64,000 bases of DNA from Gemmatimonadaceae bacterium (GTDB lineage: Bacteria > Gemmatimonadota > Gemmatimonadetes > Gemmatimonadales > Gemmatimonadaceae), in NCBI GenBank assembly GCA_020846935.1, contig JADLCY010000001.1:124001-188000 (forward strand). The letters are read 5' to 3'. Each line of letters starts with the position of its first letter. The stretch's first letter is position 1. Shown here piece by piece: positions 1-64,000 of this stretch. The position numbers and the translations under genes were made by a program. Below the pieces are notes generated by a model. It ran no database searches and was not told where the DNA came from. It saw only the letters and a list, made by a program, of their open reading frames with translations.

Positions 1-2
1 TG

Positions 3-1889
3 ACCGTGACCGTCGCCGGGCCACTCACCCTGCGCTCCTCCGGCCCGATCGAGATCCACGGCTCGGTGCGTGCGAACTGCAGCGCGGTGTCGATCACCGG
101 CCGCTCGTTGCTCACCCGCGGCACAGTGACCAACCGCTGTGCCACGACGACGGGCACGCCGCCGGACCTGCTCCTGCGCAGCGAAGGTGGCATCCGGCTC
201 GACTCCGCCACCATCACCAGCAGTGGCAGCATCGTCGTCACGAGTCGACCCGCGGCGGGACTGGGGCGCGTGCGCGCACGGGTCGCCGGCACGGCCGCAG
301 ACACGCTGCTCGATCCCTGCGTCATCCAGCACACGCAGATCGGATCCGGAGGGCTGGCCGCCCCGGGCGCCGATGCCTCGCCTAACGGCGGCAACGGATC
401 CAGGGGCGGCGACGTCACACTGGAGTGTGGCGGGCACCTGCAGGCGCTCGGGCTGCGCATGACCTCCCAGGGCGGCGGCCGCGGCGGCAAGGGCACCTCT
501 ACACCGACACAGCCAGCGCTTGGCGGCAACGGTGGCGCCGGCGGCAGCGTGTTCGTGCAGTCGGATGGACGCATCACGTTCGAAGTGAGCGTCCTGTTCG
601 CACAGGCCGGCGGTCGTGGCGGCGACGCCGTCGATGGCGGCGCTGGCACGCGAAAGGTAGGCACCGGGGGCAACGCCGGCGCGGGAGGTGGCATCTCGGT
701 CAATGGGGCGATGGGAACCGACGTCCGCCCTTCAGGCCTCGACGTCTATCTCAACCTGCCCGCCAACACGAGTGACACCCCGGACGTGGCACTTGGCGGT
801 GGTGCATCGATCGGCGGTGACCGCGGCAAGGATGCCTCGACGGTGCCCGCCACGCCCGGGGAGACCGCGACGGCGACCGGGGGCAAGGGGGCCACGATCG
901 GTGATGAGGCCGTGATCAAGCGCGTGATTGGCGACTATTTCGCCGGTGTGGTCACGGGGGCGGCCAACATTACGGTGACCGCCGGTCCGGCCGGTCGCGG
1001 CGGCGTGGCCGCGGTGCGCGCGGGCGACGGTGGCCACGGCAATGCGCAATTCCGTGACGGCGCGAAGAGTGGTGATGCCAACGCCACGGGCGGCCCCGGC
1101 GGCAATGCTCGCGTGCAGGACAACACCAAGGGAGGCAACAGCTGGCCGGGTGGGCCCGGCATGGGCGGCGTGGTGCAGTATGCGTTTGCCTGGGGCGGCA
1201 ACGGCTTCGGCACGTGCGACGTGCTGCCCTGGCTTCCCGGGGGGAACGGAGGTCTGGGCGGCCTTGCCAGTGGCACGCCCGGTACCGGTGGCACGAACGG
1301 CAGCGGCACCAAGGCGCCTAACGGGACGATCGACTATCTGCAGACCATGAACGGCGGCAACGCGGCTCCCGGCGCGGGCCCCGGCGCTCCCGGCGGCGCC
1401 GGCGCGAAGAACGTCGCGTTGATCGGCACGGTCAATGATGACGGCAAGAGCTTCAAGCCCGGCATGCCGGCGAGTGCCTGCGTGACGAAGGAGATCGACA
1501 CACGCGTGGCGCCCTCCGGGGGCGACCAGAGCCACGAGAACTTCGGCCGCATGGGGCCGCGCCGGCGAGGGCGCTTCCGTCGCGATGATGACGACGACGA
1601 CTCACGGCCTCGTGTGTCCATGCGACAGTCCCTGGCCGTCCACAACGTGACCATCGAGGGTGACGGTCCCTGGATCCAGGTCCGGGGTACGCTGGACGAT
1701 CAGGGCAACTTCACGGCGACCGGCCTCGGCACCTACGCCGGGTTCACCGGCATCGACGCCAGGTACTTCGGGAAGCTCGTCCTCGACCAGGCGGGCCAGA
1801 TCGTGGGCCTGAATGGTACGCTCGAAATCGGCAAGAACGGCAAGCTGCCCGGAGGTCAGCCGATCATCTACACGATGACAGCGCCCTAG
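3..1889 (+). CDS. Glycine-rich surface/secreted protein, 5'-truncated by window edge
   Basis: The reading frame is open from the first bases of the window, so the true start and any signal peptide lie upstream. About 627 residues are visible. The central 400 are dominated by Gly-Gly and Asn-Gly-Gly clusters (NGGxGG, GGxGGxG), the composition of low-complexity extracellular repeat or beta-helix-like proteins. Around residue 530 a basic patch is followed by six consecutive Asp (RRDDDDDDSR), a possible cation-binding linker. The last 85 residues are not glycine-rich and alternate like a small beta domain, perhaps an export or anchoring domain. The gene ends against a strong hairpin and converges on the next gene. 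No family is recognised; exported surface protein is inferred from composition only. Confidence 0.6.
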   Translation, partial: TVTVAGPLTLRSSGPIEIHGSVRANCSAVSITGRSLLTRGTVTNRCATTTGTPPDLLLRSEGGIRLDSATITSSGSIVVTSRPAAGLGRVRARVAGTAADTLLDPCVIQHTQIGSGGLAAPGADASPNGGNGSRGGDVTLECGGHLQALGLRMTSQGGGRGGKGTSTPTQPALGGNGGAGGSVFVQSDGRITFEVSVLFAQAGGRGGDAVDGGAGTRKVGTGGNAGAGGGISVNGAMGTDVRPSGLDVYLNLPANTSDTPDVALGGGASIGGDRGKDASTVPATPGETATATGGKGATIGDEAVIKRVIGDYFAGVVTGAANITVTAGPAGRGGVAAVRAGDGGHGNAQFRDGAKSGDANATGGPGGNARVQDNTKGGNSWPGGPGMGGVVQYAFAWGGNGFGTCDVLPWLPGGNGGLGGLASGTPGTGGTNGSGTKAPNGTIDYLQTMNGGNAAPGAGPGAPGGAGAKNVALIGTVNDDGKSFKPGMPASACVTKEIDTRVAPSGGDQSHENFGRMGPRRRGRFRRDDDDDDSRPRVSMRQSLAVHNVTIEGDGPWIQVRGTLDDQGNFTATGLGTYAGFTGIDARYFGKLVLDQAGQIVGLNGTLEIGKNGKLPGGQPIIYTMTAP

Positions 1890-1913
1890 GCTGGCACGGC
1901 AGGCGGTCCGCGA

Positions 1914-1948
1914 GAGAGGGCGATGGGAACGATTCCTATCGCCCTCTC
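1914..1948. terminator. Bidirectional hairpin between convergent genes
   Basis: Arms at 1914-1929 and 1933-1948 form a 16-bp stem with one G-T pair and a three-base loop. The outer 11 bp (GAGAGGGCGAT / ATCGCCCTCTC) are perfect. There is no T-run, so it may stall polymerase or block exonucleases rather than be a classical intrinsic terminator. It sits exactly between the stops of the glycine-rich gene and the converging epimerase gene. Confidence 0.7.
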
Positions 1949-1962
1949 CCATGGAGCGCACC

Positions 1963-3099
1963 CTACTCGTGGCCTCCTTTCCCGCGCTCCTTCCACGCTT
2001 CGAGCAGCGCCTTCTCACGCTCCGGTGTGAAGCCGGTCCTGATCGCCGCCTGGCGCTCGGCGGGAAGCGTGCGCCACCACGCGAGCGTGTCGCGCGCGGT
2101 CGTCTCCATCGGGCGCCACCGGAGTCCGGCCTTCATCTCGGGCGTGAGGTCAAACTGCGCGAAGCCGGCGGTCCGACCCTGCATCACCTGAAACACCGGC
2201 AGCTCGCGGCCATACGGATTCGCGCCGTTGGCGCGCAGGAACTCGGCATCCACCCACGTGAAGGTGGGGTCCGAACCCACGCCGGCGCGGACCTGGTTCA
2301 CGAAGTCGCGGAACGGCGTGCCGAGGTGCGGCGCCACCGCATTGAAGACGCCGTAGGTGCGATCTTCGACCAGCTTCACGCAAAAGTCCACCAGATCACG
2401 CACGTCGATGATCTGCACGCGGTCGCTCCCATCACCCGGCACCAGCACCTCGCCGCCGCGGGCGATCCGGACGGGCCAATACGTGAATCGATCCGTATCG
2501 TCCTCCGGGCCGATGATCAGGCCCGGGCGCACCACGGTCACGCGACCCGGCATCGCCGCGTGCGCCTCCTTCTCGGCGTACGCCTTGGCGTGACCGTAGG
2601 GAAGCGGAGTTCCCTCGCGTATCGGCGAGTTCTCGAGCGTCAGCACGGGAGCGGCCGCCGTCATCGGCACCCGGCTCGTGTCCTGATACACCGACCGCGT
2701 GGATATGAAGAGGTACTGGTCGGTGGAGTCCTTGAGGAGCCCGGCCGATTGCTTGACCCACTCGGGGGCGGTGCTCTGGGAGGCTGACTCGTCGATGACG
2801 GCGTCCCACCTGCGTCCGCGGAGCGCATCGAGATTGTTCGCGCGGTCACCGGCGAGCTGCTCGACGTCCTTCCCGAACAGGTTGGGGCCGCTGCGCCCGC
2901 GGTTGAAGATCGTGACCTGGTGTCCGCGCGCGAGCGCGGCGCGCACATCGTGCGGCCCGACGAACCCCGTCCCGCCAAGGATCAGGATCTTCTTTGCCGC
3001 CGGGGCCGGCGGTGCGACGCGCAGCGTGCGCGGGTCGAGCGCAGCCATCGCGCCGAGGGTCGTGAGCCCGATCTCGAGAAACTCGCGGCGGCTCTTCAT
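1963..3099 (-). CDS. Tat-exported NAD-dependent epimerase/dehydratase (extended SDR)
   Basis: 378 residues. The start at 3099 is chosen because it opens directly on a twin-arginine signal (MKSRREFLEIGLTTLGAMAA); 17 further in-frame residues upstream look non-coding. After the signal comes the Rossmann motif GGTGFVG, then an active-site-like serine (FISTRSVY) and the SDR pair Y-x3-K (YGHAK). This is the architecture of sugar-nucleotide epimerases/dehydratases and CSP41-like proteins. Tat export of a nucleotide-cofactor enzyme is unusual but consistent with folding and cofactor loading before export. The substrate is unknown. It lies downstream of, and in the same direction as, the M24 gene. 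Confidence 0.85.
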   Translation of the reverse strand: MKSRREFLEIGLTTLGAMAALDPRTLRVAPPAPAAKKILILGGTGFVGPHDVRAALARGHQVTIFNRGRSGPNLFGKDVEQLAGDRANNLDALRGRRWDAVIDESASQSTAPEWVKQSAGLLKDSTDQYLFISTRSVYQDTSRVPMTAAAPVLTLENSPIREGTPLPYGHAKAYAEKEAHAAMPGRVTVVRPGLIIGPEDDTDRFTYWPVRIARGGEVLVPGDGSDRVQIIDVRDLVDFCVKLVEDRTYGVFNAVAPHLGTPFRDFVNQVRAGVGSDPTFTWVDAEFLRANGANPYGRELPVFQVMQGRTAGFAQFDLTPEMKAGLRWRPMETTARDTLAWWRTLPAERQAAIRTGFTPEREKALLEAWKERGKGGHE

Positions 3100-3177
3100 G
3101 GGCGCATGGTCGGTTGATGTTGAACGGCGCACGATCGGCGTGACCGGCAAACCACGGACTGCGGGTCGCGTGGCCGC

Positions 3178-4584
3178 CTATACGCGAAGATAGCTCCACT
3201 CCCTGCTGAACGGGATCCGACTCATCAGCACGGCACGATCCCGGAGCACCACCAGGCGGTCGCTCGGGTTGATGCCGATCCCCGAGGCTTCGTCGTAGAG
3301 ACCGGGCTCGACGGAGAACGTCATGCCCTCCTCGACCACCGTGTCGTCGCCCAGCGCGAGAAACGGCGGCTGGTGGCCGACGAAGTTCTGCCCCTGTCCG
3401 TGCCCCGGCCGGTGATAGATGAACTCCTGCATCCCCTGCTTGATCTGGTACGCGTGCACCTTGTACGCGATCTCCGAACACACGGCGCCCGGTTTCGTTT
3501 CCTCGGTGATCATCTGGACCGTGTCAGCCACTACCTGCCACATGCGATCGTGCTGCTGCGTCGATGGGAGCAGGATGTAGTTGCGATAGCCCTCACCACC
3601 GTAGCCGCCGAGCAGGATGTCGCAGTTCACGTACAGCGGCTTGCCTCGTTCCACCCGGGCATGGAAGAACTGGTTCGGGTGCGGATAGGCCGTCGCCACC
3701 CCGGTGCGCACGTAATTGCCCGTCACCTCCATGCCGACTGCACTGTGGGGTTTGCCGTCGCGCCTCACATCCCGCATCATGAGGTTGATGCCGTACGATG
3801 CGAGCGCCTGCCCGATCTGGTAATCGGTCGTGCGCGTACCGTGTTCGAGGATGTAGTCGCGCGCGAACGCATGCACCTTGTCGAAGTAGCGATACGCGCG
3901 CTGCGTGAGTGCGATCTCTTCCGGGGTCTTGATCACCTGCAGACGCAGGCATTCGTCGGAGATATCGATCGCCTTTGCCGAGGGGAGCACGCGCTCCCAC
4001 GTCCGTTGTGCAGAGGGCCCGAGTTCGCGATCGAGCGCGATGGTGCGATCGCCGAGCCCGCGCGCACCCAGCTTGCCCAGCACCCAGGCCCACAAGTCCA
4101 CGCGATTGCCACGCGCCAGCTCGCCGCGGTTCGGAAAGCCGCCCTCGGCGTGAGGGTAGCAGAAGTAGTAGTCGTTCTCCGTCGCCCACCACGACGTGAT
4201 GAGATCCCGGTCGATCGCCGGCGAGAACCAGTAGACCGTGTCGCGTTCGTCCACCGGCATCAGGGCCCAGGTCGTACGTTCACCGCTGCCGCGAAAGCAG
4301 CCGGTGAAATACACCAGGTTGACGTCGCTCTGCAGGAGCACGGCGTGCGCGCCCCGCGCCCTGGCCCGCTCCCGCAGTACCTGCGACCGCGCCTTGTACC
4401 ACGACAACGCAAGCCGATCCACGCCGACGGGTGCCGGCGCCGGATGGTGCGGGTTGTCCACCAGGAGGCGCTCGGAGCCCCGCGGCTGCAGGTCGTTTGC
4501 CTCTGCGGCCAACGCTTCGCTGGCCAGCGAGGCGGCGGCGATCGACGCGCCGATCTCGCGAACGAACGTCCGACGGCTAGCCAT
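3178..4584 (-). CDS. Tat-exported M24 (aminopeptidase P/creatinase-like) protein, degenerate metal site
   Basis: 468 residues. The start at 4584 opens on a Tat signal (MASRRTFVREIGASIAAASL) and overlaps the stop of the upstream DoxX gene (ATGGCTAG), which favours it over the longer frame. The C-terminal half has the pita-bread landmarks: HPN, a GGYGGEGYRN segment, the RPGHGQG histidine loop and FSVEPGLY. Aligned by eye, the five usual metal ligands Asp-Asp-His-Glu-Glu read D322, E331, H395, E426 and S441, so the second Asp is Glu and the last Glu is Ser. It may bind one metal, work like metal-free creatinases, or be inactive. The likely substrate is a Pro-containing peptide or small amide; this is uncertain. 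Confidence 0.8.
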   Translation of the reverse strand: MASRRTFVREIGASIAAASLASEALAAEANDLQPRGSERLLVDNPHHPAPAPVGVDRLALSWYKARSQVLRERARARGAHAVLLQSDVNLVYFTGCFRGSGERTTWALMPVDERDTVYWFSPAIDRDLITSWWATENDYYFCYPHAEGGFPNRGELARGNRVDLWAWVLGKLGARGLGDRTIALDRELGPSAQRTWERVLPSAKAIDISDECLRLQVIKTPEEIALTQRAYRYFDKVHAFARDYILEHGTRTTDYQIGQALASYGINLMMRDVRRDGKPHSAVGMEVTGNYVRTGVATAYPHPNQFFHARVERGKPLYVNCDILLGGYGGEGYRNYILLPSTQQHDRMWQVVADTVQMITEETKPGAVCSEIAYKVHAYQIKQGMQEFIYHRPGHGQGQNFVGHQPPFLALGDDTVVEEGMTFSVEPGLYDEASGIGINPSDRLVVLRDRAVLMSRIPFSREWSYLRV

Positions 4585-4987
4585 CGGCTCGCTTCGCCCG
4601 TGCGACCAGTCGGCTGTCCAGCGAATAGGCGCCGCCACCCGCGAACGCGAGTGCGATCGACGCGGTGCCCAGCAGGAGTTCGAACTCGAAACCACCCATG
4701 AAACCCTTGGGCCAGAGGGCGAAACCGATGGCGCCGACCATGTCGATGCAGAAGAGCACACCGAGCAGGCGGGTCAGGAACCCGGCGGCGAGGGCGAGGC
4801 CGCCAAAGAACTCGAGAATGGTCACCCCCCAGGCCGCGATCCCCGGCAACGGAATACCCAGCGAGGTGAAGAATCCCGTGACTCCCTCGTGACCCATGGC
4901 GAACAGCTTGGCGTGCCCGTGCACCATGAACGTCAGGCCCGTGACGACACGGAGCACGAGGAGTGCGAGATCAGTCCTGATCGGCAT
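4577..4987 (-). CDS. DoxX family membrane protein
   Basis: 136 residues with four hydrophobic segments and the usual DoxX beginning (RTDLALLVLRVVTGLTFMVHG). The family is associated with quinone- or thiol-linked membrane redox complexes, but its biochemical role is poorly defined. The start at 4987 is the only one that leaves the first transmembrane helix near the N-terminus; the longer open frame upstream is Arg-rich noise. The gene shares 8 bp with the M24 gene, so the two are probably translationally coupled. About 200 bp upstream is non-coding. Confidence 0.85.
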   Translation of the reverse strand: MPIRTDLALLVLRVVTGLTFMVHGHAKLFAMGHEGVTGFFTSLGIPLPGIAAWGVTILEFFGGLALAAGFLTRLLGVLFCIDMVGAIGFALWPKGFMGGFEFELLLGTASIALAFAGGGAYSLDSRLVARAKRADG

Positions 4988-5196
4988 TGGTAGTCCTGGC
5001 TGGCATCGACCGGAAGTTCGGCGCGCGCGCACCACTCGGCTAGGGTAACGAGGGAGACCATCGCGGCAATGGGCGCTCCGCTCGATGGCCGGTGCCTCGG
5101 CGACTGGAGTCCCGGTTCGGTACACGCCGACGGTCGTGCCGCAGGGCGCGCGGGCGCCGGTTCCCCGGGTTGAGCGGGCGCCCTGATCGACGGCGC

Positions 5197-6075
5197 CTAC
5201 CTGGAAGTGTCCTTGAGCGCGCGGAGCCGCTTCGCAGGTTCTGCGAGCGACGACGCGCCGTCCCACAGGGTCGACCACAGGTCGCCAACGGCATCGAGCC
5301 GCGCGTTCATGTCGCGCAACGTGAAGCGCTGCGGCGGTGCGTCGCCGCGCTCGAACTCCTCCCAGGTGCATGGCGCGGACACGGGGGCACCCGGTCGCGG
5401 ACGCAATGCGTACACGCACGCGAACGTCGCGCCGGGATGATTCCGACCGGTGTCCATGAAGATGCGATGGCCGCGGTCCTTCTTCGCAAACGCCAGCGTG
5501 AAGCGCTCGGGATCGCGCGCCGTCGCCAGCGCCCCCACCGCGTCCGCGAAACGGCCAGCCTCACCCGCGGGCGTCGGCTCGATCGGCACCACGATGTGGT
5601 ACCCCTTGGAGCCGGAGGTCTTGATTCCCGTCGGCACGCCGAGTTCCTCCAGCAGCGCTCGAAGTCCCAGCGTCGCGGTCCGCAACATGCGCGCGTCATC
5701 GACGGAGGGATCGAGGTCGAACACCAGCAGGTCGGTCAGATCGAGCGCGGGCGCGCGTGACACCCACACGTGCGGGGTGATCGTGTTCTGATTCACGACC
5801 CACATGAGCGACCGATGGTCGGTGATGAGCGGATAGTTCACCACGCCCCCCTGCTTTGGCACCGTGACCCGCTCGAGCCAGGCCGGGAATCCCTTCTCGA
5901 CGTTCTTCTGCATGAAGCCCTCCTCGCCGATTCCGCGAGGAAAGCGCTCCATGGTGACCGGTCGACTTCGGGCAAACGGCACGAGGAATGGCGAGACCCG
6001 CTCGTAGTACGCCGCGACATCACCCTTGGTGATGCCATCCGCCGGGAACAGCAGCTTCTCGGGGTGCGTGATCAT
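5197..6075 (-). CDS. ligD: LigD-type polymerase (primase-polymerase) domain protein
   Basis: 292 residues, the length of a stand-alone LigD polymerase domain of the archaeo-eukaryotic primase type. Visible motifs are the catalytic pair DLD in LLVFDLDPSVDD and the nucleotide-binding strand TSGSKGYHIVVPI. Such domains add ribo- or deoxynucleotides at breaks during bacterial non-homologous end joining. The ATG at 6075 overlaps the TGA of the ligase gene (ATGA), so the two polypeptides are coupled and replace the usual fused LigD. No Ku gene or 3'-phosphoesterase domain is present in the window. Confidence 0.9.
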   Translation of the reverse strand: MITHPEKLLFPADGITKGDVAAYYERVSPFLVPFARSRPVTMERFPRGIGEEGFMQKNVEKGFPAWLERVTVPKQGGVVNYPLITDHRSLMWVVNQNTITPHVWVSRAPALDLTDLLVFDLDPSVDDARMLRTATLGLRALLEELGVPTGIKTSGSKGYHIVVPIEPTPAGEAGRFADAVGALATARDPERFTLAFAKKDRGHRIFMDTGRNHPGATFACVYALRPRPGAPVSAPCTWEEFERGDAPPQRFTLRDMNARLDAVGDLWSTLWDGASSLAEPAKRLRALKDTSR

Positions 6076-6938
6076 CCCGTCACCCGCGTGACCTCGCGCG
6101 GCACCTGACCAGGCCGAACGCCGAGCAGCCGCGAATGCCGCAGCTTGCCGTGCGCCGTCCATTCGATGAACGCGGCGCGCACGACAACGTCGGGGCGCAC
6201 CCAGTGACCGGCACGCGGAAGGCCGGTCGCACGCGTGAACGGAGACGCACTCACCGCCAGCGCATCGAGCTGCTCGCGCAGGGCGTTCAGCAGCGCGACG
6301 TCGAACCCGGTGCCGACCCTGCCGGCAAAAACGAAGTCATCGCCATCGTAGTACCCCACCAGCAGCGCCCCAAGGCCCGCGCGCTTGCCCTGCGGATCGG
6401 TGAACCCGCCAACGACGAAGTCCTGCGACACCTCGCACTTCATCTTGAGCCAGTGCTTCGACCGCTTGTGCTCGTAGATCGAATCGCGCCGCTTGGCGAT
6501 CACCCCCTCCCACCCTTCGCGACACGCGCGCTCCCACGGCGCATCGCCGTCGAGGGGTTCGACGCGAACAAGCGGGGGCCGCAACGGGAGCGTGTCCAGC
6601 AGCGCACGGCGTGCATCGAGCGGCAGGCCGGTCACCGCGCGGCCGTCGAGCCACAACACGTCGAAGACGTGATACCCGAACGCCGCGGCCTTTCCCCAGA
6701 CCCCCATCGCCTCGCCATCGAGAATGAGCTCCGATGCGGGCAGGGCGCGGATGGCCGCGACAATCGTCGGATGGTGATGCGTCAGCCGATTGCGCGAGAG
6801 CAACGTGACGTCGTCACCGGCCTTGTGCGCCATCAGCCGGATGCCGTCGAATTTGCGTTCGAAGGTCCACGCATCGCCGCTGAATCGCTCTTGCGTGAGC
6901 GTGGCGGCCATTGGCTCGAGCCACTCGGGAACGGTCAT
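6072..6938 (-). CDS. ligD: ATP-dependent DNA ligase, LigD ligase-domain type
   Basis: 288 residues, with an adenylation domain followed by an OB-fold. Motif I is ERKFDGIR with K29 as the expected adenylated lysine. LDGEAM (about residue 73), EGVIAKR (143-149) and the LKMKC segment (164-168) match ligase motifs III, IV and V. It seals nicks using ATP. The start at 6938 gives a normal domain boundary; the longer open frame is Arg-rich and out of frame with the upstream membrane-protein genes. It forms a two-gene end-joining unit with the polymerase gene. Confidence 0.9.
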   Translation of the reverse strand: MTVPEWLEPMAATLTQERFSGDAWTFERKFDGIRLMAHKAGDDVTLLSRNRLTHHHPTIVAAIRALPASELILDGEAMGVWGKAAAFGYHVFDVLWLDGRAVTGLPLDARRALLDTLPLRPPLVRVEPLDGDAPWERACREGWEGVIAKRRDSIYEHKRSKHWLKMKCEVSQDFVVGGFTDPQGKRAGLGALLVGYYDGDDFVFAGRVGTGFDVALLNALREQLDALAVSASPFTRATGLPRAGHWVRPDVVVRAAFIEWTAHGKLRHSRLLGVRPGQVPREVTRVTG

Positions 6939-7081
6939 GCTCCGCCGGCAATTGGTCGACGCGAAGATATCACCCCGTGGCGCGCAGCGGCGTGCCTGAC
7001 GTGGCGCCGTTCCCGCGCCCGTTGCCGCGGCGCGTGTCCGGACGCGGAAGCCCACGCCGCGCGCGGCCCCAGGTGCACCGC

Positions 7082-7477
7082 TCAGCGCAGCAGGAGGCCG
7101 ACGGCGAACGAGGCAAGGTTTGCGATCACGATGGCGGTCGCGTCTCGTCGACGCGCGGCGGCGATGGCACCGCTCCCTGCCGCAAGCCGGTGCCCTGCCG
7201 GAACCGGCGCCACCACGAGCGCAAACAAGGCGACCTCTGCCAACGGCGCGAACACCTCGGCGAGGGCGATCCACGCCGCGTCCGACGCGCCGAATGCGCG
7301 CAAGGCCGGGAACCCCAGATGCACGAGCGGGAGCGTACACGCCGAAAGCCACGCCGCGGCAAACCATCGCGTGCGCGGTGCATGCATCGGGTGCAGCAGA
7401 TACCACAGCACCACACCCTCGACGGCCACCGTCAGGAGCCATGCCACTCCCAGGTTCCCCAGCGCGAGCCATGTCAT
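7082..7477 (-). CDS. Small membrane protein of unknown function
   Basis: 131 residues with about four hydrophobic segments (roughly 1-28, 38-62, 68-92 and 112-130). Acidic residues fall inside a membrane segment (EVFAPLAEVALF). Its start overlaps the stop of the upstream gene by one base (TGATG), so it is translated together with the larger GPHNW-motif membrane protein and probably partners it. I do not recognise the family. The 143 bp beyond its stop, up to the ligase gene, hold no convincing gene. Confidence 0.65.
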   Translation of the reverse strand: MTWLALGNLGVAWLLTVAVEGVVLWYLLHPMHAPRTRWFAAAWLSACTLPLVHLGFPALRAFGASDAAWIALAEVFAPLAEVALFALVVAPVPAGHRLAAGSGAIAAARRRDATAIVIANLASFAVGLLLR

Positions 7478-8484
7478 CAAGCGAGCCTGAGCAGCATGGG
7501 GACCTCGCCCAGCACGTGTGCGATCGCCAGCGTGAAATACACGTCGCGGGCCCGAGCGTAGTCGGCCGTGAACGCGACCCAGAGTGCCACGACGGCGACA
7601 GCAAGCCCACCGAATGCGAACCGCACCACGCGTCGTCGCACCACGCTGTCGCGGACGATGGCCACGCGCACGCGGCGCCACGGCGCGCCCATGCCCGTGA
7701 CGACCGGCATGACCACGATCCAAACGGCGTAGTGCAGGAGCTCCAGGAGCGCGAGCGTGGCGACGAGTGCGCGGGGGCCGAGCCACGTAAGCTGAACGCC
7801 ACCGGCCTGCGCGACGATCCGCATCGTCAACGCATCCGTTCCCTCGCCGGGGAGCGGGCCCGCGTCACGCAACGACCACAGGAGCACCACGATCAACAGC
7901 GGCAGCGCAGCGAGCAGCGCGCGATACGCCGGACGCCAGTGTCGATGGTGACGCCCCAGCTCCCGATCGAGCACGACGAACGAGACGATCGGATGCGCGT
8001 ACACCAGCAGCAGCGACCACACACCGGGATTCCAGCACGCGAGCGACGCCGCCACCAGCGCGACCGGCAGCACCCACGTCCAGTCGCGGACCGGCTTCTG
8101 TCGGCTGCGCAGGAACGCGAGGGCGGCGATCCACCCGACCAGTGCCAGGTTCCACGCCGTGGCCCAGCGCGCGAGCGTCGTCGTCGAACCGCCGAATCGT
8201 GCGGCGCCGGGGATCGCGAGCGCCCCAACGGTCAACAGCACCATGCCGGCGATCGCGACGAGGAAGAACTCGCGGAACGGCGAAAGACGTGACGGGAGTC
8301 GCGCGATCGCATAGCGAAACTCCATCCAGTTGTGCGGCCCCGCAAACAGGAACACGCTGGCCAGCGCCAGTTCGAGTGGAACCGTCGCCACCAGCGCGGT
8401 GGCGGCAAGGACGCACGCTCCGGCAAGCGCGCTGAAGCGCCGCGCGGACGCGTGGGTCAGCGCTTGCGTCGACGGATCACCCAT
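7477..8484 (-). CDS. Polytopic membrane protein with GPHNWMEFRY motif
   Basis: 335 residues, about nine predicted membrane spans. Near residue 50 is a striking polar motif at a membrane edge, AGPHNWMEFRYAIARLP. Further histidines occur in YAHPIV, ELGRHHRHW, LLHYAVW and AIAHVLGE. Scattered intramembrane His would suit a metal, heme or quinone site, but this is inference. The gene is flanked by two small membrane-protein genes that overlap it at both ends, making a three-gene operon. I do not recognise a characterised family. Confidence 0.65.
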   Translation of the reverse strand: MGDPSTQALTHASARRFSALAGACVLAATALVATVPLELALASVFLFAGPHNWMEFRYAIARLPSRLSPFREFFLVAIAGMVLLTVGALAIPGAARFGGSTTTLARWATAWNLALVGWIAALAFLRSRQKPVRDWTWVLPVALVAASLACWNPGVWSLLLVYAHPIVSFVVLDRELGRHHRHWRPAYRALLAALPLLIVVLLWSLRDAGPLPGEGTDALTMRIVAQAGGVQLTWLGPRALVATLALLELLHYAVWIVVMPVVTGMGAPWRRVRVAIVRDSVVRRRVVRFAFGGLAVAVVALWVAFTADYARARDVYFTLAIAHVLGEVPMLLRLA

Positions 8485-8654
8485 ACGCCAACGGCGAGCG
8501 CGACCACGGCGAGCACCGTCGCACCGAACGGACTCGAGGCCGCAGACACGGGGTCAGGCGCGACGTCTGCCGCCGACGCGAGGGTGGGGACCGCAGCGGC
8601 GAGCGCGACGGGCAGGAGCGCAGCGCGGATGCGTTGGAGATGATGGGTAGGCAT
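8457..8654 (-). CDS. Small secreted/membrane protein with C-terminal TM and basic tail
   Basis: 65 residues: an N-terminal signal-like segment with an ALA-rich core ending near ASAAD, a short linker, then a hydrophobic helix of about 20 residues closed by RRRKR. A hydrophobic helix followed by a basic tail also ends many sorted surface proteins, but no LPXTG, GlyGly or PEP motif is clear. It overlaps the next gene by 28 bp in another frame and lies divergent to yebC. The Shine-Dalgarno is weak (GGAG about 20 nt upstream), so it is likely but not certain to be a gene. Confidence 0.5.
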   Translation of the reverse strand: MPTHHLQRIRAALLPVALAAAVPTLASAADVAPDPVSAASSPFGATVLAVVALAVGVWVIRRRKR

Positions 8655-8822
8655 GGGCGGGTGGGGTCGGGTGCTCCGGAAACACGCGCAGCACCGCTGC
8701 CGGACGGCTCACCCGCTGCAAGTCAGCGCCCGGGGAACACGGCGGGCACGCGGCAAACCTCGGGTGAGCCCGGGTGCGCGAACCGGAGGCCACGACGGCG
8801 GACAACGGTGTCGGAGCGTCCC

Positions 8823-8828
8823 TATATT
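8823..8828 (+). promoter_or_regulatory. -10 element of yebC
   Basis: TATATT followed by CCC lies 28 nt before the yebC ATG, implying a leader of about 20 nt. No good -35 hexamer is visible. The same TAnnTT-plus-C pattern precedes several other genes in the window. Confidence 0.45.
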
Positions 8829-8856
8829 TCCCACGCACCCCAGCCCCATCCGAAGC

Positions 8857-9600
8857 ATGGCCGGCCACAGTAAATGGAAGCAGATCAAGCACTACAAGGC
8901 AGCCACCGACGCCAAGCGTGGCGCCATGTTCACCAAGCTCATTCGCGAGATCACGGTCGCCGCGAAACAGGGCGGCGGTGACCCTGGCGGCAACCCACGA
9001 CTCCGCACCGCCATCGACGCCGCCAAGGCCTCGTCCATGCCCAAGGACAACATCGAGCGCGCCATCAAGAAGGGCACCGGCGAACTGGAGGGTGTGGACT
9101 ACGTCGAGGTGACCTACGAGGGCTTCGGACCGGGCGGAGTCGCTCTCATGATCCATGCGCTCACCGACAACGCCACGCGCACGGTCGCCGAAGTCCGACA
9201 CAAGCTGTCTCGCGGCAACGGGAACATGGGAGCGACGAACTCCGTGTCCTGGATGTTCGAGCGCAAGGGCCAGCTGTACCTCGACGCGGCGAAATACGAC
9301 GAAGATCCGACGCTCGAAGCCGCCCTCGAGTCCGGGGCCGCGGACTTTGCCCGCGAGGACGACCAGTTCGTGGTCAGCACCGACCCGGCCGACTTCCACG
9401 CCGTCCGAACGGCGCTCGAAGGCAAGGGCATCGTCGCGACCGACGCCGAGATCGCCTGGATCCCGAAGCAGACGGTTCGGGTCGAGGGATCGGACGCGAG
9501 GGCGCTGATCAAGCTGATCGAGGCCCTCGAGGAACTCGACGACGTCCAGAAGGTCGACGCGAACTTCGACATGGACGTGGCGGAGCTGGCCGACGCATGA
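8857..9600 (+). CDS. yebC: YebC/TACO1 family protein
   Basis: 247 residues, the normal family length. The N-terminus MAGHSKWKQIKH fixes the start; it continues with KRGAMFTKLIREI and SMPKDNIERAIKKG, all hallmark segments. YebC proteins are cytoplasmic, were long called transcriptional regulators, and some relieve ribosome stalling at polyproline stretches. The gene stands directly upstream of ruvC and ruvA, a very common bacterial arrangement (yebC-ruvC-ruvA-ruvB), and is probably co-transcribed with them. Confidence 0.95.
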   Translation: MAGHSKWKQIKHYKAATDAKRGAMFTKLIREITVAAKQGGGDPGGNPRLRTAIDAAKASSMPKDNIERAIKKGTGELEGVDYVEVTYEGFGPGGVALMIHALTDNATRTVAEVRHKLSRGNGNMGATNSVSWMFERKGQLYLDAAKYDEDPTLEAALESGAADFAREDDQFVVSTDPADFHAVRTALEGKGIVATDAEIAWIPKQTVRVEGSDARALIKLIEALEELDDVQKVDANFDMDVAELADA

Positions 9601-9613
9601 CGGGCCCCGCCAC

Positions 9614-10144
9614 GTGCTCGCGTTAGGCGTCGATCCGGGGACCGCGGTCACCGGATATGGCCTCGTGAGGCTCCGACCCGGCGGGCAGATGTCGCTCGTC
9701 GAGTGCGGCGTGATCCGGACGAAATCACGCGACCCTCTCCCCTCCAGGCTCGCCGGGATCTTCGACGGGATCGTGGAGATCATCGAGCGCCACCGGCCCG
9801 ACGCGCTTGCGCTCGAAGACGTCTTCTACGCGCGCAACGTGCGCACCACGGTCGCGCTCGGCCACGCGCGCGGCGTGATCATGCTCGCCGGTGAGCGCGC
9901 CGGGCTCACCGTGCACGAGTTCGCGCCAGCCGTGGTGAAAAAAGCCGTCGTGGGGGCCGGCGCCGCGAGCAAGGATCAGGTCCAGTTCATGGTGACGCGC
10001 CTGCTGCGGTTGCAGGCTCCGCCCACGCCGTCGGACGCCGCCGACGGGGTCGCGGCCGCGATCACGCTCTGCATGCGCACGCGCGTCCCGACCATCGCCG
10101 CCCTCACCGCGGCGCCGCGGGCACGACCGGCACGCCTCGCCTAG
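9614..10144 (+). CDS. ruvC: Holliday junction resolvase RuvC
   Basis: 176 residues. The acidic active site is complete: D7 (GVDPGT), E68 (LALEDVFYARN) and D141/D144 (SDAADG). RuvC cuts Holliday junctions symmetrically in complex with RuvAB. It starts at GTG 9614, 13 bp after yebC, and the stop TAG overlaps the GTG of ruvA by one base. The last 25 residues are a basic, Ala/Pro-rich tail without conserved features. Confidence 0.95.
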   Translation: MLALGVDPGTAVTGYGLVRLRPGGQMSLVECGVIRTKSRDPLPSRLAGIFDGIVEIIERHRPDALALEDVFYARNVRTTVALGHARGVIMLAGERAGLTVHEFAPAVVKKAVVGAGAASKDQVQFMVTRLLRLQAPPTPSDAADGVAAAITLCMRTRVPTIAALTAAPRARPARLA

Positions 10145-10743
10145 TGCTTACCATCGTCACGGGCACACTGCTCGCGAAGGATCTCGACCACGTCGAAGTC
10201 ATGACGGCGGGCGGTGTGGGCTACGAACTCGCGATTCCGCTCGCGACCTACGAGAAGCTGCCGCGGGTGGGGGAAAAGGTCACCCTGCACACGCACCTCG
10301 TGGTACGCGAGGACGAGTGGCTGCTCTACGGTTTCCACGCGACCTTCGACCGCCGCGTGTTCCGCAAGCTCCTCGGCGCCACCGGCGTGGGGCCAGCGCT
10401 CGCCCTTGGCATGCTTTCCGCCCTTAGCTCCGAGCGCGTCGTGAAGGCACTGCGGGAGAAGGACGTGACGACGCTGACCATGGTGCCGCGCGTGGGCCGC
10501 AAGAAGGCCGAGCAGATGATCCTCGATCTGGCGGAGAAGCTGAACGAGGTGGCCGCGAGCACTGATGGTGGCCCCTCCCGCCCGGAGGGCGCCGCGGCCG
10601 ACGACGCGATTCGCGCACTGGTCTCCCTGGGATACGCGGCGCCTGACGCCGAGAAGGCCGTGCGAAAGGCACTGGAGGCGCTCGACCGCCCCACCGCACC
10701 CCAGGTCATCCGGGCCGCGCTGGTGCACGTGGGCAGAAAGTAG
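10144..10743 (+). CDS. ruvA: Holliday junction DNA helicase subunit RuvA
   Basis: 199 residues: N-terminal OB-fold (1-65), tandem helix-hairpin-helix motifs (GATGVGPALALGML and VPRVGRKKAEQMIL), an acidic linker, and the C-terminal three-helix domain (AAADDAIRALVSLGY) that contacts RuvB. RuvA tetramers bind four-way junctions and recruit the RuvB motor. It is coupled to ruvC by the TAGTG overlap. Its partner ruvB is not adjacent but about 8.3 kb downstream, beyond an accessory insertion. Confidence 0.95.
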   Translation: MLTIVTGTLLAKDLDHVEVMTAGGVGYELAIPLATYEKLPRVGEKVTLHTHLVVREDEWLLYGFHATFDRRVFRKLLGATGVGPALALGMLSALSSERVVKALREKDVTTLTMVPRVGRKKAEQMILDLAEKLNEVAASTDGGPSRPEGAAADDAIRALVSLGYAAPDAEKAVRKALEALDRPTAPQVIRAALVHVGRK

Positions 10744-10783
10744 GCGGCGAGCGTCGCGAATTCGGGTCAGCTCGAGCCGAAGA

Positions 10784-13735
10784 TCAACCAGTGTCCAGAC
10801 TGCGCCCCCAACCACACGGCATCACGTCGTCTCTGTCGCTCGCAGCGTCGAGCGAGGCAACGGCCGCCGCGGGCTGGGGGAACCCTTGCCCGAGCTGCCA
10901 ACGTGGCGGCACCCGAGCCTCTCGCCCCAGGCGCAATCCGCGCACCGATCGCGCTCGCCAACTCGGCCGCACGGTGACCGTGGACGTCCCGGGCCGCCAC
11001 GGCGCGAGTACGGGGCCGACGACGCGGGGCGCGATGCCCCCCGCTCCACGCCCGGCCCACCCCGCAAATTCGCAACCGGCGAACGGCACCAGCTCGCTTC
11101 GGCGAGGCGCCAGCGAGTCACTGAGCATGGTCGGACCCGAAGACCCAAACGTCGGCCGACTCCATTGGATGATACAGCTGGTTCCGCTCACGAGTCGGAG
11201 CATCTTCTCCTGATTGTCCTCGGCGAACCCGACGTCGACCACTCCCACGTTGGCCAACACGCCGATCGGATCGACCTGATGGGTCACGAGGTCGAGCCGG
11301 TATATTGCCGACTTCACCGGGAGTTCCGACTGCCAGTCAAACTCGGACAGGACGAGGTACGCCTTGGGGCCTACCATGGGAAAGCCACCGGTCAGGAAGA
11401 TCGCGTTCAACGTGTCCAGCAACGGCGGCGTGGTGAACTCGACCTGCCACGTCGGCGTCCCGGCCACGTACAGGTTGACCGCGATCGTATCGGCGTGCCG
11501 GCCGCGGCTCTCCGCGATCAGCGAGGAGTCCAGCCCGTGCGAGTTCCCGTCCATCGATCGCGCCGTACCAGAGAGTTCTTCGAACGAACCCTGGGGGCCC
11601 TGGAGCCACGACCCATTTGAGTAAGTCACGGAGCGTTCGCCGGGCGCCACGCCTGGCGTCAGGTAGTTGATCTGACGCCCCCCGTGAAGGACATCCAGTC
11701 CGATCACCTTGCCGCCCGAGGCAGCAGCGATCGTTTGCGTTTGCTGACCGCGCTGGACGGCGATGCTGGAGCCGGTCACCCAGAGGCGATTGCCGCACAG
11801 GGGAGCGCCCGGACGTTCCGCGATGCGCCGTAGGGCTCCGTAGGCGTCGAGCACCGGGCGCAAGCCCGCGTCGGTCGCGACGAATTCGGTCGCTCCGCTC
11901 AGAATGATGTTCTTGAGGGCGGTGTCGGGCAGCGCCGGGTAGAACGACTTGACCAGTCCGGCCACGCCCGCGACAAGCGGCGCAGCGAAGGAGGTGCCGG
12001 CGTCCAACGTGACTTTCCCAAGCGAGTCCAGCAACGCAATGTTCTCGCCGGGTGCGTAGACGTCGACGAACGGACCGCGATTCGTAGCTTTTGGCGCCCC
12101 CTTCATGGCACTGCCCTGCCCTGGAGCCGCGATGCCGTGCGCCAGTCCACCGACCACGAGTACCTGCTCCGGGTAGGTGGACCTCGCATTCACCATGCCG
12201 CCGTATCGCGCGTCCAACCCGTCATTGCCAGCACTCATCACGAAGAGCGGACGTCGCCCCTCATGTCGCAGCCGGTTTATGGCACTGCCCAGGACAAGGT
12301 TTCTGTTCCGAAGCACCCGCCTGGCGTTCGCGTCATTGACCGTGTCCGGCGCTCCGCCCGGCCATTGAAGATTGGCGGTGAGGATGACAATTGACGCCCC
12401 TTGACGGGCGAGTCGAATGAGGTTCTCCTCGTACGCCGTCTCAGGGTTCAGTGCCGAAACCGTCGTCGCGGTATCGATAAGGGGATTCTGACGCCGGGAG
12501 CGAAGCAGGAGGTGTGCCTGCCACATCACGCCCGTCATCCCCGAGTCGTTGTTCCCCCGCGCAGCCGTGACGCTCGCGACCCTGGTGCCGTGATCCCTGA
12601 AAATGACCGGCTGCCGTATGGATCCAATGTTCGGGGACAGATCGCTCGGCGAGTGGAAACCATCGTCGAGCGCACCTATCACAGTTGACGTGGACCCAAT
12701 GGAACAGCCCCAGGCGAGTGGAGCCCGGATACGCTCAAGGGCTGCATTCGCGCCCTGGCTCAGCATGGCATCCGCCGACCATGACGCGCGTTCCCAATTT
12801 GCGCCGTCGTTCGGCTTGATCCACGACTGGTCGTCTGGATCGTTGACCGACCAGATGTAGGCATTGATGACACGCGGGTCGCCGGTCAACGAATCCTGGA
12901 CCACGCCGAGCGCGGCGACGGTAGTCGCCGACGGAACGCGCACGACGTACCAACCGTCCGTTGCCGTGACCTTTGTGCCGCCAACGACGTAGCCTCGCAC
13001 CTTCGCCAGGACTGCTTGTCGGGATGCCTGCGAAGCGGTGTCGTGAAAGAGCACCGTCAGCAACTGCGATCGAAAGTACTTCCCGCCGCCGGCGGCCAGA
13101 CTGTCCAACGACGTGATCAGAGCGGTTGGGATCGTGTCAGGCGAAGTGGCGGGAACCGCCTGCTCCGGCCCGCCCGCGAACATCTTGATGCGCACCCTTG
13201 CTGTCCATGTCGTCCCGCGCACCTCGACCCACCTCGGCCCCGTCTCCTCGCCAGGGAAGAGCATCTGCGGCTGGCCGCTCGCAAGCATCGCGTCGTAGAA
13301 CCAGAACGCCTGCCGGCCACTCGTGCTCGCCGAGTCGGGCTGATAGCCAAGGAGATCCGACGCACCGGGCACGACCTCACCGGAGGCATCAAAGCGCTTC
13401 ACACTGTCGGCATTCAGGCGCAGCCTCACGCGCGGGACGAGTGGCCCGGTGCCCAGGTTCTTCAGCCGAATGCGAATGCGCAGTGCACCCGTCGCGGACA
13501 CGAACGACGCCGAGTCTCCGATCAGCTCGATCTGACTTGTTTGACAGTACGCGGTGTTGTAGATCGGCTCGAGAAGGGGCATGCCCCCGGCATCGAAGCT
13601 GACCTGAAAGCGGGCGCAGCCCTCGCTGAAGCCCAGGTCAACGGTGGGGACCGGAACCCCGAGACGGAGCGAGGGCGGCGTGGTCGGATCCATGCAACCC
13701 AGACACAGCGCACCTGCGGTAAGGAACGACAACAT
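10784..13735 (-). CDS. Subtilisin-like (S8) serine protease lipoprotein
   Basis: 983 residues from the ATG at 13735. That start opens a lipoprotein signal (MLSFLTAGALCLGC, lipidated Cys14) and has a GAGG Shine-Dalgarno 7 nt upstream. A non-catalytic N-terminal region is followed by the S8 domain at about 345-640 with D357 (IGALDDGF), H382 (RDHGTRVAS), N504 (SAGND) and S582 (AGTSFAAP). A C-terminal beta-rich region follows. The last 85 or so residues are Arg/Pro-rich and could reflect a frameshift near 11050. A 13-base C run (coding strand) lies 19 nt before the ATG. It is probably an outer-membrane or periplasmic protease. Confidence 0.85.
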   Translation of the reverse strand: MLSFLTAGALCLGCMDPTTPPSLRLGVPVPTVDLGFSEGCARFQVSFDAGGMPLLEPIYNTAYCQTSQIELIGDSASFVSATGALRIRIRLKNLGTGPLVPRVRLRLNADSVKRFDASGEVVPGASDLLGYQPDSASTSGRQAFWFYDAMLASGQPQMLFPGEETGPRWVEVRGTTWTARVRIKMFAGGPEQAVPATSPDTIPTALITSLDSLAAGGGKYFRSQLLTVLFHDTASQASRQAVLAKVRGYVVGGTKVTATDGWYVVRVPSATTVAALGVVQDSLTGDPRVINAYIWSVNDPDDQSWIKPNDGANWERASWSADAMLSQGANAALERIRAPLAWGCSIGSTSTVIGALDDGFHSPSDLSPNIGSIRQPVIFRDHGTRVASVTAARGNNDSGMTGVMWQAHLLLRSRRQNPLIDTATTVSALNPETAYEENLIRLARQGASIVILTANLQWPGGAPDTVNDANARRVLRNRNLVLGSAINRLRHEGRRPLFVMSAGNDGLDARYGGMVNARSTYPEQVLVVGGLAHGIAAPGQGSAMKGAPKATNRGPFVDVYAPGENIALLDSLGKVTLDAGTSFAAPLVAGVAGLVKSFYPALPDTALKNIILSGATEFVATDAGLRPVLDAYGALRRIAERPGAPLCGNRLWVTGSSIAVQRGQQTQTIAAASGGKVIGLDVLHGGRQINYLTPGVAPGERSVTYSNGSWLQGPQGSFEELSGTARSMDGNSHGLDSSLIAESRGRHADTIAVNLYVAGTPTWQVEFTTPPLLDTLNAIFLTGGFPMVGPKAYLVLSEFDWQSELPVKSAIYRLDLVTHQVDPIGVLANVGVVDVGFAEDNQEKMLRLVSGTSCIIQWSRPTFGSSGPTMLSDSLAPRRSELVPFAGCEFAGWAGRGAGGIAPRVVGPVLAPWRPGTSTVTVRPSWRARSVRGLRLGREARVPPRWQLGQGFPQPAAAVASLDAASDRDDVMPCGWGRSLDTG

Positions 13736-13754
13736 GGCTCGACCTCGGCTGGCC

Positions 13755-13767
13755 GGGGGGGGGGGGG
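13755..13767. repeat. Poly-G tract (13 G), upstream of the protease lipoprotein gene
   Basis: Thirteen consecutive G on the plus strand (C on the coding strand of the protease gene), ending 19 nt before that gene's ATG and upstream of its Shine-Dalgarno. Homopolymers this long are unstable during replication. Here a length change would alter promoter or leader spacing. It is also a classic site for sequencing error. Confidence 0.95.
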
Positions 13768-13980
13768 AATCCTTGCATTCAACGCGCCTCGAATGGGAAT
13801 GGTCACGACCCAGGCGCGTTGCGATGTTCCCCTCGCCCCACACCCGCGTTTTCATGTTGGCCCGTCCCATCGCCGTCGGCAAGAGCGCGCGGCAGAATGT
13901 CCACCCGGCAGCGTGGGTGCTCTCCTGAGACGAACACGAAGCGCAACCCGGTATCGCGCGCACGCTTGCCGCCGCCTGCC

Positions 13981-15183
13981 ATGGCGTCGACCTTTCTGAA
14001 CCCTCCCAGCGCCCCGGCACCGATGCCCGCCCAGCGTACCGCCACGTTCACCGAGTCCGTCATTCGCGAGATGACTCGCGTCGCCGCTCAGTACGGCGCG
14101 ATCAACCTGGCGCAGGGCTTCCCGGACTTTCCGATGCCGCCGGCCATGAAGGACGCGGCCTGCGCAGCCATCCACGGCGACGTCAACCAATATGCCATCA
14201 CGTGGGGCGCACCTGCCCTTCGCGTCGCAATCGCCGAGAAGTACCACCGGTGGTACGACATGACAGTGGACCCGGAGCGCGAGATCACGGTCACGTGCGG
14301 CGCGACGGAAGCGATGGCCTCGGTCTTCATGGCGCTCCTCGATCCGGGTGACGAAGTCATCGTCTTCGAGCCGTTTTACGAGAACTACGGACCCGATGCG
14401 ATCCTGACCGGCGCGACGCCGCGCTTCGTGCAGCTCAACTGGCCCGACTGGTCCTTCGACCCCGATGAGCTGCGCGCCGCATTCAACGATCGAACGAAGG
14501 CGATCATCGTCAACACACCGCACAACCCCACCGGCAAGGTCTTCACGAAGGAAGAACTCGAGCTGATCGCGGAGTTGTGCATCGGCAACGACGTGTGGGC
14601 CTTCACCGACGAGATCTACGAACACATCCTGTACGCGGGTCAGCACCATGTGCTGGCCACGTTCCCGGGAATGCGTGAGCGCACGGTGACGATCTCGGGA
14701 CTCTCGAAGACGTTCAGCTGCACGGGCTGGCGCCTGGGGTTCGCCATCGCGCCGGCCACGGAGTCGGTTGCCATTCGCAAGGTGCACGACTTCCTCACAG
14801 TTGGCGCGCCGGCGCCGCTGCAGCAGGCGGGCGCGGTGGGCATGGCGTTCGACGCCGACTACTACAACCACATGGCGCTCGCCTACCGATCGAAGCGCGA
14901 GATCCTCTGCAAGGCGTTAGGCGACGCCGGCTTCCGGTTCTCCGCGCCGGACGGGGCCTACTACGTCCTCGCCGACTACTCCGGTCTGAGCGACGTGGGC
15001 GACCACGAGTTCGCGCTGTGGCTCACGCGCGAGGCCGGCGTCGCGACCGTGCCCGGGTCAAGCTTCCACCCGCCGGGCGCTGACGTGCCGAAGTATGTGC
15101 GGTTTGCGTTCTGCAAGACACCGGAAACGCTGCACGCGGCCGCAGAGAGGCTACGGAGCGTTCCCGGCCTGGAAGCCGCCTGA
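13981..15183 (+). CDS. PLP-dependent aminotransferase, class I/II
   Basis: 400 residues with all fold-type I landmarks: NLAQGFPDFPMP near the N-terminus, NTPHNPTGKVF (178-188), DEIYEH (210-215), the PLP lysine K243 in SGLSKTFSCTGWR, and R374 (KYVRFAF) for the substrate carboxylate. The pattern fits the methionine/kynurenine-type aminotransferases (YbdL/KAT subgroup), which transfer the amino group of aromatic or sulfur amino acids to 2-oxo acids. Start ATG 13981 is used; ATG 14023 is an alternative. It is divergent from the protease gene across 245 bp. Confidence 0.9.
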   Translation: MASTFLNPPSAPAPMPAQRTATFTESVIREMTRVAAQYGAINLAQGFPDFPMPPAMKDAACAAIHGDVNQYAITWGAPALRVAIAEKYHRWYDMTVDPEREITVTCGATEAMASVFMALLDPGDEVIVFEPFYENYGPDAILTGATPRFVQLNWPDWSFDPDELRAAFNDRTKAIIVNTPHNPTGKVFTKEELELIAELCIGNDVWAFTDEIYEHILYAGQHHVLATFPGMRERTVTISGLSKTFSCTGWRLGFAIAPATESVAIRKVHDFLTVGAPAPLQQAGAVGMAFDADYYNHMALAYRSKREILCKALGDAGFRFSAPDGAYYVLADYSGLSDVGDHEFALWLTREAGVATVPGSSFHPPGADVPKYVRFAFCKTPETLHAAAERLRSVPGLEAA

Positions 15184-15332
15184 AACCCTAGCGAGGAACC
15201 TCAGCGACTTCGCGTTTGGCACGGCCCCCGCGCATGTCAGCTGCCCGCGTGAGCTCCGGTACGGGCGAGGTCGCTTGCACAGCCAGCGCCTGGGTCACAG
15301 CATATTGGGTGCTCACAAGCGAAGGGTCGGGT

Positions 15333-16410
15333 ATGTCTGCGACCTTCCTGCCTCATGGTGCCAACTGCTGTAGCGCCTTTCGCCGGGCGATCGTGCTGTG
15401 GCCTCTGTTCGCGTCGTGCGTGCCTCAGCGCGAAGTACCAACGGGCCCAGGATCGCCGGAGGGCCCCGTCCACGCGGAACCCTTGGTGCTCAGCTTTGGG
15501 CTGCGATACCTGCCATACGGTGTCCCCGTGCCAGAGGGGACCAAGCTGGCAGCTGTGCCTGAGCCCTATTCCTTTGCGAGGCATGGAGCCGGCATCCCGA
15601 ACACGCAACCAGAGGCAAACATCGTTGAGCGACCCGGGTTCGTTCCTCCCCCACCGCCAATCGCCCAGGGAAGCGATAGCTACTGGCTCCGCATCATGCC
15701 GTCCACGCCGGCGCAGTTTTTCGGCATATCGCAGATCAATGACGCCCAGCTCTCGCTACAGCTCCCTGCGACCTCGGGTAGCACACGATATCTCTACGCG
15801 CCGACCATCCTGCCATCCGGAGGCTCCTGCGTTGAGGCAACGACATTGCATTCTCGCGCAGCCAACAGCACGACGGTGCACAGGCAGGGCTGGTACAACT
15901 GGTGCGTTGGACCCGCCGGCGCCTGGTGGGTGCAGGAGAACATGGACCCGACGTTTCAGTCGAAGTACGTGCGCCACTTCAACGGAGAGCTGGGGCTTCA
16001 TGTGTCTATCGTCACCCCGAACAATGGAAGCATGTACGGGGGCTGCTGGTACGGTCATCTCTACAACTTCAATGTCGGCGGCTGGGAGCAGAAGTTCAGC
16101 TACTGCGGCACAGGAACCGTCTACCTACCTCCCCCGCTCAACCCAACCTGGGGATGGACGGCCTGGGAGTCCTACAACCTGATCTCCGAAAGCTCGTGCC
16201 CGTCTGTGCAGGGCGTGCGCGCACAGGTCATTGTCCTAAACGTGTCTGCGACGGGGGGGGGCGCAGTTCCTTACGGATTTCCCATCGAACATCGGCGCAG
16301 GCTCGAGCTCCTCCCAGTGCTGGACCGGCTTGGGCGGCGCTCCGTACACGTTCATCTTTCCTTCGACGAGCATCCTCTCGACATGGCAGGCAGATACGCC
16401 TACCCAATAG
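15333..16410 (+). CDS. Secreted lipoprotein, frame-interrupted at a G9 tract (phase-variable or frameshifted)
   Basis: Starts at ATG 15333 with GAAGGG upstream. The signal has a basic stretch and the lipobox LFASC (Cys29). About 280 residues follow, rich in Trp, Tyr, Asn and Ser with several Cys (GGSCVEAT, YNWCVGPAGAWW, YGGCWYGHLY), typical of an exported beta protein. At 16253-16261 nine G occur; in the present frame translation continues as Arg-rich noise to 16502. With one G fewer, translation continues as a matching Ser/Thr/aromatic tail ending at TAG 16408-16410, which overlaps the Shine-Dalgarno of the next gene. I do not recognise the family. GC is lower than in the flanking housekeeping genes. 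Confidence 0.65.
16253..16261. repeat. Poly-G tract (9 G) inside a lipoprotein gene
   Basis: Nine consecutive G at the exact position where the coding frame changes. Eight G would join the upstream and downstream open frames. It is the second long G/C homopolymer within 2.5 kb. Confidence 0.95.
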
Positions 16411-16422
16411 GAGCTGGCAATC

Positions 16423-16884
16423 ATGTCGATACGTGGCCGTGGGCTCGGGAGAACCATTCTGCTCCTATGCAGCGCGCTTGCGCCGCTCTGCCTCTCGCTT
16501 AGCTGCAAGGGCACAAACGACGTGGCAATTGCTGATGGCAGCTACCCCCTGGCCACGGTGAACGGTAAGAGCCTGCCCTTCGACGAAGGCCCTGAGCCCC
16601 CACGTCCCGGTGCATCGGGTTCGTGCCACTCGCTGCTGCTGCGGGGAGAACTTCTCCTGCAGCGCGCAAACCAGACGTTCGAGTTCTGGTACGAACACGG
16701 GAGCACGTGCACTGATCGTACGCTTGGTCGCTCGGGAGCTACCGGTACCTATCGAGAGCTGGCGGGTGGCCTCGAGCTCGTGGCAGTCACTGGGCCCGGG
16801 CTGACGGAGACCTATCGAGCGAGTATCAGTCGGAACACCATCAGCGTCGCGAGCCGGTACTACAGCCTCGGCTTCGCCCGATAG
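16423..16884 (+). CDS. Small lipoprotein of unknown function
   Basis: 153 residues. The signal peptide MSIRGRGLGRTILLLCSALA ends at the lipobox LSLSC (about Cys28). The mature part contains SYPLATVNGKSLPF, a cysteine pair (SGSCHSL, STCTDR) and alternating beta-like segments (GTYRELAGGLELVAV). Start ATG 16423 has AGGAG nine nt upstream; that SD overlaps the corrected stop of the preceding lipoprotein (TAGGAG), so the two form one translation unit. Partners on the same membrane are likely. I do not recognise the family. Confidence 0.8.
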   Translation: MSIRGRGLGRTILLLCSALAPLCLSLSCKGTNDVAIADGSYPLATVNGKSLPFDEGPEPPRPGASGSCHSLLLRGELLLQRANQTFEFWYEHGSTCTDRTLGRSGATGTYRELAGGLELVAVTGPGLTETYRASISRNTISVASRYYSLGFAR

Positions 16885-16888
16885 CTGA

Positions 16889-16913
16889 CCCGCGCTCACC
16901 CGGCGCGCGCGGG
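16889..16913. terminator. Weak hairpin between convergent genes
   Basis: CCCGCGC (16889-16895) pairs with GCGCGGG (16907-16913) around an 11-nt loop, directly after the small lipoprotein stop and before the convergent GGDEF-EAL gene. There is no T-run; low certainty. Confidence 0.35.
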
Positions 16914-16969
16914 CCACGAATCGTCGGCCGCAGCTGCGCTTTGTGAGCCCCGCGACGCTCGCCGGACGG

Positions 16970-18907
16970 TCAGCTGGCTGGCGCCAACGTCGACAAACGC
17001 ACCGCGTCCAGGCCAGCACGACCTGCCTCGCCCTGCAGCATGTCGTCGAAAGCCGGCGCGGTGAGCGATCGGGCGAAGTAGTAGCCCTGACCCAGCCGGC
17101 ACCCCAGGGCGCGCAGTTCATCTCGCTGCTCGACGCGTTCGATGCCCTCGGCGATGGTCTCGATGCCCAGCGTGTGCCCCAGCGCGATGATCGCCCGGAC
17201 CAGCAGCGGATCGCCCGGCGCCTGCGTCGCCACGGCCTCCACGAACGACCGATCGATCTTGAGGATGTCGATCGGGAATCGCTGCAGGTAGCCTAGCGAC
17301 GAGTACCCGGTGCCGAAATCGTCGATCGCCAGACGAATTCCCAGGGCCTTGAGGGCCTTGAGCTTCTCCAGCGTCGATTCCGACCGCTGCATCAGTACGC
17401 TTTCCGTGATCTCCAGCGTGAGAGCCCCGGGCTCCAGCCCCGAGGTGTCCAGCGCCTCGTGCACGTCCTCCAGTACCGTGGACTCCATGAAGTGCCGGCC
17501 CGACAGGTTCACCGCGAGCTGCAATCCACGCGCGCGCCGATGGTCCACGCGCCAGCGCTGCGCCTGCTCACACGCGATGCCCAGCACGCGACGACCCACG
17601 GGCACGATCAGCCCGGTCTCTTCCGCCACGCCCACAAAGGCCGACGGCGAAACGAACCCGCGGCGCGCATGCCGCCACCGGACCAACGCCTCCGCGCCGT
17701 ACAGGTCCCCGCTGTGCAGATGAACGATCGGTTGATACTCGATGCTGATCTGGTCGGCATCGACTGCGGCGCGAAGGTCGGCCTCGAAATCGAGCCGCTC
17801 CACCAGCTGCGCGTGCATCTCGGGGGCGTAGATCGCGTAGCGACCCTTGTCCTGACCCTTGGCGAAATACATCGCCAGGTCGGCGTTGCGCAGCACCTCG
17901 TCGGGCGTGAGATCCATCGACACCTCGGCGAGACCTAACGACACGCCGACGAACACGTCGCGCCCCTGAATGGTGAACGCCGTCCCCAACGCGCCGGAGA
18001 TGCGATCGGCGATCTGCACCGCGTCGCCCATGTCCTGGATCCCTTCGAGCAACACCGCGAACTCGTCACCACCGAGCCGCGCGATGGTGTCGCCGGGGCG
18101 AACGCAGGTGGCGAGCCGACCCGCGCACGCCACGAGCAGTTCGTCGCCGGCCGCATGGCCGAGCGAGTCGTTCACCTTCTTGAAGTCGTCGAGATCGAGG
18201 AAGAGCACTGCGGAGGGACGCCGACCACGCGGGGCTCTGGCAATGGCGTGCGCCACGCGATTCAGGAACAACGACCGGTTGGCGAGCCGCGTCAGCGAGT
18301 CGTGATAGGCCTGGTGCGTCAGCCGCGCCTCCAGGGAACGCCGCTCGGAGATATCACGCGCGCTCACCACGATGCCGCCGATCGAAGCCACGTGGCGCAG
18401 GTCCGTCGACGTGTTTTCGGTCCAGAGCCATGCATCCCCGCGCCGCACGCGCCACTCGGCAACCAGCGTGTCGCCATCGCCCACCGCACGGAGGAACCGG
18501 CCGAGCGAGGCGGCGTCGTCGGGATGCACGAGCGACGACAACGACCGGCCCTCGATGGTATCCGTATTCTCCGCGAACAGGTCGGCCACCGCCGGGCTCG
18601 CGTACGAGATCACGCCCTCGGCCGAAATGATCAGCGTGACGTCGCTCGACTGCTGAACCAGGGCGCGGAAGCGCGCCTCGCTGGCGACCAGCCGATCGAC
18701 TTCGCCCTGAACACGGGCAAAGGCGCGTATGAGCAGAAGGACCACCGCACCAATCGAGAGCAGCGCGATGACGGTCAACCGGCTCAGGCTCGCACTGTCC
18801 GAGGCGATGACGACGCTCCCGACCGCGACGATGACCGCCGGCCAAAGCCCGCGGGCCACCCGCAGGCGTGCACCAGCGCGAGGCGGTCGAAACGTCTCCA
18901 TTGGCAT
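16970..18907 (-). CDS. PAS-GGDEF-EAL cyclic-di-GMP signalling protein, membrane-bound
   Basis: 645 residues from ATG 18907 (18901 is an alternative). Two transmembrane helices lie at about 21-38 and 43-63, then a PAS domain (72-190), a GGDEF domain (193-360) with intact GGDEF at 279-283 and the inhibitory I-site R270-x-x-D273, and an EAL domain (365-625) with E406-A407-L408, DDFGTGYSS (529-537) and AEGIE. Both catalytic sites look complete, so it may make and degrade c-di-GMP, with PAS sensing the switch. It is divergent from ruvB and converges on the lipoprotein pair. Confidence 0.9.
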   Translation of the reverse strand: MPMETFRPPRAGARLRVARGLWPAVIVAVGSVVIASDSASLSRLTVIALLSIGAVVLLLIRAFARVQGEVDRLVASEARFRALVQQSSDVTLIISAEGVISYASPAVADLFAENTDTIEGRSLSSLVHPDDAASLGRFLRAVGDGDTLVAEWRVRRGDAWLWTENTSTDLRHVASIGGIVVSARDISERRSLEARLTHQAYHDSLTRLANRSLFLNRVAHAIARAPRGRRPSAVLFLDLDDFKKVNDSLGHAAGDELLVACAGRLATCVRPGDTIARLGGDEFAVLLEGIQDMGDAVQIADRISGALGTAFTIQGRDVFVGVSLGLAEVSMDLTPDEVLRNADLAMYFAKGQDKGRYAIYAPEMHAQLVERLDFEADLRAAVDADQISIEYQPIVHLHSGDLYGAEALVRWRHARRGFVSPSAFVGVAEETGLIVPVGRRVLGIACEQAQRWRVDHRRARGLQLAVNLSGRHFMESTVLEDVHEALDTSGLEPGALTLEITESVLMQRSESTLEKLKALKALGIRLAIDDFGTGYSSLGYLQRFPIDILKIDRSFVEAVATQAPGDPLLVRAIIALGHTLGIETIAEGIERVEQRDELRALGCRLGQGYYFARSLTAPAFDDMLQGEAGRAGLDAVRLSTLAPAS

Positions 18908-18982
18908 CCTCGAATGACGGCTGGCTGACGGGAGGGTCACGCGCCGGGTCCGTCGCGTCACCCAATGTTGCGCCGATCCACC

Positions 18983-18988
18983 TATCTT
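18983..18988 (+). promoter_or_regulatory. -10 element of ruvB, leaderless geometry
   Basis: TATCTT ends 7 nt before the ruvB ATG (CCCCCCG between). Transcription starting 7 nt past the -10 would begin on the A of the start codon. No Shine-Dalgarno is present. Confidence 0.55.
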
Positions 18989-18995
18989 CCCCCCG

Positions 18996-20021
18996 ATGAC
19001 GCGCGAGATCACGACCCCGGCCGAACTGCCCGAAGAGGGCGTCGTCGAGCTGTCGCTGCGGCCGCAGCGCCTGGCCGAGTTCATCGGTCAGGAAAAGGTG
19101 AAGGAAAGCCTCCGGATCGCCGTCGAGGCCGCGCTCGCCCGGCGCGAACCGCTCGATCACACGCTTTTCTTCGGCCCACCAGGCCTCGGAAAGACCACGC
19201 TCGGCGAGCTCATCGCCCGGGAACTCGGCGTGAACATCAGGACCACGTCGGGACCCGCGCTGGAGAAGTCCGGAGACCTGGTCGGGATGCTGACCAACCT
19301 GCGACAGGGGGACATCCTCTTCATTGATGAGATCCACCGGCTACGGCCGGCCCTCGAAGAGTTCCTCTACCCGGCGATGGAGGACTACAAGGTCGACATT
19401 CGGCTTTCGGAGGGTCCCAAGGCGCAGACGATCACGATGCCTGTCGAACCGTTCACGCTGATCGGTGCGACGACCCGGCAGGGGATGCTCACCCCGCCGA
19501 TGCGGGCCCGGTTCGGGATCGTGCAGCGGCTCAACTACTACCCCACCGAAGACCTGGAATTGATCGTCCGGCGCACGGCCGACGTGCTGCGGGTCGACGT
19601 GGACCTCGACGGCGCCCGCGAGATCGCCCGGCGCTCACGCGGGACCCCGCGTATCGCCAACCGACTGCTCCGCCGCGTGCGCGACTACGCCCAGGTGCGC
19701 GCGGCCGGCCACATCACCCTCGGTACGGCCAACGACGCGCTGCAGCTGCTCGACGTGGATGAGTTCGGACTGGACGACATGGACGCGCGCATTCTCCGGA
19801 CGATCATCGAGAAGTTCGACGGCGGCCCGGTCGGCGTGGGGTCCATCGCGGCCGCAGTCGCTGAAGACCCGGGAACGATCGAGGAAGTCTACGAGCCGTT
19901 CCTTGTGCAGAACGGCTTCCTCCATCGCACGCCGCGTGGGCGCGTCGCGAGCCCGCTGGCGTATCGCCACTTCGGCTACGTGGCCCCGGATCGGAATGGC
20001 GAACAGGGCAAGCTGTTCTGA
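18996..20021 (+). CDS. ruvB: Holliday junction helicase motor RuvB
   Basis: 341 residues, standard length. Walker [13 protein letters not shown], Walker [12 protein letters not shown], sensor-1 [11 protein letters not shown] and the C-terminal winged helix ([12 protein letters not shown]) are all present. RuvB hexamers pump DNA through the RuvA-bound junction. No SD precedes the ATG, and a TATCTT -10 sits 7 nt upstream, so it appears to have its own promoter although ruvC-ruvA lie about 8 kb away. queA follows after 44 bp. Confidence 0.95.
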
Positions 20022-20065
20022 TCGGAGCGTCACCGGAGCACGAGGATGACGCGGCGCAGCTTCCG

Positions 20066-21065
20066 ATGAAGACGTCGGACTTCGACTTCCACCTGCCACC
20101 CGAACGCATCGCCCAATCGCCCGCGGCCCGTCGCGATGGGAGCCGATTGATGGTCGTCGATCGCGCGACGGGAGCCATTCGGCACGGGAGGTTCCCGGAC
20201 CTCGTCGACCTCATGCCGAGGGGTGATGCGCTCGTGGTGAACACCACGCGGGTGATGCGGGCGAGGCTCCTCGGGGAACGCGACTCGGGCGCGCCTGCGG
20301 AGGTCCTGCTGCTGCGCGAAGAACCCGACGGGCGGTGGGAGGCGATGGTCCATCCGGGCGGAAAGCTCAAGCCGGGACGTCGGGTGCGCGTGGCGCCGGG
20401 GTTCGACGTCGTCGTCGAGGAAACGACCGAGCGCAGAACGCGACGCGTGCGGCTCGAGACGGCTTTGCCCGTGCATGAAGCCATCGAGCGTCATGGGCAC
20501 GTGCCGCTTCCCCCCTACATCGATCGGCCGGACGCCCCGGAAGACGCCGAGCGCTACCAGACCGTGTACGCGCGATCGAGCGGGTCCGTCGCCGCGCCAA
20601 CGGCGGGGCTGCATTTCACGCCCGATGTACTCGCCGCGTTGTCGGCAAAGGGCGTCGCGCGCATCGACGTGTTGCTCCACGTGGGCGCGGGCACGTTCAA
20701 GCCGGTGGAGGTTGAAGACCCCGCCGAGCACGTGATGCACGAGGAGTGGTGTGAGGTCACCGCGTCCGCGGCCAGCGCCATCGCCGGCACCAGGCAGCAC
20801 GGGGGCCGCGTCTGGGCCGTGGGAACGACGTCGGTGAGGACGCTGGAGAGCATGGCGACACGCGACGGACTCGTGCGGGAGGGGACGATGTCCACCCGGG
20901 CCTTCTTCAGGCCTGGCTACCGCTTTCGTGTCGTGGATCACCTGGTGACCAACTTCCATTTGCCGCGCTCGACGCTCATCATGCTCGTCGCCGCGTTCGC
21001 GGGGTACGAGCTCACGATGGAGGCGTATCGCATCGCGATCCGGGAGGGTTACCGTTTCTACTCAT

Positions 21066-21091
<26 letters not shown>
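20066..21091 (+). CDS. queA: S-adenosylmethionine:tRNA ribosyltransferase-isomerase QueA
   Basis: 341 residues. The N-terminus SDFDFHLPPERIAQ, the segment VVNTTRVMRARL, APTAGLHFTP, LHVGAGTFKPVE and the C-terminal NFHLPRSTLIMLVAAFAG are QueA signatures. It converts preQ1 in tRNA to epoxyqueuosine in queuosine biosynthesis. It precedes tgt in the usual ruvB-queA-tgt-yajC order, but a small lipoprotein gene overlapping its 3' end is inserted before tgt. Confidence 0.95.
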
Positions 21092-23080
<1,989 letters not shown>

Positions 23081-23084
<4 letters not shown>

Positions 23085-23638
23085 GCCTGCTCCCGATCCA
23101 CACGCTGGGCTCGCCGATCCTGCGCGAGGAGACCACGCCCGTCACCGAGTTCGGCGACGACTTTCGCGCGCTCGTTGCGGACATGTTCGAGACGATGTAC
23201 GCAGCGAGCGGCATTGGCCTGGCCGCGCCACAAGTGGGCCGGAGTGAACGTCTCGCGGTGGTGGACGTCGAGGGCCAGAAGTTCGTAATCGTGAACCCGG
23301 AGATCGTGTTTCGCGAGGGCAAGGAGCGCGCGGAGGAAGCGTGCCTCTCGATGCCGGAGCTGTTCGGCGATGTCGACCGCGCCAAGCGGGTCATCGTGAA
23401 GGCGTTCGACGCCGACGGCACACCGATCGAGATCCACGCCACGGCCCTGCTCGCGCGATGCCTCCAGCACGAAATCGATCACCTGCACGGCAAGCTGTTC
23501 ATCGACTACCTGAGCTATCTCAAGCGCCGTGCGCAGCTCGCCATCTGGGACGAGGAGCGCACGAAGTATCCGGACAACCTGCGCCACCTCAAACCAGCAC
23601 CTGCCGGCGACGTGGAGCCTGAGCACCCGGAGCTCTGA
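23081..23638 (+). CDS. def: Peptide deformylase
   Basis: 185 residues with the three deformylase motifs: GIGLAAPQVG, EACLSMP (usual EGCLSxP, here with Ala for Gly) and QHEIDHLHG, which supplies two metal-binding His and the catalytic Glu. The Cys of motif 2 is the third ligand. It removes the formyl group from nascent proteins. The GTG start at 23081 overlaps the yajC stop (GTGA). It pairs functionally with fmt, the next gene. Confidence 0.95.
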
Positions 23639-23675
23639 GCCGCGCACGTCGTGATTCACGAAGGTACATGGCCGG

Positions 23676-23700
23676 GTCGGCCCGCGTGAACGGGGCCGAC
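23676..23700 (+). terminator. Hairpin after def
   Basis: GTCGGCCC (23676-23683) pairs with GGGCCGAC (23693-23700), loop 9 nt, in the 126-bp gap between def and fmt. No T-run follows. It may separate or attenuate the two operon halves. Confidence 0.4.
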
Positions 23701-23723
23701 GGCGAAGCACGATACGCCGGGCC

Positions 23724-23729
23724 AATCTT
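23724..23729 (+). promoter_or_regulatory. Possible -10 element of fmt
   Basis: AATCTT followed by CCGCC, 35 nt before the fmt GTG and just after the hairpin. It resembles the TAnnTT elements elsewhere but lacks the first T. Confidence 0.3.
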
Positions 23730-23764
23730 CCGCCATCCCCGTTCCCCTCCTCCGTCCCTCACTC

Positions 23765-24703
23765 GTGCGCTTGCTCTTCTGGGGCACTCCCGACTTCGCC
23801 ACCCCGGCGCTGCGTGCGATCGTCGGCGAAGGGTACGACGTGGTCGCGGTGGTCACGCAGCCTGACCGCGCGCAGGGACGGAGTCGCACCGAGCTCGTTC
23901 CGCCGCCGGTCAAGGTCGTCGCGCTCGAAGAGGGCATCCCCGTTCTCCAGCCGGAGCAACCAAAGGGCGATCCCGCGTTCCTCGCGCAGCTCCGTGATCT
24001 GCAGCCGGACCTGAGCGTGGTGGTGGCCTACGGGCACCTGTTGTCGCAGGAACTACTGGACCTTCCGCGGCTCGGCACCTGGAACATCCACGCGTCGCTC
24101 CTCCCGCGCTGGCGCGGCGCAGCGCCGATCCAGGCCGCGATCCTTGCCGGTGACGTCGAGACGGGCGTCTCGATCATGCGCATGGTCCGGAAGATGGACG
24201 CCGGCCCGGTGATCGTGCAGGCGCCGACCCCGATCGCCCCCGACGAGACCGGCGGTGAACTCACCGAACGCCTGGCGGAGCTGGGTGCGCTGGGGATCAT
24301 CGAGGCGCTGACGTTGCTCGCGTTAGGTGGCGGTGTCGAGGAACACCCGCAGGACGACGCGCGCGTCACGCTCGCGCCAAAGCTCACGCGCGATGCGGCG
24401 CGCCTCGAGTTCCACCGGCCCGCGGTCGACGTCGCGCGTGCGATCCGCGCCTTCGACCCACGACCCGGTGCCTGGACCACCCTTCGCGGCGACGATACCA
24501 AACTCTTCGGAGCGCTCACGGTTGGCGAGACCCATGGCGCCCCCGGTGAGGTGCTCGACATCGACGAGCACGGCGCGCTCGTGGCGTGCGCGCACGGGGG
24601 TGTGCGGGTCGGGTACCTGCAGGTCGCCGGCAAGCGACGGTTGGCCGCGCTCGATCTCTCGCAGGGCCGCGGCCTCGCCGTCGGCGACGTGCTGGGAGGC
24701 TGA
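23765..24703 (+). CDS. fmt: Methionyl-tRNA formyltransferase
   Basis: 312 residues, GTG start. The N-terminal catalytic domain has LLFWGTPDFATPAL and the active-site segment NIHASLLPRWRGAAPIQAAI with catalytic Asn and His; MDAGPVI follows. A C-terminal OB-like domain starts near residue 205. It formylates initiator Met-tRNA, the reaction reversed on proteins by Def. The thioesterase gene follows after 3 bp. Confidence 0.95.
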   Translation: MRLLFWGTPDFATPALRAIVGEGYDVVAVVTQPDRAQGRSRTELVPPPVKVVALEEGIPVLQPEQPKGDPAFLAQLRDLQPDLSVVVAYGHLLSQELLDLPRLGTWNIHASLLPRWRGAAPIQAAILAGDVETGVSIMRMVRKMDAGPVIVQAPTPIAPDETGGELTERLAELGALGIIEALTLLALGGGVEEHPQDDARVTLAPKLTRDAARLEFHRPAVDVARAIRAFDPRPGAWTTLRGDDTKLFGALTVGETHGAPGEVLDIDEHGALVACAHGGVRVGYLQVAGKRRLAALDLSQGRGLAVGDVLGG

Positions 24704-24706
24704 CCC

Positions 24707-25126
24707 GTGACCGACCTTCACTCGCGGATCGCCGCGTCGTTCGCGCGCCAGTCCTTCATGGCGCACCTGGGCGCTACGCTCGCCCGCGTCGAACCCGGAC
24801 TCGTGGAACTCGGCGTGGCCCGTGACGCGCGCCTGCTCCAGCAGCAGGGAGTCCTCCACGCCGGCGTCCTCACCGCGCTCCTCGACTCGGCGTGCGGGTA
24901 CGCCGCGCTCACCACGATGGACGTGGCATCCGACGTCGTGAGCGTGGAGTTCAAGGTCAACCTCCTCGCGCCCGCCAGCGGACAACGCTTCCTTGCCCGC
25001 GGCACGGTACTCAAGGCCGGACGCCGCATCGTCGTGTGCCGTGGCGATGCGTTCGCGATGGACGGCGACCAACCCCGCCTCGTCGCCGCAATGCAGGCAA
25101 GCATGATGGCGGTCAGCGCCGGATAG
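24707..25126 (+). CDS. PaaI-type hotdog thioesterase
   Basis: 139 residues, GTG start. A hotdog-fold acyl-CoA thioesterase: QQQGVLHAGVLTALLDSACGYAA holds the conserved HxGV and the Asp on the long helix, followed by VSVEFKVNLLAPA and a final strand. PaaI-like enzymes hydrolyse aryl- or acyl-CoA esters. It lies immediately behind fmt and is probably co-transcribed, though it has no obvious link to formylation. Confidence 0.88.
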   Translation: MTDLHSRIAASFARQSFMAHLGATLARVEPGLVELGVARDARLLQQQGVLHAGVLTALLDSACGYAALTTMDVASDVVSVEFKVNLLAPASGQRFLARGTVLKAGRRIVVCRGDAFAMDGDQPRLVAAMQASMMAVSAG

Positions 25127-25164
25127 CGCGCGCATTCTGACTCACGGCGCCACTCGACCACGCC

Positions 25165-25170
25165 TAGATT
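25165..25170 (+). promoter_or_regulatory. -10 element of rsmB, leaderless geometry
   Basis: TAGATT ends 7 nt before ATG 25178 (GCACGAG between). This spacing would put the first transcribed base at the start codon, and it favours ATG 25178 over the TTG at 25169, which overlaps the element. Confidence 0.5.
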
Positions 25171-25177
25171 GCACGAG

Positions 25178-26521
25178 ATGCCCACCTCCATGTCCTCCGT
25201 TACCGACGCACGGGCGGCTGCAGCCGAGATCGCCGCCGACATGCGAAGGGGGGACCTGCTGGACCTCGCCTTCGAGCGCCGCGCGGGCGGGCTCGAAGCG
25301 CGCGACCGCCGGTGGACGCAGGAACTCGTGTACGGCATGCTCAGGCGGCGTGGTGTGATCGACGCGTGGCTCGGGAACCGGGTGCGGGGCGGGCTCGTGC
25401 GCCTCGACGCGGACGTCGCCGACCTCCTGCGACTCGGCGCCTACCAGATCCTCAGCATGGGTTCGGTGCCCGCGTACGCGGGAATCGCCCAGACCGTGGA
25501 ACAGGTGAAGCGTCGGCACGGCATCGGCGCCAGCAAGCTCGCCAATGCCGTCCTCCGCCGCCTCGACCGCGAACGCCAACAGCTCGATGGCGAGCTGCTG
25601 GGCATGGCAGGTGACCCGGTGGACATCCTCGCGACCCGCCTCTCACACCCGCGATGGCTGGTCGCGCGGTGGATCGCGCGATGGGGCGAGGCCGAAACAA
25701 TGCAGCTGCTCGCGGCAAACAACGCCGAGGCGCCGATCGTCGTGCGACCCTGGGGGATCGTTCGGGAGCAGCTCGAAGCCATGTTCGACACGGCTGGGAT
25801 CTCGCACGTCGAAGCGCCACTCGTGGGCGATGGCCTCCAGCTGACGTCGCCCGTTGCGCTCGCCGAACTCGGCGCCTGGCGGCAGGGCATGTTCTTCGTG
25901 CAGGATCCGGCGGCGACGTTGGTCTCTCGTTATGCGGCGATTGCACCGGGGAGCACCGTGCTCGACGCCTGTGCCGCGCCGGGAGGCAAGGCCCTGGAAC
26001 TCTCGCGCCACGCCGGGCGCGTGATTGCGGCCGACAAGTCCGAGGCGCGACTCGCTCGCGTCCGGCAGAACCTCGCTCGGCTCGATGTCCGCAACGTGTT
26101 TCCCGCCGTGGCGGATGCTCGCGAAGCGCCGGTCGCACCGGTCGACGCCGTGCTGGTCGACGCCCCCTGCACCGGCACCGGCACCTTTCGTCGCCACCCG
26201 GACGCGCGCTGGCGTCTCAAGGTGAGCGACCTCGCCGTCTCGGCGAGTGCGCAGCGTCAGATCCTGCGGGCCTGCGCGGACGTAGTACGCCCGGGTGGCC
26301 TGTTGATCTACAGCACCTGCTCCCTGGAGCCGGAAGAGAACGACCAGCAGGTCGAGCAGTTCCTTCGGGATCAGCCTGAGTTCACCCTGGAACCTCCGCC
26401 GCCGGGTGCAGTCCCCTCGGTGGTCCTGGATGCGGGCCGCCTGCGTGTGCTCCCGCAGCGCCACGGCGTCGACGGCGCCTTTGCCGCGCGACTGCGCCGA
26501 CAGGAGTCGCGCTCGGCATGA
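25178..26521 (+). CDS. rsmB: 16S rRNA (cytosine-967-C5)-methyltransferase RsmB
   Basis: 447 residues. The N-terminal NusB-like helical domain (about 5-140; RWTQELVYGMLRRRG) is followed by a methyltransferase domain with LDACAAPGGKALEL (SAM loop), VLVDAPCTGTGTFRRHPDARW (motif IV with its Cys) and IYSTCSLEPEEN (motif VI with the catalytic Cys). ATG 25178 is preferred from the -10 spacing. The stop overlaps the next gene by ATGA. Genomic order fmt-rsmB-PASTA-rpe resembles the Gram-positive fmt-rsmB-prkC-rpe order. Confidence 0.93.
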   Translation: MPTSMSSVTDARAAAAEIAADMRRGDLLDLAFERRAGGLEARDRRWTQELVYGMLRRRGVIDAWLGNRVRGGLVRLDADVADLLRLGAYQILSMGSVPAYAGIAQTVEQVKRRHGIGASKLANAVLRRLDRERQQLDGELLGMAGDPVDILATRLSHPRWLVARWIARWGEAETMQLLAANNAEAPIVVRPWGIVREQLEAMFDTAGISHVEAPLVGDGLQLTSPVALAELGAWRQGMFFVQDPAATLVSRYAAIAPGSTVLDACAAPGGKALELSRHAGRVIAADKSEARLARVRQNLARLDVRNVFPAVADAREAPVAPVDAVLVDAPCTGTGTFRRHPDARWRLKVSDLAVSASAQRQILRACADVVRPGGLLIYSTCSLEPEENDQQVEQFLRDQPEFTLEPPPPGAVPSVVLDAGRLRVLPQRHGVDGAFAARLRRQESRSA

Positions 26522-27252
26522 AGGGTTCGCTGCGATCGAAGCGCTGGGTGCCGTTTGTCATCGCGGGTGTATCGGGCTTCCTGCTCGCCTTTGGGCTCGT
26601 GGCCATCGTCCTCTTTCCCGCCGACGATGCGGTGCAGGAAGTGCGCGTGCCCAGCGTGATGGGGCTGCCGTTTGCGGACGCCGAGCGCCGTCTCAAGGCG
26701 GACGGACTGCGGGCCTCGCTGGGCGCGCAGCGTGCGTCGACCGATGTCCCCCGCAACGCGGTCGTCTCGCAATCGCCGGTGGCCGGCGAGACGGTCAACG
26801 CCGGCACGGTCATCGTACTGGACGTCAGCGAGGGCCAGGGTTCGGCGAGCGCCATCGCTGTTCCGGCACTGCTCGGCGCCTCGCGCGAAGACGCCGAGGA
26901 GCGTCTGAGATCCATGGGGCTGCAGCTTGGGGACGTCACCGAGATCGCGTCAGACAGCGCGCGGGGCATCGTGCTCGCGTCCACGCCCGCCGAAGGCAAA
27001 TCGATCGCAGCCGGCGGTCGCGTCGCAATCGTGGTGAGCGCCGGCCCTGCCGAGCTTTCGCTGCCTGACATCGTTGGGCGTGAAGTGGGCAGCGCGCGCG
27101 GCACGCTCGAACAGCTCGGGCTCGTGACGGTGGTCGAGCACGACTCGCTCTCCTCGCTCCCGGCTGGCACGGTCGTGGCCCAGAGCCCGGCCGCCGGCGC
27201 TTCCATTGCGAGCGGCGGCACCGTCACCCTTCGCGTTTCCGGACGTCCATGA
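26518..27252 (+). CDS. PASTA-domain membrane protein lacking a kinase domain
   Basis: 244 residues: a short basic cytoplasmic end (MKGSLRSKRW), one transmembrane helix (about 11-33), then three PASTA repeats (about 43-105, 113-175 and 178-243). Each starts with a strand such as VRVPSVMGL or LSLPDIVGR and ends with a VVSQSPVAGE / VVAQSPAAGA turn. PASTA domains bind peptidoglycan fragments and normally form the outside of Ser/Thr kinases or PBPs; neither catalytic domain is here. It is coupled to rsmB and rpe by 4-bp overlaps. Likely a cell-wall sensor or adaptor. Confidence 0.85.
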   Translation: MKGSLRSKRWVPFVIAGVSGFLLAFGLVAIVLFPADDAVQEVRVPSVMGLPFADAERRLKADGLRASLGAQRASTDVPRNAVVSQSPVAGETVNAGTVIVLDVSEGQGSASAIAVPALLGASREDAEERLRSMGLQLGDVTEIASDSARGIVLASTPAEGKSIAAGGRVAIVVSAGPAELSLPDIVGREVGSARGTLEQLGLVTVVEHDSLSSLPAGTVVAQSPAAGASIASGGTVTLRVSGRP

Positions 27253-27914
27253 CGATTCGCATTGCACCCTCGATTCTGAGCGCCGACTTCTCCCGCCTTG
27301 GTGAGGAGATCGCGATGTGTGTCGAGGCGGGTGCCGACTGGATCCACATCGACGTGATGGACGGCTGCTTCGTCCCCAACCTGACGTTTGGCGCGAAGGT
27401 CATCGACACCGTGCGCCGTCTCACCACGCTGACGCTGGATGTGCACCTGATGGTGCTGGAGCCGGAGAAGTACTTCGAGAGTTTCGTCGCATCTGGGGCC
27501 GACGTGCTCACGATCCATCAGGAGACGAGCCCACATCTGCACCGGCAGCTCGCCCGCATACGCGAGTTGGGGGCAAAGGCGGGAGTCGCGATCAATCCGT
27601 CGACGCCGGTGGCATCGCTGCGCGACGTGGCGCCCGACCTCGACCTGCTGCTCGTGATGTCCGTGAACCCGGGGTTCGGTGGCCAGCGCTTCATCCCGCG
27701 CGCGGTGGACAAGCTGCGTGAAGCGAGGGCGCTGTTGCGGGACGCGGGCAGCCAGGCGGTACTGGAAGTGGACGGCGGCATCACGCGCGACACGATCGCG
27801 GCCTGCTGGCGTGCGGGGGCCGATACCTTCGTCGCCGGCAACGCGATCTTTGCTGCACCGGACCCACGGCGCGAGGTGCAGGAACTGAGGGGGCGATGCG
27901 CCACCGCGGTGTGA
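27249..27914 (+). CDS. rpe: Ribulose-phosphate 3-epimerase
   Basis: 221 residues, a complete TIM barrel. IAPSILSADFSRL, HIDVMDGCFVPNLTFG (metal His and catalytic Asp), VHLMV, VMSVNPGFGGQRF and LEVDGGI (second catalytic Asp) are all present. It interconverts ribulose-5-phosphate and xylulose-5-phosphate in the pentose phosphate pathway. Coupled to the PASTA gene by ATGA; overlaps the TlpA-like gene by 19 bp. Confidence 0.95.
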   Translation: MTIRIAPSILSADFSRLGEEIAMCVEAGADWIHIDVMDGCFVPNLTFGAKVIDTVRRLTTLTLDVHLMVLEPEKYFESFVASGADVLTIHQETSPHLHRQLARIRELGAKAGVAINPSTPVASLRDVAPDLDLLLVMSVNPGFGGQRFIPRAVDKLREARALLRDAGSQAVLEVDGGITRDTIAACWRAGADTFVAGNAIFAAPDPRREVQELRGRCATAV

Positions 27915-28423
27915 GGATCCTGCGTCTCCTGCTCCTGACCGGCCTCGTGGCGTGCACTGGTACGCCCTCGGTCGGCGTGGGCGCACGGGCCCCGGACTTC
28001 CGGGCCGCGGTAGTCGGCGCTCCGGTGAGCGAGACCCGGACGATCGCCGACTACGAGGGCGAGGTGGTCCTGATCAACCTCTGGGCCACGTGGTGCGTGC
28101 CGTGCGTGACCGAAATGCCGAGCATCCAGCGACTCTATGATCGCTACCGCGACCAGGGCCTTCGTGTGGTCGGGATCGCGGTGGACGACCCGCCCTACGG
28201 TGAACGCGTGGCGAGCTGGGTGAAGGAGCACGGCATCACGTTCGAGATATTGCACGAGGGGTCGGGCAAGGTCGAACTCGACTATCGCGCCCGGGGCATC
28301 CCGGCGACCTACATCATCGGGCGCGACGGCCGCATCCGCGTGATCCGGCAGGGCGCGGCCGACTGGGATTCGCCCGCGAGCCGCGACGTGATCTCGCAGC
28401 TGCTGCGCCCGGACACGCCGTGA
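27896..28423 (+). CDS. TlpA-like thioredoxin-fold lipoprotein
   Basis: 175 residues. The signal MRHRGVRILRLLLLTGLVAC gives a lipobox with Cys near 20. The thioredoxin fold has the redox motif WCVPC in NLWATWCVPCVTEMP, a central VVGIAVDD insertion and the cis-Pro segment GIPATYIIG. TlpA/ResA-type proteins reduce periplasmic disulfides, for example during cytochrome c maturation; the window has a c-type cytochrome at 30.6-32.8 kb. It overlaps rpe by 19 bp. Confidence 0.9.
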   Translation: MRHRGVRILRLLLLTGLVACTGTPSVGVGARAPDFRAAVVGAPVSETRTIADYEGEVVLINLWATWCVPCVTEMPSIQRLYDRYRDQGLRVVGIAVDDPPYGERVASWVKEHGITFEILHEGSGKVELDYRARGIPATYIIGRDGRIRVIRQGAADWDSPASRDVISQLLRPDTP

Positions 28424-28526
28424 CCTCCAGCGGCTCGCGGCCGGTCGCAACCGCATGTGATGCAGATTCGATGGAGCGGGAGATGAGGAGGGAAAGCCAA
28501 CGGTTCAGTGGAGCGCTGCGCGTACC

Positions 28527-29561
28527 GTGACGCGGATCCTCGGCATCGAAACCTCGTGCGACGAAACGTCGGCGAGCGTGGTGGATGGCACGGCGCAGAG
28601 CGCGGACGTGCGATCGCTGGTGATCCTGTCGCAGGACGTGCATCGCGTGTTTGGCGGTGTCGTGCCCGAGATCGCCTCACGCGCACACCTGACCTCCATC
28701 GTCCCGGTCGTCCGACAGGCATTGAGCGATGCACGGACTTCGCTCCGCGACGTCGACGCCGTGGCGGTCACGAACGCCCCCGGGCTCGTCGGCGCACTGC
28801 TCGTCGGCGTGAGCTATGCCAAGGGGCTGGCTGCCGCGGCCGGCAAGCCCGTGTTGGGGGTGCACCACATGGAGGGGCACCTGTTCGCAACGTCGCTCGA
28901 ACACGGCGACGCGGTGCCACCCTTCACGGCACTCCTCGTATCGGGCGGGCATACGCTTTTGCTCGACGTGCCGGCCTGGGGCGAATACTCCATCATTGGC
29001 CGCACGCGCGACGACGCCGCCGGCGAGGCCTTCGACAAGGTCGGTAAGTTGCTCGGCCTTCCCTACCCGGGCGGCCCACACATCGAACGACTGGCGGCGA
29101 ACGGCGACCCCACCCGGTTCCGCTTCGCTCGCCCGATGCTGCGCCGCGACCAGCGCCCGGGCGACCGCGACTACTACGACGTGTCGTTCAGCGGACTCAA
29201 GACCGCGCTCCTGCTGGCCTCGCGTGCGAGCGACGACCTCGCCCACGACACGCCACACCTCGCCCGTGGCTTCCAGGATGCGCTGATCGGGTCGCTCGTC
29301 GCCAAGACGCTGCGCGCCGCGCGCGCACACGGTCGCACGCGGATCGTGCTTGGGGGCGGTGTCGCGGGAAACAAGACGCTCGTCGACGCCATGCGCACCG
29401 CGGCCGCGGAACTCCGTGCCGAAGTCTTCGCGCCATCCAGTCGGCTCGCCACCGACAACGCCGCGATGATCGCCCGCGCGGGCCTGTTCAGGTACGAGCG
29501 CGGCGAGCGCGATGGCTGGAATCTGAACGCCTTCGCGTCGCGGGATCTCGCGGGCGCGTAG
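28527..29561 (+). CDS. tsaD: tRNA N6-threonylcarbamoyladenosine transferase TsaD
   Basis: 344 residues, GTG start at 28527. ASKHA-fold signatures: ILGIETSCDETS, GVVPEIASRAH, the metal-binding HHMEGHLFA, LLVSGGHT, GEAFDKVGKLL, PHIERLA, FSGLKTA and LGGGVAGN. With TsaB/TsaE it transfers threonylcarbamoyl to A37 of ANN-reading tRNAs. About 100 bp separate it from the TlpA gene, so it may have its own promoter; none is obvious. Confidence 0.95.
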   Translation: MTRILGIETSCDETSASVVDGTAQSADVRSLVILSQDVHRVFGGVVPEIASRAHLTSIVPVVRQALSDARTSLRDVDAVAVTNAPGLVGALLVGVSYAKGLAAAAGKPVLGVHHMEGHLFATSLEHGDAVPPFTALLVSGGHTLLLDVPAWGEYSIIGRTRDDAAGEAFDKVGKLLGLPYPGGPHIERLAANGDPTRFRFARPMLRRDQRPGDRDYYDVSFSGLKTALLLASRASDDLAHDTPHLARGFQDALIGSLVAKTLRAARAHGRTRIVLGGGVAGNKTLVDAMRTAAAELRAEVFAPSSRLATDNAAMIARAGLFRYERGERDGWNLNAFASRDLAGA

Positions 29562-29634
29562 GCGCAGCCTCGCCGTTCGGTCAGCGACATCCCAGGGTGA
29601 GGCGACGAACCGGGCAACTCATCAGGCTTCCCAC

Positions 29635-29666
29635 GTGGGTAGCGGACCAGGCCCGCTACCTCCCAC
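29635..29666 (+). terminator. Bulged hairpin after tsaD
   Basis: GTGGGTAGCGG (29635-29645) pairs with CCGCTA (29653-29658) and CCCAC (29662-29666) with a three-base bulge. It is the only clear structure in the 204-bp tsaD-lgt gap. There is no T-run. Confidence 0.3.
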
Positions 29667-29732
29667 CTGCCGAGCCTTTTCCGTCGGCCGCGACGCCCAG
29701 GCGATACGGGCTGCGAGTCGCCGCCAATGGGC

Positions 29733-29738
29733 TAACTT
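29733..29738 (+). promoter_or_regulatory. Possible -10 element of lgt
   Basis: TAACTT followed by CCCCC, 27 nt before the lgt ATG, in the same sequence style as the other TAnnTT elements. No -35 is visible. Confidence 0.4.
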
Positions 29739-29765
29739 CCCCCGGCCTCCACGCACTCCATCCTG

Positions 29766-30602
29766 ATGCCCGCAACCGTCCTGCCTTTCGAGATCCCGCT
29801 CGGCCCCCTCAACCTCACAGGGTTCGGCATTGCGGTGTTCCTCGCGTTCGCCATCTCACAGGTCATCTGCCAGCGGGAACTCGCTCGCCGCGGCCACCAG
29901 CGGGACGCCGATGTGATTCCCGATCTCATCCTCGCGTCTGTGCTCGGCACGCTGGTCGGCGGAAAGCTGTACTACACGATGGTGATCACGAAGGACTGGA
30001 GCGACCTGTTCTCACGCGCAGGCTTCGTGTTCTGGGGAGGGTTCATGGGCGCCGTGGCCGCGAACTACCTCTTCATCCGCTACAAGAAGCTGAGCTTCCC
30101 GCGCTTCGCTGACGTGGCGGGCATCGCCATTTCGGCCGGCTATTCCGTGGGCCGCACCGGCTGCTGGGCGGTGGGGGATGACTACGGGAAGCCGTGGGAC
30201 GGGCCACTCGCCGTGATGTTTCCGCGTGGCGCGCCACCGACGACCGCGGGGCAACTCGCCGAATACGGGTTTGCCGTGCCGCCCGGTGTCAGTCCGGACA
30301 CGGTGATCGCCGTACATCCCACGCAGCTCTACGAAACGGTGCTGGGCTTTCTGATGTTCGCGGTCGTTTGGCGACTCAGGAACCACAAGCACGCCGAAGG
30401 GTGGCTCTTTGGCGTGTACTGCGTGCTCGCGGGTCTCGAGCGATTCATCATCGAGTTTTTCCGCGCCAAGGACGACCGCTTCTTTGGTCCCTTCACCGCC
30501 GCCCAGGCGATCGGGCTCTCCATCATGGCGATCGGCGTCGTGATCATGCTCGTCCGCAACCGACCCGGCGCCGGGAAGCCCGGCATCCTCGCGGCGGCGT
30601 AG
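29766..30602 (+). CDS. lgt: Prolipoprotein diacylglyceryl transferase-like protein (Lgt family)
   Basis: 278 residues, about seven membrane helices. The Lgt signature region reads SVGRTGCWAVGDDYGKPW: the essential Arg is kept, but the Asn of the E. coli-type GRxGNF is Cys, as in a divergent subgroup with GRxGCF. HPTQLYE and the C-terminal ERFIIEFFRAKDDRFFGPF are also typical. Lgt moves diacylglycerol to the lipobox Cys; several lipoproteins in this window would be substrates. It converges on the iron permease gene with 16 bp between them. Confidence 0.85.
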   Translation: MPATVLPFEIPLGPLNLTGFGIAVFLAFAISQVICQRELARRGHQRDADVIPDLILASVLGTLVGGKLYYTMVITKDWSDLFSRAGFVFWGGFMGAVAANYLFIRYKKLSFPRFADVAGIAISAGYSVGRTGCWAVGDDYGKPWDGPLAVMFPRGAPPTTAGQLAEYGFAVPPGVSPDTVIAVHPTQLYETVLGFLMFAVVWRLRNHKHAEGWLFGVYCVLAGLERFIIEFFRAKDDRFFGPFTAAQAIGLSIMAIGVVIMLVRNRPGAGKPGILAAA

Positions 30603-30618
30603 AGGGCGAGAAGGCGCG

Positions 30619-32835
30619 CTACGACTTCACGGTGACCGCCTGCTCGATGTCCTGGAGGCGCTTCTCCAGGGCTTCGATGCGGTGCTCGATCTCCCCGGCG
30701 GCAACCGTCGATCCTTCCGGGATCGTCGGCAAGGTCACCGAGCGCCTGGGCCAGAACGTCCTGAGGAGCGCAAAGACGAACAGGATCAGCAGCACCGCCT
30801 GCGCCAGGAGCGTCTCCACGCTGGGGTAGATCCCCATGGCGTCCACATGGGGCCAACCGGGGAGCACGGTGATCGACACCATGTTCCCTTCCTGCAGCTC
30901 GCGCACGCCTTTGCCCATGAACACGAAAGCCATGTAGTACAGCAGCGCCGACGTGACCGCAAAGAACGGTCGAAGCGGGATCCGCACGCCGTACTTGTAG
31001 AACAGGGTGAAGATCACGGTCAGCACCACGCCGCCGGCGAGAATGCCGAACCCGATCGGCGCGCCCGCGCCCTCGCGCAGCAACGCCTGGTAGAACAGCG
31101 CCGTCTCGGCGCCTTCGCGATAGACGGCCAGGAACGCCACGAAGGCCAGCGCGCGACCGCCACCGTGCTGCAGCGCATCGGTGACCTTCTCGCGGATGAA
31201 CTGCTGCCACTTTGCGGCTTCAACCTTGGAGATCAGCCAGTAGCTTACGGAGAAGAGCACGGCCACGGCGACGAGCATCGTGATGCCCTCGATGATCTCT
31301 CGCGTGGCGGGAAGTGCGCGCAGGACGGTCGCGAGGATCACGGCGGAAATGCCGCTGGCCACGAGCGCCGCGATGACGCCGATCCAGATCGAACGCAGGC
31401 GTTCGCGATGTCCCGTCTTGATGAGGAACGCCACCACGGCGCCGACGACCAGGATCGCCTCCAGACCCTCGCGCACGATGATGAGGAACGACTGGAGGAA
31501 GTTGCCCCAGAACCCGCTGGTCGGTCGCGTCAGGTCGATGATGGCGGGCATGCCGGCCTCGATCGCGTTGCGCGACCCTTCGGCTGCCCGGATGTCACCC
31601 GACTTCACCGCGCCCTTGAAATCCGCGAACATCCGCTCCATCGACGCGACCAACCCGGGATTGCGGGCGCGCGCCGGGGTCTCCAGTGGCTCGAACGCGA
31701 TGTACGAGTCGAAGGCCTTGTCGCCTGCCTCGGCCTTGCGACCGGTACGCGCCGCGGTCAGCGCCTCGTCGAGCAGCGCGATCACGCGGGCACCCACCGC
31801 CGCGCCATCCGCTCGCGACGCCGAGTCCTGCGTCACAGGAATGTCGCTCAGCCCAAGGACGCGCATGTGCGCCACAAGCTGCTCCACGTCCGCGTCGTTC
31901 AGGTCCCGGGACGCCGGCATGGCCGACCCCGCCACACCCGCGCGGATCGCGTCACCGAGCTGCTTGTCGCTGCGCTCGGCCTGCCACGAAAAGGACGACA
32001 CCTCCACCGGCAGCTTGCTCAACGCCTGTGTCAGCGCGCCGTCGGACGACCCCCCGACACCATGGCAGCCCGCGCAGCGCTGCAGGAACAACCCTTCACC
32101 CTGCGCGATCGATGCGGGAGCACGCAGCGTGTTCAGGTACGCGACCACGTTCCAGCGCTGGTCCGCGCTCAGCGTCGCCGCCCAGCCCACCATCGCCGTG
32201 CCGGCGACACCGACCGCGATCTTGCGATACATCAGGGCCGGCGAAACGTCGGCCATCGCTGCCGCATCTCCCAGCGGTGGCGGTGGCGGATTGAGCAACG
32301 CGGCCTGCGGCGTGTCGGAGCGACCCGTCACCCCGTGGCACGACGCGCAATTGGCCTCGTAGACGGCGCGACCCTCGGTGAGGTCGATCGCCTTCGTCGG
32401 CATGTCCAGCGCCGCGTCGGCACCCAGGGCCGCCACGAATCTCGCATGAACCGCGCGCACCCCTGACGGTGGGATCCGGTCCTTCACGGCAAGCGCGAGC
32501 GTATCGAGCAGCGCGCGAACCTGCGGCACACGATCCCCGCTCATCCGTACCGCAACGTCCTTGGCGTCCTGGAGGAACGTCACCGCCTCGTCGTACTCCA
32601 GGTCCGAGATCAGCTTGCCCTTCTCGTCCACCGCGAGCCCGTATTCCGCGATCGCGACGCTGACGATGCTCGCCACCCGCTTGGCGGGCCCTTCCTGGGC
32701 CGTGAGGGGCGGCGGACACACCCAGAGCGCGAGCAGTAGCCACCACGGTGGCAGGAGGGAACGACGTCTCCCGGGGAGGCGCCGGGCTCGCCGGGTGTGG
32801 CCCGGGGTCCCGCAGCGATGGTCGGCGGATGTCAC
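30619..32835 (-). CDS. Diheme cytochrome c-FTR1 iron permease fusion
   Basis: 738 residues. A signal anchor (about 26-46) is followed by two cytochrome c domains with CASCH (163-167) and CAGCH (254-258) and candidate Met ligands at GTAM (215) and GSAM (306). Then comes a helical linker and a seven-helix FTR1 permease with both iron-binding motifs REGLE (455-459) and REGAE (573-577), and a short coiled coil at the end. EfeU/FTR1 permeases import iron; the fused hemes could oxidise Fe(II) at the membrane. GTG start at 32835 (no other start in frame). A TAGATT -10 inside a dyad lies 30 nt upstream. Confidence 0.9.
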   Translation of the reverse strand: MTSADHRCGTPGHTRRARRLPGRRRSLLPPWWLLLALWVCPPPLTAQEGPAKRVASIVSVAIAEYGLAVDEKGKLISDLEYDEAVTFLQDAKDVAVRMSGDRVPQVRALLDTLALAVKDRIPPSGVRAVHARFVAALGADAALDMPTKAIDLTEGRAVYEANCASCHGVTGRSDTPQAALLNPPPPPLGDAAAMADVSPALMYRKIAVGVAGTAMVGWAATLSADQRWNVVAYLNTLRAPASIAQGEGLFLQRCAGCHGVGGSSDGALTQALSKLPVEVSSFSWQAERSDKQLGDAIRAGVAGSAMPASRDLNDADVEQLVAHMRVLGLSDIPVTQDSASRADGAAVGARVIALLDEALTAARTGRKAEAGDKAFDSYIAFEPLETPARARNPGLVASMERMFADFKGAVKSGDIRAAEGSRNAIEAGMPAIIDLTRPTSGFWGNFLQSFLIIVREGLEAILVVGAVVAFLIKTGHRERLRSIWIGVIAALVASGISAVILATVLRALPATREIIEGITMLVAVAVLFSVSYWLISKVEAAKWQQFIREKVTDALQHGGGRALAFVAFLAVYREGAETALFYQALLREGAGAPIGFGILAGGVVLTVIFTLFYKYGVRIPLRPFFAVTSALLYYMAFVFMGKGVRELQEGNMVSITVLPGWPHVDAMGIYPSVETLLAQAVLLILFVFALLRTFWPRRSVTLPTIPEGSTVAAGEIEHRIEALEKRLQDIEQAVTVKS

Positions 32836-32858
32836 GTTCGGTTCGGCCTGGTGATAAC

Positions 32859-32875
32859 CCGACAGAATCTATCGG
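32859..32875 (-). promoter_or_regulatory. -10 element (TAGATT) within a dyad, iron permease promoter
   Basis: On the minus strand TAGATT (32866-32871) lies about 30 nt before the GTG. It is centred in a 17-bp imperfect dyad CCGACAGAATCTATCGG (6 of 7 arm pairs). A repressor bound there would cover the -10. It does not match the classical AT-rich Fur box. Operator function is inferred. Confidence 0.35.
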
Positions 32876-32892
32876 AACTGACATCCGGGCGT

Positions 32893-33279
32893 CTAGGCTT
32901 TCTCCAGCACCACGACAGCGACCGCCGAGGTATCTCCATGGCTCATCGACACATGGAACCCGGTGACACCCAGTTCACGCGCACGAGCGGCGGCCCGTCC
33001 GTGAAGGATCAGTCGCGGACGGCGATGATCGTCGTGCCCAATCTCGATTTCTCTCCACCCGATGCCACGAGCCTCCATGGTGCCGGCCAGCGCCTTGAAG
33101 CCCGCCTCCTTGGCGGCGACCCGGGCTGTAACGCTCACGATCGGGTCCACCATGCGCTGGCAGTACGCGGCCTCGGCCTCGGTGAGCAGCTTGCGATACA
33201 CACGCTCTGCGCCGAGTCGAACGACCATTGACCGTATGCGGGAAAGGTCCACAATGTCGACACCGACGCCGATGATCAT
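32893..33279 (-). CDS. acpS: Holo-[acyl-carrier-protein] synthase
   Basis: 128 residues. Starts MIIGVGVDIVDLSRI with the metal-binding Asp of the GVDIV motif; the second motif VAAKEAGFKALAGT holds the catalytic Glu and Lys. AcpS attaches 4'-phosphopantetheine from CoA to acyl carrier protein. Start ATG 33279 overlaps the stop of the upstream gene (ATGA); the longer frame is noise. It is the last gene of a five-gene overlapping operon. Confidence 0.95.
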   Translation of the reverse strand: MIIGVGVDIVDLSRIRSMVVRLGAERVYRKLLTEAEAAYCQRMVDPIVSVTARVAAKEAGFKALAGTMEARGIGWREIEIGHDDHRRPRLILHGRAAARARELGVTGFHVSMSHGDTSAVAVVVLEKA

Positions 33280-33992
33280 CGGGTCTCCAGTTGGCGGACC
33301 ATGTTGGCCCAGGCGCGGTCGGCCTCGAGAAAGACGCGGCGCAGCCGACGCGTCCAGAGGCGCCACTCGATGAATCGGTACCCCGGATCGGCCTGATGCA
33401 GCCCGTCGGTCCCGTGGCGCAGGGCGTCGAGTTGGGCCTCGAGCGGCTCCAGCGCTTCCTGCAGGTGAGCCTCGAGGGCGCGGCGACGGGATGCGCTCTC
33501 GGGGTGGCGCTCGGCGGCGATCTCGGCGACCGCGGCGTGCAGACGTTGAGCGAGGGCGACGGGATCAAACTGCGTCACGCGCCGCTCGATCGGCTCCGGT
33601 TCCTGCAGGCGTCGCCGCGCGGCGAGCAGCGGACCGAAGAAGCGCGACTGCAGAACCGCCGACCCGCCTCGCGCGGTGCCGAGGGTGCGTAGACCACGAG
33701 CCACTTCGGGGAGGGCACACGCTTGCGCGACGATCAGGCCCCACGCACGACCCAGTTCGCGCGGGCCACTCAGGTGCAGCACGCCCCCGTGACCGTGCAG
33801 CGCCAGCGTCTCACGTTCCCAGGTGCAGTCCGTGAGCTCGTCCCAGGGCAGGGCGAGATGACGGCCCGCTTCATCGAGAAGCTGTCCTTCGGTTGGGTAG
33901 AGATGGAGCGCACCCGTGCCGGCCACACGGCGCTGCCGCCAGCTGCCGGAGAGCGTGGCCCCCTCGACGACAAACAGCGGCTCAGGCGTCAT
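33276..33992 (-). CDS. Uncharacterised protein, beta N-terminus and helical C-terminus
   Basis: 238 residues, no signal or membrane segment. Residues 1-75 alternate like a small beta domain (FVVEGATLSGSWRQRRV, GALHLYPTEGQLLD, LALPWDELTDCTWERE), reminiscent of PH-like folds. The rest is long, charged helices (RRRALEAHLQEALEPLEAQLDALRHG), possibly coiled coil. It overlaps the CYTH gene by 11 bp and acpS by 4 bp, so it belongs to this operon. I do not recognise the family. Confidence 0.65.
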   Translation of the reverse strand: MTPEPLFVVEGATLSGSWRQRRVAGTGALHLYPTEGQLLDEAGRHLALPWDELTDCTWERETLALHGHGGVLHLSGPRELGRAWGLIVAQACALPEVARGLRTLGTARGGSAVLQSRFFGPLLAARRRLQEPEPIERRVTQFDPVALAQRLHAAVAEIAAERHPESASRRRALEAHLQEALEPLEAQLDALRHGTDGLHQADPGYRFIEWRLWTRRLRRVFLEADRAWANMVRQLETR

Positions 33993-34575
33993 CGAGTCGA
34001 TAGGGAAAGTCCCCGCGCAATTCGCGGCCGCAGAGCGCCGCGCGCCCGCCCGTGCGGGCCTCGAACCTCGCGATGAAGTCCGCGAGACGCTCGGCAGTGA
34101 ACGCCGATCGCGGGATCCCGGTCCCGGCGATGGCGCGTTCGATGGATTCCGGACTGCCCTCGACTTCGAGAAGCACGTCCATTCGCGGGTACACCTCGAA
34201 GCGCAGCGTGGCGCCATGCAGTTCCCAGATTTCGACCTCGCGTTCGATCTCGCGCGTCACCTGCAGGCCAAGGCCCAGGAGGATCTGGTCCAGCGCGTCC
34301 ACGTCTCCGACGGTGGTTGCGATCTCCTCGCGAACCTTGAAGCCATCGGGATAGGTGGTGGGGCCCTTCAAGTCCAGGGTTGCGCGATCGCCGTGCTCGT
34401 CGTGCATCACGCGGACCCGCAGCACCTCGTCGCGCTGTCGGTGGTCAAACGATGGTGTGTCGTAGCGACGATCGCGGAGCGTTCCGGCTGAGGATCGCGT
34501 GGCGCCCGCGGCCTGCAGCGCAGCGCGCGTCGCGACGGGATCGGGAACGACGCCCTTGACCTCGACCTCACGCAT
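33982..34575 (-). CDS. CYTH-domain protein (class IV adenylate cyclase/triphosphatase family)
   Basis: 197 residues. The N-terminus REVEVKGVVPDP holds the ExExK signature; basic and acidic residues alternate on the tunnel strands (RRYDTPSFDHRQRDEVLRVRV, ATLDLKGPT, KVREEIATTV, EIEREVEIWEL). CYTH enzymes hydrolyse triphosphates such as thiamine triphosphate or inorganic triphosphate, or make cAMP (CyaB). The length fits the CyaB/ThTPase-like group. The substrate cannot be told from sequence. Overlaps its neighbours on both sides. Confidence 0.85.
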   Translation of the reverse strand: MREVEVKGVVPDPVATRAALQAAGATRSSAGTLRDRRYDTPSFDHRQRDEVLRVRVMHDEHGDRATLDLKGPTTYPDGFKVREEIATTVGDVDALDQILLGLGLQVTREIEREVEIWELHGATLRFEVYPRMDVLLEVEGSPESIERAIAGTGIPRSAFTAERLADFIARFEARTGGRAALCGRELRGDFPYRLDDA

Positions 34576-35260
34576 CGTCGATGGCGCGCATGACCGCCGT
34601 CGTGTCCGTCAGGTCGGCGAACACGGCGGCCGGCTCGTGCGCGCGCAGGTCGTCCACCGAGTAGTGACCGGTGGCCACGCCGATGGCGCGTGCACCGATG
34701 GGGCGCCCGCAGTGGATGTCCGCCGGCGTATCGCCGATGATCACGACCTGATGGCCGGGAATGGTCACGCCCAGCGACTCCCGGGCCCTGCGCACGGCGA
34801 TGGCCGGGAGTTCGTGCCGGTGCTCGTGGTCGGACCCATAGGCGCCGAGCCTGAAGCGTGTGGGTTCCACACCAACCGCCCGCAGCTTGTGCGTCGCTCC
34901 GTCTACCAGGTTGCCGGTGAGCAACCCGAGCACGCGATCCTCGCGCGCCTCGAGCGCATCGAGGAGCTCCATGACCCCGTCGTAGCGCCGGAGCCGGGTC
35001 TCGGGCGACTGGAGTTCATGAACGAGCCGCGTGAGGTAACTGGCCATGACGGCGTCGAGTCTCGTATCGATGTCGTCGTCCTGCACCCCGACCTCGCGCA
35101 TCGACTCGCGCACAATCTGGATGTCGGTCTTGCCGTCGTACCGATAGCTCTCCGGGCCGATGGCGCCGAAGTGCTCGTGCAGCGCGGCCTCCATCGCCCG
35201 CCGCCCGGCGCCGGAGGTCCAGAGGATCGTGCCGTCGATATCGAAGAGGATGAGTTTCAA
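34568..35260 (-). CDS. HAD-superfamily phosphatase (Gph-like)
   Basis: 230 residues. Motif I FDIDGTILWT carries both Asp; LLTGNLVDGA is motif II (Thr); the lysine loop and IIGDTPADIHCGR (motif III/IV) follow. It resembles phosphoglycolate phosphatase-like HADs. The start is TTG at 35260, whose TTGA overlaps the TGA of the EamA gene, an unusual but clean coupling. Glycolate oxidase genes are in the window at 53-57 kb, but they are not linked in an operon. Confidence 0.85.
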   Translation of the reverse strand: MKLILFDIDGTILWTSGAGRRAMEAALHEHFGAIGPESYRYDGKTDIQIVRESMREVGVQDDDIDTRLDAVMASYLTRLVHELQSPETRLRRYDGVMELLDALEAREDRVLGLLTGNLVDGATHKLRAVGVEPTRFRLGAYGSDHEHRHELPAIAVRRARESLGVTIPGHQVVIIGDTPADIHCGRPIGARAIGVATGHYSVDDLRAHEPAAVFADLTDTTAVMRAIDDA

Positions 35261-36207
35261 GCTTCCGCGGGCTCCGACGCGTATCGGGTGACGAGCAGGC
35301 CGCCGACGATGAGTACGGCGCCGGACACCTGCGGGGCAGTCGGTTGCTCACGCAGCAACGCCCAGGCTACCAGCATCGCAATGATGGGCTGCAGATTGGA
35401 ATACATCGAGGTCCGCGTGGGTCCGAGCACCCGGAGGCCGCGATAGTAGAACAGGTACGCGGCGACCATGGCGATCAGGCAGGCATAGAGCAGCGAGAAC
35501 CAGACGGACGCCGGCAACGCGGTCCACGCCACGCGCGCCAACGCGGGAATGCCGACGAGCAGGGCCACGATGGCCCCGCCTACCATCGTGTACCCGCCGA
35601 GGTACCACGGCTCGATGTGGTCCGAGTAGCGCTTGACCGCCACGGCGTAGATCGACCAGCTGAATGCTGCCGCCAGCAGCAGTCCCACACCGGCGGCCGT
35701 GTCCTCGCGGCCGCCGCCACCCACGGCGCCGATCGCCACGGTCGAACACCCGATAAGCTGCAGGAGCACGCCCACCCACTGCCTGGTGGAGAGAAACTCG
35801 GTCCGGCGCAGCCGCCCGATGATCGCAATGAAGGCCGGCGTTGCCGCAATCAGGAGGGCCGCCGTCGCCACGCGCGCGCGGACGAGACCCGTGATGAAGA
35901 AGTACTGGTAGATGCCGTTGCCAAGCAGGCCCAGGACGATCAGGGCGCGCACCTCAGCTGGCGACGGACGACGCAAACGACGCCCATGGGCAATCGCCAG
36001 CTGCGCCGCGGCCGATCCTGGAATCCGAATGCCGTTGATCGCCAGTGGGCCCATGAAGCCGGACGCGTACTTGAGGACACTGAAGTTGAGGCCCCAGATG
36101 ATGGCCATGAGCAACAGCAGCACGTCCGTGTGCCACGCGACCTCGGACCCGGCGCCCCGCTCGGAAAGCGTGGGCGAAACGTTCGAAACGGCCGGGGCGA
36201 CGGGCAT
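35257..36207 (-). CDS. EamA/DMT-family transporter
   Basis: 316 residues, ten predicted helices in two EamA repeats (about 28-160 and 173-308). WGLNFSVLKYASGFMGPLAINGIR at the first repeat and YLFYYRGLRVLGPTRTSMYSNLQPIIAML in the second are typical of drug/metabolite exporters. ATG 36207 is taken because TAGTTT lies 5 nt upstream; about 190 further upstream residues of open frame overlap the divergent gene and are noise. Substrate unknown. First gene of the operon ending in acpS. Confidence 0.88.
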   Translation of the reverse strand: MPVAPAVSNVSPTLSERGAGSEVAWHTDVLLLLMAIIWGLNFSVLKYASGFMGPLAINGIRIPGSAAAQLAIAHGRRLRRPSPAEVRALIVLGLLGNGIYQYFFITGLVRARVATAALLIAATPAFIAIIGRLRRTEFLSTRQWVGVLLQLIGCSTVAIGAVGGGGREDTAAGVGLLLAAAFSWSIYAVAVKRYSDHIEPWYLGGYTMVGGAIVALLVGIPALARVAWTALPASVWFSLLYACLIAMVAAYLFYYRGLRVLGPTRTSMYSNLQPIIAMLVAWALLREQPTAPQVSGAVLIVGGLLVTRYASEPAEA

Positions 36208-36212
36208 GCCGG

Positions 36213-36218
36213 AAACTA
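36213..36218 (-). promoter_or_regulatory. -10 element of EamA operon, leaderless geometry
   Basis: On the minus strand CTAGTTTCCGGC runs into the ATG; TAGTTT ends 5 nt before the start codon. It mirrors the element of the divergent gene about 60 bp away. Confidence 0.45.
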
Positions 36219-36276
36219 GAGGGTCCGGGAGTCGCGTTGCACCATGCGTCGCCTGTCCCCGTCGTCCCCGCCGGCC

Positions 36277-36282
36277 TAGTTT
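36277..36282 (+). promoter_or_regulatory. -10 element of DUF6941-like gene, leaderless geometry
   Basis: CTAGTTTCCGCGC precedes the ATG; TAGTTT ends 6 nt before it. No Shine-Dalgarno. It has the same 9-base core (CTAGTTTCC) as the divergent EamA promoter. Confidence 0.5.
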
Positions 36283-36288
36283 CCGCGC

Positions 36289-36714
36289 ATGATCGTCTCG
36301 TTCGCGATGTTCGCCGACGCGGCCAACATCTCCCAGGAAGGGAAACTCAACATCCTCGGCGTGTTTGACGCCGTGCAGGTCGGCGCGGTGCCGGCCGTCC
36401 ATCCGCGCGCGCACCTCATCGTCCGGTTCAAGGGCACGCCGCTCGACGTCGGCGTACACTCCGTAGGCCTGCGGTGGCAGAATCCCAACGGCGTCGAACT
36501 GTGGTCTTCGGACGGACAGATCGAGCTGTCGCAGCCACCACCGGGCGTGAGCGAGGTGGACATTCCGCTGATCGCCACGGTGGACCTGCCGCTGGACCTG
36601 CAGGGCTCCTACGCGATGCTCCTGCTGGTGAACGGCGAGCCATGCGGCGAAGTCCCGCTGCACGTGCGCACCGCCGCGCCGTTCGTCGCGCCGGTCGGAG
36701 GCATGGTGTCGTGA
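36289..36714 (+). CDS. Conserved hypothetical protein, DUF6941-like
   Basis: 141 residues, soluble, beta-rich. Begins MIVSFAMFADAANISQEGKL followed by NILGVFD, a pattern (ADxAxxxxGKLNxLGxFD) seen in a widespread uncharacterised family. The middle resembles an Ig-like or C2-like sandwich (HLIVRFKGTPLDVG, VELWSSDGQIELSQPP, SYAMLLLVNGE). No catalytic motif. It is a single-gene unit divergent from the EamA operon. The family assignment is from memory of the N-terminal pattern. Confidence 0.7.
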   Translation: MIVSFAMFADAANISQEGKLNILGVFDAVQVGAVPAVHPRAHLIVRFKGTPLDVGVHSVGLRWQNPNGVELWSSDGQIELSQPPPGVSEVDIPLIATVDLPLDLQGSYAMLLLVNGEPCGEVPLHVRTAAPFVAPVGGMVS

Positions 36715-36864
36715 CGCGTCGAGCGGGGCGTCCGCGCTCCGGGCGCTCCCCGAGGGCCGCCGCGTCCTCAACGTCGAGGCGCGGCGGCTTCCGCGCTGAC
36801 CATGCGCACGACGGGTGCCGTGGCGTCCAGCGAAGTACGGTATTCCGTGGCCTGCGCGTGCGGC

Positions 36865-36887
36865 CGAACCGCGACTATCGCGGTTCG
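36865..36887 (-). terminator. Perfect hairpin with the zinc-ribbon stop codon in its loop
   Basis: CGAACCGCGA and TCGCGGTTCG are perfect 10-bp arms. The three-base loop is exactly the TAG stop of the zinc-ribbon gene (minus strand). No T-run follows. It should end the minus-strand operon and protect its 3' end; a ribosome at the stop would prevent folding. Confidence 0.55.
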
Positions 36888-37057
36888 CCGGTGGGTTTCA
36901 CGGCGGCAGCACACGCCTTGCACCGCGTAACGCCTTTCATGTTGCAGATGACACACAGGAACGTGCCGCAGTCGGCGCAGGGATAGCCCTCCGAGGCGCG
37001 CTCCTCGTTGCCGCACGCGCGGCATCGCATGGCGTCGTGTTCCTTGAGTTCCGTCAT
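36875..37057 (-). CDS. Small zinc-ribbon protein
   Basis: 60 residues with four CxxC knuckles (C12/C15, C27/C30, C35/C38, C46/C49), enough for two zinc sites: RCRACGNEE, CADCGTFLCVIC and RCKACAAA. No other domain. The start is firm: TAAGGAGG, a perfect Shine-Dalgarno overlapping the stop of the upstream regulator gene, lies 5 nt before the ATG. It is therefore translated from the same message as the NtrC-like regulator. Possibly a nucleic-acid or protein adaptor; function unknown. Confidence 0.85.
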   Translation of the reverse strand: MTELKEHDAMRCRACGNEERASEGYPCADCGTFLCVICNMKGVTRCKACAAAVKPTGEPR

Positions 37058-37062
37058 GGCGT

Positions 37063-37069
37063 CCTCCTT
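37063..37069 (-). promoter_or_regulatory. Strong Shine-Dalgarno overlapping an upstream stop (TAAGGAGG)
   Basis: AAGGAGG lies five bases before the zinc-ribbon ATG; its first A's are part of the TAA stop of the NtrC-like gene. This fixes both the start and the operon link. Confidence 0.85.
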
Positions 37070-38420
37070 ACGCCGGGCCTGGCGCCGTCCCGGCCAGCCC
37101 GTAGTCGCGGATCTTCTTGATGAGCGTCGCACGCGAGATGCCGAGGATCCTGGCGGCGCGCGATCGATTGCCCCGGTACGCGCGGAGCGTGCGCTCGATA
37201 TGTTCGCGCTCGACATCGTCCAGCGCACGCGGAAGAAACAGCGCGTCGTCCCCGCTCGCCGCCTCGCGTGCGCGCATGTCAGGCGGCAGGACGTCGGTGT
37301 CGAGGACTTCACGCCCCCTTCCGAGGATCATCGCGCGTTCGAGCACGTTGCGCAGCTCACGAATGTTGCCGGGCCAGGGGTGACGAAGGAGCCGTTCGAT
37401 CGCATCGGCCCCCAGCAGGCGTGGCGACTGCGGGAGCTGCTGCGCGAGTTCTTCGATGAGTCGGTCGATCAGTTCGCACAGGTCCTCGCGGGAGCGTTCG
37501 CGCAGCGGCGGCAGGCGCAGCGGCATCACGCTCAGCCGATAGTACAGGTCTTCGCGAAACCGTCCGGCGTTGACTTCGGCGATCAGGTCGCGTGAGGTGG
37601 CGGCCAGCAATCGGGCCGTCGGCTGCACCTCGCGTGTGCCGCCAGCGCGGCGCACCGGTTTTCCCTCGAGCACGCGCAGCACCTTGGGCTGCAGGGCCAG
37701 GGGCACGTCCCCGATCTCCTCGAGAAACAGCGAGCCGCCCGCGGCCATTTCGACGAGACCCGGTCGGCCCTCGGTGGATCCGGCGTCGGTGCCGAACAGC
37801 TCCGCGTCCAGCGACTCTACCGACGCACTGCCGCACGGTACCTCGACGAATGGTCCGCTCGAGCGCGCGCTCCCGGCGTGGATCAGTTCAGCGATGCGCC
37901 CCTTGCCTGTACCACTCTCCCCCGCCAGGAGCGCCGGCGTGCGCTCGGTACCCGCCAGCAGGTCGATCCGCTGCGCAAGATCACGCATCGTCGGCGATGA
38001 GCCGAGGGCGAGGTGGCTCGTGCTTGCGCGTCGCTCACCGATGTAGTGACGCAGCTGACGAAGCCGCACGGTTTCCAGCGCGCGATCCATCGCGATGCCG
38101 AGATGGTCGAGACTGACCGGCTTGGTAAGGAAGTTCTCCATCCCTTCCTGCATGGCCCGCACCGCCATGGGCACCTCGGCCTGGCCCGAGATCATCACGA
38201 CGACGGGTCGTTCACTCTTGAGCTGCTCGAAGACGTCAAAGCCCGACATGTCCGGCAGGTGTACGTCGAGCAGCACGACATCGGGGCGACGCTCCCTGAA
38301 CGACGCCAGCGCCGAGGCGCCGGTGAACGCGCGGCGCACCGCGTGCCCGTTCCCGGCGAAGAATCGCGAATACGCGTGCGCGAGGGTCTCCTCGTCATCA
38401 ACGATCAGCAGCTCAGCCAC
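37068..38420 (-). CDS. NtrC-family response regulator lacking the GAFTGA loop
   Basis: 450 residues from GTG 38420. Receiver domain 1-120 (D8, D9, D52, K100), AAA+ domain about 138-370 with Walker A GESGTGKG (167-174), a modified Walker B SLFLEEIGD (usually LFLDEIGE) and the arginine region FREDLYYRLSV, then a Fis-type helix-turn-helix (NRSRAARILGISRATLIKKI). Where sigma-54 activators carry GAFTGA, this has ELFGTDAGSTEGRPG, shorter and without the loop, so contact with sigma-54 is unlikely. It may regulate sigma-70 promoters. The gene follows the GAF-PAS sensor after one base. Confidence 0.9.
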   Translation of the reverse strand: MAELLIVDDEETLAHAYSRFFAGNGHAVRRAFTGASALASFRERRPDVVLLDVHLPDMSGFDVFEQLKSERPVVVMISGQAEVPMAVRAMQEGMENFLTKPVSLDHLGIAMDRALETVRLRQLRHYIGERRASTSHLALGSSPTMRDLAQRIDLLAGTERTPALLAGESGTGKGRIAELIHAGSARSSGPFVEVPCGSASVESLDAELFGTDAGSTEGRPGLVEMAAGGSLFLEEIGDVPLALQPKVLRVLEGKPVRRAGGTREVQPTARLLAATSRDLIAEVNAGRFREDLYYRLSVMPLRLPPLRERSREDLCELIDRLIEELAQQLPQSPRLLGADAIERLLRHPWPGNIRELRNVLERAMILGRGREVLDTDVLPPDMRAREAASGDDALFLPRALDDVEREHIERTLRAYRGNRSRAARILGISRATLIKKIRDYGLAGTAPGPA

Positions 38421-38421
38421 C

Positions 38422-39876
38422 TCAGCCCTCCACCAGATCGAACGTGACCACCGCGCCACCATCGAGGTGCGGCGCGGCGTGAACATCGAACAGGCGCGCC
38501 CGGTCCGCGCTGTGCATCCGGGCGCGACTCCGCGCGCCGTCATCGATCGCCACGCGCAGCGGGTTCGGATCGCCGGGCTGCTCGACACCGAGGAGCGCCT
38601 GGTAGAATGGCCGGCCCATGAGACCCCACTCGTCACCGGAGAGCTGGCGCGCCCGCGCGTTGCATCGCAACACGCGACCTTCGTCGTTCACCACCGCCAT
38701 CCCCACACCCATCGCATCGAACGTGGATGACCACTCCCGCGTCGTCTCCTGGATATCGGTGAACAGTCGTGAATTGACGATGGCCACCGTCACCTGGTCG
38801 GCCAGTCGCTGCAGGATCCGCAGGTCTGCTGCACGAAACGGATCTTCCCGATCGTAGACCGACAGCGCCCCGATCACGCCGCGCGCAGTCCGGAGCGGGA
38901 CAATGACCGCCTTCGTGACGTCCACGAGCGGCAACCCTGGCTGCGCGTTCTCGGGTTCGGCGCGCACGTCGTTGCTGATGGTTGGCTCGCCCGTCCGCAC
39001 CGCGCGCCCGATGAGTGACGACTGCACGGGCATCACGACGCCGGCCATCACCGACGTCGTGCCGGTGGCAGACTCGACGTGCAAATAGTCGCCGTCCCGC
39101 ATGGCGACGCAGCACCCCTCGGCGCGCAGCAGCGCCATCGCGTGTCGCATGATCAGCCGCTGGACTTCGGTCACCCGCAACGACTCGCCCGCCGCGCGCG
39201 CCACCTCGGCCATGGCGTCGCTCTGGCGGCGCTCCCGCTCGCTTTCCGCGTACAGTCGCGCGTTGCGCAGCGCCGTCCCCGAGGTCACCGCGATCGTAAC
39301 GAGGAACTCCCGCGTCTCGGCGTCGAACGCGTGCGCATCCGCGGCGTAGGCCACGATCGCGCCGACCAGGTTGTGACCCTGCAACATCGGCACGACCACG
39401 AGCGCGTCGATCTGGTGCTCGGTTCCCATCGTGAGGTCGATCGCCTCACCATCGGCGTCGAGCGCACGCGTGAAGAGCCGCGGCCCGCCGGCGAGCACCG
39501 ATCCAGCGAACGCCCCGGCGTCCGTGCGCAAGGGAATCAACGGCCGATCGCCGTCGGCGCCGAGGTGCCGACGCGTCTGCATGCCCTGCCCCTGCTCGCC
39601 GGCGAGCACGACCATGGCTCCCGACCCGCCAAGGGCGCGCAGGGTGCCTCGCACCACCTCGTCGAGGATCGTTTCCTCGTCGAGGGTGCGCGAGAGTGCG
39701 GTGGTGATGTGCTGCAGGTGCTGCAGCTCGACCGCCCGGCGTTCGCCGATGGCGAACAGCCGACGGACCGCGACGACGTCGTCAGGCGCCAGCGTCTCGA
39801 GGCTGCGATGCGCTGCCTCGGTGACGCTCTCCGCCCCTGGCGTAGTGCGCGTCGCGGACGCCGGCCGTGACGACAT
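38422..39876 (-). CDS. GAF-GAF-PAS sensor protein without kinase domain
   Basis: 484 residues, no membrane segment. Two GAF domains (about 50-200 and 215-370; VVVPMLQGHNLVGAIVAYA and VIVPLRTARGVIGALSVYD are the typical GAF strands), then a PAS-like domain to the end (TFDAMGVGMAVVNDEGRVLRCNARA). No H-box or ATPase domain follows, although such an array normally leads into a histidine kinase. The start at 39876 overlaps the lipid-kinase stop by one base (TGATG). It likely senses a small molecule or redox state and acts by protein contact, perhaps on the adjacent regulator. Confidence 0.85.
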   Translation of the reverse strand: MSSRPASATRTTPGAESVTEAAHRSLETLAPDDVVAVRRLFAIGERRAVELQHLQHITTALSRTLDEETILDEVVRGTLRALGGSGAMVVLAGEQGQGMQTRRHLGADGDRPLIPLRTDAGAFAGSVLAGGPRLFTRALDADGEAIDLTMGTEHQIDALVVVPMLQGHNLVGAIVAYAADAHAFDAETREFLVTIAVTSGTALRNARLYAESERERRQSDAMAEVARAAGESLRVTEVQRLIMRHAMALLRAEGCCVAMRDGDYLHVESATGTTSVMAGVVMPVQSSLIGRAVRTGEPTISNDVRAEPENAQPGLPLVDVTKAVIVPLRTARGVIGALSVYDREDPFRAADLRILQRLADQVTVAIVNSRLFTDIQETTREWSSTFDAMGVGMAVVNDEGRVLRCNARARQLSGDEWGLMGRPFYQALLGVEQPGDPNPLRVAIDDGARSRARMHSADRARLFDVHAAPHLDGGAVVTFDLVEG

Positions 39877-40769
39877 CAGGCCCGCCCTCCGGCGGGCACA
39901 AGGATCCGCGCGGCGCCCGGCCGCACGACGCAGGTGATCGGCGTCGTGCCTAACAACTCGCCGTCGGCCTGTGCCGCGCGCATGGGCTCGGTGGCGAGCC
40001 GGATCATACGTCCCTTCAGGAAATGCATGTGCACGTCCTCCGACAGCCGATGGCGCCAGATGCGCCAGCCGATCTGCAGCACGTCGCCCAGTGTCCTCGG
40101 TCCGAACACGCAGAGGTCCAGCCACCCGTCACCGGGATCGACGTCCGGCGCCAGTTGCAACATGCCACCCAGCACCGTCCCGAAGTTGAGCACCATCGCC
40201 GCAGCGGCGTGAAATGTATGCTCGACCCCGTCCACCGTGGCGTGGAGCACGAACGGCCGAAAGCGCAGCGACGCGTCTGTGGCGGCGATCACATACGCCA
40301 GCACGCCGGCGTACCGCTTGAAACGCGGCGACGCACGCTCGAGCATGGTGGCGTCGATGCCCACGCCGGCGGCGAAGGCGAAGGTGCGGCCATCGTCCAA
40401 CGCGCCCAGGTCGATGCGCCGCTCCTCACCCGCGAGCAGCGCGCGCACCGCGGCGTCCACACGCAGCGGCGTCCCGAGCGCGCGCGCCACCAGATTTCCG
40501 GTCCCGCCTGGCAGCACACCGACGGGACGACCGTGGTTCCCGGAGGCCTCGAGCACCTCCATGGCCGTCCCGTCGCCGCCGAGCACGAACACGGCGTCGT
40601 ACCCGGGGGCCCGCTCGTGCGCCAGCTCCCGCGCGTGCCCAGGATGTTCGGTCACCACCGCATCCGCGACCACGCCATGAGCGGCGAAAGTGCGGAGCGC
40701 CCGCGGCAGCGCGCGCGAGGCGCGCCGGGCCGCCGGGTTCGCAATCACCAGCGCGCGACGGACCGTCAC
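39876..40769 (-). CDS. Diacylglycerol/lipid kinase family protein (YegS/DgkB-like)
   Basis: 297 residues from GTG 40769, chosen because its GTGA overlaps the tamB stop and because RRALVIANPAARR is the usual N-terminus. FVLGGDGTAMEVLEA (catalytic GGDGT) and GVLPGGTGNLVARALG follow. The C-terminal lobe ends with the substrate-site strand RAAQADGELLG. Such kinases phosphorylate diacylglycerol, sphingoid or undecaprenol-type lipids. Coupling to tamB suggests a link to envelope lipid homeostasis. Confidence 0.9.
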   Translation of the reverse strand: MTVRRALVIANPAARRASRALPRALRTFAAHGVVADAVVTEHPGHARELAHERAPGYDAVFVLGGDGTAMEVLEASGNHGRPVGVLPGGTGNLVARALGTPLRVDAAVRALLAGEERRIDLGALDDGRTFAFAAGVGIDATMLERASPRFKRYAGVLAYVIAATDASLRFRPFVLHATVDGVEHTFHAAAAMVLNFGTVLGGMLQLAPDVDPGDGWLDLCVFGPRTLGDVLQIGWRIWRHRLSEDVHMHFLKGRMIRLATEPMRAAQADGELLGTTPITCVVRPGAARILVPAGGRA

Positions 40770-43700
40770 CAGCGCCAGGTGCGGAACAGGTCGAGCGACC
40801 ACTGCGAGCCGCGCGTCGCCGCAAAGCCCAGCGTTTCATTGCTGCACAACATCGCCGCGAGCGGAGGTTCGCGGCTCACCGAGACGCCGAGCCCTGATCG
40901 GATGGTGTACTCCAGCGAGAAGCCGATCATTTCGCTCGCGCGGAAGTTGTTCGTCGCCGCGGCCCCGCCAAGAAACTGCTGCAGCGGGCAGAACCCGGTC
41001 GTCAGGCTCGCAAACGTGCGATCGTTGAGCTGCTTGCCCACGCCCAGCTGCGTGCCCGCGAGCCCGGCAAAGAGACTCTGGCTGCGACGCGTGTTCTGGA
41101 GGTTGCTGAGCGACCCGGACACCGACTGCAACTGGATGTAGTCGAAGAAACGGCCGGAGTACCGCGCCGACAGGCTCGACCCGATGTTCGTGAGCAGCAG
41201 GTCATACGAGGCGTCGAGGCCTCCAATGTCGCCGCTCGGCCGGCCGGTCAGCAGGTACGCGATCAGGTCGGACTGCGAGAGCTGCAGCGAATCTGCGCTC
41301 TCGAGCGCAATGCGCGGCTGCGCGAGCGTCCCGAGCAGGAGCGCGCGAATGCGGATGTTGCGGTTGCTGTACAGCTGGCTCGCCTGGCGCACCGAATACA
41401 GGGCCCGGATGTTGAGCGTCGGGTTGAAGTCGGCGTCGCCGAAGAACCGCACCTCGCCCCCTTCGATCGAGAAGAGGCGGTACAACACGTCACCGAAGCG
41501 CATCAGGAACGTGCCGCGCTCGGTCCGCAGCGCACCTTCGACGGCCAGCTGCGGGACGCCGGTCGCTGAAAGGCCGCTGGCCCGGATCACGTTCACCGAC
41601 CCGCCGAGCTTGATGTTGGCTTCGGACGACCGCAGCCGCACGTCGGAGCCCATCGCGATCTGCACGTTCTGCGCGGTGAGTCCGCGCAGCAGTCGCGGAA
41701 GCTCGGGAAGGACGGCCCGCGTGCCCGTGAGTGACGTGTCGACCAGCGCCGCGAACTCCGGGTCGTCGATGTCCACGATCTGCTTCGACGTGAGCTCCGG
41801 GATCACGATGTAGCCGTTGTCGACCGTCACGTCGCCGGTAAGCACGGATGCCGATTCGCGACCCCGGAAGCGAAGTCCGGCACTCATGGTCAGGTCGCCG
41901 ATGCGGCGCCGATCCACGACATGGAAGTTCGTCGCATTGAGGTTGAGCGAGAACTCGCGATCCTCGGCGTTGTTGAGCGCGACAAAGCCGTCGAGCGACA
42001 GGCGGCTGCGCGCCGTCTCGCCACTCAGCATCGAGAAGCGCTCGATCCGGATCGTGTCGCGGGCGGCCCGCAGGTCGGCGAAGAAATCCCGCACCTCGAC
42101 CCCGAGGTCCGTCACGAACGCACGCGCACTGTCCACGCGGACAAAGCCTTCGAGGGCCGTCGCGCGCGGGCGGCCGGCAATCGAGAGGTTGGCGTTGAGC
42201 CGACCCGCCGCGTTGCTCACCGCCGGCGTGAACGACTCCACCAGCTTGAGGTCCACGTCGCGCGAGACCACGGAGACGCGCATCGAGTCGTCGAGCAGCC
42301 GGCGCGAGCGCGAGGCGAAGGCGAGGTCGACCGGCACGTTCCCCTCGACCTGCAGCACGGCCGTGTCACCCCGCAGCACGGCGAGTGCTCCGGTGAATCG
42401 TCGATCGGCGTACCGCCCCGAGAGCGACGTCTCCGCGAGGTTCACCTGTCCCACCTTCGTGCCGACCAGCCGGCCACGAACGTCCAGGATCGGGTCGAGC
42501 CGCGTGCCGGTCGCCCGCACATCGAGGCTCATCGCGCCCGCCAGCTTCACGCGCGACTGGCCGAGCGCGGCCAGGTCTTCCAGCGCCATGGAGTCGACCA
42601 TGAGGCGCATCGCCACCGGGGCGACGTCGGACGCCGTACCGTGCACGAGGAGGTGTGCCCCCCGATTGCCGGCGAGCGACACGGAGTCGATTGCAAACGC
42701 TTCGGGCCACCACCGGATACGCCCCGGGCGGTCGAGCAACCATTCGTGGTCGCCAAACCCGACGCGCCCCTGCGACAGAAGGACCGTGGTCGTGTCGCCC
42801 CGAGTGCCAACGTTCGCCGTGGCGTCGATCGTGGGCCCGGTGCTCTGCTCGGCCATCAGGCGCACGTCCACGGAGTCCGCGTCGTGGAACGTGGCGTCGA
42901 TGGCGGCATGTCGGAACACTATGCCGGCCACCGCGACCGTGTCACCCGTCGCCGACGCCGTCCCGCGCAGGCCGGGCAGGCCAACGGCGACCAAGTCGAG
43001 TTGCACGCGCGCGCGCTCCGCCGTGGTCCGGAACGCATCGAGCGCCCGCGCATCAACCGAGCCTCGCACGTCCAGCGTATCGATCGACCCCGCCAGCGTG
43101 AGCGACGCGGTGACTTCCCCGAAGAGCGAGTCATTGTCCACCGCCGCGCGCGCCACCGAATCGACGGCCTCGCGGTTGAGGTACGGGCGAAGTCCACCAA
43201 GCGAATCGGCCTCGAGGCGGACCGACATCGAGTCAGCCTGATCGGCGCGCAGGCCGAGTCCGCCGCGTGCGCGCAGACGCCCGATCGGAGTCTCCACACC
43301 GAGCGAGTCGATGCGAAGGCGACCATCAAGAAACGCCAGGCGCGCGCGGGCTCCTTCGTACAGGCGCGTGCTGTCGATCCGTGAGCGCATCAGGTCGATG
43401 CCGAGCGTGCCGACGTAGTTCGCCAGCGAGTCGCCCCGGACATCTACCTCTGCGCTGCCGGTGAGCGCGGTGATCGGCAGGCTCGACGTATCGTAGAGTA
43501 CCCGCAGGTTCGCGTCGGTGAATCGCAGACTGCCACGCCAGGCGTAGCCACCGACGGAATCGATGTCGACGCGGCCGTCGAAACCGTAGGTCCCCGGCGC
43601 ACCCGTGAGTTCGGTGGACACATCGAGATCCTCGGCGGTCCCCTGCAGGCGCACGGGTCCGGTCAGCGATCCGCGCTGTTCGAGCGCGAGTTCCGGCCAC

Positions 43701-45310
43701 GCGCGCGCGATCGTCGTCAGTTCGATCGGCGAGGCCTGCATGGCGACGTCGTAGGTGAGGAACTTCTCCCCGATCGTGACGCGGCCCGAGCCGGTGACAC
43801 GGCTCGCCGGCAACTCCTCGAAGTGGTGCGTGATGTCTCCGCTGCGGAATCGCACGTCGGTCCACACCGAGTCCAGTCGTGCTCGGCCGTCGATCCATCC
43901 GTCGAGACGCGGAAACGCCGGGTTGAGGAACTGGAGCGTCGCCAGGTCGAAGCGATCGATCGTGACGTCGAATCCGTTGAAGCGCGTGAACGCCGGAAAC
44001 AGGATGTCGAGGTCACCGCGGGCGCGACCGGAAGCCCGGGCGCCCGGGACGTTTGCATCGACGAACGCAAAGGTGGCATCGTCGACGGTGAACCGGTTCA
44101 CCGGGCCTCCGCTGGCGCGCACACGAGCCGTGATCTTGCCGCGCCACGGAAACGGCAACGGTTCTCCGCTCAGTTGTTCGATGAGCGCCCAGTCGATCGG
44201 CGTCGTCTCGACGTCGACGTCCTTCACGATCAGCACCGGCCCGCCGACGCCGAACGTCATGCTCCCCCGAAGGCGTGACCCGGTGGTCTCCACGTCCATG
44301 TTCGAGAGGACGTAGTCGAGCACGTGCAGGTCGCGCTCGTTCCGGATGGTGAGGTCCATCGACCCCCCGCCGGTCGTCGGCAGCGTGGGATACACCCAGT
44401 CCACGTCGGCGAGCGAAACCGAATCGCCCCGCACCTTGAGGTCGTAACGCGCAGGGAGATCGCTGCCCCACCACACCTTGCCGGCGCCACTGCCTCGCGA
44501 GCCGGGTAACTGGAACCGGGAGAAGTCGACCCAGGCGGAGTCCCCGAGCAGCCGCACAGTCCCGACGGCGTTCGAGATCCGGAGCGGCGGATCGAACTCA
44601 TCGACATCCAGTCGCTCCACCAGAAAGAAGCGGCCAGCGGAATCGGGGTCGGCAATGCGAGCGTGCGCGACCCTGAGGTCGCCCTGGGTCCAGCTGCGCG
44701 TGATCGTGAAGTGGCCGCCGCTCCGTCGGATCTTCTTGTCCGGTCGCGTCAGGCCGTGGGTGACCGCGCTGTCGCGACGCGCGCCCGACAGTGAGTCGGC
44801 GGGCTCCCACGGCATCGTCAGGTGAAACGCGAGTTGATGCAGCTCGGCGTTGGTGACCACGATGTAGTCGCCAAAGTTGCGCGTGGTGCGTGGAGCGCCG
44901 GGCGGACCTGACGGGAAGATCTTCCGGAAGTTCCACTTCTCCAGCGAGTCCTGGCGCACGTACACCACGGGGTGTTCCACGCGAAGTTCGCGGACCAGGA
45001 TGCGGCGATCCCACAGGTCGCGCGGGTCGAACCGCACGCTGACCCGTCCGGTGGAAATGAAGAGCGAATCGTTGGGCTCGCGGATGGCGAACGAGTCGAC
45101 CACCAGTTCCGTGAACAGCGACCCGCTGATCCTTCCCACGTGCCACTTGCCTCCCTTCACGCGACTGTTGAGCGTGTTCTGGACGTAGGAGCGAATCTGT
45201 TCGCGCCCCCAGTCCGTTCGCGTGGTGAACACCAGCGCGAGCCCGAGGAGCCCCACCAGCAGGAAGATCGTCGCCGCACTGGCGAGCACGACGACGCGCC
45301 GGCGCGACAT
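40766..45310 (-). CDS. tamB: Translocation and assembly module inner-membrane protein TamB-like (AsmA/DUF490)
   Basis: 1514 residues: one N-terminal membrane helix (about 8-28), a very long periplasmic series of repeated beta strands with alternating DLDV/RVDS-type patterns, and the diagnostic C-terminal TamB domain (GTFLMRFGDVLYRLF, GGEVRFFGDADFNPTLNIRA, SQSDLIAYLLTGRPSGD). TamB proteins form a hydrophobic groove bridging both membranes and are implicated in outer-membrane protein assembly and phospholipid transport. The ATG follows the TAG of the upstream Omp85 gene with no gap (TAGATG), so the pair is co-translated as a TamA-TamB module. Confidence 0.93.
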   Translation of the reverse strand: MSRRRVVVLASAATIFLLVGLLGLALVFTTRTDWGREQIRSYVQNTLNSRVKGGKWHVGRISGSLFTELVVDSFAIREPNDSLFISTGRVSVRFDPRDLWDRRILVRELRVEHPVVYVRQDSLEKWNFRKIFPSGPPGAPRTTRNFGDYIVVTNAELHQLAFHLTMPWEPADSLSGARRDSAVTHGLTRPDKKIRRSGGHFTITRSWTQGDLRVAHARIADPDSAGRFFLVERLDVDEFDPPLRISNAVGTVRLLGDSAWVDFSRFQLPGSRGSGAGKVWWGSDLPARYDLKVRGDSVSLADVDWVYPTLPTTGGGSMDLTIRNERDLHVLDYVLSNMDVETTGSRLRGSMTFGVGGPVLIVKDVDVETTPIDWALIEQLSGEPLPFPWRGKITARVRASGGPVNRFTVDDATFAFVDANVPGARASGRARGDLDILFPAFTRFNGFDVTIDRFDLATLQFLNPAFPRLDGWIDGRARLDSVWTDVRFRSGDITHHFEELPASRVTGSGRVTIGEKFLTYDVAMQASPIELTTIARAWPELALEQRGSLTGPVRLQGTAEDLDVSTELTGAPGTYGFDGRVDIDSVGGYAWRGSLRFTDANLRVLYDTSSLPITALTGSAEVDVRGDSLANYVGTLGIDLMRSRIDSTRLYEGARARLAFLDGRLRIDSLGVETPIGRLRARGGLGLRADQADSMSVRLEADSLGGLRPYLNREAVDSVARAAVDNDSLFGEVTASLTLAGSIDTLDVRGSVDARALDAFRTTAERARVQLDLVAVGLPGLRGTASATGDTVAVAGIVFRHAAIDATFHDADSVDVRLMAEQSTGPTIDATANVGTRGDTTTVLLSQGRVGFGDHEWLLDRPGRIRWWPEAFAIDSVSLAGNRGAHLLVHGTASDVAPVAMRLMVDSMALEDLAALGQSRVKLAGAMSLDVRATGTRLDPILDVRGRLVGTKVGQVNLAETSLSGRYADRRFTGALAVLRGDTAVLQVEGNVPVDLAFASRSRRLLDDSMRVSVVSRDVDLKLVESFTPAVSNAAGRLNANLSIAGRPRATALEGFVRVDSARAFVTDLGVEVRDFFADLRAARDTIRIERFSMLSGETARSRLSLDGFVALNNAEDREFSLNLNATNFHVVDRRRIGDLTMSAGLRFRGRESASVLTGDVTVDNGYIVIPELTSKQIVDIDDPEFAALVDTSLTGTRAVLPELPRLLRGLTAQNVQIAMGSDVRLRSSEANIKLGGSVNVIRASGLSATGVPQLAVEGALRTERGTFLMRFGDVLYRLFSIEGGEVRFFGDADFNPTLNIRALYSVRQASQLYSNRNIRIRALLLGTLAQPRIALESADSLQLSQSDLIAYLLTGRPSGDIGGLDASYDLLLTNIGSSLSARYSGRFFDYIQLQSVSGSLSNLQNTRRSQSLFAGLAGTQLGVGKQLNDRTFASLTTGFCPLQQFLGGAAATNNFRASEMIGFSLEYTIRSGLGVSVSREPPLAAMLCSNETLGFAATRGSQWSLDLFRTWRW

Positions 45311-47557
45311 CTAGAACGCCTGTCCGATCGAGAAGTTGAACCGCAAGCGCTCGAAGAAGCCTCGGCGATTGGGCGGACGGAACGACGACGGACAGGCTCC
45401 CGGCGCCTGACGAAACTCCCCCTGCACGGTGGTGATGGCGAGGGTGTTCCCGGGGCTCACGCAGAAGACTTCGCCGCCCCGTCGGCTCAGATCCTGGTCC
45501 CCCTGATCGATGTAGTACACGGGCCCGACCGGAGACTCGCGTGGCCCATACGCCACATCCACGCGCAGCGGTCCGATCGGAGAAAACACCCGCACGCCGA
45601 CCCCGGGCGTGACCCGGAGCTTCGTGAAACTGGAACGTGCGCTGGCCGAGCTGCGATTCCATACCTCGCCCGCGTCCGCGAACACCGCGAGCTGCAGGAG
45701 CTCGGGATACGCGGGGCTTCGCATCCGCAGCTCGGCGTTGAGGACGACGACGTTGTCGCCACCCGTCGGCTGGTCGGGTCGCAGGCGGCTCACATCGGCC
45801 GGGGCGCGGTAGTAGGTCGCGCCCGCCGAATCGAACACCGCATAGCGGTCGGGGCCGACGCGATAGACCAGCGGGCCGAGCTCGTTAGGCCCGAACCCGC
45901 GCACGGAGGTCGGGCCACCGGCGTACATGCGCTCCTGCGGAGGCACGAAACGCTGCACGCCGTCCAGGCTCTTGTCGGCGAGCAGCGTCCCACCGCGAAA
46001 CCGCACCACGAGCCGGCCATCGTCCGGGAGCCCGAAGTACCAGGCGGCATCGACCCCCGCCCGAGTGAACTTCACGAAGTTGTCCGATCCCACCGCGGGC
46101 GAGGCGTGTCGCAGCTCGAAGCGCATGACAGAGCCGCTCGACGGATCGGCGATGTCGTTTGCCGTCGAGCGCAGCGCGGACCACCCGACGGTCGCCGTGC
46201 GGCGATTGGTCCTGCCGAGCAGGTTGATCGTCTCACGGTCACACACGTTGAACACGCCGCAGAAATACGCCGGCTGTGCCTCCGTTTTGCCGTACTCGAG
46301 CTGGTACGACATCGACAGCGGGATGCGTCCGGCGAGTTGCAGGGCGCCCAGGAGACCTAACGGCGTGTCACGACGGAACGTGCGATACTCCGACCGACGT
46401 TCGCTGTAGGCCGTGAGGGACGGAAAAGCGCGTCGTCCAAAGAGCGGCGGCTGCGTATAGGTGGCCCCCACGTAATAGTTGGTGCCGCCGCTGAAGAAGT
46501 CCTCTCGCACGCTCTTCGGGCACAGGGCGTCGATGAACCTGAAGGGGTCTCCGGCGCCGATGCGCGACAGCCGTCCGGTCACGTCGACGCGCCGAAGCCC
46601 ACCGAGGAAGTTCACCGTCGCCATGTTGCCCTGGATGCGCAGGCAGTCGTAGTTACCCCACCCGATCGCCGCGCGCGCACCACGCAGGTCACCCTCGACA
46701 AGGTTCACGTTGACCTTCACCAGCGAATCAACCCGATCTTGCAGGCTGGCCGAGTCGACCGAAACGTCGACGTGCTGGAAGGCTTCGGTGAGGTAGAGTC
46801 CGCGTTTCACGCCCTCGAGGTCGCGCTGGCTGAACACGTCGCCGGCATCGATGCCCAGGGTCTCGCGCACCCGAGCCGGTCGCACGCTCGCCTCCCCGGT
46901 TCCCCGCGCCGGACTCACGGCAATCTCGATGGCGCCGATGCGCATCCGCGGTCCGGGCGCCGCCTCGAACCAGACCTTCGCGCGCAGGGCCGCGGTATCG
47001 GTGTCGATATTTCGCAGCACATCCGCGGTCGGGTACCCCGAGTTGCGCAACCGCCGCGTGATCGAATCGCGCATCGCATCGAGGAGGGCGCGGTCCATGC
47101 GATCGCCGAGCCGCACCGGCAGGTTGCGCAGCACCCGGTCACGCACCGGCACGTCCTCGAGTCCATTCACCGCGAGACTGTCGATCAGGAGCGGCCGCCC
47201 CTCGCTGATGTCGAAGCGCACGTCCACCGACTTCTCGTCCTGCCTGGGGAGCGTCGGGCGCACGCGGGTGCCGCGGAAACCGCGCTCGTGGTAGTAGAAC
47301 GCGAGTCGCTGTGCATCCTGGAGCACGACGGTGGAGTCGTAGCACAGTCGGGTGCCGACGATCCGGAACAGCCGGCGCGCCCACGTAGACGGCGTCGTGA
47401 CGATGAGCACCGAGAGCTGGTCGTCGCGATAGGTGGTGTTGCCGCGAAAGTCGACGGCGTTCACCTCTCGCAGCCCGCCTTCGCACAACACCTGCTGTGC
47501 AGCCGCGGGCACCGCGCCCAGGCACGACGCGAGCGCCAGCCACACGAACCGCCGCAT
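45311..47557 (-). CDS. tamA: Omp85-family outer-membrane protein (TamA/BamA-like)
   Basis: 748 residues from ATG 47557, which opens a clean signal peptide (MRRFVWLALASCLGAVPAAA). Several POTRA-like repeats (about 30-330: VNAVDFRGNTTYRDDQL, LLIDSLAVNGLEDVP, IGAIEIAVSP) precede a 16-strand barrel with the family motif GGPTSVRGFG and a C-terminal Phe (SIGQAF), the BAM recognition signal. Adjacent tamB argues for TamA, but the length (748) is closer to BamA. It inserts or supports insertion of outer-membrane proteins. The gene symbol is provisional. Confidence 0.88.
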   Translation of the reverse strand: MRRFVWLALASCLGAVPAAAQQVLCEGGLREVNAVDFRGNTTYRDDQLSVLIVTTPSTWARRLFRIVGTRLCYDSTVVLQDAQRLAFYYHERGFRGTRVRPTLPRQDEKSVDVRFDISEGRPLLIDSLAVNGLEDVPVRDRVLRNLPVRLGDRMDRALLDAMRDSITRRLRNSGYPTADVLRNIDTDTAALRAKVWFEAAPGPRMRIGAIEIAVSPARGTGEASVRPARVRETLGIDAGDVFSQRDLEGVKRGLYLTEAFQHVDVSVDSASLQDRVDSLVKVNVNLVEGDLRGARAAIGWGNYDCLRIQGNMATVNFLGGLRRVDVTGRLSRIGAGDPFRFIDALCPKSVREDFFSGGTNYYVGATYTQPPLFGRRAFPSLTAYSERRSEYRTFRRDTPLGLLGALQLAGRIPLSMSYQLEYGKTEAQPAYFCGVFNVCDRETINLLGRTNRRTATVGWSALRSTANDIADPSSGSVMRFELRHASPAVGSDNFVKFTRAGVDAAWYFGLPDDGRLVVRFRGGTLLADKSLDGVQRFVPPQERMYAGGPTSVRGFGPNELGPLVYRVGPDRYAVFDSAGATYYRAPADVSRLRPDQPTGGDNVVVLNAELRMRSPAYPELLQLAVFADAGEVWNRSSASARSSFTKLRVTPGVGVRVFSPIGPLRVDVAYGPRESPVGPVYYIDQGDQDLSRRGGEVFCVSPGNTLAITTVQGEFRQAPGACPSSFRPPNRRGFFERLRFNFSIGQAF

Positions 47558-47561
47558 CCGC

Positions 47562-48488
47562 TCAGGCCTCTTCGAACAGCAGCCCGCCGGGGCCCTGCAT
47601 CTTGGCGCGGCGCTTGGCGTCGGCAGCGCGCTGCCCAAGGTGCGCCAGGCTCACCCACGTCTCCGGTCGCACCTGCATCACCGCCGCCGACACGTTGGCC
47701 AGCGGGAACTCGCGCGGATTCCCGTCCCGGTCGAGGCCGCGGTAGGTCCCGCGCTGTGCCGCATCGCCGCCCACCGCACGCGCGACGACATCACGACAGC
47801 GAGTGGTACACTCTTCAACGAAGCGTCGTACCCGCTCCTGGTCGGTCACCACGATGAAGTCGTCGCCGCCGATGTGTCCCACGAAATCGTGATTCGCCGG
47901 CCCGTTCACCGCGGTCGATGCGTCGCGGATGGCGGCCCCGAGCCCGCGGATCACCTCGTCCGCGATCGCAAAGCCAAAGGTGTCGGCAAACGGCTTGAAG
48001 TTGTCGAGGTCGAGGTAGCAGACCGCAAACCCCTGTCGACGCTCGATGCGCCGCACCACCTCGGCGTCGATCGCACGTCCGCCCGGGAGCCCACTCGTCG
48101 GATTTCGATCGCCTTCGCGCTGGACCAGGCGCAACAGCGCGGCAACGCGCACGCGCAGCTCCCGCGGGTCGAACGGCTTGGCAAGGTACTCGTCGGCCCC
48201 CGCCGTAAACCCCTCCACCTTGTTCTCCACCCCGCTCTGTGCCGTGAGCATGAGCACGGGGATTCGGGCAGTGAACGGGTTGTCCTTGAGCCGCCGGCAC
48301 ACCTCGAGCCCCGTCATGCGCGGCATCGAGTTGTCGAGCACAACGAGGTCCGGCTCGCGCACGCTGATCGCTTCGAGCGCTTCCATCCCATCGCCAACGA
48401 CCGACACCTCGTGCCCCGACGCTCGAAAGAGGTCGCGGAGCATGAGCCGCATGTCCTCGTTGTCGTCGGCGACAAGCAGGTAGCTCAC
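47562..48488 (-). CDS. Receiver-GGDEF response regulator (GGDDF variant)
   Basis: 308 residues, GTG start. The receiver domain 1-120 has D8, D9, D52 and K104. The GGDEF-like domain (130-300) reads NPTSGLPGGR, CYLDLDNFKPFADTFG and IGGDDFIVV (207-211). The second acidic residue is Asp instead of Glu and no RxxD inhibitory site is present, so diguanylate cyclase activity is uncertain. The gene stops 4 bp before the tamA start and is likely co-transcribed with tamA-tamB. Confidence 0.88.
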   Translation of the reverse strand: MSYLLVADDNEDMRLMLRDLFRASGHEVSVVGDGMEALEAISVREPDLVVLDNSMPRMTGLEVCRRLKDNPFTARIPVLMLTAQSGVENKVEGFTAGADEYLAKPFDPRELRVRVAALLRLVQREGDRNPTSGLPGGRAIDAEVVRRIERRQGFAVCYLDLDNFKPFADTFGFAIADEVIRGLGAAIRDASTAVNGPANHDFVGHIGGDDFIVVTDQERVRRFVEECTTRCRDVVARAVGGDAAQRGTYRGLDRDGNPREFPLANVSAAVMQVRPETWVSLAHLGQRAADAKRRAKMQGPGGLLFEEA

Positions 48489-48663
48489 GAAAATGGGCGC
48501 GGGCGAGAGCGTCTAAAGTGATGCGCCACAACAAATTCGCCGGTCGCCAACGCGCGTGTCAACGGGAACGGCAGACCCGGAGCCAACGACGGCGCTCGTA
48601 AGAACGCGACCCGCGGTTCCCCTCGATCCCTATGTGCTTCGGGATCCCCGAGGTCTGACCCTT

Positions 48664-49683
48664 CTAGTCGGGCGTCTGTCCAAAGATCCCCATGTTCGAC
48701 GAATGCCCCGGCGCCACCTTCTTCTCGGGATGGAGCCAGTGCACGGCCTGGTTCACCGCGGTCGCGGCCTCGCCGAATCCGGCGGCAATCAGCTTGAGCT
48801 TGCCCGGGTACGTGGTCACGTCGCCGGCCGCCCAGATTCCCGGCCGACCCGTCTCCATCTGCGAGTTCACGTGGATCTCGTCGTTGGTGATGGTGAGGCC
48901 CCAGTTGGACACGTCACCCAGATCGCTCACGTAGCCAAGCATCGGCAACACGACGTCTGACGGGACCTCCTTCGTCGCCTTGGTCTTCGTCTCGCGCAAC
49001 ACGATGCCGGCGAGCGCGGCGTCCACCGCGAGGATGTCGTGCAGTTCGTGAAACGTGAACAGATCCGCGTCACCGCGCTCCACCGCCTGCATCACTTCCG
49101 AGACGGTGGCTCCATGCGCGCGGAAGCGATCGGTCCGATGCACCAGCGAGACGCGCTCCGCTTTCCCCACAAGCTGCGCGGTCCAGTCGAACGCCGAGTC
49201 GCCGCCTCCGATGATCACGACCCGCTTGCCGTGGTACTGCGCGGGGTCGCCCATCACGTCGTGGATACCGCGACCGTACCAGGGCTGAGCGGCGGCCTGC
49301 GGCAGCCGACGCGGCGTGAAGGCACCGATACCGGCCGCGAGGACGATCGCGCGTGTCGGAAACCGATCGGTCGACGTGACCAGCACGAAATGCCCGTCGA
49401 CTTCCTCGAGCGCGACCACACGCTGGTTCAGGAACTCCGGCGCGCCGAACTGTCTGGACTGTTCGACGAGGGCGCGCACGAGGTCGCGGGCCAACACCTT
49501 GGTGAAGCCCGCCACGTCGAAGATGTACTTCTCGGGATAGAGTGCGGCGAGCTGGCCACCGGGTTCCGGGAGCGCATCGACGATGCGGCAGCTGACGCCG
49601 CGCATGCCGGCATAGAACCGGGCGAAGAGCCCGGTGGGGCCGCCACCGATGATGGTGATGTCGACCAGGTCGTGGGTGTTCAT
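48664..49683 (-). CDS. Thioredoxin reductase-like ferredoxin/flavodoxin-NADP+ reductase
   Basis: 339 residues. FAD site ITIIGGGPTGLFARFYAGMRG, then EPGGQLAALYPEKYIFDV, a second Rossmann motif VVIIGGGDSAFDW for NADPH, and GIWAAGDVTTYPGKLKLIAAGFGEAATAVNQA near the end. There is no CxxC redox pair in the NADPH domain, so it is not a thioredoxin reductase but the YumC-type ferredoxin/flavodoxin reductase. It has a TACCTT -10 six nt before its ATG and is divergent from the cobalamin gene. Confidence 0.92.
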   Translation of the reverse strand: MNTHDLVDITIIGGGPTGLFARFYAGMRGVSCRIVDALPEPGGQLAALYPEKYIFDVAGFTKVLARDLVRALVEQSRQFGAPEFLNQRVVALEEVDGHFVLVTSTDRFPTRAIVLAAGIGAFTPRRLPQAAAQPWYGRGIHDVMGDPAQYHGKRVVIIGGGDSAFDWTAQLVGKAERVSLVHRTDRFRAHGATVSEVMQAVERGDADLFTFHELHDILAVDAALAGIVLRETKTKATKEVPSDVVLPMLGYVSDLGDVSNWGLTITNDEIHVNSQMETGRPGIWAAGDVTTYPGKLKLIAAGFGEAATAVNQAVHWLHPEKKVAPGHSSNMGIFGQTPD

Positions 49684-49689
49684 GGGCGA

Positions 49690-49695
49690 AAGGTA
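49690..49695 (-). promoter_or_regulatory. -10 element of ferredoxin/flavodoxin reductase, leaderless geometry
   Basis: On the minus strand TACCTT is followed by TCGCCC and the ATG, a 6-nt spacing. No Shine-Dalgarno. Confidence 0.45.
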
Positions 49696-49728
49696 ATCGC
49701 CCCGGGCCGCGACCCGGCCACCGACCGT

Positions 49729-49734
49729 TATCTT
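49729..49734 (+). promoter_or_regulatory. -10 element of cobalamin adenosyltransferase gene, leaderless geometry
   Basis: TATCTT is followed by GCGGC and the ATG, a 5-nt spacing. The 56-bp divergent region therefore holds two such elements facing away from each other. Confidence 0.45.
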
Positions 49735-49739
49735 GCGGC

Positions 49740-50291
49740 ATGACGATCAGGATCTACACGAAGACCGGCGATGACGGATCCACCGGACTGTTTGGCGGCG
49801 GTCGCGTGGAGAAGGACGACGCGCGCGTCGACGCATACGGCGAGGTGGACGAGCTCAACGCATGCCTCGGCGTCGTTCGTGCGGTCGAACTCATGCCTCG
49901 CATCGACGAAGTCGTCGTCCCCATCCAGCGGGATCTGTTCAGTATCGGTGCACTGCTCGCCACGCCCGATCATGCCCGGATGAGCGAGCAATTGGCCAAG
50001 GCGCGCCTCGACGACGCACGCATCGCGGAGTTGGAGCGCGCCATCGACGCCTGCGACCGGGAACTGGAACCGCTCAAGGCGTTCATCCTGCCCGGTGGCT
50101 CACCAAAGAGCGCGGCGTTGCATGTGGCGCGCACGGTGTGCCGTCGCGCCGAACGACGCGTCGTGTCGCTCCGCCGCTCCGTGCCGATTCCCGATGTCGT
50201 GGTCGTCTACCTGAATCGACTCTCCGACCTGCTGTTCATGCTCGCGCGCGTCGCCAACGCCCGCGCCGGCGCCGGCGAAGTCACCTGGTGA
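49740..50291 (+). CDS. PduO-type cob(I)alamin adenosyltransferase
   Basis: 183 residues. The ATP-binding N-terminus TKTGDDGSTGLFGGGRV, EVDELNACLG, FILPGGSPKSAALHVARTVCRRAER and YLNRLSDLLFMLAR are the PduO family signatures. It transfers the adenosyl group of ATP to cob(I)alamin to make coenzyme B12. The stop overlaps the GTG of aroB (GTGA). A leaderless-type -10 lies 5 nt upstream. Confidence 0.95.
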   Translation: MTIRIYTKTGDDGSTGLFGGGRVEKDDARVDAYGEVDELNACLGVVRAVELMPRIDEVVVPIQRDLFSIGALLATPDHARMSEQLAKARLDDARIAELERAIDACDRELEPLKAFILPGGSPKSAALHVARTVCRRAERRVVSLRRSVPIPDVVVVYLNRLSDLLFMLARVANARAGAGEVTW

Positions 50292-51424
50292 GCACGCCCC
50301 CGGTCCCCGTGGCCCCGCAGGTCATCACTCTGCTCGGCTACGAGGTGCGCGTCGCCCCGTGGCTGCTGGACGAGGCGGGCCGCATCGCCACCCAGGTCGC
50401 TCGCGCGCGGACGTGGGCCGTCATCACCGATGACCACGTCGGGCCGATCGCCGCGCCGCAGCTCATTGGGTCTCTCCGGCACTTCGCCCCGCATTCGCGG
50501 GTCATCCTGCGCGCCATCCACGCCGGCGAACAGGAAAAGACCCGCGAGTCATGGACGCAGCTTACCGACTGGCTCCTCGAAGAACGATGTGGACGCGACA
50601 CCGCGATCATCGCCCTCGGCGGCGGCGTGGTGGGCGACCTCGCCGGGTTCGTCGCGGCGACGTTCATGCGTGGCGTCCCCTTCGTGCAGGTGCCGACGTC
50701 CCTGCTCGCCATGGTGGACGCCTCCGTGGGCGGCAAGGTCGGCGTCGATACCCGGCATGGAAAGAACCTCGTCGGCGCCTTCCATCAGCCTGCGGCGGTC
50801 CTCGTCGATCCGACCGTGCTGCAAACCCTGCCCGTCGAGCACCTGCGCGCAGGCTTCGCCGAGATCGTGAAGCACGGTGTGATCGCCGACCCGGAATACT
50901 TCGACGCCGCTCACCGGACCGGCGTCGAGATCCTCGGGACGGACCCCGCCCACGTCGCATGGCACGGCCAGGCCCTCGCCGATCTCGTCGCCAGGAGTGT
51001 GCGCATCAAGGCCGACGTCGTGACACGTGACGCACACGAACACGGACTTCGGCAGGTGCTCAACTTCGGGCACACCATCGGCCACGCCGTCGAACTGCTG
51101 TCCGACTTCACGATGCTGCACGGCGAGGCCATTTCCATCGGTATGTGCCTCGAGGCGCAGCTCGCCGTGCACCTTGGCCTCGCCCAGCCAGCGCTTGCGG
51201 AACGTCTCGCGGGGACCCTGCGCGCCCTCGGGCTGCCGACCATACTGCCATCCGGCATGGCGCCCTCCGCCCTGCTCGACGCGATGCGCCTCGACAAGAA
51301 GGCGCGGTCCGGCACGTTGGTCTTTGCGCTGCCGAGCCGGATCGGGGCGATGGCAGACGCGGAACGCGGAGTGGGCGTCGAGGACGCGGCGGTCGAGCGG
51401 ATCCTGGCCGAGGTGGCCAGCTGA
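50288..51424 (+). CDS. aroB: 3-dehydroquinate synthase
   Basis: 378 residues from GTG 50288. NAD+ and substrate loops IIALGGGVVGDLAGFVAATFMRG, VPTSLLAMVDASVGGKVGVD and GKNLVGAFHQP are intact. Metal ligands are in FAEIVKHGVI (Glu), LNFGHTIGHAVE (His) and LHGEAISIGM (His). It converts DAHP to 3-dehydroquinate, the second step of the shikimate pathway. It is coupled to the adenosyltransferase gene by a 4-bp overlap. A long open frame running upstream in this frame is a shadow. Confidence 0.95.
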   Translation: MSTPPVPVAPQVITLLGYEVRVAPWLLDEAGRIATQVARARTWAVITDDHVGPIAAPQLIGSLRHFAPHSRVILRAIHAGEQEKTRESWTQLTDWLLEERCGRDTAIIALGGGVVGDLAGFVAATFMRGVPFVQVPTSLLAMVDASVGGKVGVDTRHGKNLVGAFHQPAAVLVDPTVLQTLPVEHLRAGFAEIVKHGVIADPEYFDAAHRTGVEILGTDPAHVAWHGQALADLVARSVRIKADVVTRDAHEHGLRQVLNFGHTIGHAVELLSDFTMLHGEAISIGMCLEAQLAVHLGLAQPALAERLAGTLRALGLPTILPSGMAPSALLDAMRLDKKARSGTLVFALPSRIGAMADAERGVGVEDAAVERILAEVAS

Positions 51425-51762
51425 CGTTTGGGTCCTCGCCCGCATCCCCCGACCGCCTCAAGCCCCCTGAGCCCAGATGAGACGGTTATTCCGGGTGCAG
51501 GTTTTCCACACAGTTGCCGGTGTATGTTCGGTGGCGCCTCGTGGGTTGATGGTTTTTCGCGATAGCAGGCGAGGTTCACACATTTCGATGCAACGCGTTG
51601 TGGGGTTTGGATATGCCTCGAGTCCGCGGGACTGTGCGACTGGACGGGGTGAAATTCGCTGTTGACGTACTCGCAATGGTTTCTTACTGTGCCCGCCCAC
51701 TTCCCCCCCAAGTCAAGGCGTCACATCTGCCCTGACTTCACGTCGTCGGTGAAGAGAGGCTT
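51425..51762 (+). other. 338-bp intergenic region, GC-poor, sigma-gene upstream region
   Basis: Markedly lower in GC (about 52-60% over 51481-51660 by hand count) than the genes around it. It holds the sigma-factor promoter at 51662-51690 and one DnaA-box-like nonamer TTTTCCACA at 51502-51510. Short open frames exist on both strands (62 and 80 codons) but show no protein-like features. I see no aroB terminator. A small RNA or extra regulatory sites are possible. Confidence 0.4.
51662..51690 (+). promoter_or_regulatory. Sigma-70-type promoter of the sigma factor gene
   Basis: TTGACG (51662-51667), a 17-bp spacer, and TACTGT (51685-51690). It is the best -35/-10 pair in the window. Transcription would start near 51697, giving a leader of about 65 nt before ATG 51763. 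Confidence 0.75.
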
Positions 51763-52668
51763 ATGCAGCAAGCGACTGAGACGAAACCCAGGACGTCGAC
51801 CAAGTCCTTCGTTCGAGCCGCACCAGCCACCGCCTTTGACCAGTACCTCCTCGACATCCAGAAGCTCCCGCTGATAACCGACCCCGCCGAGGAGCGCCGG
51901 TTAGCTCGCCGGGCCCAGCAGGGGGACGAAGTCGCCGCCGAGCGCCTGGTGACCGCGAACCTCAGGTTCGTGATCTCCTACGTGAAGAAGTATCAGGGCC
52001 ATGGGCTCGACCTCAGCGAACTGGTGGCTATCGGGAACGAGGGCCTGCTCAAGGCCGTTCGAAAGTTCGATCCGGATCAGGGTGTGAAGTTCATCTCCTA
52101 CGCGGTTTGGTGGGTCAGGCAAGCGGTACTCAAGGCCCTTGCCGAGCAGACGCGAAGCGTCCGCATCCCGCTCAACCAGAACTCGCAGCTCATCCGTCTC
52201 TCGCGCGCCGAGACGATCCTCTCCCAGGTCCTCCGCCGCGATCCGTCCGAAGACGAAGTCGCCCGACTCATCGGCGAATCCCCCGAAAATGTTCGCGCCG
52301 CGCGCCAGATGACCTCCACCGAGGTCTCGCTCGACGCGCCCATCGACCGCAGCGATCGCGAGGCCTCCACCCTGGGCGAGCGCTTCTCGGGCGTGGACGG
52401 GACCGAGATCGAAGACGTGACGGACTTCAAGCTGATGCGCGAGTTCATCACGCGGGTCTTCCAGAAGTACCTGACGCCCCGCGAGCGCAAGATCCTCAGC
52501 CTCTACTACGGTCTTGAAGAGGGCTCCGAGGCCATGACGCTCGAGCGCATCGGCGCCCTGCTCGGCGTCACGCGCGAACGCATCCGGCAAATTCGCGAGC
52601 GGGCGTTCGAGAAGCTGCGCGAATCGCCCGATGGACATGCGCTCGCGGGGTTCTGGACGGCGGCCTGA
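51763..52668 (+). CDS. RNA polymerase sigma factor, sigma-70 family (RpoD/SigA-like, no region 1.1)
   Basis: 301 residues. Region 1.2 (DQYLLDIQKLPLIT), region 2 with the core-binding and -10 helix (LVAIGNEGLLKAVRKFDPDQGVKFISYAVWWVRQAVL), region 3 (RDPSEDEVARLIGES) and region 4 with its helix-turn-helix (TLERIGALLGVTRERIRQIRERAFEKLR) are all present. It lacks the acidic region 1.1 of large RpoD proteins, like some primary and group 2 factors. A 65-nt leader with a strong promoter and a strong hairpin after the gene make it a single-gene unit. It is probably the primary sigma factor. Confidence 0.92.
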   Translation: MQQATETKPRTSTKSFVRAAPATAFDQYLLDIQKLPLITDPAEERRLARRAQQGDEVAAERLVTANLRFVISYVKKYQGHGLDLSELVAIGNEGLLKAVRKFDPDQGVKFISYAVWWVRQAVLKALAEQTRSVRIPLNQNSQLIRLSRAETILSQVLRRDPSEDEVARLIGESPENVRAARQMTSTEVSLDAPIDRSDREASTLGERFSGVDGTEIEDVTDFKLMREFITRVFQKYLTPRERKILSLYYGLEEGSEAMTLERIGALLGVTRERIRQIRERAFEKLRESPDGHALAGFWTAA

Positions 52669-52688
52669 CCCCTGTTCGGAGCTGGCGT

Positions 52689-52717
52689 GAAGGCCGGTCC
52701 CGCTGGGGCCGGCCTTC
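52689..52717 (+). terminator. Strong hairpin after the sigma factor gene
   Basis: GAAGGCCGGTCCC pairs with GGGGCCGGCCTTC, 13 bp with one T-G pair and a GCT loop, 21 nt past the stop. Only a GTCGCTTG stretch follows, with no clean T-run. Confidence 0.7.
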
Positions 52718-52872
52718 GTCGCTTGATGCAGCGACCAATCACATCGTACACGACTCGCCGTTGCATCCCGGCGCGACCGTCGCAATGATTGCGGTCGGGT
52801 CCGTCACGAACGAATCAGCAAGGATCAGGGAGCGGGACGCGCGGCAGGATGCCGCATTGGAGATTCCATCGC

Positions 52873-53304
52873 ATGGTCGACGTCGCAACGCAGGACGGTG
52901 CTGCGAGCCATCGGGTGCTGCTCATCGACGATGAGCTCACGATCCGACTCGCACTCCGCCGATTCTTCACAAGAATGGGATGGCGGGTGGACGAAGCGAC
53001 GAACGGCGAGAGCGGCTACTCGATGATCGTGCTCGACGGGCAGCAGACCGCCACCCCACCGTACGACGTGATCATCTCAGACCTTCGAATGCCCGGCCTC
53101 AATGGCATCCAGCTCCACGACCGCCTCAAGACGGTGGCGCCAGAGGTGCTCGATCGACTCATCTTCTCCACGGGCGATATCGTCTCCCAGGAGGCGGCCG
53201 AGTTCGTGAATTCGTCGGCGTGCGTGGTCCTGCAGAAACCGTTCGAGCTTGCCACGCTGCGCGAGACGATCGAACGCGTCATGCACCACGAACCGCAGGC
53301 CTGA
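52873..53304 (+). CDS. Single-domain response regulator (receiver only)
   Basis: 143 residues from ATG 52873 (ATG 52849 is an alternative). HRVLLIDDELTIR gives the acidic pocket, IISDLRMPGLNG the phospho-acceptor Asp, FSTGD the Thr position, and VVLQKPFEL the Lys. Nothing follows the receiver, so output is by protein contact, as in phosphorelay or CheY-like proteins. GAGATT sits 7 nt before the ATG, a weak match to the leaderless pattern. The partner kinase is not in the window. Confidence 0.85.
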   Translation: MVDVATQDGAASHRVLLIDDELTIRLALRRFFTRMGWRVDEATNGESGYSMIVLDGQQTATPPYDVIISDLRMPGLNGIQLHDRLKTVAPEVLDRLIFSTGDIVSQEAAEFVNSSACVVLQKPFELATLRETIERVMHHEPQA

Positions 53305-53374
53305 TTCTGTCGCTGGGGCGGTCGATCGCGTTCGACGCAGGGACTCGAGGTCACTTCAGACCCGTGAGCGCGAC

Positions 53375-54826
53375 ATGACACCGCTCGAACGGGAGCTTGG
53401 CGACATCGTCGGATCGCGATACGTGCTCGCCGGACGCGGCGAGTTGCTCGCCTATGCGTCGGACGGCCTTCCCGGCTACCATCGATTCCCTGCGCTGGCC
53501 GTCATGCCGGGATCGCGCGACGAACTCGTCGCAGTCGTTCGACTGCTGGCGCGCTACCGGGTGCCGTACGTCGCGCGCGGTGCGGGGACGGGACTCTCGG
53601 GCGGCGCTCTGGCGGACGGTGCGGTACTCCTCGCGCTGCACCGAATGCGCCGCGTGCTGTCGATCGACCCGGTGAACCGTGTGGCTCGCGTGGAACCGGG
53701 AGTGGTGAACATGCACCTCACCCGCGCGGCATCGGCGCATGGACTGCACTACGCGCCGGACCCGTCCAGCCAGGCCGCGTGCACGATCGGTGGGAACGTC
53801 GCGGAAAACGCCGGGGGCCCTCACTGCCTCAAGTACGGCGTGACGCTGAACCACGTCGTGGCGCTCACGGTGATTCTTCCGAACGGAGAGCTGGTCTCCC
53901 TGGGATCGGACGCGGGTGAAGTCGAAGGCTACGACCTGCTCGGGGCATTCGTCGGCAGCGAGGGATGCTTTGGTGTGGTGGTCGAGGCCACGGTCCGCCT
54001 CACACCGGACCCTGAGGCCGTGCGCACCATGCTGGCGGACTTTCCGTCGATCGATGCGGCGGCGCGCGCAACATCGGCGATCATTGCCACGGGCATCGTT
54101 CCCGCCGCTCTCGAGATGATGGACCAGCCGACGATCCGGGCGGTCGAGGCATCGATCTATGCCGCGGGCTATCCGGTGGACGCGGCGGCGGTCCTCCTGA
54201 TCGAAATCGACGGACTCGCGGCCGGGATCGACGCGGACGCGGCACGCATCGAGCGCCTCTGTCGCGACGCGGGCGCCCGCGAGGTGCTCATCGCCGGGGA
54301 CGAGGCCCAGCGGCTCCGATTGTGGCAGGGGCGCAAGAAGGCGTTCGGGGCCATGGGCCGCATCTCATCACACCTGGTGGTCCAGGATGCGGTGGTGCCG
54401 CGAACCAGGCTCCCCGAGATTCTCGCCGAGATCGCGCGGATCGGCGACGAGGAGCGGCTGACGGTGTGCAACGTGTTCCATGCCGGTGACGGGAACCTGC
54501 ATCCCAATATCCCCTACAACGGAAATGATCCCGGAGAGAGCGCGCGGGTGCATCGCGCGATGCGGCGCATCATGCAGGCGTGCGTGGATGCGGGCGGCAG
54601 CGTGACGGGCGAGCACGGCATCGGCCTCGACAAGATGGACTACATGCCGCTCATGTTCTCCGAGGCCTCGCTGGCGGCAATGTGCCGCCTGCGCGAGGTC
54701 TTCGATCCCGAGCGCCGTTCGAATCCGGGCAAGGTGGTCCCGGTGCGCTCGTGCCGGGAATGGGCGATGGCGCCCGCAGCAAGAGAACTCGGCGGGAAAT
54801 CGATCCAGGCGGAGACACACGGGTGA
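53375..54826 (+). CDS. glcD: Glycolate oxidase FAD subunit GlcD
   Basis: 483 residues from ATG 53375. FAD-binding PCMH domain: VPYVARGAGTGLSGGALADGAVLL, DPSSQAACTIGGNVAENAGGPHC, KYGVT and FVGSEGCFGVV. The C-terminal FAD-linked oxidase domain has VCNVFHAGDGNLHPNI and GGSVTGEHGIGLDKMDYM, with the catalytic-region histidines. GlcD oxidises glycolate to glyoxylate together with GlcE and GlcF, feeding electrons to the membrane. D-lactate dehydrogenase is a possible alternative substrate class. Coupled to glcE by GTGA. Confidence 0.92.
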   Translation: MTPLERELGDIVGSRYVLAGRGELLAYASDGLPGYHRFPALAVMPGSRDELVAVVRLLARYRVPYVARGAGTGLSGGALADGAVLLALHRMRRVLSIDPVNRVARVEPGVVNMHLTRAASAHGLHYAPDPSSQAACTIGGNVAENAGGPHCLKYGVTLNHVVALTVILPNGELVSLGSDAGEVEGYDLLGAFVGSEGCFGVVVEATVRLTPDPEAVRTMLADFPSIDAAARATSAIIATGIVPAALEMMDQPTIRAVEASIYAAGYPVDAAAVLLIEIDGLAAGIDADAARIERLCRDAGAREVLIAGDEAQRLRLWQGRKKAFGAMGRISSHLVVQDAVVPRTRLPEILAEIARIGDEERLTVCNVFHAGDGNLHPNIPYNGNDPGESARVHRAMRRIMQACVDAGGSVTGEHGIGLDKMDYMPLMFSEASLAAMCRLREVFDPERRSNPGKVVPVRSCREWAMAPAARELGGKSIQAETHG

Positions 54827-56034
54827 CACACGCGGGCGAAGATCAGGCGAATGTGTTGTCGGGGGGGCCCCCCGCGCCCGCCACCAGCGCGGCTCCTCGG
54901 TCGACCGCCCTGCGCCCTCGAGACGCCGAGGACCTCGCGCAGATCGTCGCCGATACGGCCGCAAGCGGGCAGGTGCTGCGGATCGTTGGCGGCGGCACCT
55001 GGCTCGACGCCGGTCGGCCCGTCGACCCACGCGCCATCCCCCTCGACTGCAGCGGTCTGACCGGCATCACCGAATACGTTCCCGGTGACCTCACCCTCAC
55101 GGCCAGGGCCGCCACCTCGCTGGCCGACATCGCCGTCGCGACGGCGGAGCACCGGCAATGGCTCGCCCTCGACCCCCATGGCAGCCCCGTCGGGACGCTG
55201 GGCGCGACGCTCGCTACCGCGTCACGCGGTCCCCTCGGCGGCAGCATCGGGCTCCCACGCGACGTGGCGCTTGGCCTCGAGTTCGTCGCGGGAAATGGCG
55301 ATCGCGTGCGGGGCGGCGGTCGTGTCGTGAAAAACGTCGCCGGTTTCGACCTCGTGCGCCTCCAGGTCGGCGCGTGGGGCACCCTCGGCGTCATCACCGA
55401 GGCCACCGTGCGCCTGCGCGGACGTCCCGAAGTGGACCGGACGCTCGCCATTTCGCTGCCAGGACAGCCAGGCGCCGTTGGTGCGGCCGTCAGCCGCATC
55501 GGCCAGCTGGGCCAGGCACCCGTCGCCGCAGAACTGATCGACGCGACGATGGCTCGGTCGATGGGGCGCGATGCCACGCCGACGCTGCTCGTCAGGTTCA
55601 TGGGCAACGAGGCCAGCGTCGACGCGCAGGTCGGTCGACTGGAGGGGCTGGGCGACGTGACGATCGCCGATGGCGTCTGGGAGGCGCTCGCGCGTCATGA
55701 GGCCGCCGAGGCCATGGTGGTGAGGTTCCCCGGCGCGCCGGCCAACTTCGAGCGCACCTGGACCCGCGCCTGCCTCTGCGCGCCCGATGGCGCAGCCACG
55801 CTCCATGGCACGTTCGGGAGCGGGAGCGTGCGGCTGGTGGTGACCGCGACACGCGATCGCCGCGCCGCGGTGCTCACGGCCGCGCTGGCGGGCGGGCCCT
55901 GCCTCGTCGAGCGCGCCGCACCACGGGACTGGCTCCAGGTGCCGCCGGCCGCAACGGATCGCTTGTCCGCAGGGGTTCGGCGTGCCTTCGATCCCCGCGG
56001 CGTGTTCAATCCCGGTATCCTGGGCACGACATGA
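54823..56034 (+). CDS. glcE: Glycolate oxidase FAD-binding subunit GlcE
   Basis: 403 residues from GTG 54823. A shorter relative of GlcD: LRIVGGGTWLDAG, GTLGATLATASRGPLGGSIGLPRDVALGLE and GGRVVKNVAGFDLVRLQVGAWGTLGVITEAT are the PCMH strands. The C-terminal catalytic domain is reduced, as in all GlcE. The end DPRGVFNPGIL matches the GlcD/GlcE family terminus. A G7C6 run at 54862-54874 is in frame. Overlaps glcD and glcF by 4 bp each. Confidence 0.9.
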   Translation: MTHAGEDQANVLSGGPPAPATSAAPRSTALRPRDAEDLAQIVADTAASGQVLRIVGGGTWLDAGRPVDPRAIPLDCSGLTGITEYVPGDLTLTARAATSLADIAVATAEHRQWLALDPHGSPVGTLGATLATASRGPLGGSIGLPRDVALGLEFVAGNGDRVRGGGRVVKNVAGFDLVRLQVGAWGTLGVITEATVRLRGRPEVDRTLAISLPGQPGAVGAAVSRIGQLGQAPVAAELIDATMARSMGRDATPTLLVRFMGNEASVDAQVGRLEGLGDVTIADGVWEALARHEAAEAMVVRFPGAPANFERTWTRACLCAPDGAATLHGTFGSGSVRLVVTATRDRRAAVLTAALAGGPCLVERAAPRDWLQVPPAATDRLSAGVRRAFDPRGVFNPGILGTT

Positions 56035-57347
56035 CACACCTGGGTTCACCTCGGCGCGGGTGCGCCCTGCCCGATTCACCGCTCGCCCGGGAGGCCGCTG
56101 GACTCGATGCCTGTGTCCACTGCGGCTTCTGCCTGCCGTCGTGTCCGACCTACCTCGCGCTCGAGGACGAAAACGACTCTCCGCGCGGTCGCATCGTGCT
56201 CATGCGGGCGTTGCTCGAAGGCGAACTCGCGCCGAGTGACGACGCGGTCACCCGGCACCTCGATCGATGCCTCGGGTGCCGGGGGTGCGAGAGCGCTTGC
56301 CCCAGCGGCGTGCCCTACGGCGCGCTGCTCGAAGCGACGCGCGCGACCATCGCGCGCCATCGGCCGATTCCCGCCGTGGCCCGCGTCATTCTCGCCACCT
56401 TCCGGCACCCGTGGCTGCTGCGGATCGCGCTCGCGTTCTCGCGCCTCGTGCGCTGGACACGGCTTCCGCGCCTGCTGTCGGCGCTCCCGCCGCGGGAGGC
56501 GTTCCCGTGGGCCATGCTCGCGGCCACGGAGTCCGCGTTGCCCGTCAGCGACTACACACCGCCTGCGCCCGCAGCCGACACGCTCCCCGTCGCCGTGCTG
56601 CAGGGGTGCGTCATGCAGGGCCTCTTCGCCGACACGAATCGCGCGACCGAGCGCGTGCTGCGCATGAATGGCTACGGCATGGCGCCGGCGCCCGGACAAG
56701 GATGTTGTGGCGCCCTCCACGCCCACGCCGGCGATGACGAAACCGCGCGCGCGCTCGCCCGGCGCAACGTCGCCGCGTTCGAAGCATCCGGAGCCGCGTG
56801 GATCGCCGTGAACGCCGCGGGCTGCGGCGCCATGATGAAGGAATACGGCCACCTCCTCGCTCACGATCCGGCATGGGCAGCACGAGCCGTCGCCGTATCC
56901 GAGCGTGTTCGAGACGTCACGGAACTGCTCGCCCTCCGCGGCCCGGTCCCGGGGGCGCCGCTGCCCGAACTTCCCACGATCACGTACGACGCCCCCTGCC
57001 ACCTGCAGCACGCACAGCGCGTCGTGCGACCACCACTCGCGGTCCTCGGCGCGATCCCGGGCCTTCGCCTCGTGCCGCTCCCCGAGAGTGACCAGTGCTG
57101 CGGCAGCGCAGGCATCTACAACCTCGTTGAGCCCGAGACGTCCGAACGCGTGCTCGCCACGAAACTCGATCGCATCGCCGAGACCGGCGCCGGACTCGTG
57201 GCCACTGGCAATCCCGGGTGCCTGATGCAGATCGGCGCCGGACTGCGGCTGCGCGGCGCCGCTCCACGCACCGTGCATCCCGTGGACCTGCTCGATCGAT
57301 CGTATGCGCGACTGGCCACTCATGCGTCGTCGCCCGATGCGGATTGA
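56031..57347 (+). CDS. glcF: Glycolate oxidase iron-sulfur subunit GlcF
   Basis: 438 residues. Two 4Fe-4S motifs, CVHCGFCLPSCP and CLGCRGCESACP, lie in the first 95 residues, followed by two CCG (heterodisulfide-reductase-type) domains: QGCCGALHAHAG with NAAGCGAMM, and DAPCHLQHAQ with DQCCGSAGIYN plus TGNPGCLMQI. GlcF passes electrons from the GlcDE flavins to the quinone pool. It completes a standard glcDEF operon; the next gene starts 11 bp before its stop. Confidence 0.93.
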   Translation: MTHLGSPRRGCALPDSPLAREAAGLDACVHCGFCLPSCPTYLALEDENDSPRGRIVLMRALLEGELAPSDDAVTRHLDRCLGCRGCESACPSGVPYGALLEATRATIARHRPIPAVARVILATFRHPWLLRIALAFSRLVRWTRLPRLLSALPPREAFPWAMLAATESALPVSDYTPPAPAADTLPVAVLQGCVMQGLFADTNRATERVLRMNGYGMAPAPGQGCCGALHAHAGDDETARALARRNVAAFEASGAAWIAVNAAGCGAMMKEYGHLLAHDPAWAARAVAVSERVRDVTELLALRGPVPGAPLPELPTITYDAPCHLQHAQRVVRPPLAVLGAIPGLRLVPLPESDQCCGSAGIYNLVEPETSERVLATKLDRIAETGAGLVATGNPGCLMQIGAGLRLRGAAPRTVHPVDLLDRSYARLATHASSPDAD

Positions 57348-58026
57348 CGCCGTCCTCGTGGAGTTCGACGGCGTCGTCGCCGATACCTTCGGCGCGCGGC
57401 GGATCGCCGTCGACCGCGCCCTTGCCGAGCACGGGCTCACGCTCTCGGATGACGAGTACTGGGAACTCTGCGCGGGGTGGCCGACTTCCGAAGCCGTGCG
57501 CTCCATCAATCGCAAGCGTCGCCTCGATCTGGATGAGACTGCCATCGATCTCCTCGCCCTACACGTGGATCGCGCCTACTCGGCGCATATCGGGAAGGGC
57601 GTCGTCCTGGTAGACGGAGCACGGTCGTCCCTGGAGCGGTTTGCGGGACGCGCGAGGGTGGCCGCGGTGAGCCGGCTGAGGCGATCCGATGTCCAGGACC
57701 TCATCTCACTGGCGCGACTGGACCACGTCTTCTCGTTCGTGGTGGGCGAGGAAGATGCGTACCCTCCCAAGCCCGACCCCGCACCATACCGCGCCGCCTT
57801 GCGCCGGCTCGCGCGATTCCGCGGCGAGCAGCACGGCACCATCGTCGCGCTCGAGAACGGCGTGGCAGGGATCCGCGCGGCGCGCGCTGCCGGCCTGCCG
57901 TGCGTCGCGGTCGGCATGCAGCCAGCCCACGTGGCGCTGGAAGCCAACGCGTTCGTCTCCTCCATCACCGGGATGGACATCGCGATGATCGACGAGCTGC
58001 TCACGCCGCACGTGGACCCGCCGTGA
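57337..58026 (+). CDS. HAD-like protein with Glu in place of the nucleophilic Asp
   Basis: 229 residues from ATG 57337 (57322 is also possible). The fold is that of beta-phosphoglucomutase/phosphoglycolate phosphatase-like HADs: cap domain, motif II AVSRLRRSDV, KPDPAPY (motif III Lys) and IVALENGVAGIRAARAAGLPCVAVG (motif IV). But motif I reads LVEFDGVVADT where active enzymes have DxDG, so the nucleophile position is Glu. It may be inactive or an unusual catalyst. Its place after glcDEF would suit a phosphoglycolate phosphatase supplying glycolate. Confidence 0.8.
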   Translation: MRIDAVLVEFDGVVADTFGARRIAVDRALAEHGLTLSDDEYWELCAGWPTSEAVRSINRKRRLDLDETAIDLLALHVDRAYSAHIGKGVVLVDGARSSLERFAGRARVAAVSRLRRSDVQDLISLARLDHVFSFVVGEEDAYPPKPDPAPYRAALRRLARFRGEQHGTIVALENGVAGIRAARAAGLPCVAVGMQPAHVALEANAFVSSITGMDIAMIDELLTPHVDPP

Positions 58027-59048
58027 ACGTGCTGCCAGACGACACGCTGGCCCGCGAGTACGCGACGCTTCACGCCGGCGCGCTGCTCGTGTGGCTCCCG
58101 GAGCGATCGCTCGGCGTCTTTCGTGGAGCGAAGGCCGCCGAGGTGCTCAACGGGCTGGTCAGCAACGAAGTCGCCGCCCTGGCGCCGGGCGAGGGCAACT
58201 ACGCCGTCGCCCTGACGCCGCGCGGGAAGATCCTCGCCGACGTACGAGTGCTTCGCTTGGCCGACGCCGTGATGGTGGACGTTCCCGGGCCCGCGGCAAC
58301 CGGGTGGTGGGGGATGGTCCGGAAGTACGTCAACCCGCGGCTCGCACAATACGAGGAGCTGTCGCCGACGCTGACGGCGCTCGGCGTCTACGGCCCGTCG
58401 GCGGCGGATGCCCTTGGGCAGGCGCTCGGAGTTCAGGCCATCGGCCTCGCGCCGTATGCCCACGCGTCGGTAGCTCTCGGCGAGGCCACGGCGACCGTCG
58501 CCAGCATTCCGGACGCCGGCGTTCCGGGGTTCGTGATCTACCTGCCGAATGCAGCCAGTGCGGCGGCGCACGCGACCCTGCAGTCCGCCGGGGCGCAGCC
58601 TGGCAGTATCGCCACACTGGAGGTGGCGCGCGTGGAAGCCGGGCGACCGGCATGGGGCATCGACATGGACGACACCACGCTGACCCAGGAAGCCCGGCTG
58701 GATGATCTCGGCGCCGTGTCGTACAGCAAGGGATGCTACACGGGACAGGAGACGGTGGCCCGCCTGCACTTTCGGGGACATGTGAACCGGCTGTTGCGTG
58801 GCGTGTCGTTCGAGCGGGGCTCGGTCGCACGCGGCGCGGCGCTGGTTGGCGCGGAGGGAAACGTCGTCGGCGAGGTGCGCAGCGTCGTGCGGTCACCCCG
58901 GCTCGGAGACATCGGGCTGGCCATGGTGCGCCGGGAAGTGGAGCCCGGAACCACCGTCATGGCGCGCACCGACGCGTCGGTCGACGGGATCGCGGCTCGC
59001 GTGCTGCGCCTGCCGTTTCCGTCGAGCGCACCACCAACCGCGGGATAG
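58023..59048 (+). CDS. ygfZ: YgfZ/GcvT-like folate-binding protein
   Basis: 341 residues from GTG 58023, coupled to the HAD gene by GTGA. The hallmark KGCYTGQETVARLHFRG lies near residue 240, preceded by a GcvT-like domain (VSNEVAALAPGEGNYAVALTPRGKILAD). YgfZ (IBA57 in eukaryotes) uses a folate to help repair or assemble Fe-S clusters in certain enzymes. Being last in the glcDEF operon, it may support the Fe-S centres of GlcF. A strong hairpin follows. Confidence 0.9.
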   Translation: MNVLPDDTLAREYATLHAGALLVWLPERSLGVFRGAKAAEVLNGLVSNEVAALAPGEGNYAVALTPRGKILADVRVLRLADAVMVDVPGPAATGWWGMVRKYVNPRLAQYEELSPTLTALGVYGPSAADALGQALGVQAIGLAPYAHASVALGEATATVASIPDAGVPGFVIYLPNAASAAAHATLQSAGAQPGSIATLEVARVEAGRPAWGIDMDDTTLTQEARLDDLGAVSYSKGCYTGQETVARLHFRGHVNRLLRGVSFERGSVARGAALVGAEGNVVGEVRSVVRSPRLGDIGLAMVRREVEPGTTVMARTDASVDGIAARVLRLPFPSSAPPTAG

Positions 59049-59072
59049 CCGGCGGTACGGTGAAAACACGAC

Positions 59073-59099
59073 GGGGCGCGCTCTCGACGAGCGCGCCCC
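59073..59099. terminator. Bidirectional terminator between ygfZ and the small lipoprotein
   Basis: GGGGCGCGCTC / GAGCGCGCCCC, perfect 11-bp arms with a 5-nt loop. On the minus strand it is followed by GTCGTGTTTTC, a short T-run, so it works best for the minus-strand lipoprotein gene. It also closes the glcDEF-ygfZ unit. Confidence 0.75.
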
Positions 59100-59121
59100 G
59101 CAACGTTACTGCTGCTTGCGT

Positions 59122-59310
59122 TTAGTGCTTTGTCGCCGAGTCAGCGGCCGGGGCGGCGGAATCCATCTTCATGCCGCTGTCCATCTTCATCGCGGTGTCG
59201 ACCGGAGCCGGGGCAACGGCCGGCGCAGCGGAATCAACGGCCGGCGCTTCTTCCTTCTTGGCGCAGGCGGCGAGGACGAGCATCGAGGCAGCGAAAGCGA
59301 GGCGCTTCAT
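59122..59310 (-). CDS. Very small lipoprotein with MKMDS repeats
   Basis: 62 residues. The signal MKRLAFAASMLVLAAC has a perfect lipobox (Cys16). The mature 46 residues are Ala/Pro/Asp-rich with a tandem KMDSGMKMDS and no fold that I recognise. ATG 59310 has AGGAGAAG upstream. A sigma-70-type promoter lies about 190 nt upstream and a good terminator just downstream, so it is an independent, probably well-expressed gene. Similar small lipoproteins often sit on the outer membrane; function unknown. Confidence 0.8.
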   Translation of the reverse strand: MKRLAFAASMLVLAACAKKEEAPAVDSAAPAVAPAPVDTAMKMDSGMKMDSAAPAADSATKH

Positions 59311-59681
59311 GGAACTTCTCCTGGGGGGGACGGGTGAACGTGCTGGACCACTGTGGTGCGGCACGATCATCGAGACCGTTCCGCGGGAACGCCGTGGTGC
59401 GGAGCTTCCAGGTATTTCGTGCGCACTTGGCCCGGAGTTTCCGAGCCGAACAACGCACCACCTCCAGACCCGCACGCGCGACCGGAGCGATGGGGCCGGA
59501 ATTTATGGCGACGGCTGGCGCTGTCAAGCGGCGCGCTGGCTCCGAAGTCCTTCCGTGGCAACACGTTCGCTTCGGCCCTCCGGGCGGGTCGACCGGAATC
59601 ACGCCCCACTGCCGGTCGGAGTTCTCCCAGTACTAATTCAGGACGCGGCGCGAACTCGTCTGCGCCAACACGGAGCCGCTC
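59311..59681. other. 371-bp intergenic region between divergent genes
   Basis: Holds the promoter of the small lipoprotein (59500-59527, minus) and its roughly 190-nt leader. A direct repeat GTGGTGCGG occurs twice in the first 100 bp. I see no convincing promoter for the oxidoreductase on the plus strand and no gene. Confidence 0.4.
59500..59527 (-). promoter_or_regulatory. Sigma-70-type promoter of the small lipoprotein gene
   Basis: On the minus strand TTGACA (59527-59522), a 16-bp spacer, then TAAATT (59505-59500). The -35 is a perfect consensus. The leader to ATG 59310 is about 185 nt, long enough for post-transcriptional control. Confidence 0.6.
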
Positions 59682-61790
59682 ATGGCTGTCACCGTCGATC
59701 CCCGCAGCACCCTCGATCAGGACGTCGCCACCACGGTTATTCGTGGCGCCTGCCCACACGACTGCCCGGACACGTGCGCCACGCTCGTCAGCGTGACCGA
59801 TGGCCGCGCGGTACGCATTCAGGGCGATCCCGACCACCCCGTCACCGCGGGATTCCTGTGCGCCAAGGTCAACCGATACCTCGAGCGCACGTATCACCCC
59901 GAGCGCCTGCAATACCCGATGCGGCGCGTCGGCGCCAAGGGATCCGGTCGGTTCGAACGCGTATCCTGGGACGAGGCCCTCGACGACATCGCCGCGCGGC
60001 TCGCGCGTATCGCGGCGTCTCATGGCGCCGAAGCCATCCTGCCCTACTCGTACGCAGGGACGATGGGCCTGATCCAGGGCGAGTCCGTCGACCGGCGCTT
60101 CTTTCACGCGCTGGGCGCCTCGCAGCTCCTTCGGACCATCTGTTCGACCGCGGGCGGCGAAGGCCTGGCCATGACCAACGGCTCGCGCGTGGGCGCCGAC
60201 CCGGAGGGCATCGAGCATTCGGACCTGGTGATCCTCTGGGGCACCAACACGCTCACCTCCAATCCGCACCTGTGGCCCTTTGTGCTGCGGGCGCGAGAAC
60301 ACGGGGCCCGCGTGCTGTGCATCGACCCGGTGCGCACGCGCACCGCCGAGCAGCGCGACGAGTGGCTGCCCATCCGGCCCGGGACCGACGCCGCCCTCGC
60401 CCTCGCGATCATGCACGTGCTCTTCGACGAGGGACTCGAGGACGCCAACTACCTCGCCCGCTACACCCTCGGCGCCGACGAACTGCGCGAGCGCGTGCGG
60501 GCGTGGCCACCCGAGCGTGCCGCCACGATCACCGGCCTGCCAGCCGATCGCATTCGTGCGCTGGGACGCGAATACGGTCGGTCGAAGGCGTGCTTCCTGC
60601 GCATCAACTACGGATTGCAGCGACACGCCGGCGGCGGCATGGCGGTGCGCACGATCTCCTGCCTGCCCGCGGTCACCGGCCACTGGCGCCGACCGGGCGG
60701 TGGACTGCTGCTGTCGACGAGCGGGAACTTCAGGTTCAATCGTCCGGCCCTCGCCCGACCTGACCTCGGCAAACACACGCGTTCGATCAACATGATCCGG
60801 CTCGGCGAGGCGCTCCTCTCCCCTGACGCCGGGGTCGGCGGTCCGCCGGTGCAGGCACTGATCGTGTACAACTCGAACCCGGTGGACGTCGCTCCCGACC
60901 GCAACGCCGTCCTCAAAGGCATGGCGCGCGAAGATCTTCTGACCGTGGTGTTGGAGCATTTCCAGACGAACACGGCCGACTGGGCCGACTACGTGCTTCC
61001 CGCGACCACCCAGCTCGAACACTGGGACATCCACTTCGCGTACGGCCACAACTACATCACGCTCAATCGTCCCGCGATCGCACCGCTCGGCGAAGCCAGA
61101 CCAAACTCGGAAGTGTTCCGCGAACTCGGACGACGCATGGGACTCCCGGCGGATCTGTTCGCCGACGACGACGTCGCCCTGATCAGGGTCGCGCTCGACT
61201 CGCCGCACGAGCCGCTCCGCGGCGTGAGCTTCGAGGCGCTCATGGAGCACGGGTGGGTGCGGCTCAACATCCCGAGGCCGTACCTGCCCTTTGCCGACGG
61301 CGGGTTCGGCACACCGAGCGGGAAGGTGGAGTTTCACTCGGAGCGCATGGCGTCGCTCGGGTTCGACGCCCTGCCGGACTACATCCCGCCGCGCGAGCTG
61401 CCGGAGACGGCGCCGGAACTCGCGACACGCTACCCGCTCTCGCTCATCTCTTCGCCCAGGCACTACTTCCTCAACTCGACGTTTGTCAACGTCGCCTCGC
61501 TGCGGAAGAGCGGAGAGCCGGAATGCGTCGTGCACCCTAACGACGCCGCGCGACGCAACCTCAGCAGTGGCGCACGCGTGGTCATTCACAACGACCGCGG
61601 CCATTTCACCGCCGTGGCACGCATCGAGGACAGTGTGCGCGAGGGCGTCGTGTGGGCGCCATCGATCTGGTGGGGCAAGCTCTCACCCGATGGCCAGAAC
61701 GCCAACGCGGTCACCTCGCAGGGAGAGACGGACCTGGGCCGCGGACCCGTGTTCTACGACACGCTCGTGGAAGTCAGCATCGCCGACTGA
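59682..61790 (+). CDS. Molybdopterin-dependent oxidoreductase (DMSO reductase family)
   Basis: 702 residues, no signal peptide, so cytoplasmic. A 4Fe-4S site at C24, C28, C32 and C60 (ACPHDCPDTCATL, GFLCAK) starts the protein. Then come family segments: RVSWDEALDDIAARLA, ILWGTNTLTSNPHLW, NSNPVDVAPD, DYVLPATTQLEHWD and the C-terminal dinucleotide-binding domain (VVHPNDAARRNLSSGARV, WAPSIWWGKL). The group includes formate dehydrogenase-, nitrate reductase- and thiosulfate reductase-like proteins; the substrate cannot be assigned. No electron-transfer subunit is adjacent. Confidence 0.88.
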   Translation: MAVTVDPRSTLDQDVATTVIRGACPHDCPDTCATLVSVTDGRAVRIQGDPDHPVTAGFLCAKVNRYLERTYHPERLQYPMRRVGAKGSGRFERVSWDEALDDIAARLARIAASHGAEAILPYSYAGTMGLIQGESVDRRFFHALGASQLLRTICSTAGGEGLAMTNGSRVGADPEGIEHSDLVILWGTNTLTSNPHLWPFVLRAREHGARVLCIDPVRTRTAEQRDEWLPIRPGTDAALALAIMHVLFDEGLEDANYLARYTLGADELRERVRAWPPERAATITGLPADRIRALGREYGRSKACFLRINYGLQRHAGGGMAVRTISCLPAVTGHWRRPGGGLLLSTSGNFRFNRPALARPDLGKHTRSINMIRLGEALLSPDAGVGGPPVQALIVYNSNPVDVAPDRNAVLKGMAREDLLTVVLEHFQTNTADWADYVLPATTQLEHWDIHFAYGHNYITLNRPAIAPLGEARPNSEVFRELGRRMGLPADLFADDDVALIRVALDSPHEPLRGVSFEALMEHGWVRLNIPRPYLPFADGGFGTPSGKVEFHSERMASLGFDALPDYIPPRELPETAPELATRYPLSLISSPRHYFLNSTFVNVASLRKSGEPECVVHPNDAARRNLSSGARVVIHNDRGHFTAVARIEDSVREGVVWAPSIWWGKLSPDGQNANAVTSQGETDLGRGPVFYDTLVEVSIAD

Positions 61791-61800
61791 GGCCGACCAG

Positions 61801-63273
61801 GTGACGAGCCTCCCCGATACTCTTGGCGGCCTCGCCGAACATCCGTTGGGCGAGCGCCGCAGGGTGCTGCGTTCGGTGAAGGCGGAACTCCGCGAGAACC
61901 TGCTCCGGCGCCTCCACGAGGGCGGGTCGCTCTTTCCCGGCGTCCTCGGCTACGACGACAGCGTGATGCCGCAGGTGGTGAATGCCCTCCTGGCGCGGCA
62001 CCACTTCATCCTGCTCGGACTGCGGGGGCAGGCCAAGTCGCGGATCCTCCGTGCGCTCGTGTCCCTCCTCGACGAGCGGATCCCGGTCATCGCCGGGAGC
62101 GAGGTGAACGACAACCCGTACGCACCGATCTCGAAGTACGCGCGCGAACTGATCGCGGCGCGCGGCACTGAGACGCCGATCGCCTGGGTCGAACGCGACC
62201 AGCGCTACGTGGAGAAGCTCGCGACGCCGGACGTGACGATCGCCGACATCATCGGCGACGTGGACCCGATCAAGGCAGCGCGCGGCGGTCACCTGCTCAG
62301 CGACGAGCTGACGATCCACTACGGCATGCTGCCGCGCGCGAACCGGGGCATCTTTGCGCTCAACGAACTCCCGGACCTGGCCGGCAAGGTGCAGGTCGGC
62401 CTGTTCAACGTCATGCAGGAAGGAGACGTCCAGATCAAGGGGTACCCGGTACGGCTCCCGCTCGACGTGCTGCTGTGCTTCACGGCCAACCCCGAGGACT
62501 ACACGGCGCGTGGCCGCATCATCACGCCGCTCAAGGACCGCATCGGGAGCGAGGTGCATACGCACTACCCGGAGACTGTGGACCTCGGCATGCAGGTCAC
62601 GGCGCAGGAAGCGTGGGTCGATCGTGGTGGGCTCCCGGCCCGGGTTCCCGACTTCGTCGCCGAGGTGATCGAGCGCGTGGCCTTCGAGGCTCGCACCGAC
62701 AAGCGCATCGACCGGCGCTCGGGCGTCTCGCAACGACTGCCGATCTCGCTGATGGAGAGCGTCGTCTCCAACGCCGAGCGGCGTGCCGTGCGCCTCGGCG
62801 AACGCGAAGTGGTGCCGCGGCTCTCCGACCTGTACGCAGCCTTGCCGGCCATCACCGGCAAGATCGAGTTGGAGTACGAAGGCGAACTGATCGGCGCTCC
62901 GGTCATCGCCCGCGAGCTGATCCGTCGCGCCGCGGATGCCACGACCCGCGATCGCGCCGGTCATTTCGATTCCGACGCGATCGTGCTCTGGTTCGAGCAG
63001 GGATCGGCGCTGCAGGTCACCGACGATGTGGAGTCCGCCACGCTGCAGCAGGCCTTTGCCACAGTGCCCGGTCTCCTCCCGCTCGTGCGCACCCTTGGCC
63101 TCGCCGCACCGGACGACGCGGCGGTGGAAGCCGCCGCGTGCGAACTCCTGCTCGAAGCGCTCGTCGCGCGACGGAAGCTGAGCCGGAGCGATGGCGGGGA
63201 GTTCGTGCGAGCGGCTCACGAGCAGCGCCGGCGCCCCGGGCAGGAACCGATGGGCGGTGGCATGTCCGCCTGA
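61801..63273 (+). CDS. MoxR/magnesium-chelatase-like AAA+ ATPase
   Basis: 490 residues from GTG 61801, 10 bp after the oxidoreductase. Walker A HFILLGLRGQAKSRIL has Ala where Gly normally precedes the Lys. GIFALNELPDLAGKVQVGLFNVMQEGDVQIKGY is the Walker B/pre-sensor region of the MoxR/ChlI clade, followed by VLLCFTANPEDYTARGRIITPLKDRIGSEV with sensor and arginine residues. MoxR-type ATPases act as chaperones inserting cofactors or assembling metalloenzymes, often with a VWA partner, which is absent here. The molybdenum enzyme upstream is a plausible client. Not a bacteriochlorophyll BchI by context. Confidence 0.85.
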   Translation: MTSLPDTLGGLAEHPLGERRRVLRSVKAELRENLLRRLHEGGSLFPGVLGYDDSVMPQVVNALLARHHFILLGLRGQAKSRILRALVSLLDERIPVIAGSEVNDNPYAPISKYARELIAARGTETPIAWVERDQRYVEKLATPDVTIADIIGDVDPIKAARGGHLLSDELTIHYGMLPRANRGIFALNELPDLAGKVQVGLFNVMQEGDVQIKGYPVRLPLDVLLCFTANPEDYTARGRIITPLKDRIGSEVHTHYPETVDLGMQVTAQEAWVDRGGLPARVPDFVAEVIERVAFEARTDKRIDRRSGVSQRLPISLMESVVSNAERRAVRLGEREVVPRLSDLYAALPAITGKIELEYEGELIGAPVIARELIRRAADATTRDRAGHFDSDAIVLWFEQGSALQVTDDVESATLQQAFATVPGLLPLVRTLGLAAPDDAAVEAAACELLLEALVARRKLSRSDGGEFVRAAHEQRRRPGQEPMGGGMSA

Positions 63274-63280
63274 CCGACTC

Positions 63281-63775
63281 ATGGCGCGCGCAAGCGTCCC
63301 ACCCGAGCAGGCCTCGACGACGGGGCCCATCGTGATCCGGCGCGCGAGCCGTGAAGACTTCGAAACCGTGCTCGCCCTGCGCCAGGCACTGCGGCGCGAA
63401 GAACGGCCCGACGAGGAGCCGATCGACGAAGAACTGCGGGCCATGACCCGACGCCAGCTCAGCGCCAGCGGCCAGATCATCTTCCTCGCCGACGACGGTC
63501 ATCGCACCATCGGCATCCTGCGCTGCGCGCTCCAGGCGCCGCTGGACCGTGTCACACGTTCGGCACTGCTGACCACCGCGTACGTCCGACCCGCCTGGCG
63601 GCGCCAGGGCGTCATGGCGCGGCTCGTGCAGGCCGCCTCGGACTGGTGCCTGCGCCACGATGTACGCGACCTCCGATTGCGCAACGCGCCCGACAACGCC
63701 GCGGCCAACGGAGCCTGGGAGGCACTCGGCTTCAAGGTCGTGCAGGTCATCCGCCACCGGCGCACGGAGCCCTGA
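63281..63775 (+). CDS. GNAT-family N-acetyltransferase
   Basis: 164 residues from ATG 63281, 7 bp after the MoxR-like gene. VIRRASREDFETVLALRQALR is the GNAT N-terminus; LLTTAYVRPAWRRQGVMARLVQAA is motif A with the acetyl-CoA loop RRQGVM; LRLRNAPDNAAANGAWEALGFK is motif B. The substrate is unknown. It continues the operon into the cytidylate-kinase-like gene one base after its stop. Confidence 0.9.
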   Translation: MARASVPPEQASTTGPIVIRRASREDFETVLALRQALRREERPDEEPIDEELRAMTRRQLSASGQIIFLADDGHRTIGILRCALQAPLDRVTRSALLTTAYVRPAWRRQGVMARLVQAASDWCLRHDVRDLRLRNAPDNAAANGAWEALGFKVVQVIRHRRTEP

Positions 63776-63776
63776 C

Positions 63777-64000
63777 GTGTCTGTCATCACGATCTCGCGC
63801 ATGTTCGGCTCCGGAGGCTCGGAGATCGCGCGCCTCGTCGCGGAGAACCTCGGATGGCAGCTGCTCGACAACGCATTCGTAGAGCGGGTGGCGGCGCGGC
63901 TGCACGCCACCCCGGCGGTGGTCGAAGCCATCGAGGAGAAGGCGCCGTCGCTGGCCGAGCGCATCGCGAACGCCCTGGCGTACGGGTCACAGGAGATGCT
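63777..64000 (+). CDS. Cytidylate kinase-like protein, 3'-truncated by window edge
   Basis: Open from GTG 63777 to the end of the window (74 residues visible). MSVITISRMFGSGGSEIARLVAENLGWQLLD matches the P-loop start of the cytidylate-kinase-like family (TISRxxGSGG), where GSGGSE is the degenerate phosphate-binding loop. These proteins are often annotated as Cmk-like with unknown substrate. It begins 1 bp after the GNAT stop. Confidence 0.75.
   Translation, partial: MSVITISRMFGSGGSEIARLVAENLGWQLLDNAFVERVAARLHATPAVVEAIEEKAPSLAERIANALAYGSQEM

Follow-up and report, generated by a model that had tools for sequence, protein, structure and literature searches.

A nine-G run splits an exported-protein gene of a Gemmatimonadaceae bacterium between two reading frames, in a genome with candidate slipped-strand promoters

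Homopolymeric runs are the switching elements of contingency loci in the open reading frames of Neisseria, Helicobacter and Campylobacter, and they can also act from within promoters, as in the slipped-strand promoter switches of the Neisseria genes porA and opc and of the Bordetella fim genes, where the run lies in the promoter spacer. Runs of G or C in a GC-rich genome have a described parallel in the poly-G/C tracts of Propionibacterium acnes (PMC4746626). As described for poly-A/T, a coding tract under selection for switching should lie towards the 5' end of the gene, and in Buchnera frameshifted genes still give in-frame mRNAs because the polymerase slips on homopolymers (both PMC2831843). 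A search of the open-licence literature turned up no homopolymer phase variation for the Gemmatimonadota. The locus considered here lies in a window of 64,000 nucleotides (the whole stretch of DNA that was analysed) from a Gemmatimonadaceae genome of 4.5 Mb in 15 contigs. It resembles the known contingency loci in that a run of nine G (G9) alters the frame of a gene for an exported protein, but differs from them in that the run was not found in relatives and is situated at the 3' end of the gene.

The gene begins at ATG 15333 on the forward strand, and its upstream, correct-frame part (15333-16252) leads into the G9 run at 16253-16261, which has the length, about 8 bases or more, by which homopolymeric contingency loci in or near genes are recognized. 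As assembled, the same frame reads through the run into an Arg-rich, non-homologous extension (16262-16502) that ends at TAG 16500-16502, 80 nt inside the next gene, whereas the +1 frame past the run encodes a tail of 49 amino acids (16261-16410) ending at TAG 16408-16410. The in-frame alternative product is thus longer than the shifted-frame product and not truncated. The AGGAG Shine-Dalgarno sequence of the next gene (16409-16413) overlaps the stop of the tail, and that gene (16423-16884, forward strand, 153 aa, ATG 16423) encodes a small lipoprotein with the lipobox LSLSC. The start at 15333, the run, the stop TAG 16408-16410 and its overlap with AGGAG are as given in a preliminary description of the sequence, which had also called the first product a good lipoprotein. 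On this last point the signal is weaker than was stated, since the signal region RRAIVLWPLFASC contains an imperfect lipobox, LFASC, with F at position -3; the lipoboxes of the homologues (MLAGC, GLGAC and LLVAC) are good, and we regard the protein as exported and a probable lipoprotein.

At G9 one gene is divided between two frames. The long genes of the window served to train a codon-usage model, whose best frame changes at the run from 2 to 0, and a tblastn alignment with the homologue in the related genome G017 reaches through the tail only after the shift, the score rising from 134 to 147 bits with the tail portion CWTGLGGAPYTFIFP aligned to CWTGGGYSFITP. A read-through protein was constructed with CTAA and has a few altered residues immediately ahead of G9. 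Twelve homologues, the window sequence excluded, were combined in a profile, which scored 138.8 bits against the upstream part alone, 156.1 bits when the shifted tail was joined to it (a gain of 17 bits, matched by 0 of 1000 shuffled tails) and 141.4 bits when the in-frame tail was joined instead (a gain of 2.6 bits, matched by 69 of 1000 shuffles). The tails were scored in this joined form because a family profile was uninformative against the isolated tail, which gave 1.7 bits, below the best shuffles. In global alignments the shifted tail matched G017 with p = 0.001 and the homologue in G166 with p = 0.01, the in-frame tail remaining at chance level against all five homologues, and the near-invariant C-terminal Trp of the family (W351) sits in the shifted tail. 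Codon usage, tblastn and the profile therefore bear out the earlier proposal that the gene really continues in the +1 frame; it is this tail that relatives conserve, and the length of the run sets whether the conserved protein is in frame.

Homologues were found in four genomes of the same family as the window genome (G017, G045, G166 and G171) and in Longispora albida, with eight more in genomes sampled from the order of Longispora; among the named genomes with a homologue, the nearest are MAGs of Gemmatimonadetes, of which one carries the label Gemmatimonadaceae, and the gene was absent from four other genomes of the genus that were searched. Together with the window gene (15333-16410) the members recorded are L033, L094, L096, L097, L092 and L144-L151. 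In the four Gemmatimonadaceae homologues a gene for a small exported protein begins roughly 30 to 90 bp past the stop, as it does here, and the partner in G017 is the only one that was matched by sequence to the partner in the window. Because this close succession is kept in the relatives, and in line with the homology of the tail, TAG 16408 is, on these sequence comparisons, the ancestral end of the gene, as had been proposed from the overlap with the Shine-Dalgarno sequence. The locus is a two-gene unit in which a small lipoprotein follows a probable exported lipoprotein whose predicted beta-sandwich is glutamic-peptidase-like. A match of the small downstream protein to PEN-A was weak, far below the cut-off, and was discarded.

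Insights into the kind of protein that is broken by the run come mainly from its predicted fold. The protein had no significant sequence match in Pfam, NCBIfam or the PDB, including the neprosin model PF03080. A first structure model (mean pLDDT 46.8) was dropped, and more homologues improved the modelling: the AlphaFold2 model from 13 sequences has a confident core with blocks of pLDDT 80-92, a C-terminal tail below 50 and a mean of 58.6, which is moderate. When this moderate-confidence model was compared with known structures, five neprosin structures took ranks 1 to 5 (Z 8.8-9.3 over 183-209 residues, at about 12% identity), the best unrelated structure reaching 7.8, and in a Foldseek search the only match below 0.001 was scytalidoglutamic peptidase, with an E value of 4.4e-4. 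Invariant in the family are C166, E168, C191, W275, E279 and C289; the two Glu residues, invariant in 13 sequences, are 111 residues apart, and the catalytic pair of neprosin, E188 and E297, is 109 apart (PMC9343461). With aligned ranges of 113-347 on 132-369, E168 and E279 could pair with E188 and E297. The predicted beta-sandwich aligns best with neprosin (MEROPS G3), whose catalytic Glu pair is similarly spaced, and the eqolisins (G1) are represented by the Foldseek match. On the strength of the predicted fold and the two invariant Glu residues, our working assignment is a glutamic-peptidase-like exported protein of the neprosin/eqolisin type; membership in either family is not claimed, since PF03080 does not match and the Glu pair has been compared by spacing and aligned ranges alone. 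The analysis of the G9 locus points in this way to an exported protein family that has not been described so far, common to Gemmatimonadota and Actinobacteria, which from the model looks glutamic-peptidase-like. Without the last 49 residues, which lie beyond the second Glu, such a protein would probably fail to fold correctly, and the broken form, lacking the conserved C-terminal Cys and Trp, would be expected to lose its function.

That the frame break is genuine in the assembled sequence does not make it a switch, and the history of the run bears directly on this question. When the tract was compared in related genomes, as the preliminary description had advised, none of the five homologues examined had a homopolymer at the site (G166, for example, reads ACTGGTGGCGGCGAC), which suggests that the run arose in the lineage of the window. 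A string of G-rich codons at this spot is easily explained, since a Gly (G308) is conserved in the family at the site of the run. G9 occupies codons 307-310 of about 359. This is within the gene's last sixth, away from the usual 5' placement at which a change of frame abolishes the product, so that switching would leave most of the protein in place. Nor is the run surprising at this base composition: within the window, runs matching G8 number 8 against 3.9 expected, and as many were seen in 12 of 100 shuffles. Over 3.9 Mb of coding sequence, codon usage alone predicts from 58 (independent codons) to 107 (synonymous shuffles) coding G/C runs of at least 9, and the whole genome holds 19 on both strands, which indicates that long G/C runs are avoided rather than enriched.

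We consider the most likely cause, with a probability of about 0.7, to be a difference of one base in the length of the run that arose without any evolved switching. A spot that encodes the conserved Gly would have become a run of G in the lineage of the window, and the run length as assembled would place the last 49 residues out of frame, either because replication really slipped in the sequenced population or because the consensus is in error. The odds between these two are roughly even: homopolymers are where assemblies err, which makes a consensus error plausible, and a real slip is favoured by the lack of any other unexplained frame break in the rest of the 64-kb window and by two genes, one for a DUF1800 protein and one for a protein kinase, that have C9 in their coding sequence with the frame intact across a Pfam domain. 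The same intact genes, and the otherwise unbroken window, speak against a blanket mis-assembly at runs of this type; other apparent frame switches in the window were traced to overlaps between genes or to weak segments of short length. Neither the upstream frame nor the tail shows decay or a further stop, and both look conserved; the break would thus be recent or the gene still functional. An established pseudogene, with a fixed break in a decaying gene that can no longer encode its conserved C-terminus as assembled, is accordingly hard to reconcile with a single lesion on either side of which (in the codons before the run and the 49 after it) the sequence is still homologous and otherwise open, and we regard it as very improbable.

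A phase-variable gene, as the preliminary description had envisaged, would have slipped-strand mispairing toggle the C-terminus between folded and misfolded forms and perhaps alter the translation of the small lipoprotein downstream. In favour of such a gene are the presence of G9 in a gene for an exported protein, the intact coding on each side of it and the further poly-G/C runs that the same genome has in promoter spacers, upstream of operons for exported proteins; the frame break, the shifted tail and the end at TAG 16408 that the description reported all stand. The switching that it built on them fares less well, however, given that the run is absent from five homologues, lies at the 3' terminus and belongs to a class of runs of which composition alone predicts more than the genome has, and we think it unlikely. 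The full-length protein might instead be made by transcriptional slippage or ribosomal frameshifting at the run, possibly with both forms in a fixed ratio, for which polymerase slippage in Buchnera is a precedent; past the run the upstream frame does not soon reach a stop, which would allow both products. Yet the homologues, having no run here, offer no conserved recoding signal, and recoding at runs of G is less documented than at runs of A or T, which makes this origin of the protein improbable. Taken alone, then, G9 is a correctly spotted frame break at which selection for switching appears to be absent. Against the preferred reading of a one-base difference without evolved switching must be set the apparent slipped-strand promoter loci of the same genome, in view of which the organism may be under selection to switch by run length, the fact that the G9 gene likewise encodes an exported protein, and the conserved look of both the upstream frame and the tail.

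These promoter loci are the stronger finding. Three of the other long runs in the genome are preceded by a perfect TTGACA, and a pattern search located five loci with TTGACA followed by a run (G8, G9, G12, G8 and a run of eleven C) at G000:C1:242581, C2:359826, C8:9427, C11:342872(-) and C15:124140 (L055-L058, L060 and L099-L103); reversed control patterns yielded no loci in the same genome. The runs lie between TTGACA and a -10-like hexamer, scored with simple weights of our own making, at spacers of 15-20 bp: to the best hexamer these measure 17, 19, 19, 16 and 20 at the five loci, three relatives with the same arrangement (G026, L065; G028, L067; G160, L069) have 17, 18 and 15, and in three paralogues without a tract the spacer is exactly 17. 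All five loci of the genome have a gene of a six-bladed beta-propeller family (weak matches to PF17170 or PF15869 for some members) within 0.1-1.3 kb downstream. A small Cys-rich secreted protein is evident directly downstream at three of the five and likely at a fourth (the locus on contig 2), and a DsbA/Thioredoxin_4 gene was identified in between at two. Among 198 related genomes the forward G8 pattern occurred at about 23 distinct loci, not all of them upstream of exported proteins, and the reversed control at about 7.

By analogy with porA, opc and fim, which share with the five loci the position of the run within the promoter spacer, the arrangement looks like slipped-strand switching by way of spacer length. 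If confirmed, it would make slipped-strand phase variation known from a phylum whose members are for the most part soil bacteria that have not been cultured. The prior for a switch at G9 is raised somewhat by these loci, which do not thereby prove it. A single genome-wide poly-G/C system for the switching of exported proteins, acting chiefly from the promoter spacers of the peptide/DsbA/beta-propeller operons, with G9 as a coding member that toggles a C-terminus, seems to us quite doubtful.

Several further runs were noticed. Two propeller genes that had not been used in finding the family have runs upstream, a G10 at 0.61 kb (G000:C2:242360-242369(-), L123) and a G9 at 0.36 kb (C15:89840-89848, L134), which are not in a TTGACA spacer and possibly lie in a small upstream gene. 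On the minus strand an intergenic G12 (G000:C15:234949-234960(-), L054) precedes two beta-propeller genes of that strand by about 2 kb. A G20 at the very start of contig 1 (G000:C1:20-39, L039) might be an artefact of sequencing, or a long run at which the assembly came to a halt. Within the window a G13 on the forward strand at 13755-13767 reads as C13 on the reverse strand, where it precedes by about 20 nt the start (ATG 13735) of a subtilase (PF00082) lipoprotein gene; it is longer than G9 and a better candidate for the switching of expression. Two paralogues in the genome G002 of the same genus have a T11 run about 100 bp upstream.
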